This document shows positions 1-24,617 of a DNA stretch of 24,617 nt, in pieces. Each line of letters starts with the position of its first letter. Position 1 is the first letter of the stretch. A program made the position numbers and the translations under genes. Source of the DNA: a virus; IMG/VR virus record IMGVR_UViG_3300010373_000133, positions 1 through 24,617 of that record; one strand, given 5' to 3'. Below the pieces are notes generated by a model. It was not told the DNA's origin, searched no databases, and worked only from the letters and a program-made list of their open reading frames with translations.

Positions 1-621
1 GCTCTTGCCGGATTTGGTGCTACAAGTGCTATTACTGCGCCTCCTGGTGAACCACCCGGACAAGGTACGTGCGCTCATGGCAATAGCTCTACACCCTGTA
101 AGACCGATCCTTCAACTAACGGTAAAGACTGTGATCCCCACGGTAACAATGGAGGGGTGAACGAAGATCATTGTCTAGGGACGACTTCATCGTCAACTAC
201 AGTAACAACATCGACAAGCTCGACAAGCACTTCTACTCCAACGACCACTACGACACCGAAAACAACTTCATCAACATCATCTACGACGAACACATCGCCT
301 ACGACGACTTCTTCTACAAGTACATCAGGAACAACCACGTCGTCATCTACTACAACAGGTTCCACCACTACTACAAGTACGACGTCCCCTGTAGTTGGTA
401 CTACCACGACAACATCGGGTGCCCCTGCCGGTACTACGACGACAACGAGCCAGCCCTCGACTAATAAACCTGTTAAGCCCAAGCGCAAGACTAATGTAGT
501 TGGGCCACCACTTGCAGCTAAAGGTACGCTGCCCTATACAGGAATGGAGGATAACCTGCTAGTGATTATTGGTGTGTTGATGACGTTTACAGGATTTGTT
601 CTTAGGAGAGTTAAAGCATAG
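1..621 (+). CDS. Thr-rich secreted protein with LPYTG sortase signal (5' end outside window)
   Basis: Frame 1 is open from base 1, so the gene starts upstream; the GTG at 157 is internal. The visible 206 residues begin with ALAGFGATSAI, the end of a signal peptide that resembles the one in the next gene. A short Cys/His/Asn-rich segment follows (nt 64-174, with HGNSSTPC and HGNNGGVNEDHC). Then comes about 90 residues of Ser/Thr low-complexity stalk, a Lys/Arg patch, LPYTG (nt 529-543), a hydrophobic helix and a basic RRVKA tail. LPxTG plus helix plus positive tail is the classic cell-wall sorting signal, so the product is probably exported and attached to host peptidoglycan by host sortase. 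It is probably not a virion protein, because it lies outside the late operon and on the other strand. A surface-modification or superinfection role is inference. The Cys-rich motif resembles segments I recall from actinobacterial surface proteins, which I could not verify. Confidence 0.85.
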   Translation, partial: ALAGFGATSAITAPPGEPPGQGTCAHGNSSTPCKTDPSTNGKDCDPHGNNGGVNEDHCLGTTSSSTTVTTSTSSTSTSTPTTTTTPKTTSSTSSTTNTSPTTTSSTSTSGTTTSSSTTTGSTTTTSTTSPVVGTTTTTSGAPAGTTTTTSQPSTNKPVKPKRKTNVVGPPLAAKGTLPYTGMEDNLLVIIGVLMTFTGFVLRRVKA

Positions 622-630
622 GAGGATAAG

Positions 631-1740
631 ATGAGCCGCATAGTGATGTTTTTGGCACTATGCGGATTGATTGGAGCTGGATTTGGCACAAGTGCCATTC
701 TGAGTAGCTCAGGAGAGCATTCAGTCTGCAATTCTGCTACAACTACAGGACCAACTCATACAGCATCATGGGATGGAAACAACGTTTACACAGCACCCGG
801 TGATGTTCTAACGGTAACTGCTTGCGTAACAGCTACAGATCAAACTACAACCGTAACTGTTCCAACAACCATTTCTACTAGCACGACTACGCCTATTACT
901 ACTACAACGCCAACCACTACCACAACTGCGGCTACTCCGCTATTTGATGGTAGGGCATCAGGAATGACAGCAATTGATCCTATTGGTGGGCCAGGACATC
1001 AGACACAAACTCCAACTGTGTGGAGTTGTATGTGTTATATCAATGGTAATGTCAAACTGGTTTCTGACGATACCTATGGCAAAGCCTACCAGTATACTAC
1101 GAACGATTCTTCCACAAACGGATGGTACGATCCTGGTACACTAAAGGGTGCCAGCGAGTTGACTGAAACTCGTTCTGCTCCTTATACTGGTCATTGGGAT
1201 TGGTTCCGGTTTGCTATCAAAGTTCCGTCAAGTTGGCAACAAACAACTTGGAATATCATGTTCGAGCCTAATTTCCCTGAAATCACATCACCGCCTGTTG
1301 CTATTCGCTTGTCACCTAGAGCAGCAGATGGTAGTTATGCTTGGACGCGCAGCAAATACACAGCATCGTGGTGGGAAATGTCGTCTAACGTATCTAATAC
1401 GTCAGGGGGTTCTTCTTACACTGACCATGACTACTGGATTCAGCCCGTTGATTATGACCAATGGACAGAATTCGTATGGGGCATTGATTACGAGACTAAT
1501 CTGACTGGTGCATTCAAGGTCTATACGCGCCCTGTGGGGGGTTCTTGGACATTGAAAGCATCGGCCACTAACGTCAATACCTATCAGATGAAGACAAGTA
1601 GTCCGAACGATGTGCAGATGCTGTATTTCGGGGATGAGCCGTCGAACGGCTGGCCTTCGGTGCTGCCGACGAACACGGTTTTGATGCAGGGGTACCGTAG
1701 ATACGCAAATGAGCAAGATGCATTGAACGCTCCCAATTAG
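631..1740 (+). CDS. Secreted polysaccharide-lyase-like protein (heparin lyase I-like fold)
   Basis: 369 aa. The SD AGGAGG overlaps the end of the upstream gene and sits 5 nt before ATG 631. Residues 1-24 form a signal peptide (MSRIVMFLALCGLIGAGFGT), similar to the end of the upstream protein's signal. Residues 25-75 contain two Cys, residues 70-100 are a Thr-rich linker, and residues 105-369 are a globular beta-rich domain. The pattern ETRSAPYTGHWDWFRFAIKV, followed by Pro-rich strands and WTEFVWGIDYETNLTGAFKVY, recalls the concanavalin-like polysaccharide lyase family (PF14099, heparin lyase I-like). There is no LPxTG, so it would be released or held by the envelope. It may trim host surface glycans after infection or act on capsule. 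Catalytic residues were not identified, so a non-catalytic carbohydrate-binding role is possible. Confidence 0.8.
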   Translation: MSRIVMFLALCGLIGAGFGTSAILSSSGEHSVCNSATTTGPTHTASWDGNNVYTAPGDVLTVTACVTATDQTTTVTVPTTISTSTTTPITTTTPTTTTTAATPLFDGRASGMTAIDPIGGPGHQTQTPTVWSCMCYINGNVKLVSDDTYGKAYQYTTNDSSTNGWYDPGTLKGASELTETRSAPYTGHWDWFRFAIKVPSSWQQTTWNIMFEPNFPEITSPPVAIRLSPRAADGSYAWTRSKYTASWWEMSSNVSNTSGGSSYTDHDYWIQPVDYDQWTEFVWGIDYETNLTGAFKVYTRPVGGSWTLKASATNVNTYQMKTSSPNDVQMLYFGDEPSNGWPSVLPTNTVLMQGYRRYANEQDALNAPN

Positions 1741-1754
1741 ATTACGGAGGTTTG

Positions 1755-2021
1755 ATGACTCTGGACGAGATTAAACTGTACACCCTCCAAGAGAGAATCA
1801 AGGCATACGTCTATTTCGGTGTTGATGCCGAAATGGACTATATCGCTAATAAGGTTGAACAAGAGGCACTTGATCCAGATCACGAGAAAAACATACACGA
1901 CATAGAGTGGCATAAGAAGCAAGAGAATATCTTCCAAGCTAAGATTGAAAGAGCAAATAAGAGGATTGAGGACTTGCAGGTTCTTGTAGGAGTTGAACAT
2001 GAAGATCATCTACGGGGGTAG
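1755..2021 (+). CDS. Small helical hypothetical protein
   Basis: 88 aa from ATG 1755. A GGAGG lies at 1746-1750, four bases upstream; a TTG at 1752 is the alternative start and would add one residue. The protein is charged and probably all-helical. Its second half (EWHKKQENIFQAKIERANKR) has a coiled-coil-like heptad pattern. No known domain is recognised. The 3' end overlaps the next gene by 23 nt in another frame, which suggests co-translation with the P-loop protein. A pairing role is only inference. Confidence 0.75.
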   Translation: MTLDEIKLYTLQERIKAYVYFGVDAEMDYIANKVEQEALDPDHEKNIHDIEWHKKQENIFQAKIERANKRIEDLQVLVGVEHEDHLRG

Positions 2022-2322
2022 AAAGACTGGTAAGACAACTGCCCTCATTGAAATGTGTGATGAGGCAACGCGGAACGGTGAGCTTAGTTACATTGTTTGT
2101 GGTAACGTGCGAAATGCTCAAATCATCATGCAGAAGGCTAAGGAAATGGGGAAGGATATACCCTTCCCAATTACCTACGATGAATTCATGCGCCACCAGT
2201 ATGCGGGCGTTAACATCAAAAAGTTCTTCTTCGACAACGCCGACAGATTCATTCAGTGTCTCACTAACGTTGAAATCGCGGTACTGACAGTCAACAAGAC
2301 AGAGGAAGAAGATGCCCCGTAA
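1999..2322 (+). CDS. Minimal P-loop NTPase-like protein
   Basis: 107 aa from ATG 1999, six bases after a GTAGGAG SD; an in-frame TTG at 1993 is less likely. The sequence shows a Walker A box GGRKTGKT (residues 6-13) directly after the first strand. It also shows a Walker B-like FFFDNAD (residues 76-82, Asp79) and a later hydrophobic strand IAVLTVN. The central PITYDEFM segment is conserved-looking. This is much shorter than usual P-loop ATPases, which exceed 150-200 aa, so it is either a minimal nucleotide-binding core or half of a heteromeric enzyme. The substrate is unknown. It overlaps both neighbours (88-aa and 38-aa genes), consistent with one operon. Confidence 0.75.
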   Translation: MKIIYGGRKTGKTTALIEMCDEATRNGELSYIVCGNVRNAQIIMQKAKEMGKDIPFPITYDEFMRHQYAGVNIKKFFFDNADRFIQCLTNVEIAVLTVNKTEEEDAP

Positions 2323-2428
2323 GAACAAGAATAAGCGTGAAAAGTACCTTCAGAAGCAGAAGGAACGTAAGCAGCATAAGAAGAAGATCGAGAAGAAGGA
2401 AACTCCCTTTTGGGTGTCTACACCGTAG
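2312..2428 (+). CDS. 38-aa highly basic protein
   Basis: This short ORF starts at ATG 2312, inside the end of the P-loop gene, after GAGGAAG (2302-2308). It reads MPRKNKNKREKYLQ and continues with Lys/Arg/Gln repeats, then ends TPFWVSTP. About half of the residues are Lys or Arg. Such peptides typically bind nucleic acid or are ribosomal-protein-like, but no family is recognised. The stop at 2426-2428 falls inside the first small hairpin of the structured region. The start, SD and overlap fit the operon's style. Confidence 0.6.
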   Translation: MPRKNKNKREKYLQKQKERKQHKKKIEKKETPFWVSTP

Positions 2429-2580
2429 TTAGTACGGTTATGTCAGATGCCTTGGTTAAGCTCGTTAATCGGCGTCTCGGAATGGGTGGCGAGTTGGAGA
2501 GGCTCGCCGCTCGTCCTCGTTTTGCCACCCCGCTGCCACGCTGCGGCGATCCGCTCGCAAATTCGCAGGTCTACCAAGGC
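2422..2580 (+). other. GC-rich segment with nested inverted repeats (candidate structured RNA)
   Basis: From 2449 to 2580 GC is about 63% by hand count, clearly above the flanking genes. Complementary pairs visible by eye are: ACCGTA/TACGGT (2422-2427 with 2433-2438); an outer stem GCCTTGGT/ACCAAGGC (2449-2456 with 2573-2580); GGGTGGCGAG with TTTGCCACCC (2484-2493 with 2521-2530, three G-U pairs) enclosing GAGG/CCTC (2499-2502 with 2515-2518); and CGCTGC/GCGGCG (2531-2536 with 2543-2548). Together they form a closed multi-branch fold, which suggests a structured RNA or cis-regulatory leader of the RuvC-like gene. The segment can also be read as an open frame (ATG 2440 to stop 2619, TAATG overlap with the next gene), but its GC-rich, Arg/Leu/Pro-heavy codons differ from neighbours. 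A recently inserted small repeat element is another option. Confidence 0.45.
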
Positions 2581-2618
2581 CAAACCTCAGCAGGCTTTAG
2601 AGAGGCGATTGATAACTA

Positions 2619-3128
2619 ATGGTGGACAATCTAATCAAGGTTATCGCATTAGACCCAGGAGGCACAACAGGATGGGCTAAGGGTCTTATTCGCGATGGTA
2701 AGATGTATGCAATAAGTGGTCAAGAGAAGTGGAATCACATTCAGCTCTACAATTCTCTTAAGCTCTCCAAGCCTGATATCATTGTCTGCGAGAGATTCGA
2801 TTATCGCAAGGGTGGGTATAAGCAAGAAGGCGTAGAACTCATCAGTAGAGAGTACATCGGTGTTGTGCAACTGTATGTCCAGAAAGAAAACGTAAAGCTC
2901 AGTCCTGAACCTTTGAAGGATTACACAAGAGTAAAGCTTTACATGCAAATGCCTTCTGAGGGTGTAGGGGGTTACTGGAAGGAGGATTCAAAACTTAAAG
3001 AGGATGGAATGTTCATGGTTGGTAAGCCTCATGCGAATGATGCCATGAGACACCTTCTACAGTGGTTCGTATTCAAAGAAGGCTATCAGTTCAATAAGGA
3101 AGGGTTTGCTAGATTGGATGACAAATGA
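2619..3128 (+). CDS. RuvC-like endonuclease (Holliday junction resolvase family)
   Basis: 169 aa, about the size of RuvC. The RNase-H-fold signature is present: ALDPGGTTGWA with Asp12 on strand 1, DIIVCERF with Glu58 on strand 4, and HANDAMRHLLQW with His138/Asp141 on the last helix. These fit the metal-binding acidic residues of RuvC-family nucleases, which resolve branched DNA before packaging. The start at ATG 2619 overlaps a TAA (TAATG), and the nearest SD-like GAGAGG is 13 nt upstream, which is long. Initiation may therefore depend on the upstream region. Strand and neighbours place it with non-structural genes. Confidence 0.85.
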   Translation: MVDNLIKVIALDPGGTTGWAKGLIRDGKMYAISGQEKWNHIQLYNSLKLSKPDIIVCERFDYRKGGYKQEGVELISREYIGVVQLYVQKENVKLSPEPLKDYTRVKLYMQMPSEGVGGYWKEDSKLKEDGMFMVGKPHANDAMRHLLQWFVFKEGYQFNKEGFARLDDK

Positions 3129-3154
3129 TGCATTACGCCTGAAAGGATAGAGAA

Positions 3155-3349
3155 ATGGGTAGATTGCCTCAACAAAGCCCACCATACCCAGAAGAAAAGA
3201 AATATACTCTTAATGAAGCAAAAGCAGAGTTAGATCGTCAGGAATGCAATCTCAATGGGCATGATTTTGATATCATCGTTTTTAACTTTTCTCTTGATCC
3301 CCAAGAGATTATTTGTCAGAGATGCAACAAAAAGTGGAGGGTAGCATGA
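3155..3349 (+). CDS. Small zinc-binding-like protein
   Basis: 64 aa, with SD AAAGGATAG before ATG 3155. Cys31 and His36 (CNLNGH) and Cys54/Cys57 (ICQRCNKKW) form a C-x4-H...C-x2-C set typical of small zinc ribbons or knuckles in phage proteins. It could bind nucleic acid or protein; the partner is unknown. Its stop overlaps the next start (ATGA at 3346-3349), indicating coupled translation with the TIM-barrel-like gene. Confidence 0.75.
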   Translation: MGRLPQQSPPYPEEKKYTLNEAKAELDRQECNLNGHDFDIIVFNFSLDPQEIICQRCNKKWRVA

Positions 3350-4020
3350 AAACTATTTGGCGTGAGAATCCTAGGGGTAGCAAGTATTGGCCTAGTGAGA
3401 AGGCTAGGGATGCTGAGAAGGCTTTGGGTATTACTCGCATCTACTATCCTACACATATGAAAGACCCCAATACTGGTAAGTTCGTTGAGAACACTATTGA
3501 GATGAATGCTCAATTTTGTACTGATATCTCAACAAGGTTCGAGTTTGGTATTTATGAGCATACCGATGGTTGGGGACTTCCTGCAACTGCCCAAGCAATT
3601 GTTGATCGTATGGATAAGTATTTCAAGATGTGCGGCAAAGTTAAAGGCGTCATGTTCAACATTGAGACTCATAACATCAATGACCTGATTATTAACATCA
3701 TCGCCCTCTGGCGTCAAAAACACCCCACAGGTCCGATCGCGTGGGCTATGGAGGGTTTCCAAGGGGGATGGATGAATCAGGCGATGATTAACAAAGTGAA
3801 CAATGATACGAATATGGTAGTCGTGCCTGAAAACTTCGATGGTAACATGAATCCTCTTGCTCCTAGGAATGGGGTAACGCCCAAGCAGGAGTTGATTAAA
3901 TTGGGATTCGCTAGCAATCGGGTTAAGGAATTTTATGATGGTAAGTTGGTAGATCAGTATAAAGCTAGTTGGGACGGTTGTATCCTTAGTGAAGAAAGAT
4001 TGCCTACTTACAATTCATGA
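3346..4020 (+). CDS. TIM-barrel-like protein, possible glycoside hydrolase
   Basis: 224 aa. ATG 3346 is chosen because GTGGAGG lies five bases upstream and the start overlaps the preceding stop; an in-frame TTG at 3313 lacks this support. Successive strand-helix units are visible, and several strands end in acidic residues: RIYYPTH, FEFGIYE (Glu71), GVMFNIE (Glu107), IAWAMEG (Glu136), MVVVPENFD (Glu162) and RVKEFYDG (Asp198). That arrangement is usual for beta/alpha-barrel glycosidases such as GH25-like enzymes. I do not recognise the exact family, and it carries no signal peptide or wall-binding domain. The location outside the lysis cassette argues against it being the main endolysin. Confidence 0.6.
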   Translation: MKTIWRENPRGSKYWPSEKARDAEKALGITRIYYPTHMKDPNTGKFVENTIEMNAQFCTDISTRFEFGIYEHTDGWGLPATAQAIVDRMDKYFKMCGKVKGVMFNIETHNINDLIINIIALWRQKHPTGPIAWAMEGFQGGWMNQAMINKVNNDTNMVVVPENFDGNMNPLAPRNGVTPKQELIKLGFASNRVKEFYDGKLVDQYKASWDGCILSEERLPTYNS

Positions 4021-4373
4021 GTACTGGCGATCCATTAGTAGTTGTTGCTGCTGATCTTAAAGTCATCTTAGACGACTACTTTAGGGAAGAGGACAAGAAA
4101 AGACCTAAAGGACAGACAGACGGGTTCAAAAATAGAAATACTTCGTTCTACGGAGTTAAGCAATATTTAGCGGATCAATCTGGAATATCTGTTAGTAAAA
4201 TGTATCAAATAACTGAAGGGAAAATAGAGCATACATCGTTAAAAGTTGCAGACGCTTTATTGTCGGGTATGGAACGACCGGATTTAATGCGTCATATTCG
4301 TGTTGTTCCTAATCCTCGATGGAGCCAAGAAAAGTGGCTAGCATGGAAACAATCGTGTGATAGTGAAGAATAG
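4017..4373 (+). CDS. Helix-turn-helix protein
   Basis: 118 aa. ATG 4017 overlaps the upstream stop (ATGA), with no good SD of its own, so translation is probably coupled. Residues 46-82 (GVKQYLADQSGISVSKMYQI, then a helix to ADALL) look like a Cro/XRE-type helix-turn-helix. A charged N-terminal helix and a Trp-containing C-terminal tail (RWSQEKWLAWK) flank it. It probably binds DNA as a regulator. It is the last gene of the + strand arm and ends just before the terminator. Confidence 0.7.
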   Translation: MSTGDPLVVVAADLKVILDDYFREEDKKRPKGQTDGFKNRNTSFYGVKQYLADQSGISVSKMYQITEGKIEHTSLKVADALLSGMERPDLMRHIRVVPNPRWSQEKWLAWKQSCDSEE

Positions 4374-4374
4374 C

Positions 4375-4445
4375 GAAAGCCGCCGTATCATAGAGGAGAG
4401 ACTACGAGGGACGGCGGCTTTCTACCCCTTACGGGGGTCTTTTAG
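4375..4445. terminator. Double-hairpin, probably bidirectional terminator
   Basis: A perfect 12-bp stem GAAAGCCGCCGT/ACGGCGGCTTTC (4375-4386 with 4411-4422, loop 24 nt) is followed by a second short stem ACCCC/GGGGT (4424-4428 with 4434-4438) and then CTTTTAG. It lies exactly between convergent genes ending at 4373 (+) and 4446 (-). On the + strand the T-run follows the second stem; on the - strand TTTC follows the long stem. Confidence 0.75.
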
Positions 4446-4718
4446 TTAGTTAGTCTGAATATTCGTTCCTGGCTGTACTGACTCATAATTAGGCTCGGGT
4501 AGAGCCTCATCGTTAGTACCTGTAGGAACACCACTTTTAGCCTGACCACGCGCAAGAATATAAGCGCTTGCTAGAACAGCCTGAAGAACTGGTGCCCACC
4601 ATGCATGACTTTTATTGACGATATCGATAGCACCGCTTGTTTGCAAAGTCAGCACAATCTGGCCCAGTACCATAAGCCAGAATTCACTAGTCTTATAGAA
4701 TGCTTTGGTTTCTTTCAT
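4446..4718 (-). CDS. Putative holin
   Basis: 90 aa. The N-terminal YKTSEFWLMVLGQIVLTLQT begins a hydrophobic segment; a second weaker one (WAPVLQAVLASAYILARGQ) follows, then a polar Pro/Asn/Glu tail. The YKxSEFW start and size match small actinophage holins. ATG 4718 overlaps the stop of the 47-aa gene (TAATG), with AGGGG as a possible SD. A holin would time release of the CHAP endolysin encoded just upstream. It is the last gene of the late operon. Confidence 0.65.
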   Translation of the reverse strand: MKETKAFYKTSEFWLMVLGQIVLTLQTSGAIDIVNKSHAWWAPVLQAVLASAYILARGQAKSGVPTGTNDEALPEPNYESVQPGTNIQTN

Positions 4719-4861
4719 TAGACCCTAGCCCCTCTAAGAAATTCAAGTGCAATAAGAATAAGAGCAACAATCAGAATAAACCAAAGGAACTTCGCAATAA
4801 AAATTCCTCCGAAAATAGCAATCAAGAGAATCACGATAACTAGTGCCCACAACAATGACAT
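4718..4861 (-). CDS. 47-aa hydrophobic membrane protein
   Basis: The ORF reads MSLLWALVIVILLIAIFGGI and then FIAKFLWFILIV, ending EFLRGARV. It is nearly all hydrophobic with two possible transmembrane helices around Gly-Gly and Lys24, and a basic C-terminus. ATG 4861 follows GGGAGG (within the end of the endolysin gene) by 6 nt, and its TAA overlaps the holin ATG. Placement between endolysin and holin suggests a second holin, antiholin or pinholin-like role (inference). Confidence 0.7.
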   Translation of the reverse strand: MSLLWALVIVILLIAIFGGIFIAKFLWFILIVALILIALEFLRGARV

Positions 4862-4863
4862 TA

Positions 4864-5598
4864 CTACCTCCCTACGTGTACGAACGCGATTACGTCGGAC
4901 TTACTTCTTTTCATCGGAAGTACCTCTCCACCGTTCGACGCATTAGTGTGTCCTGTATTTCCTTCGATAGTGCCAAACTCTGACTGATTGAGCCAAACAC
5001 CAAAGAAGCCGATATGATCTGCAACACCATCGTTATCCCAATCAAATAGAACTAGATCACCTCTAAGTGGTTTGTAGGTAATAGTAAGGTTATTTCTACC
5101 AGCTCTAGCATCTGCCAAAGTTGTCGGAACGTAGGAATAAACAACACCCCTCTTAAACGCCTTAGGGCCGGCCTTAACACCACAATAGCTAACGAACATA
5201 TCGCACCAAGCACCGATAACGCCGTACCATAGTGAGAACATCACGCGGTTTGATCCAAATGGGTTCTCCTTGGTGCCAATCCACTTTCTAGCCTCATTCC
5301 ACATCTTCATGCGAATAGGCGTTTGCTTGGCAATCCTCTTTCTGTTATTAACTCTGGCCTGCATAAGCGGGCTAATCTTCTTGCGATTAACGAGATAACT
5401 GTAGAGCAAGTCACTAGCATGTTGATCCGGCTTACGGTAGCCTAGCCAGTATTTAGCTCTGTAAACAGAACGTGCAGTATCAGGACCAAATTCACCATCA
5501 ACTGCACCTTGCAGGAAGCCACGTCCTTTTAAGGCATCCTGTAAGACCTTTACATCATTGCCCTTAGTGTGAGGGCTTGTTAGTCCTAGAGTCCTCAT
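4864..5598 (-). CDS. Endolysin: peptidoglycan-binding domain plus CHAP
   Basis: 244 aa. Residues 5-55 match a PG_binding_1 domain (KGNDVKVLQDALKGRGF, then VDGEFGPDTARSVYRAKYWL). A basic linker leads to a C-terminal CHAP domain, with likely catalytic Cys132 (GAWCDMF), His195 (ADHIGFFG) and Glu212 (TIEGNTG). CHAP enzymes are amidases or endopeptidases that cut the peptide part of peptidoglycan. There is no signal peptide, so export relies on the holin. The start has a strong AAGGAG SD and overlaps the upstream membrane protein by 35 nt. Confidence 0.9.
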   Translation of the reverse strand: MRTLGLTSPHTKGNDVKVLQDALKGRGFLQGAVDGEFGPDTARSVYRAKYWLGYRKPDQHASDLLYSYLVNRKKISPLMQARVNNRKRIAKQTPIRMKMWNEARKWIGTKENPFGSNRVMFSLWYGVIGAWCDMFVSYCGVKAGPKAFKRGVVYSYVPTTLADARAGRNNLTITYKPLRGDLVLFDWDNDGVADHIGFFGVWLNQSEFGTIEGNTGHTNASNGGEVLPMKRSKSDVIAFVHVGR

Positions 5599-5956
5599 TT
5601 ATTCTCCTTGGAGAAACTTGTTTTACACAGTGCAATTTCTTTTCTTTTAGATGCTTAATAAACTGCTGTGTTGCATTAACCTCGTTTTCCGGTGTTCTTG
5701 GGTCATCCTTTTTTCCGAACGGTTGTACTGCATCAATCAACGTTTGGTAGTTCTGCTTGCAGCTTTCAACTCTGGATTTTTGAATTGAATACAACAAAGC
5801 ATTGATATCAGCAATTCTGTGTTTGTTATCAATAGCGCGCTGTCTATTTGCGAACAGGAGAAACAAAGTCAGAGCAGTAAATACAACCACCCAAATTTTG
5901 AACATAGTTTGAAGATGTGTATTAATCCATCTATTGATCTGCATTACTTTAGTCAT
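5564..5956 (-). CDS. Membrane-anchored helical protein of the lysis module
   Basis: 130 aa. One transmembrane segment (IWVVVFTALTLFLLFANRQ, residues 21-39) is followed by a charged helical domain with Cys67 and Cys109 and a basic C-terminus. ATG 5956 overlaps the upstream stop (ATGA); an alternative is Met5. The topology (short N-terminus, single helix, long helical tail) resembles i-spanin-like proteins, but Gram-positive phages usually lack spanins. A regulator or accessory of lysis is equally possible. Confidence 0.7.
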   Translation of the reverse strand: MTKVMQINRWINTHLQTMFKIWVVVFTALTLFLLFANRQRAIDNKHRIADINALLYSIQKSRVESCKQNYQTLIDAVQPFGKKDDPRTPENEVNATQQFIKHLKEKKLHCVKQVSPRRINEDSRTNKPSH

Positions 5957-6147
5957 TGAAAAAGAAACCTTACGACTAAATCAGCTGAAAGAGTAATAAA
6001 CCACAAAACAGTGAAAAAGATAAGCGTAGATGCATTTGTGTACGCCCACTTTCTACACTTTCCGAAAAAGGTGTCCTCGACCAAGATAACCTCATGTACG
6101 TTAGAAGGAATATCCAGTTCAATGTGTTGTAACGGTTCTACCTTCAT
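5953..6147 (-). CDS. Small membrane protein with C-terminal helix
   Basis: 64 aa when started at ATG 6147. This start has an AGGCGG SD and an ATGA overlap with the upstream stop; the frame is open further (to 6309), but that part would overlap another membrane-protein gene. The product begins MKVEPLQHIELDIPSNVHEV and ends with one hydrophobic helix (STLIFFTVLWFITLSADLVV). Function is unknown; the lysis-module context suggests an envelope role. Confidence 0.65.
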   Translation of the reverse strand: MKVEPLQHIELDIPSNVHEVILVEDTFFGKCRKWAYTNASTLIFFTVLWFITLSADLVVRFLFQ

Positions 6148-6338
6148 CTTTTGTCCACCGCCTGAAACAGCCCTAGTCCCATCATGCTTAGAAAACCAAG
6201 CTCCCACTCTAGATGCCAGGGAACTCCAAAAAGTTCTACGAGGATAAAGTATGTGAACATTCCGAACAGACCTGCTAACAAAAGTATTTTGGCTCTCCTG
6301 AGTTCCCATTCTCTCCTTTTTTGCTCCGATTGAGGCAT
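6144..6338 (-). CDS. Small two-helix membrane protein
   Basis: 64 aa, beginning MPQSEQKRREWELRRAKILL. A basic cytoplasmic start is followed by two hydrophobic stretches (LLLAGLFGMFTYFILVELFG and LGFLSMMGLGLFQAV) separated by a short Trp-rich turn. This is holin-like topology. The SD is weak (GCGGAA upstream). It is translationally coupled to the downstream 64-aa gene. Several such proteins in one lysis module are unusual. Confidence 0.65.
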   Translation of the reverse strand: MPQSEQKRREWELRRAKILLLAGLFGMFTYFILVELFGVPWHLEWELGFLSMMGLGLFQAVDKR

Positions 6339-6341
6339 TTT

Positions 6342-6764
6342 CTATTGTTCCGCTCTAAAACTAACACTGGAAAAATCAGCCCAAATATTTGACCCAGACA
6401 CTAAATAAATTTGTCCTATTGGAGATATCAATGCCCATCCTACCCCTGTGCTAGTAACAACGGGATGCCTAATGTTATGACCAGGAAAAAATCCTACAGG
6501 CAAAGTTGCAATAACATTAGGATAAAGCGTTCCGCTTTTGATAATTCCTCTTAATCTTACAGTACCATCCGAACTTCTCCAATATCCTAAAGTTGGATCA
6601 GTAAGGATAGAGTAAGCAGTCCAACTACTTCCTAATGCAAGATCAATCCAGCCAGGAATAGAATGATCTCTGTGCTTAAGTACAAGCATGTCCTCATTAA
6701 GGGAGCTGATCCCTTTTTGCAAAATACCGATGATATCAGGACTAGAGCGATAGCGTTCCATCAT
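6342..6764 (-). CDS. Beta-rich tail tip or fibre protein
   Basis: 140 aa. The middle (WTAYSILTDPTLGYWRSSDG, then VRLRGIIKSGTLYPNVIATLPVGFFPGH) matches the small beta-sandwich repeat seen at the C-termini of phage tail fibres and minor tail proteins: a Trp-x-A-Y start, RLRG strand, TLP.G.FPG turn. It overlaps the end of the hub gene by 23 nt. ATG-ATG at 6764/6761 gives two possible starts. It may be a receptor-binding or fibre-tip subunit. Confidence 0.65.
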   Translation of the reverse strand: MMERYRSSPDIIGILQKGISSLNEDMLVLKHRDHSIPGWIDLALGSSWTAYSILTDPTLGYWRSSDGTVRLRGIIKSGTLYPNVIATLPVGFFPGHNIRHPVVTSTGVGWALISPIGQIYLVSGSNIWADFSSVSFRAEQ

Positions 6765-8328
6765 CCACCGTCAATTTCCACTCTTCATCGCCTTCATCAG
6801 TACCAGTACATTGCATACCAACGACTCTCCAATTACCTTCAATTATCTCGTATCCGATATCCAAGTCAAGACCGACGGTATCGCCCATTTTAATATCTTC
6901 TAAGGGATCAATCGTATCCTTAATAATACCTACAGTTATTTGTCTATGCGGAGTTACATTTCTATCTGCCTCACCTTGGGTCTGTTGAATTAGTTGGTCA
7001 GAATCAGTGATGTCACCAAAATCCTGTGTTGCAATCGAACGCCTGTATTGTGGAGCATCACTGTTAATCACAACACCGATCTGTGAAGATGCCGAACGTG
7101 CAGTACCTAGAGTGACAGTGGAAACGGGGCCATTATTCGTATAATCAAGGCTATAGACATTATGACCCTGGGTCAGAGTAATTCCACTATCTCCACCTTT
7201 TTGCGGGTAGTATAGCAAAACTCTCTTATCCCATGTAATCTCAAAGTCAAACCCTGGTACTCGTTTAGCTAGCGCTGTTAGCTTTGAGAACAAATCCTCG
7301 GTATCATTCACATCAATCTTGTAATCAATGTTGTTACCGATAGCTACGATAAAGGACAGGTCTAAATCCAACGACTGTGGAAACGCTGTTACCTGCGTAA
7401 GCAGGTCTTTCACGACAAGAGCAATATCTCTGTCAGTCTGGAGATAAGTGTACAATAGAGGATCATCTGGATTAAAAGGCCATACCTGTCTTTCTAGCCA
7501 GTGTCCCCACTCTTGACCTGCTACAGCTAATGAGGCACCTTCTACATCATTAATGCTAACAGCAGTATGCTCACCACCCATAATGGGTTTGTCTCCACGC
7601 AACAAGATAAAATCTGTTTCATATGGAGAAGTGTTCTCTTTCTTGCCCAAAACTGTACTTACATCAAGATCATAATTACAATAACCAATCCTATTAAGAT
7701 AGATAGCGAAATCTAGGTTTCTGGGATAAATTTCTCCTAATGCATAATCATCATGGTTTAGGTGAATGACTGAGAATTTCTTTACAGTCGGAACAACTAT
7801 TGCAGGGCCAGGGGAGGGAAGCGGTACAGGACTTGAATCAGGAGGAGTAGCATTGTAAACTTCACTTGCAGTAACAGTAAACTTAACTCTAATTGTTGCT
7901 GCATCTGTGTAACTTACGGGTAATGTAGAGTAAACCTCTGTTGCTGAGGGAACAAGATCAAGATAAACTGTGCCCGAATCGACAAATGATGATGGGCCAG
8001 CAACATTGCCACCTATACCGTATAGCCCTGCTCCATCTGGCCCTGTCCCATAACCTGTTCCTGTAACTGTATATGAGTCCACACCTGACGGGAGCAAACG
8101 GAACAGAACTTCCGCTGAGTCAGTATTAAGAGGGATTGCAGCAGGACCACTACTACCTAGAGCATAGGTACCAATGGCCTTACCTACTGCTGTACTAGAC
8201 GGACCTAGCTCAGAAACAGCAGCGGGTGTTAGATGAAGATAAACAGTGGCAGAATCAAATCCTGTTGGGTTAACACCAACAGAACCAAGAGCATTCTTAC
8301 CTACTGCTGTTCTACCAACTACCGACAC
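6742..8328 (-). CDS. Baseplate hub / minor tail protein (Gp37-like) with N-terminal repeats
   Basis: 528 aa with a GTG start directly after the upstream TAA, SD GGGGAG. Residues 1-160 hold repeated beta modules (see repeat feature). A Pro-rich linker follows (162-180). Residues 185-528 resemble the siphovirus ReqiPepy6 Gp37-like tail family: a strand-rich hub with DFILLRGDKPI, GQEWGHWLERQVWP, VKDLLTQVT and a C-terminal MGDTVGLDLDIGYEIIEGNW beta domain. These proteins form the tail tip below Dit. The N-terminal extension probably projects outward and binds host surface (inference). Confidence 0.8.
   Translation of the reverse strand: MSVVGRTAVGKNALGSVGVNPTGFDSATVYLHLTPAAVSELGPSSTAVGKAIGTYALGSSGPAAIPLNTDSAEVLFRLLPSGVDSYTVTGTGYGTGPDGAGLYGIGGNVAGPSSFVDSGTVYLDLVPSATEVYSTLPVSYTDAATIRVKFTVTASEVYNATPPDSSPVPLPSPGPAIVVPTVKKFSVIHLNHDDYALGEIYPRNLDFAIYLNRIGYCNYDLDVSTVLGKKENTSPYETDFILLRGDKPIMGGEHTAVSINDVEGASLAVAGQEWGHWLERQVWPFNPDDPLLYTYLQTDRDIALVVKDLLTQVTAFPQSLDLDLSFIVAIGNNIDYKIDVNDTEDLFSKLTALAKRVPGFDFEITWDKRVLLYYPQKGGDSGITLTQGHNVYSLDYTNNGPVSTVTLGTARSASSQIGVVINSDAPQYRRSIATQDFGDITDSDQLIQQTQGEADRNVTPHRQITVGIIKDTIDPLEDIKMGDTVGLDLDIGYEIIEGNWRVVGMQCTGTDEGDEEWKLTVDDGTLSL
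7852..8256 (-). repeat. Four degenerate beta modules in the tail hub N-terminus
   Basis: The repeats are DSATVYLHLTPAAVSE (residues 25-40), DSAEVLFRLLPSGVDSY (70-86), DSGTVYLDLVPSATEVYS (117-134) and DAATIRVKFTVTASEVYN (142-159). The first two are also preceded or linked by related AVGK...ALGS motifs (8-16 and 48-59). Spacing is about 25-47 residues. They are coding repeats, diverged at DNA level. Confidence 0.75.
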
Positions 8329-9201
8329 TTAGCTCCCCATTATCCAGGGGGGCTGTGACTGGACGCTTAGCTGCGAACCGGGGGTAAATGAAGCAGGCAG
8401 CGCATTACCCGAAGTAACAGCAGCCAAGTTACCACTTCTGTAGTTATCAGCAGCAACAAGTCCTGCATTCGCAAGTCCAGAGATACTACCAAATGCGCGA
8501 GCAAGACTCGGAGGAGTAGTAGCAGAGGTTAGTACAGCAAGCCACACAAATACTCCTGGGCCTCCCGTAATAGTCTGAGATGCTGCTAGAGCATTAGATT
8601 GGTAGTTAGTAGGCCAAGATGTAATATCTGCGGATTGTGAAAGAAGAGTACCATTTGCATCATAAACGCCAACACGATTGCTTCCAGCTACAAGTCCAGA
8701 ACCCGCAACATTAACATGAACGCCGACGGCGGCAATTGTAATTGTATCTGGCACCCAACACTTACAAAGATATGGCACCAGCGTTGTTAGAACGAAAGCC
8801 CCTCCACAGCACTCAGGCGGATAATTCCAGCAAACACCCTTATGATGTCTTGGCTGAGTAATAAACTCAGGCGCAGTTCTCTTAAGAGCAATATCAGTAA
8901 TAATCTGCGCAACGTAAGAACCTGAAGGATGAGCTACGCCAGTAGTACCGCCCTGACCCCTCACTACAGTAAAGCTACCTGCACCTGTACCTTGACCGCC
9001 AGTTACAAGCATAATCTCACGATTGGTCTTATCAGTCTCACTATTCTGAACAAGAATATAGAATTGTCCAGCAGCACCGTATACCGTGGCTGGAGGAAAA
9101 AGGCTTCTACTTGTTACGGATAGTGACGTACCGCCTGAACCGGGATCAGCAGTAGTAACTGTTTCTGCTAAGGTCGCGAAAGTTTCAATAGGTGCTGTCA
9201 T
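8329..9201 (-). CDS. Tail fibre-like / minor tail protein with Cys cluster
   Basis: 290 aa, SD GGAGGG before ATG 9201. Residues 1-110 look like a fibre attachment domain: Ala/Thr/Gly-rich strands and VVRGQGGTTGVAHPSGSYV, a motif common in phage virion proteins. Residues 120-150 contain five Cys (124, 131, 132, 146, 148) around a Trp/Pro-rich segment. The C-terminal half is a Gly/Ser/Ala-rich beta-sandwich-like domain. It is probably part of the tail-tip or receptor-binding apparatus, given its place between the fibre genes and the hub. Confidence 0.65.
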   Translation of the reverse strand: MTAPIETFATLAETVTTADPGSGGTSLSVTSRSLFPPATVYGAAGQFYILVQNSETDKTNREIMLVTGGQGTGAGSFTVVRGQGGTTGVAHPSGSYVAQIITDIALKRTAPEFITQPRHHKGVCWNYPPECCGGAFVLTTLVPYLCKCWVPDTITIAAVGVHVNVAGSGLVAGSNRVGVYDANGTLLSQSADITSWPTNYQSNALAASQTITGGPGVFVWLAVLTSATTPPSLARAFGSISGLANAGLVAADNYRSGNLAAVTSGNALPASFTPGSQLSVQSQPPWIMGS

Positions 9202-9212
9202 TATCCCTCCTG

Positions 9213-9623
9213 TTAGATATCAGCCGCGTTACGACACGTTTCAACCCAATTTGTGCCGTCGTAGTAAAAGGTGATAGTACGACGCTTTGTATTAGCAGGG
9301 TTTGTAAAAACGCCTGCTAGTTTAAAAACTGCATTCCAGGTAATAGTGCCTAAAGCGCCGCCAGAGTTGTTTCTGATATCAAAGATCATTACTTGACCAG
9401 CGACAGGAGTAACAACAGCATTGATTGTAAAGGCGATTCCACTTGATGCATCAATAATCTGCGGGCCGCCACCGTCTGCTGGAGTAATAGATGAACCAAA
9501 GGAAAGTGTGATTGGCGCGATATACCGATTTGATCCATCGGAGTTATGGCCCTGAAGTAGAAAATCGTTTAGCTCAGTACCCCAACTGTTAATATCACCA
9601 CCAACGGTCGGAAGGCTAGGCAT
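9213..9623 (-). CDS. Small tail fibre-like protein
   Basis: 136 aa. The N-terminus MPSLPTVGGDINSWGTELND matches a short motif common at the start of phage tail-fibre and virion proteins (Pro-x-x-Gly-Asp...Trp-Gly...Asn-x-Phe-Leu). A compact beta domain follows, ending TITFYYDGTNWVETCR, typical of fibre or lectin-like domains. It overlaps the upstream gene by 8 nt, with SD GGAGTG in its coding end. It probably contributes to host recognition. Confidence 0.65.
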   Translation of the reverse strand: MPSLPTVGGDINSWGTELNDFLLQGHNSDGSNRYIAPITLSFGSSITPADGGGPQIIDASSGIAFTINAVVTPVAGQVMIFDIRNNSGGALGTITWNAVFKLAGVFTNPANTKRRTITFYYDGTNWVETCRNAADI

Positions 9624-9981
9624 CTATCGCACTCCTTCCAGCATCAGTAATAACCCACCCACTATCTACTGTCTGAGTTACAGTATTAATAATTAAGTTA
9701 CCATCTTCGTCTTTAACGGGAATAACATTCCCCGTTTCAGGATCAGTTACAGGCTCGCCGACAATATCCCGTTCAACCTGAATAATATCAGTCGATTCCT
9801 CAACCGTGAAAAACTCAACAAATCCCATCTCCTGCAACTGTACGAAGGCCTCATTGATACCATCTACATCTTCTATCCCTTGTGAGACAAATGCGCTAGC
9901 GTAAGGGGAACAGAGATAATTTGGTGATTGCCAACTCAACACCTGAAGTACCGCTGCCTGCATTGATGTTAGCTCAGCCAT
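9616..9981 (-). CDS. Winged-helix-like small protein in the fibre cluster
   Basis: 121 aa. Layout: helix MAELTSMQAAVLQVLSWQS, helix with DVDGINEAFVQLQEMGFVEF, a long beta-like acidic loop (VTDPETGNVIPVKDEDG), then WVITDAGRSAIDA. The order (helix, recognition-like helix ending GFV, wing, then T-x-A-G-R) mirrors MarR-like winged helices. The position inside the tail operon suggests a structural or chaperone use rather than transcription control. The start shares a TAATG with the collar fibre stop. Confidence 0.6.
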   Translation of the reverse strand: MAELTSMQAAVLQVLSWQSPNYLCSPYASAFVSQGIEDVDGINEAFVQLQEMGFVEFFTVEESTDIIQVERDIVGEPVTDPETGNVIPVKDEDGNLIINTVTQTVDSGWVITDAGRSAIDA

Positions 9982-11063
9982 TATGCTACCCTCATCAATT
10001 TAGCCTTAGTAATATATGCAGGAGTATCCGTAGGCTCATTCCCCGTTTGTGGCCCTACTGTAATCCCTGTTGTATTTGTTCCAGCAGAAGGAGAGCCTGT
10101 ACCTATAGATGCCCCACCAGCTCCGTTTGTTCCATAGTTGTTACCAGTAGATAGAAGAATACTACCAATAAGAGTATGTGAGTGACCAGGATCATTTATA
10201 GTGTGCTTATGGCGCATACGCCTAATACCTACAGCAAGACCATCTGTAAGGCCAATAGCATTATGATCGGCGTGACCACCCGAAGGCGTGTAACATACTG
10301 CTGTACGACTTCTAGAATCAGGCAGGTTAGCAGTAGTGCTTCCATCGCCTGTACCAAATTGTGTTCCAATGCGGCCAAACCAATTTGAGTACGTTGTACG
10401 ACTAATCGCGCTACCGTCCTCTAGAAGATAAGTTCCTTCAGATGCAGGGGGTGGAGTTGTTGAGTTCCACTCAATAGTCGCACCAACTGGCAAACCTCCG
10501 CCAAGAGCCAAACCTGCACCTACAGCAGCAAACGTCCTAATGTCTCTGATGTTAGTTGCTGTGCTTGTCAACGAACCAGCAGCAGCAGGCACCCAAACGT
10601 ATGCCAGAGCCAGAACACTCTTAGATGCTTCACCTAGAGTTGTAAGATTAGCAGCACCAGCAGCATTAGCTAGTGTTGCTCCTGACGTGGGTGTCCCTGG
10701 TACTACCTCAATTCTGCATTCATTGAATCCAGATGAGTCATGGGCACTATCCATGACTCGCAGGATAATCGTGTCTACTCTTGGAAGTGTTGCGTGGCCG
10801 GAGCTAACGGCAAGATCATTAGTCGAGGTAACATACTGGCGATACATACCCTGGTCTGCAACGTTCTGACCGAGGATATAAGCAGTACCGGCAGCGATTC
10901 TTACAGTTAGGCCAGAAACAAAAGTAACTGCATAACTGCCAACACCTACGACACCCGGACTAAGGATATCTGCGAACCACTTTCTATCCGATCTTGCATC
11001 ATAGCTCTTAGGCTGTAGATACAGCGGATCGGGAGAAAGTACAGCTTGTGTGTAAACTGACAT
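9981..11063 (-). CDS. Tail fibre with collar domain
   Basis: 360 aa, strong GGAGGAAGAA SD before ATG 11063. Residues 1-180 form a beta-rich attachment domain (with VTFVSGLTVRIAAGTAYILG and a helical Ala-rich part). Residues 190-255 match the phage tail collar domain: PVGATIEWNSTTPPPASEGT, YLLEDGSAISR, FGTGDGSTTANLPDSRSR. The C-terminus has HKH (285-287) and HSH (294-296) and a Gly/Thr-rich end with NEPTDTPAYITKAKLMRV. Histidine pairs in such fibres can coordinate metal in trimers (known for T4 long fibres); here that is inference. Confidence 0.85.
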   Translation of the reverse strand: MSVYTQAVLSPDPLYLQPKSYDARSDRKWFADILSPGVVGVGSYAVTFVSGLTVRIAAGTAYILGQNVADQGMYRQYVTSTNDLAVSSGHATLPRVDTIILRVMDSAHDSSGFNECRIEVVPGTPTSGATLANAAGAANLTTLGEASKSVLALAYVWVPAAAGSLTSTATNIRDIRTFAAVGAGLALGGGLPVGATIEWNSTTPPPASEGTYLLEDGSAISRTTYSNWFGRIGTQFGTGDGSTTANLPDSRSRTAVCYTPSGGHADHNAIGLTDGLAVGIRRMRHKHTINDPGHSHTLIGSILLSTGNNYGTNGAGGASIGTGSPSAGTNTTGITVGPQTGNEPTDTPAYITKAKLMRVA

Positions 11064-11072
11064 TTCTTCCTC

Positions 11073-11954
11073 CTAAATCATGTAGGCATTTCGCCATTGA
11101 ACTGATGCATGAGAGGCTACTGAACCTGTATCCGCTGTGTACCTTACGATGTTAGTAAGATCAGGCTCCAACGCCCACCAATCACTTCCGACGGCATAAT
11201 TGTAGACATTAAAGTTACCATTCATTACAGCAGTTTTCTTACCTACATCTACCACTACTACATCACTAGCAGCATTCAGCGTTAATCCGTTTAGTGTGAA
11301 ATAAAGAGTCTTTCCATCGCCCCTGAACAGAATGATCTTAGGACTCGTAACAGGTCCATAAATGGTGAAGATTGGGAAAGTCTCGATATCTCCTGTATTG
11401 GAGATAATTACGTCGTTGCCTCCACTACCGGCAGCATACGTTTTATCGAAGCTCTTGTTATAAGTTCGACCACCGATGTTTTCAGTGACCCCGTAAGGAA
11501 GATCAACAATCCACCACTGTCCATAAAGACGCGGATCATAAGCTTTGAAGTTAACCTGATACTTACTCGCGCTTGGACTCAATGCTTGCAGCGGAATCTC
11601 AGGGTAACCATCGAGAGTACACTCACACATTACATCTTCGTTAAAGCCTGTAAATCTTAGTGAAAGTGTACCTACGCTATCGTAACCTAGGTGTGACTTA
11701 GGCAAAATAGCCTTAATAAATCTTCTCCGCAAATCCCAATAATCAGCGCTTGTGTTCTGAAGCAAGTCGCCGCTACAATGAAACAGCCTCTTACCTAGAT
11801 AAGAGTTGCCAGGATAAATGCCATGTTCCTGAGATTTATTCTTTTCTGTGAATCGCCAATCCACATCGGTAGTAAACTCATTAAAGGGCACATCAAGATC
11901 ATTAAAATCAATGTAGTTGCCTTGCACATTAGTAAATCTACCGTATTCGATCAT
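11073..11954 (-). CDS. Distal tail protein (Dit)
   Basis: 293 aa. The order directly after the tape measure, and the family layout, identify it. An N-terminal beta domain (GKRLFHCSGDLLQ, then ADYWDLRRRFIKAILP) is followed by CTLDGYPEIPLQALSPSASK, YQVNFKAYDPRLYG and a C-terminal galectin-like domain. This is the SPP1/TP901 siphovirus tail component family. Dit hexamers join the tail tube to the tip complex. Its ATG overlaps the tape measure stop (ATGA). Confidence 0.85.
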   Translation of the reverse strand: MIEYGRFTNVQGNYIDFNDLDVPFNEFTTDVDWRFTEKNKSQEHGIYPGNSYLGKRLFHCSGDLLQNTSADYWDLRRRFIKAILPKSHLGYDSVGTLSLRFTGFNEDVMCECTLDGYPEIPLQALSPSASKYQVNFKAYDPRLYGQWWIVDLPYGVTENIGGRTYNKSFDKTYAAGSGGNDVIISNTGDIETFPIFTIYGPVTSPKIILFRGDGKTLYFTLNGLTLNAASDVVVVDVGKKTAVMNGNFNVYNYAVGSDWWALEPDLTNIVRYTADTGSVASHASVQWRNAYMI

Positions 11955-14900
11955 TCTACATTCCTATTCGCTAGTCTGAATGTAGCTGTCTCCAAGGTTG
12001 AGGCGAGACTAGCATCCTGAGCCTGATTAACAGTCAAATTGTAGTTATACGTAGTTCCACCCTCAAACCTGCCTAAACCACCATCGCTGCCTGCACCACT
12101 TGAACTAGCACCACCCAAAGGAGGAACAGGATTAGGTGTTCCTTCGTCTATATTCGGAAGAGGCCCAGGGCGAGCAAAACCACCCTGCGTAATAAGTTGA
12201 GAAATCAAGTCCTTGAAGTAAACATTCAATCGAGGAGCAACTGAGGCAATACCAGCAACAAGCTCTAGACCAATCTTCTTACCATAAGCGAACCAAATAT
12301 CCAACTGTGTATTCAATTCCTTAATAGACTGTTGCGTAATAAGTTCCTGATTGGTTTTAAACGTGTTAGCCAACTCACCCAACTGCGTATCAGTCATTGT
12401 GTTCAAGACACGCAAATAAGGCAAAGCATCAGGGCCAAGCTGCTCCAATTGCTGTAGCAGTTCTGCCGGTAGTCCTCTATCGGCAAGACTCTGTAGAATG
12501 TCACCGTATTCAACCCATTGATTCTGCTGAGCTTTAAGATCATTGATGATATCCTCAGCAGTAAGCTGGTGAGGCATTTGCAAAGCGCTAAGCTTCTGAG
12601 TAACATCATCAATCTGCGAAAGAATGTCATTGATCTTCGCAGTAATGTCTGACGTATCCACAGTGGTCTTAGCAGCGACAGCAGCGATTTGATTCTGTCC
12701 CTGCTGCCACAGAGCGACATAAGCGGCGATCTGCTCCTTGCTTCCGCTATTCAGGACTTCTAGTTTGTCTACAGCTTCAGGGCCAAGAGCCTCTAGTTGC
12801 GCTGCCAATTCAGGCGGGACTTTAGCTGCAATAGCAGTTAGATCGGAACGCCAGCGCGCGAACTTATCAACCTGCATTTGCAAGTCTTTCTGCAAATCAT
12901 CAAAACCGAGTTTCTTTCCCCAATCAAGCTTAGTCTGGACTTGCGTACCAGTAATCCAATCACCACTAAACAACTGACCCATAGCTTGCTGCAATTCATC
13001 GGCTCTCGACTTAATTGCATCAGCCAATCGTTGTGATGCTTCATTCTGAGCATCTACAATCTGCTGGTTCAAATCCTTGATCTGATTGCGGAAGTCATTA
13101 GCCTGATTGTTGTAGTCTTCCATTGCCTGCTTAAAGGCATCACCAGTCATACCAGCAAGATTTGTCGGCCCCTGGAAGATAGTACCGAACTGACCAATAT
13201 TCTTGTCCTGAATACTATTGAACGTCGAGGTAATATTACTCATCATATCATCATGCATCTGCTTACTTGCATTTCTGATATCTTCTTGGGTTTCTCGCAT
13301 ACTCCGCTTAACCTGAGCATTAGCCCTTCTCCATGCAGCAACATATCTGCGAAGTTCCTTCTCACTCATATTAGCGATCTGCGAGATAAACTTAGCTGAA
13401 TCTGGGCCAAGTGCAGCAAGTTGGTCAACAAGGTCCTTAGGCACTCTACGACGACCCAATTTAGCAATTGCGTTGTTAAACTGAGTTAGCGTCTTAGCCT
13501 GCATAGCAACATCGCCGATCAACAATGCATTAGTTATCCTCTTCTTAGCTTCCTGAGCTTTCTGAATCGCAGCTGATTCAAAGAACGTAATCGATGCTGT
13601 GGCGGCTTTTTCGATAGTTCCCTGAGATTCAAGAATACCCTTCACGATACCCTCAACCAGCGGAATACCAACTTCTTTCGCCATAAGTGTAGATGGTGAG
13701 TGAATACCCAAGACATTCTTAAACTGATTTACAGTAACATCTTTCACGACACTTTGATGAACGGGTGTCATTCCAGCCTGGATGCCAGCAGTAATATTAC
13801 CACCGATAATTGCCAATTCTCCACTACCAGGAGGATGCACCTTGATGTGTGCATTAATAGGCTTCATCGCATTCTGCGCTGCTGCATGTGCCTTCTTTAT
13901 CTGCGGTTCTGGGCTTGGGAATGTAAAGGCCGGGAAGCGCAAACCTTTTGGTATCAACTTCTGCGCTGCTTGCAATTTCTTTGTGGCAGAATCATCTGCC
14001 TCTACTTTAATTCTCTGAGCTTTAACGTTTCTAAAGATAGCGCCAATCTTACCAGGCAATGCGCGAGCAGAAGCGGGATCAACCTCAGCCTTAATAAGAG
14101 CGCGAACTTCTGGAATGGTAATCATGCGTCCCATTCTTCTTGCAACATTAAATAGATCACCCATTATTTTGTCGGTAGGCATCTTGAATTCACCAATTTT
14201 TGCCCACCCTTGAATGATCTGTGTAAACGTTTTTTGAACACCTACGGAGCTAGCTGTTGCCTGAGACTCCAAAGCTCTAAACTGCCTCATAAGACTAGCA
14301 ATCTGAGAATTAATTACACCGGAAAATCTTGCACCGCCAGGACGCTGCAATTGATCCTGTAGTCGTGCAATTTCTCCAGAAAGAGCTTTTGCCTTATCTC
14401 TAATAGCAACGAAAGAACCGAGTTGTTTAGAAAAAGCATTAAACTGTATATTGTTTTTCCCTACTGCGGTAGCAAGAGCATTCATTGCATCAGCACGATC
14501 CATAGTCAGTGTTTTAAGCTGATCGATGATATCGAGTCTCTGCGCTCCCTTAGCAGTAGATAGTTGTTTCGTAAGAGAACTAATTTCTCTATTAATTCCA
14601 CGAATATTAAGTCTTGCTCGCTCTACATCTTCTGTACTGCCAGTCAAGTGCTGGAATACGTCACCGAACTTCCTAGGAGCAGCACCTATATCAAAAGCTT
14701 CTTTAAGCTTCTTTGCTTCCGATGCAGCTTCCATCATATGAAGTTTCCACAAAAGAAGACCACCACCGATAGCCGCAACAACACCAGCGACAGGAGCTAA
14801 AGCTGCTCCTAGTCCTGCTGCGCCTGCCGAGGCACCAGCTAGCATCCCTCTAAGACCTCCAGCAGCCAAACCTGTCCTAGCACCAGCAGCTACATTTCCA

Positions 14901-16558
14901 CCAATACCAAGCAAGCCTGAGAGTAATCCACCTTTACCTACAGTGACTTCTGCGGCTGCTAGTCCCCTCATTGCACTTGTCAATTTAACGGCAGCCACAG
15001 CCGCTACACCCAGAGTGATAGCGAAACCCTGCCATGATCCAAATGCGAAGTTAGTAATTGTATCTAGGACTTCACTAAGGGAACCAAGATGTCCCGTCAA
15101 CAAAAGAACCGCTGCTCCGATAGCTACGAATGAAGCTGTCATAGCTCCACTAAAACCAGCTAGCCTACCAATCGTAGCAAATAGCCTCATAAACGTTCCT
15201 GCCAAGAATGTTACCGCGCCTCCCACCAGCAAGAAGGCTGCTGAGTACGCGGCGAACCTAGATATAGTTGCTCTAGTGCTTTTATCTAGACTAGTCCACC
15301 AGTGAATAACATTTTGAATTGGGCCGGAAAGTTTAAGAAGTGCAGGAACTAGATCAGCACCAACTTCAAGCGCAAGAGCTTTCAACTGATTAACGAATAC
15401 TCCCCACTTAACACCAGTTGTTGCTTCCATCGCCTTTAGTGAATTCTGGAACTCTCCATGATCCTCTCGTACCTTTTTGAGCATTTCAAGATACGATGCA
15501 CCGTCTTTACCAGCTTTATCAAAGAACTGCACCAAAAAGGTAAATGCCCGTCTTGCTTGCATAGTACCTTGATTTCCACTAATATTCTTAAAGAAGTTCA
15601 TCGCATCGGTTCCACCTCGTTTTAGCTGAGGGAACCTTTGAATGATACGACCAAGAATCTCATGCAAAGGCAGCAAATGATGATTTACGTCTTGAATAGT
15701 AACACCAGCGTCCTTAAGACCAGCAAGCATCTTAGGAGTTGCTAGAGCCTCTAGAACGCGAGCAAAACCAACACGAGACTTAGCAACATCAAGGTGTCTT
15801 GTCAAGAATGCAAACGTACCAGCCATTTCTAGGAATGACTGATTTGATGCCCTTGCAGCAGGCCCGATCGTACTCATAGAAGTAGCAAAGTCTTTAAACG
15901 TCATGCGGCCATAGCGTACTGCTGCAAACATTTGATCTAATCTCTTCGGTAGCTTTGAAACATCATTGCCGAAGTTGTTGAGAACAACGATACCGGCATC
16001 GGTAGCGGTTTGAACATCTGTTTGTCCCGCTACTGCCGCCTGTGCGAAAAGTTTTAGAGCCTTTCTGCCCTTCCCAAAGTTAACGTCGGTCGAAGAGTAA
16101 ATATCGTATGCAGCCTTAGAGAAGTCCTCTGCTGAAGCAGGAAACTCTGTCATAAGCTGGCGAATATCAGCTTGTAAGATTTTGGAGTTCTTAGACGTTT
16201 CTGTAAAAGAATGTCCAATCTTTCTAGTCTGCGTTGCAGCCAGGGTTACACTAGTATCGAATTTAGCAGCATTGTTAGCCATAACAGCGAGAGAGCCGCC
16301 GAGTACAAGTCCTGCATACTCAGCGACTCTCGCTGTGTGCTGAAGAATCCTACCACCAGCAGAAACTCGTTCCCACCTAATTCGGTTTAGAGCCTTACTG
16401 TAGGCATCCACATCACCAGTAGCGTTTGCCAAGCCTCTAGCTCTAAAGGCAGTTTCCTGCATCGCGCCAATAGTACGCATATCTCTAGCAACGCTCCTAA
16501 GAGCGCCGCTAGCCTGGTTCTGTGCCCTGACTATGAGTAGAAGTTCGCTGGCTCTCAT
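11951..16558 (-). CDS. Tape measure protein
   Basis: 1535 aa, the longest gene. Residues 100-390 match the TP901 core of tape measure proteins (LTEFPASAEDFSKAAYD-like region, LEALATPKMLAGLKDAGVTI). Residues 435-610 hold several hydrophobic, Gly/Ala-rich segments typical of the membrane-inserting part. Helical coiled-coil sections follow, with three related modules containing LGP (see repeat feature). Tape measures set tail length at roughly 0.15 nm per residue, so about 230 nm is expected. The start overlaps the chaperone frameshift ORF by 50 nt with a poor SD. Confidence 0.95.
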   Translation of the reverse strand: MRASELLLIVRAQNQASGALRSVARDMRTIGAMQETAFRARGLANATGDVDAYSKALNRIRWERVSAGGRILQHTARVAEYAGLVLGGSLAVMANNAAKFDTSVTLAATQTRKIGHSFTETSKNSKILQADIRQLMTEFPASAEDFSKAAYDIYSSTDVNFGKGRKALKLFAQAAVAGQTDVQTATDAGIVVLNNFGNDVSKLPKRLDQMFAAVRYGRMTFKDFATSMSTIGPAARASNQSFLEMAGTFAFLTRHLDVAKSRVGFARVLEALATPKMLAGLKDAGVTIQDVNHHLLPLHEILGRIIQRFPQLKRGGTDAMNFFKNISGNQGTMQARRAFTFLVQFFDKAGKDGASYLEMLKKVREDHGEFQNSLKAMEATTGVKWGVFVNQLKALALEVGADLVPALLKLSGPIQNVIHWWTSLDKSTRATISRFAAYSAAFLLVGGAVTFLAGTFMRLFATIGRLAGFSGAMTASFVAIGAAVLLLTGHLGSLSEVLDTITNFAFGSWQGFAITLGVAAVAAVKLTSAMRGLAAAEVTVGKGGLLSGLLGIGGNVAAGARTGLAAGGLRGMLAGASAGAAGLGAALAPVAGVVAAIGGGLLLWKLHMMEAASEAKKLKEAFDIGAAPRKFGDVFQHLTGSTEDVERARLNIRGINREISSLTKQLSTAKGAQRLDIIDQLKTLTMDRADAMNALATAVGKNNIQFNAFSKQLGSFVAIRDKAKALSGEIARLQDQLQRPGGARFSGVINSQIASLMRQFRALESQATASSVGVQKTFTQIIQGWAKIGEFKMPTDKIMGDLFNVARRMGRMITIPEVRALIKAEVDPASARALPGKIGAIFRNVKAQRIKVEADDSATKKLQAAQKLIPKGLRFPAFTFPSPEPQIKKAHAAAQNAMKPINAHIKVHPPGSGELAIIGGNITAGIQAGMTPVHQSVVKDVTVNQFKNVLGIHSPSTLMAKEVGIPLVEGIVKGILESQGTIEKAATASITFFESAAIQKAQEAKKRITNALLIGDVAMQAKTLTQFNNAIAKLGRRRVPKDLVDQLAALGPDSAKFISQIANMSEKELRRYVAAWRRANAQVKRSMRETQEDIRNASKQMHDDMMSNITSTFNSIQDKNIGQFGTIFQGPTNLAGMTGDAFKQAMEDYNNQANDFRNQIKDLNQQIVDAQNEASQRLADAIKSRADELQQAMGQLFSGDWITGTQVQTKLDWGKKLGFDDLQKDLQMQVDKFARWRSDLTAIAAKVPPELAAQLEALGPEAVDKLEVLNSGSKEQIAAYVALWQQGQNQIAAVAAKTTVDTSDITAKINDILSQIDDVTQKLSALQMPHQLTAEDIINDLKAQQNQWVEYGDILQSLADRGLPAELLQQLEQLGPDALPYLRVLNTMTDTQLGELANTFKTNQELITQQSIKELNTQLDIWFAYGKKIGLELVAGIASVAPRLNVYFKDLISQLITQGGFARPGPLPNIDEGTPNPVPPLGGASSSGAGSDGGLGRFEGGTTYNYNLTVNQAQDASLASTLETATFRLANRNVE
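12342..13462 (-). repeat. Three related LGP modules in the tape measure
   Basis: Modules lie at about 13317-13462, 12691-12831 and 12342-12489 (near residues 1035-1080, 1245-1290 and 1357-1405). They share P-x-x-L-x-x-QL-x-x-LGP-[DE]-[AS], then a Leu-Asn or Ile-Ala turn, and a Y-x-x-x-W-like end. Examples are VDQLAALGPDSAKF, AAQLEALGPEAVDKL and LQQLEQLGPDALPYL. Spacing is uneven (about 210 and 120 residues). Confidence 0.7.
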
Positions 16559-17254
16559 CTTGTGCTTCTGCTAACTTGTTAGCTGCTCTATTTCTACTTT
16601 CGATCTTCTTGTTCTCGTCTTCTCTAACTGCGTCGAATGCTTGCAGGACTTTTTCGAGTTTTCGGAGTTTATTCCTGTCCTGGTCTAGTATTCCACCGGA
16701 TTCAGGTAATGATCTCGTTTTCTCACTTATGTATCCTATCAGCACCCATTCCTTAGCTTCAGTATATAGAGCTAAGTCGTAGTCGAAGACGTGTCTGCTT
16801 CTTCCTTTGAGGATGAGGTAGACCGCTTGATAAAATCCTCTAGTGACTCTTCATCCATATCCTCATTAAGATCACTGAGGATGCTCTCAATCTCTGAGCC
16901 GACTTTAGGATCAAGCAGCTTGATTGTCATTGGATTAGCAAAATCCAACTTATTGCCAGCAGCGTCCAAAAGGTTATGGTCGCCAATGCAATAAGAGAAG
17001 TCGAATTGAACAGAAGCTTCGTTCAACTGTTCAAGATCAAGCTTCTGTCCAGTCTCTTCACCCCTGCTACGCTTTCTAGCAGCAACCTCCATACTCATCT
17101 TAGTTGCTTTATCACGCCTAGAAAGCTTCATCCCATAAGGAAGGGGACGAACCATAACGTACCCTGGTTCGTCCCCCGGGATATTGGGATCAGCAGGAGC
17201 GCTCTTAAGTTCTTTCCGAACGTACGTATTCGGATCAACAGTTACGACTGGCAT
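16509..17254 (-). CDS. Tail assembly chaperone, long frameshifted form
   Basis: The short chaperone frame ends at 16772. An open -1 frame runs from just after a TGA near 16852 to the stop at 16509 and continues as DYDLALYTEAKEWVLIGYIS with a charged helical tail. That second part has no good start of its own (only a GTG at 16745, inside conserved-looking sequence). This matches the lambda G/G-T arrangement found before the tape measure in most siphoviruses: a -1 slip yields a fusion of about 248 aa. The helical, Lys/Glu-rich C-terminus fits the tape-measure-binding T domain. Confidence 0.7.
16772..17254 (-). CDS. Tail assembly chaperone, short form (G-like)
   Basis: 160 aa, ATG 17254 after AAGGAGAG. 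The N-terminus holds PYVMVRPLPYG-like strands (residues 30-45, EPGYVMVRPLPYGMKLSRRD) and a mixed helical middle. The C-terminus is an acidic, Ser/Thr tail (DEESLEDFIKRS, then ending TSSTTT). It has the position, size and acidic character of siphovirus gpG proteins, which wrap the tape measure during assembly and are lost from the mature tail. Most translation should stop here. Confidence 0.75.
   Translation of the reverse strand: MPVVTVDPNTYVRKELKSAPADPNIPGDEPGYVMVRPLPYGMKLSRRDKATKMSMEVAARKRSRGEETGQKLDLEQLNEASVQFDFSYCIGDHNLLDAAGNKLDFANPMTIKLLDPKVGSEIESILSDLNEDMDEESLEDFIKRSTSSSKEEADTSSTTT
16802..16808 (-). promoter_or_regulatory. Candidate -1 frameshift slippery site
   Basis: Within the 79-nt window where a -1 shift is possible (16851-16772), the best heptamer is A AAG GAA (minus strand 16808-16802). 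The P-site AAG re-pairs with AAA; the A-site pairing is imperfect. It is not a canonical X XXY YYZ, so the exact site is uncertain. Confidence 0.3.
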
Positions 17255-17330
17255 CTCACTCTCCTTGTTATTGATACCGTATTACTAGAACTAGTTACTA
17301 AACGGCGCTCCCTTTGCGTAGTAGTGGCTT

Positions 17331-17447
17331 CTACGCTTCGGATTCGTCGGAAGAACCTTCTTCCGAGTTGCCACTATCATCAGCAGGTGCAGCCTCACTA
17401 GGAGTTTCCTCACTAGGCTGCGGCGTTTCCATCGGAGTTTCGCTCAT
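17331..17447 (-). CDS. 38-aa acidic Pro/Glu/Ser protein
   Basis: The ORF starts MSETPMETPQPSEETPSEAA and ends EEGSSDESEA. It has no Lys or Arg at all and 12 acidic residues. The SD AAGGAGGG lies eight bases before ATG 17447 and is among the strongest in the window. It sits between the tail tube and the chaperones. The ETP repeats resemble the disordered tail of the 130-aa protein encoded at 18555-18947. It is probably a disordered assembly factor; function unknown. Confidence 0.6.
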   Translation of the reverse strand: MSETPMETPQPSEETPSEAAPADDSGNSEEGSSDESEA

Positions 17448-17465
17448 TGAGTTATCCCTCCTTTC

Positions 17466-17540
17466 CTAAAAGATAAAGAAGTAACGGTACTCTCTAATTC
17501 CACCCGGAAAAACATGGAAAAAGTTGATGATATGATGCAT
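17466..17540 (-). CDS. Possible 24-aa aromatic micro-ORF
   Basis: It reads MHHIINFFHVFPGG and then IREYRYFFIF. ATG 17540 follows TAGGAGAG by six bases, immediately after the tail tube stop. The aromatic, hydrophobic content is unusual. It may be a leader-type micro-ORF or simply spacer; only the SD and intact frame support it. Confidence 0.35.
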   Translation of the reverse strand: MHHIINFFHVFPGGIREYRYFFIF

Positions 17541-17550
17541 TCTATCTCTC

Positions 17551-18555
17551 CTATGTAATAGAAACGGCAGACTTGACAACGATTGCATACGGGTTGCCAC
17601 CAACCTGTGAAAGACCATGACCTGTAACGCCAGCCATAATCAAATCACCGATACCTGCAAGGTTGATATCATATGCATCGTAGGCACTTCTGTTAAACGT
17701 GATCTGCACAGCCTCAGTAGAAGCTGAGAACAATCCAGCAGGCCGCACAGACTCCAATCTAACCGCGCGAGTTGACGCATTCTTGAAGTTATCAAACTCT
17801 GTTCGGTTAATGAAGTCAAGCTCAGTCGTATAACCGGCCTCAGTCTTACCGAAGCTAATATACGAAGCACCGCGAGTTGCCATAATTCGGTTCTGAGCAG
17901 CAGCATTGTAGTTGAATGTAGCAGTAAATCCGTTGAAGTCAACAGAAGCAGAACCGAACGTAGGTGCAGAACCGCTAGCTGCAACATAGATGCTATGAGC
18001 ATCAGCACCGAACAATTCAGGAGTAGCCCATGTAGGTGTACCAACGGCGCCAACAGCCTCGGAAACACCAAGGATACCCATAGTAACCTTAAGGACTCCG
18101 TTGTCGATCGTGAACTCCCAGTTGTTAACAACACAACCGGCGTAAATAAACACAACACCGTTACGAACAATCGTCAGTGAGCAGGTACGAGGAACTGCGC
18201 CAGATGCCGCAGTTGACGCGCTACCAGCAGATGAAGGCGTAAAGGTGTAAGTCCACGGATCAGCAGCACCCGTCTTAGAAATAGCATGACGAGAGCAGTA
18301 CAACATATGAGGCAACCAGTTTGTATCAACCTCGGCTGTAATATCGCCCTCAACATGATAATACGAGGACTTAACATCATTGTCGATAGTCTGCTGGCGA
18401 ATAGCCTCTGAGTAATACTTATCCTCAACATAGTGAAGGTTCTCACTAAGAATCGGAATCCACACAGGCGTACCAGTAGACGTATCAACGGCAGTACCAA
18501 GAGTTGATTCAAACTGAAAACCTACATAACCACCACCACCTAGACCGGCAGGCAT
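17551..18555 (-). CDS. Major tail tube protein
   Basis: 334 aa. It is beta-rich with Gly/Ala/Ser loops; features include GGGGYVGFQFESTLGTAVDT at the N-terminus, WIPILSENLHYVEDKYYSEA, a DVKSSYYHVEGDITAEVDT strand pair, and a Gly/Asn-rich C-terminal half (WEFTIDNGVLKVTMGILG). This matches phage tail tube proteins in size and position (after the terminator, before the chaperones). Its start overlaps the upstream stop (TAATG). It should be one of the two most abundant virion proteins. Confidence 0.8.
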   Translation of the reverse strand: MPAGLGGGGYVGFQFESTLGTAVDTSTGTPVWIPILSENLHYVEDKYYSEAIRQQTIDNDVKSSYYHVEGDITAEVDTNWLPHMLYCSRHAISKTGAADPWTYTFTPSSAGSASTAASGAVPRTCSLTIVRNGVVFIYAGCVVNNWEFTIDNGVLKVTMGILGVSEAVGAVGTPTWATPELFGADAHSIYVAASGSAPTFGSASVDFNGFTATFNYNAAAQNRIMATRGASYISFGKTEAGYTTELDFINRTEFDNFKNASTRAVRLESVRPAGLFSASTEAVQITFNRSAYDAYDINLAGIGDLIMAGVTGHGLSQVGGNPYAIVVKSAVSIT

Positions 18556-18947
18556 TATGTCTCACCCCCCGAAGTGCTAGTAATGGCTTCCGGCAAAGTT
18601 ACAGTCTCTTCAATAGGCGTTTCTTGCGTTGCAGGAGTTTCCTCAGTAGCAGTAACTTCCTCATTTGCAGCAGTAATAGCTTCAAGATCAGGAGGCGGCG
18701 GAGTATCGCTAACATCTACTCCGAGAACTTCATCAATATTCTCGATAGTAGAATCGCCACTTACTGTAACTGCGTCCTGCTCTCCGAGTTTGTCAGTAGC
18801 GGCCATTTGGTATAGAGACACGAAAGTCTTTTCCTGCTCTTCTGTGATCTCTCTCGCTTCTCCATTCTTAAATGCACCAAGGCCAACAATCTCAAACTCC
18901 TGATCGTCTGGATACTGGTCGTTACTGACTGTGACACTAAGAGCCAT
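18555..18947 (-). CDS. Acidic hypothetical protein of the neck/tail module
   Basis: 130 aa, SD GGGAGG before ATG 18947. Residues 1-50 look folded (VTVSNDQYPDDQEFEIVGLG, then FKNGEAREITEEQEKTFVSL). Residues 80-130 are Pro/Thr/Glu-rich and disordered (TATEETPATQETPIEE). No family is recognised. Small proteins with a short beta domain and acidic tail often sit between tail terminator and tube genes in actinophages. Confidence 0.65.
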   Translation of the reverse strand: MALSVTVSNDQYPDDQEFEIVGLGAFKNGEAREITEEQEKTFVSLYQMAATDKLGEQDAVTVSGDSTIENIDEVLGVDVSDTPPPPDLEAITAANEEVTATEETPATQETPIEETVTLPEAITSTSGGET

Positions 18948-18958
18948 TTACCCTCCCT

Positions 18959-19414
18959 TCAGTCTTCCCATCGTTTTTGTGAAAGTGCATACCAGTTGAT
19001 CTTCGTACCTACGACTGGTTCACCCCTTCCCGATCTTGGCGCGTAAACGCCTGGAACAGATGATTCAACGTAACAGAAGATAACCCTCTGACCCAATGTT
19101 TTATCATCTTCTAGCAATGCTTCCAGAGCCGTTGCAAATACCATATCCTCCATGCTGCGTTCTTGATGGGTCTTAGTAATAGCAGCATGATACACCCAAA
19201 TTGTGGTATACAACTCAACGTTGAATGTATGAGTGGCGTGGACTTCCTTTCTCTTCATTCCCCCAGAGACAACCACAGCGGGATAGCGTGGAAGTAGCCT
19301 CTCATCATTCTTACCTACATATTGGATACCGAGTCTCTCCGCGTTATCACTAATAAGCTCTGAAATGGCTTCAACGCATTCCTCGGGAGTTGAGATTAGC
19401 TCGATAACAGCCAT
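18959..19414 (-). CDS. Tail terminator / tail completion-like protein
   Basis: 151 aa. The N-terminal helix (TPEECVEAISELISDNAERL) is followed by PAVVVSGGMKRKEVHATHTF, then NVELYTTIWVYHA strands and an ALEALLEDDKTLGQ helix. The alternating helix/strand layout and size fit the tail terminator family (lambda gpU-like). Gene order (gpG-like morphogenesis protein, then this, then the tube) supports it. It starts with a TAATG overlap with the upstream gene. Confidence 0.6.
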   Translation of the reverse strand: MAVIELISTPEECVEAISELISDNAERLGIQYVGKNDERLLPRYPAVVVSGGMKRKEVHATHTFNVELYTTIWVYHAAITKTHQERSMEDMVFATALEALLEDDKTLGQRVIFCYVESSVPGVYAPRSGRGEPVVGTKINWYALSQKRWED

Positions 19415-20055
19415 TATCCCACCATCGGCCCAAAGCTATGACCGCCACCAGGGGTTCTGAGGATTTGCTGCACTCTACCACTAGGACGTGTATAGAACCC
19501 TGCAACTCCACCCTCAAACCATGCATCGAACAACTCGATGATTTGCAATTCCGCTTCAAAGCTAAATCCTACAAATGGTCTAGGAGGCATACCGCCTGTA
19601 TGAATGTCAATCTCCAAATGTGGATTCTCTTCAGCAAATGCACGAATATGATGGAGTGATCTACCCGTTTCATGGAAAATCCAGTAGGAGGGCAATCCTT
19701 CTGTACTAAAGAACAAATCCGAACCATCTACAAGATAGGCTGCATCGCTAGTTGCTGCACCGCGCATTGCGCCAGTAAGTTGTAGGATGGAATGCTCTCC
19801 CCACCGTCTTATCGTTTCTTCTGACAAAGGTGCCCATGCTTCCCCATTGGGTCCAGTCTCGGTATCGAAGTGGTTTTGCATATCAGCTTTAGCAATACCC
19901 TTCGATGCTTCTAGAGGAACAGCAACGTTTTCTAGGTAACCAGCAAGAGCCATGATTTTGTTCGCAATTTCATTCGGATCAGGAATAAACTCAAAAGAGA
20001 TTACTCCACCACGCGCACCATAGGCCCCTGCTGCTTTACCACTAAAGGTACTCAT
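19414..20055 (-). CDS. Phage virion morphogenesis protein (gpG / HK97 gp10-like)
   Basis: 213 aa. A conserved core is visible: DMQNHFDTETGPNGEAWAPL, SEETIRR, ILQLTGAMRGA, LPSYWIFHETG and PPRPFVGFS. These are landmarks of Mu gpG-type proteins (PF05069), which join head completion and tail attachment. The C-terminal 45 residues are Gly-rich (GGVAGFYTRPSGRVQQ). Its ATG overlaps the upstream connector stop (ATGA). Confidence 0.85.
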   Translation of the reverse strand: MSTFSGKAAGAYGARGGVISFEFIPDPNEIANKIMALAGYLENVAVPLEASKGIAKADMQNHFDTETGPNGEAWAPLSEETIRRWGEHSILQLTGAMRGAATSDAAYLVDGSDLFFSTEGLPSYWIFHETGRSLHHIRAFAEENPHLEIDIHTGGMPPRPFVGFSFEAELQIIELFDAWFEGGVAGFYTRPSGRVQQILRTPGGGHSFGPMVG

Positions 20056-20513
20056 CCAAGCACCTTACCCATTGTGAAGAATGGTCCTACAGTTGTGTCA
20101 TCAGGCCAGAAGAACCCTTCACCTGAAGTTACGGGATTTTCAACTGGAATAGGATTATCGTTAATATCCAGAACGATGTACGTTCCATTCCGAATACCAT
20201 CAATAATCATATTCGCCTCATTGTACAACCCCTGAGCAAACGAACTAACCTCTCCTATATCCTCGCTGTAAAGCGTCGCATAATACTTAGCTGCAATAAT
20301 ACGACCGGCGACACCCCTGATTAGCTCAGGGGTGTCATCCGGTGTATCCCATCCTTGTAGAGTCGTAGCAGAGAACATACCGGCAAGAAGTGAACGAACA
20401 TAACGAGCAGCGTCGATTTGCAGCAAATCATCTTCGCTGTCTTCCATCTTCGCCTTATCATCGGGAAGATGAGTGTTGATGTCGTCAAGACTGGCTAGTA
20501 TCTCTGATGCCAT
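20052..20513 (-). CDS. Head-tail connector (gp36/DUF1320-like)
   Basis: 153 aa from ATG 20513. The frame is open to 20816, but that would overlap the upstream gene by about 300 nt with Arg/Leu-rich shadow sequence, so the later start is chosen. Helices LLQIDAARYVRSLLAGMF and DDTPELIRGVAGRIIAAKYY, then LYNEANMIIDGIRNGTYIV, match the compact helical head-tail connector family seen after capsid genes. The C-terminus contains GEGFFWPDDTTVGPFF. Its start lies just after the upstream stop. Confidence 0.75.
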   Translation of the reverse strand: MASEILASLDDINTHLPDDKAKMEDSEDDLLQIDAARYVRSLLAGMFSATTLQGWDTPDDTPELIRGVAGRIIAAKYYATLYSEDIGEVSSFAQGLYNEANMIIDGIRNGTYIVLDINDNPIPVENPVTSGEGFFWPDDTTVGPFFTMGKVLG

Positions 20514-20517
20514 AACT

Positions 20518-20970
20518 CTACTGATCCGGGTTAACCTGCGAACTACTAGTAGAAGGAGGAGAAGCCTCTGGACTCTGATCCTGCTTCTGGCTTTCCATTT
20601 CTGCAAGAACATCATCGGAGAGTGCTTCACCCTGAAGCATCGTTCCTGTCGCAGCAGCATTAGCTGCGAGAATAGCGCCCATGTTCTCTTCCGAGTTTTC
20701 TGCATCCATGAGTGCGCCTTCCGATGCCTTACGAGCCTGCTCGCGAAGGTAGTTAACAGGACTATCCTGATAAGTATCAGGCATATCAGGATACTCCAAC
20801 GTTCTAACTGCTCCACTTTCTACCAACTGCTTGAACTGGTCATCACTAAGACCAAGCGAATCCTGTGTAACGGTTTCACCGGGCTTAATGACTTCGGTAG
20901 TCCCTGTGTCTCCTGGCTTCTCGCCAGATGTACCAACTTTGATAGGACTCCATGCAACCAAATCAGCCAT
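20518..20970 (-). CDS. Hypothetical head module protein
   Basis: 150 aa, starting MADLVAWSPIKVGTSGEKPG. Residues 38-65 (LGLSDDQFKQLVESGAVRTL and EYPD) form a compact helical motif resembling Mu-like head proteins that carry a short FxxLvesGav segment. The second half is helical and acidic, ending in a Pro/Ser/Gln-rich tail. SD GGAGGG precedes the ATG. Possibly a head completion or decoration-related protein; unknown. Confidence 0.7.
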   Translation of the reverse strand: MADLVAWSPIKVGTSGEKPGDTGTTEVIKPGETVTQDSLGLSDDQFKQLVESGAVRTLEYPDMPDTYQDSPVNYLREQARKASEGALMDAENSEENMGAILAANAAATGTMLQGEALSDDVLAEMESQKQDQSPEASPPSTSSSQVNPDQ

Positions 20971-20988
20971 TGTTTACCCTCCTTCCGT

Positions 20989-21999
20989 TTACGGGACAGC
21001 CGCAACAGCGGTCTTGATAAGATAACCAGCAACGTTAGAGACAATCTTCAAGTCGTAGTTCTGACTGACTCTAACGATATCACTCTTACGAGGTTCCTCA
21101 CGCCACTTATCAGTAGGTCGAATAGTGCCGTCAGGATACGTCCACGCAAAGGTCTTACCAAACGTTTTGGTCTTCTGACCAGGTGCAGTATCGACAATGC
21201 CAACCCACACGTCCTGGCCCCAGAACGAAGTAATAGATTCCGTTGCGTCGATGTTATCAGCCGCATTGTACTTGGAATCGACAATAAACACGTTCTCAGG
21301 TGCAGGAACGTTAAGTAGTGCCTTCCAAGCATCCGGCTCAGTAAGAGAGAAGTTCTTGAAGCGATCCACAACGCGAGGATGCCCTTCAATAACTCCAAGT
21401 GCATCAATCGGGAAGATAGCCGTGTTAGGCCAGCGTCCCGTATCGAGATAAACACGCCTTGCAGCAGTCATCAGATCGTTAACGGGGTTACTCGTTGAAG
21501 AGGTACCGTTTGTATAATCTGACCATTGCTGTGCGCCTGCCAACGTCACCGTATGGTTACCAGGATAGTTAGCAGCATTACGCATAGCGGTAGCGACCTT
21601 CTGTTCCCATTCAAGCATAATGCTTCGTGTAACTAGATCAACCGCATCACGCTCAGGATCAATCTGCAAATCACCACCGAAAACGGCGTTTGCGAGTCCA
21701 CCCTGCGAACTAAGTTCCTGACGCTCTTCATCGTGAATCGGAGCCTGTAGCGAATGCTCCTTGACGAAGAACACATCTTCACTCCACTTACCCCCACGAA
21801 CCTCGTTAGCAACTGTACCCGGCTCGCGGCGAGAGGGGAAGATGATCCAGTTACTTCTGTCATAAACGCGATACCGACCTGACTTAGTAGATACCGGAGT
21901 AATCGGGAACAGACGATTTGCATACAAAGTCTGATCCTGAAAACCCGTACTAAATCCTGTTAGGATCGGATCGCTATAAAGTGTACCGGGATCGTACAA
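20989..21999 (-). CDS. Major capsid protein
   Basis: 336 aa with a TTG start (SD GGGGTGAG); no nearby ATG in frame. Features consistent with an HK97-fold capsid protein are: an N-terminal arm (LTGFSTGFQDQTLYANRLFP), GGKWSEDVFFVKEHSLQAPI, an E-loop-like charged part, a helix EWEQKVATAMRNAANY, TGRWPNTAIFPIDALGVIEG in the P-domain and a C-terminal beta strand set with GYLIKTAVAAVP. It is flanked by decoration and connector genes. A TTG start for the most abundant head protein is unexpected. Confidence 0.85.
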   Translation of the reverse strand: MYDPGTLYSDPILTGFSTGFQDQTLYANRLFPITPVSTKSGRYRVYDRSNWIIFPSRREPGTVANEVRGGKWSEDVFFVKEHSLQAPIHDEERQELSSQGGLANAVFGGDLQIDPERDAVDLVTRSIMLEWEQKVATAMRNAANYPGNHTVTLAGAQQWSDYTNGTSSTSNPVNDLMTAARRVYLDTGRWPNTAIFPIDALGVIEGHPRVVDRFKNFSLTEPDAWKALLNVPAPENVFIVDSKYNAADNIDATESITSFWGQDVWVGIVDTAPGQKTKTFGKTFAWTYPDGTIRPTDKWREEPRKSDIVRVSQNYDLKIVSNVAGYLIKTAVAAVP

Positions 22000-22015
22000 T
22001 TATCTCACCCCCTCA

Positions 22016-22417
22016 CTATGCCTTGATGTACTTGACGATTGCAAGATCAACTGCAATACGCTGACCAGCAGCAGTAGAAGCCTGACGTGCAACTCCCCAA
22101 ACCCTATGAGTTGAAGCAGCAGCTTGTACCCTACCATCAGCGGCAACAGTTACATCTGCACCCCTGGCGATAACACCAGCGTTTGCAGACCCAACTTCCC
22201 ACTCAGTAGTACCATCTTCACGAACGCTTGCACCCTTGCCTTTAGCAAGCTCAGCAGCACTAACACCAAACTGAGCAACACCAATTCCAGCTTCTCCCAA
22301 CACAGTACAGGGAGTTACAGACTCGGGGTTAGTACCAGCCTTTACCGCACGAAAAGCAGTAATCGCGGCATCAGCATCGTAGCCCTTATCCCTTTGAAAG
22401 TTACCGTATGAAGGCAT
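22016..22417 (-). CDS. Capsid decoration protein (DUF2190-like)
   Basis: 133 aa with repeated Ala/Gly/Val strands: DAAITAFRAVKAGTNP, TVLGEAGIGVAQFGVSAA and STHRVWGVARQASTAAGQRI. This matches small cement proteins located between protease/scaffold and capsid genes. Cement trimers stabilise the expanded capsid. SD GGGGG precedes ATG 22417. Confidence 0.75.
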   Translation of the reverse strand: MPSYGNFQRDKGYDADAAITAFRAVKAGTNPESVTPCTVLGEAGIGVAQFGVSAAELAKGKGASVREDGTTEWEVGSANAGVIARGADVTVAADGRVQAAASTHRVWGVARQASTAAGQRIAVDLAIVKYIKA

Positions 22418-22431
22418 CTATAACCCCCTTT

Positions 22432-23067
22432 CTACGCTGCCGGAGTTTCACGATTTGCGTATGCCTTAGCAAGATCAGGATATCGCTTTGTTGCCTCAGT
22501 AACGGCAACTTCCCAACTAACGGGAGTACCCTTACCCTGGAACTCAGACATAATAGCCTGTGCTTTTTCTGCAAACGCCTTTGCAATATCACTACCATGA
22601 CCGTCAGCATCTTCACGCTCACGGCTACTACCAACCTCACCATAGTCCACGAAAGACTTATCAGTGAAGATTGTGTCCATAAGACCCTTGAAGTCGTCCA
22701 TCGTTGCATCATCTTCGGAGAACTTCTTATGGAACGCCTCAATACCACTAAGAACTAGTGAAGAAGGGCCACGATTCGTCTTAGTAGTAACTTTCTCATC
22801 TCCTTCGCCTTCAGTATGAGTTACACGCTCGTAATTCTCACTGAAAGCTTTACTAGCCCTACCTGCTTCAGCTAGAGCCAACTCCTGCATACGCTTAAAC
22901 TCTTCAGGGAACTCTTCTGAGAACTTCTTGGCCTTTGCATTCTTTTCTGCAAATTCCTTCAACTCAGGAAGCTGTGCAAACGCAGTTGTAATAGCAGACT
23001 CAACAGCCTTTTCATCAGCATCCTCAGGAAGCCCGAGAAGCTTAAGTGCATCAGCACTCAACTTCAT
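22432..23067 (-). CDS. Internal scaffold start within protease gene
   Basis: 211 aa in the same frame as the protease, beginning MKLSADALKLLGLPEDADEK. ATG 23067 (residue 300) directly follows the Pro-rich linker and has a near-perfect SD. The product would be the helical, charged scaffold alone. This mirrors lambda C/Nu3 and Mu I/Z, where scaffold is made in excess from an internal start. Confidence 0.7.
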   Translation of the reverse strand: MKLSADALKLLGLPEDADEKAVESAITTAFAQLPELKEFAEKNAKAKKFSEEFPEEFKRMQELALAEAGRASKAFSENYERVTHTEGEGDEKVTTKTNRGPSSLVLSGIEAFHKKFSEDDATMDDFKGLMDTIFTDKSFVDYGEVGSSREREDADGHGSDIAKAFAEKAQAIMSEFQGKGTPVSWEVAVTEATKRYPDLAKAYANRETPAA

Positions 23068-23964
23068 ATCACTACCCTCCTTTTTATCCTGTGGGGGCGG
23101 AGTATCTCTCCTAATACCTTGCCCATCTTTATCACCGCTGATATCATCCTCTTGTGGACGAGGCTCAGGCGGATTACCAGTTCCAGGCTCACTATGCTCC
23201 AAATCAGCGACTTCAGCCTCAGTTGCAACACGCCAATTCTCACCATCGTTGTCACTGGCAATCCAGCGACCATCTTTAAAACGATACTTGATAGTCTTTT
23301 CCTCTAGCACCGCCTCCGAGAAGTTGATAGGTACCATATCTTTCATCCACGGACGGTTAGTTAGTCCACCGCCAATAATGACATCTTCGTGAACTTCTCC
23401 AGTCTCAGCATCTTCATACAAATCTACAAAGAGAGGACTAAAGTATTTCCATTCACCATTCTTGATTTCCTGCCTAGCTGGTTCTGTAAACTCAACCTGA
23501 GCATACACACCATCATCGCGCAATTCCATCGCACGATACCAACCACTTGCTTTGCTTCCCTTCGCCTTATCTTCACCGTGTTCGTAGTCAATTGCAATTT
23601 CCTGACGACGAACATTATCATTGAAGTTCTTGACATAGCGGGCCGCTCTATCGTAAGACACCACAGCTGCATCGTCACCATATACAGGGTGACTCCAATG
23701 ACCAAACGGGAAAATCTGAATCCAAGGAAGATCATCCTCAGTCTTAAGTCCGTCAAGAAGAGAAGAGAACTGTTTAACAGGTACATACAGTGATTTCTCA
23801 TTGAAGGACTTGCCGAGGTTAGCATAGATAGCTCTCAACTGCTTAACAGCATCCGGCCTGTTAGCGTGACAACTACCTTTGCCACCGTGAATAGGAGTGC
23901 CGTCCATATCAGTGATACAGAACTGGTCACCCTTCTTCGTAATCTTATACTTAGTTGTCGGCAC
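22432..23964 (-). CDS. Capsid maturation protease fused to scaffold (Mu gpI-like)
   Basis: 510 aa. Residues 1-55 are a small CH-containing motif (ITDMDGTPIHGGKGSCHANR, then QLRAIYANL) frequent at the start of phage proteases. Residues 80-215 match Mu-type I protease: QIFPFGHWSHPVYGD, RRQEIAIDYEHG, GWYRAMEL, ARQEIKNGEWKYFSPLF and GGLTNRPWMKDM. A Pro-rich linker (260-298) leads to a helical, Lys/Glu-rich scaffold from residue 300. The protease should cut the scaffold and itself during head maturation. Exact catalytic residues were not assigned. Confidence 0.85.
   Translation of the reverse strand: MPTTKYKITKKGDQFCITDMDGTPIHGGKGSCHANRPDAVKQLRAIYANLGKSFNEKSLYVPVKQFSSLLDGLKTEDDLPWIQIFPFGHWSHPVYGDDAAVVSYDRAARYVKNFNDNVRRQEIAIDYEHGEDKAKGSKASGWYRAMELRDDGVYAQVEFTEPARQEIKNGEWKYFSPLFVDLYEDAETGEVHEDVIIGGGLTNRPWMKDMVPINFSEAVLEEKTIKYRFKDGRWIASDNDGENWRVATEAEVADLEHSEPGTGNPPEPRPQEDDISGDKDGQGIRRDTPPPQDKKEGSDMKLSADALKLLGLPEDADEKAVESAITTAFAQLPELKEFAEKNAKAKKFSEEFPEEFKRMQELALAEAGRASKAFSENYERVTHTEGEGDEKVTTKTNRGPSSLVLSGIEAFHKKFSEDDATMDDFKGLMDTIFTDKSFVDYGEVGSSREREDADGHGSDIAKAFAEKAQAIMSEFQGKGTPVSWEVAVTEATKRYPDLAKAYANRETPAA
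23075..23080 (-). promoter_or_regulatory. Internal ribosome binding site for scaffold
   Basis: AAAAAGGAGGG lies on the minus strand with GGAGGG at 23080-23075, seven bases before ATG 23067. It is one of the best SDs in the window, although it lies inside a reading frame. Confidence 0.7.
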
Positions 23965-23977
23965 TAATCACCGCCTC

Positions 23978-24617
23978 CTATACCGCTCCACTTGTAGGCG
24001 ATTTACCTACATTAAGTGTGCCACCACTTTTCGACTTACCATTACCTGTGCCATTAGGAAGAACAACACCACCTGGAGTTTTCTGTTCAGGCGGTGAAGC
24101 AACCTTAGAAGTACCATCAGGATTAACCTGACCCTGCAACAAAATGTTCTCACGAACCTGCTGCGGTGTAAACTCAGGACGATCACCAAGCTTCTTCGGG
24201 AAATCAATAAAGTCACGAACAAAGTTCTCGGTTTCCAAGTCCATCGTGATAACACTCTGTTGCACGAGATTAGAGAATCCTGAAGCCCACATCTGGAAGT
24301 CCTTAATCTCACCAATGTTGCGTACCTTCAACTTCGGGAATTGATCCGTCGGGAAGTTGTACGCAACGAGATTAGGAATCACATACTGATTAAAGTAGTC
24401 GCAAATTTGGTTAGCAACATATCTCATTGCCTTAAGGAACATATCTGCGGCTGTTGCACCAGTAGCCCTACCACCGCCAGAACCCTCAATACCAAGATTG
24501 AGGAACTGAACCATGATATTCTTCATAATCATGTTATCATGGTGGTTTGCGGATTCTAGAGCATCAGCAGGAGTTGACTTAATCTCTGCAAAGCCAATCT
24601 CCATTGCTGTAGTTCTA
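23978..24617 (-). CDS. Portal protein, C-terminal part (gene continues past right edge)
   Basis: The frame is open to the window edge (the ATG at 24604 is internal). The start of the visible part, MEIGFAEIKSTPADALESAN, followed by NMIMKNIMVQFLNLGIEGSG, FLKAMRYVANQICDYFNQYV and the VAYNFP segment, matches the C-terminal half of Mu gp29/DUF935-type portals. A tail of about 60 residues is Gly/Pro/Ser-rich. Being upstream of the protease fits head-gene order. Portals form the dodecameric DNA entry ring. Confidence 0.75.
   Translation of the reverse strand, partial: RTTAMEIGFAEIKSTPADALESANHHDNMIMKNIMVQFLNLGIEGSGGGRATGATAADMFLKAMRYVANQICDYFNQYVIPNLVAYNFPTDQFPKLKVRNIGEIKDFQMWASGFSNLVQQSVITMDLETENFVRDFIDFPKKLGDRPEFTPQQVRENILLQGQVNPDGTSKVASPPEQKTPGGVVLPNGTGNGKSKSGGTLNVGKSPTSGAV

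Follow-up and report, generated by a model that had tools for sequence, protein, structure and literature searches.

The phage proteins known to work at the surface of the host cell are for the most part lipoproteins or membrane proteins. Ltp-type exclusion proteins are surface lipoproteins with a lipobox and paired helix-turn-helix domains, and they block the entry of superinfecting phage DNA. Ltp of the Streptococcus thermophilus phage TP-J34 is described as a superinfection exclusion lipoprotein and is firmly linked to exclusion (PMC3952083). The Ltp-like protein gp41 of Cutibacterium acnes phages is tentatively linked to superinfection exclusion and is made during infection by phages persisting as pseudolysogens (PMC11480721). 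For sortase-anchored proteins in phages of this kind no description was found in the openly licensed literature.

The window, that is the whole stretch of DNA analysed here, is the linear IMG/VR record IMGVR_UViG_3300010373_000133 with a length of 24,617 bases and is probably a phage genome fragment. Using PHROGs, portal, maturation protease, major head, minor tail, tape measure and Dit-like proteins were identified on the minus strand, together with an endolysin. On the basis of this structural set and the endolysin the phage is a siphophage; its host is probably an actinobacterium. The plus-strand genes at 1-4373 face the minus-strand late genes. The plus-strand genes include ORF A and ORF B, which form a tight cassette with the next gene, g89, inside the replication block. 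The gap from the stop codon of A to the start codon of B is 9 nt, the ATG of g89 comes 14 bases after B, and each of these two genes has a GGAGG site of its own in front of it. The features of the cassette are as follows.

1..621, plus strand: ORF A, 5'-truncated, 206 aa, predicted secreted, sortase-anchored surface protein of the NEDHC family
1..36, plus strand: end of the signal peptide of A (ALAGFGATSAIT), from the sequence; n-region and start codon lie beyond the contig edge
70..174, plus strand: Cys domain of A, C24-C58, with four Cys (CAHGNSSTPCKTDPSTNGKDCDPHGNNGGVNEDHC), conserved in 6 viral and 7 genome contigs
181..465, plus strand: Thr/Ser-rich stalk of A, from the translation
529..618, plus strand: LPYTG sorting signal (529-543), hydrophobic stretch and RRVKA tail, by TIGR01167
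631..1740, plus strand: ORF B, 369 aa, predicted secreted protein with a polysaccharide-lyase-like domain, GGAGG ribosome-binding site just 5'
631..696, plus strand: signal peptide of B (MSRIVMFLALCGLIGAGFGTSA), from the translation, judged by eye
826..933, plus strand: Thr-rich linker of B, from the translation
937..1737, plus strand: concanavalin-A-like or polysaccharide-lyase-fold domain of B, by profile, AF2 and Foldseek
1264..1272, plus strand: E-P-N, residues 212-214 of B; [QE]-x-H in relatives, with His replaced by Asn214
1624..1644, plus strand: YFGDEPS, residues 332-338 of B; YxKxGxY-like residues in relatives
1755..2021, plus strand: g89, with its own GGAGG site; its homologue lies 3' of the DNA polymerase gene in the related phage G001

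Further open frames of the window were recorded. A short, very Lys-rich frame (MPRKNKNKREKYLQKQKERKQHKKK...) is located at 2313-2400 between the P-loop and RuvC-like genes. On the minus strand, a Val-rich open frame of 106 aa at 168-488 is an antisense shadow of the Thr-rich stalk and probably no gene. Near the lysis genes, differing proteins that look glycan-active by eye are encoded in the window (3346-4020) and in two related phages (G002, L023 14693-15640; G001, L020 4949-5926); no confident Pfam family was found for them.

Since the contig begins inside the signal peptide, ORF A lacks a visible start codon and n-region. The visible end of the peptide resembles the signal peptides of B and of the chromosomal homologues of A. 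The C-terminus reads LPYTG..LLVIIGVLMTFTGFVL..RRVKA, and LPXTG motif, hydrophobic segment and positive tail are all present. ORF A scored 17.5 bits with the NCBIfam model TIGR01167, for which the cut-off is 15.9. This model is permissive: in six-frame searches of 14 control genomes, 9 gave a score above the cut-off. As TIGR01167 alone is weak, homologues of A were sought, and the likeness to LPXTG proteins encoded in chromosomes, whose domains follow the same order, now supports the cell-wall sorting signal that the earlier note had read in A. No Pfam family matched the Cys domain and NCBIfam models did so only far below threshold; MAP_0585 was set aside for A and its homologues, with 15-23 bits against a cut-off of 170. 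A tblastn search with A in phages or plasmids returned no relatives.

The homologues came from a degenerate DNA pattern for DCxxHGxxGGxNEDHC, which matched 6 viral contigs and 7 genome contigs, the latter all from Actinomycetota (Microbacterium, Arsenicicoccus and two MAGs). By its sequence, the Cys domain of A belongs to this unnamed family of predicted secreted proteins, which we call NEDHC. The family signature HGN..xP..DP...GxDCxxHGxxGGxNEDHC, placed after the signal peptide, is present in A (alignment A1). The alignment contains 16 invariant columns; H26, G27, D36, P37 and G41 are invariant though they lie outside the search pattern. Nearest to A is a protein of the MAG MGR_bin368 (61% identity), followed by those of the viral contigs G017 and G021 (both 59%). 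The domain is thinly spread: a profile search detected it in 4 of 299 genomes in the class of G027 and in 4 of 297 in the class of G023. One homologue, in the genome G185, runs from a signal peptide and Cys domain through Thr-rich repeats to an LPFTG end; its contig is apparently chromosomal because it carries an acyl-CoA carboxylase-like gene (by eye). Another, on the MAG contig of L047, has a C-terminal LPYTG. A is best read as a phage copy of what appears to be an Actinomycetota cell-wall protein family.

The gene neighbours in the viral contigs indicate that the replication-side position of A recurs. In G022 a single block contains the NEDHC gene together with genes for WhiB, SSB, Sak4 and exonuclease, and the NEDHC product has LAKTG at its C-terminus. 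The NEDHC gene overlaps one for RusA in both G018 and G020, and in G021 it lies between a dCMP-deaminase-like gene (by eye, 5') and a sortase gene (3'; PF04203, E=5e-15). The contexts in G017, where a terminase gene is near, and in G019 differ from this position. The G021 contig measures 146 kb, and at L077 17631-18540 the NEDHC-family gene for a secreted protein has the sortase gene immediately 3'; the two are possibly a phage-encoded sortase plus its substrate.

The NEDHC core is strongly invariant across phages and hosts, as would also be expected if the domain of A were a decoy or receptor mimic that captures rival phages or debris on the wall, B being a neighbour with no tie to it. The domain has no known binding partner, however, and we regard such a role as very unlikely.

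Unlike A, ORF B is complete. Its product consists of the signal peptide, a short Cys-containing segment, the Thr-rich linker and the C-terminal lyase-like domain, and it carries no anchor. The translations thus display Thr-rich regions in both proteins, as had been noted earlier. The Pfam family PF14099 (Polysacc_lyase) matched B with E=4e-5 and 24.0 bits, short of the gathering threshold of 29.9. When B and ten PF14099 relatives were combined in a profile, it matched the glucuronan lyase of PL20 (2e-11) and heparin lyase I of PL13, and these matches owe as much to the relatives as to B. With a shallow alignment containing PF14099 relatives as input, the AF2 model reached a pTM of 0.71 and a mean pLDDT of 64, and Foldseek placed PL7, PL20 and PL28 lyases at the top and PL13 and PL14 lower. 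AF2 yielded a poor model when no alignment was supplied, and the fold therefore depends on the placement of B in this family. Modelled in this way, the domain appears to be a divergent polysaccharide-lyase fold of the PL7/PL13/PL20 type. Other searches with B gave little: phmmer against the PDB produced nanobody chance matches only, exact peptide patterns found no relatives in viral_contigs, tblastn in phages or plasmids gave none beyond one meaningless match (E=0.8), and the 297 genomes searched from the phylum to which G027 belongs had none either.

The His of the [QE]xH motif is kept in 10/10 relatives examined and is Asn214 in B; the profile of the relatives alone aligns B across this site. 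The YxKxGxY motif is not kept either, and reads YFGDEPS in a low-similarity region of B where the alignment is less certain. With both motifs changed, enzyme activity of B is doubtful and sugar binding seems likelier. The PL20 enzyme 2zzj also has no His at the aligned position (QFIAN), so that activity is doubtful rather than excluded and the His loss alone is no bar to it. This point, together with a fold and distant family shared with PL7, PL13 and PL20 lyases, would suit an active polysaccharide lyase that thins capsule or slime for the escape or diffusion of progeny, with A as an unrelated surface protein. The change of [QE]xH to EPN, of YxKxGxY to YFGDEPS, and the His in every relative examined argue against it; they demote a plain active-lyase reading of B, which we consider rather unlikely. 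Of the lyase-like domain proposed in the earlier note, the fold type and the missing anchor stood, with the correction that the domain lacks the residues that catalysis would call for.

The similarity of the signal-peptide cores of A and B that had been pointed out before is found at the DNA level: the local score of 27 between the two signal regions was reached by 0 of 5000 codon shuffles of that region. For the protein likeness 1/5000 shuffles reached the score. An export module passed between the two genes in either direction, as then suggested, would fit this likeness, but the signal peptide of B gives a still higher score with the signal peptide of a homologue of A from a chromosome (57) than with that of A itself (37).

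To compare the locus with related phages, the major head protein was used as a query and gave relatives at 58-92% identity, two of them within records of ~57-59 kb; the endolysin added two further records of this size class. Both A and B are missing from four related records of ~57-58 kb (G001, G002, G004 and G012), and in G001 the g89 homologue lies 3' of the DNA polymerase gene with no A-B-like pair between. Judged from this distribution, A and B are a local accessory insertion and no conserved pair. The RuvC-like and P-loop neighbours returned no related loci as queries. B was not found in genomes or contigs carrying the family of A, nor in the related phages, and A and B occur together in no other record searched; separate contigs of the genome G027 code for a relative of A and for two PF14099 proteins, of which one contains a Thr-rich linker. 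Since in the records searched the pair is confined to the window contig, it gives no sign that selection has favoured a joint function.

The related phages encode other apparently secreted proteins. Those at L023 3028-3726 (G002) and L027 9080-9619 (G004 29080-29619) comprise one with a HEDMH motif, zinc-protease-like, and one that is lytic-transglycosylase-like, with no Pfam match. At L030 18496-19479 (G012 38496-39479) a holin-adjacent gene codes for a Pro/Thr linker and a FNDEFNGT segment that is GH16-like by eye, again with no Pfam match.

Phage_integrase and Resolvase gave no match in the window or nine other records, which may be incomplete, and no tyrosine or serine integrase family matched in the four related records of ~57-58 kb; the integrase and Resolvase profiles do match in control genomes. 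Lysogeny of the phage, at which the earlier note had hinted, finds no support. The same result bears on the idea that A and B are cargo serving the host cell, for example in adhesion or protection, during a long or carrier-state infection, as in lysogenic conversion. That A copies a host family and that both genes are accessory and missing from related phages would agree with such cargo. The lack of an integrase match in these possibly incomplete records and the location of the genes in the replication block speak against it, and we judge it unlikely.

Phage tail proteins can contain concanavalin-A-like domains, and one or both products might accordingly be parts of the virion, such as tail-associated sugar-binding proteins. 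ORF A and ORF B, however, are on the strand opposite to all structural genes and, as stated earlier, outside the late operon. Also against it are the signal peptides of the Sec type, the sorting signal and the homologues that bacterial chromosomes encode. On the grounds of strand and signals the virion reading was rejected, as extremely improbable.

We therefore return to the host surface, whose remodelling had already been proposed and which the export-type signals of both proteins, the sorting signal of A and the lyase-type fold of B make the best reading. That A and B reach the surface by export is very probable. We place roughly even confidence in the fuller proposal that they are surface modifiers acquired from actinobacteria and made early in the host of an actinobacterial siphophage, with a likely benefit in re-adsorption. 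Early timing we infer from gene position. A would be exported by Sec, and the host's own sortase would cut it at LPYTG and join it to the wall; with such a sorting signal, the known workings of sortases would lead to the export and anchoring of A. Anchored A would display the small Cys-rich NEDHC domain on its Thr-rich stalk. B would also be exported through Sec and then released, and its lyase-fold domain with the changed active site would bind, or less likely cleave, an acidic polysaccharide of the cell surface. Infected cells and debris would then re-adsorb the same or competing phages less. This last step is drawn by analogy with Ltp and gp41 of C. acnes phages, and superinfection exclusion as the benefit is a tentative suggestion, somewhat less probable than not; the sequence itself does not favour it over roles such as adhesion or protection.

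NEDHC is conserved but has no model in Pfam or NCBIfam, and actinobacterial chromosomes and several unrelated phages have it in common. A phage protein of this family anchored by sortase would open a new route to understanding how re-adsorption is controlled by phages of poorly cultured Actinomycetota, and would also hint at the function of the host family. More speculatively, and with little confidence, Actinomycetota phages may have captured NEDHC repeatedly, with the host's or their own sortase coating infected cells and a B-type lyase fold as sugar-binding partner, which would amount to covalent surface exclusion.

Compared with described proteins, A resembles the Actinomycetota LPXTG wall proteins (TIGR01167) in its stalk and its LPXTG motif with hydrophobic stretch and basic tail, and in the visible end of a probable signal peptide; it differs in being phage-encoded and in that its start lies beyond the contig edge. 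B is similar by profile and fold to the concanavalin-A-fold lyases, namely PF14099 (PL20 2zzj, PL13 heparin lyase I), the PL7 alginate lyases and chlorovirus vAL-1 (3gne), but it stays below the Pfam gathering score and does not keep the conserved His and the YxKxGxY signature. No sequence relation of A or B to Ltp or gp41 was found, nor an Ltp-type domain in either (Pfam, NCBIfam) or a lipobox in B by eye. The likeness to Ltp and gp41 is that of phage-encoded, exported proteins of the Gram-positive host surface with a disordered linker. The difference is in the attachment: Ltp is held by lipid and gp41 by a predicted N-terminal membrane segment, whereas A would be held covalently by sortase.
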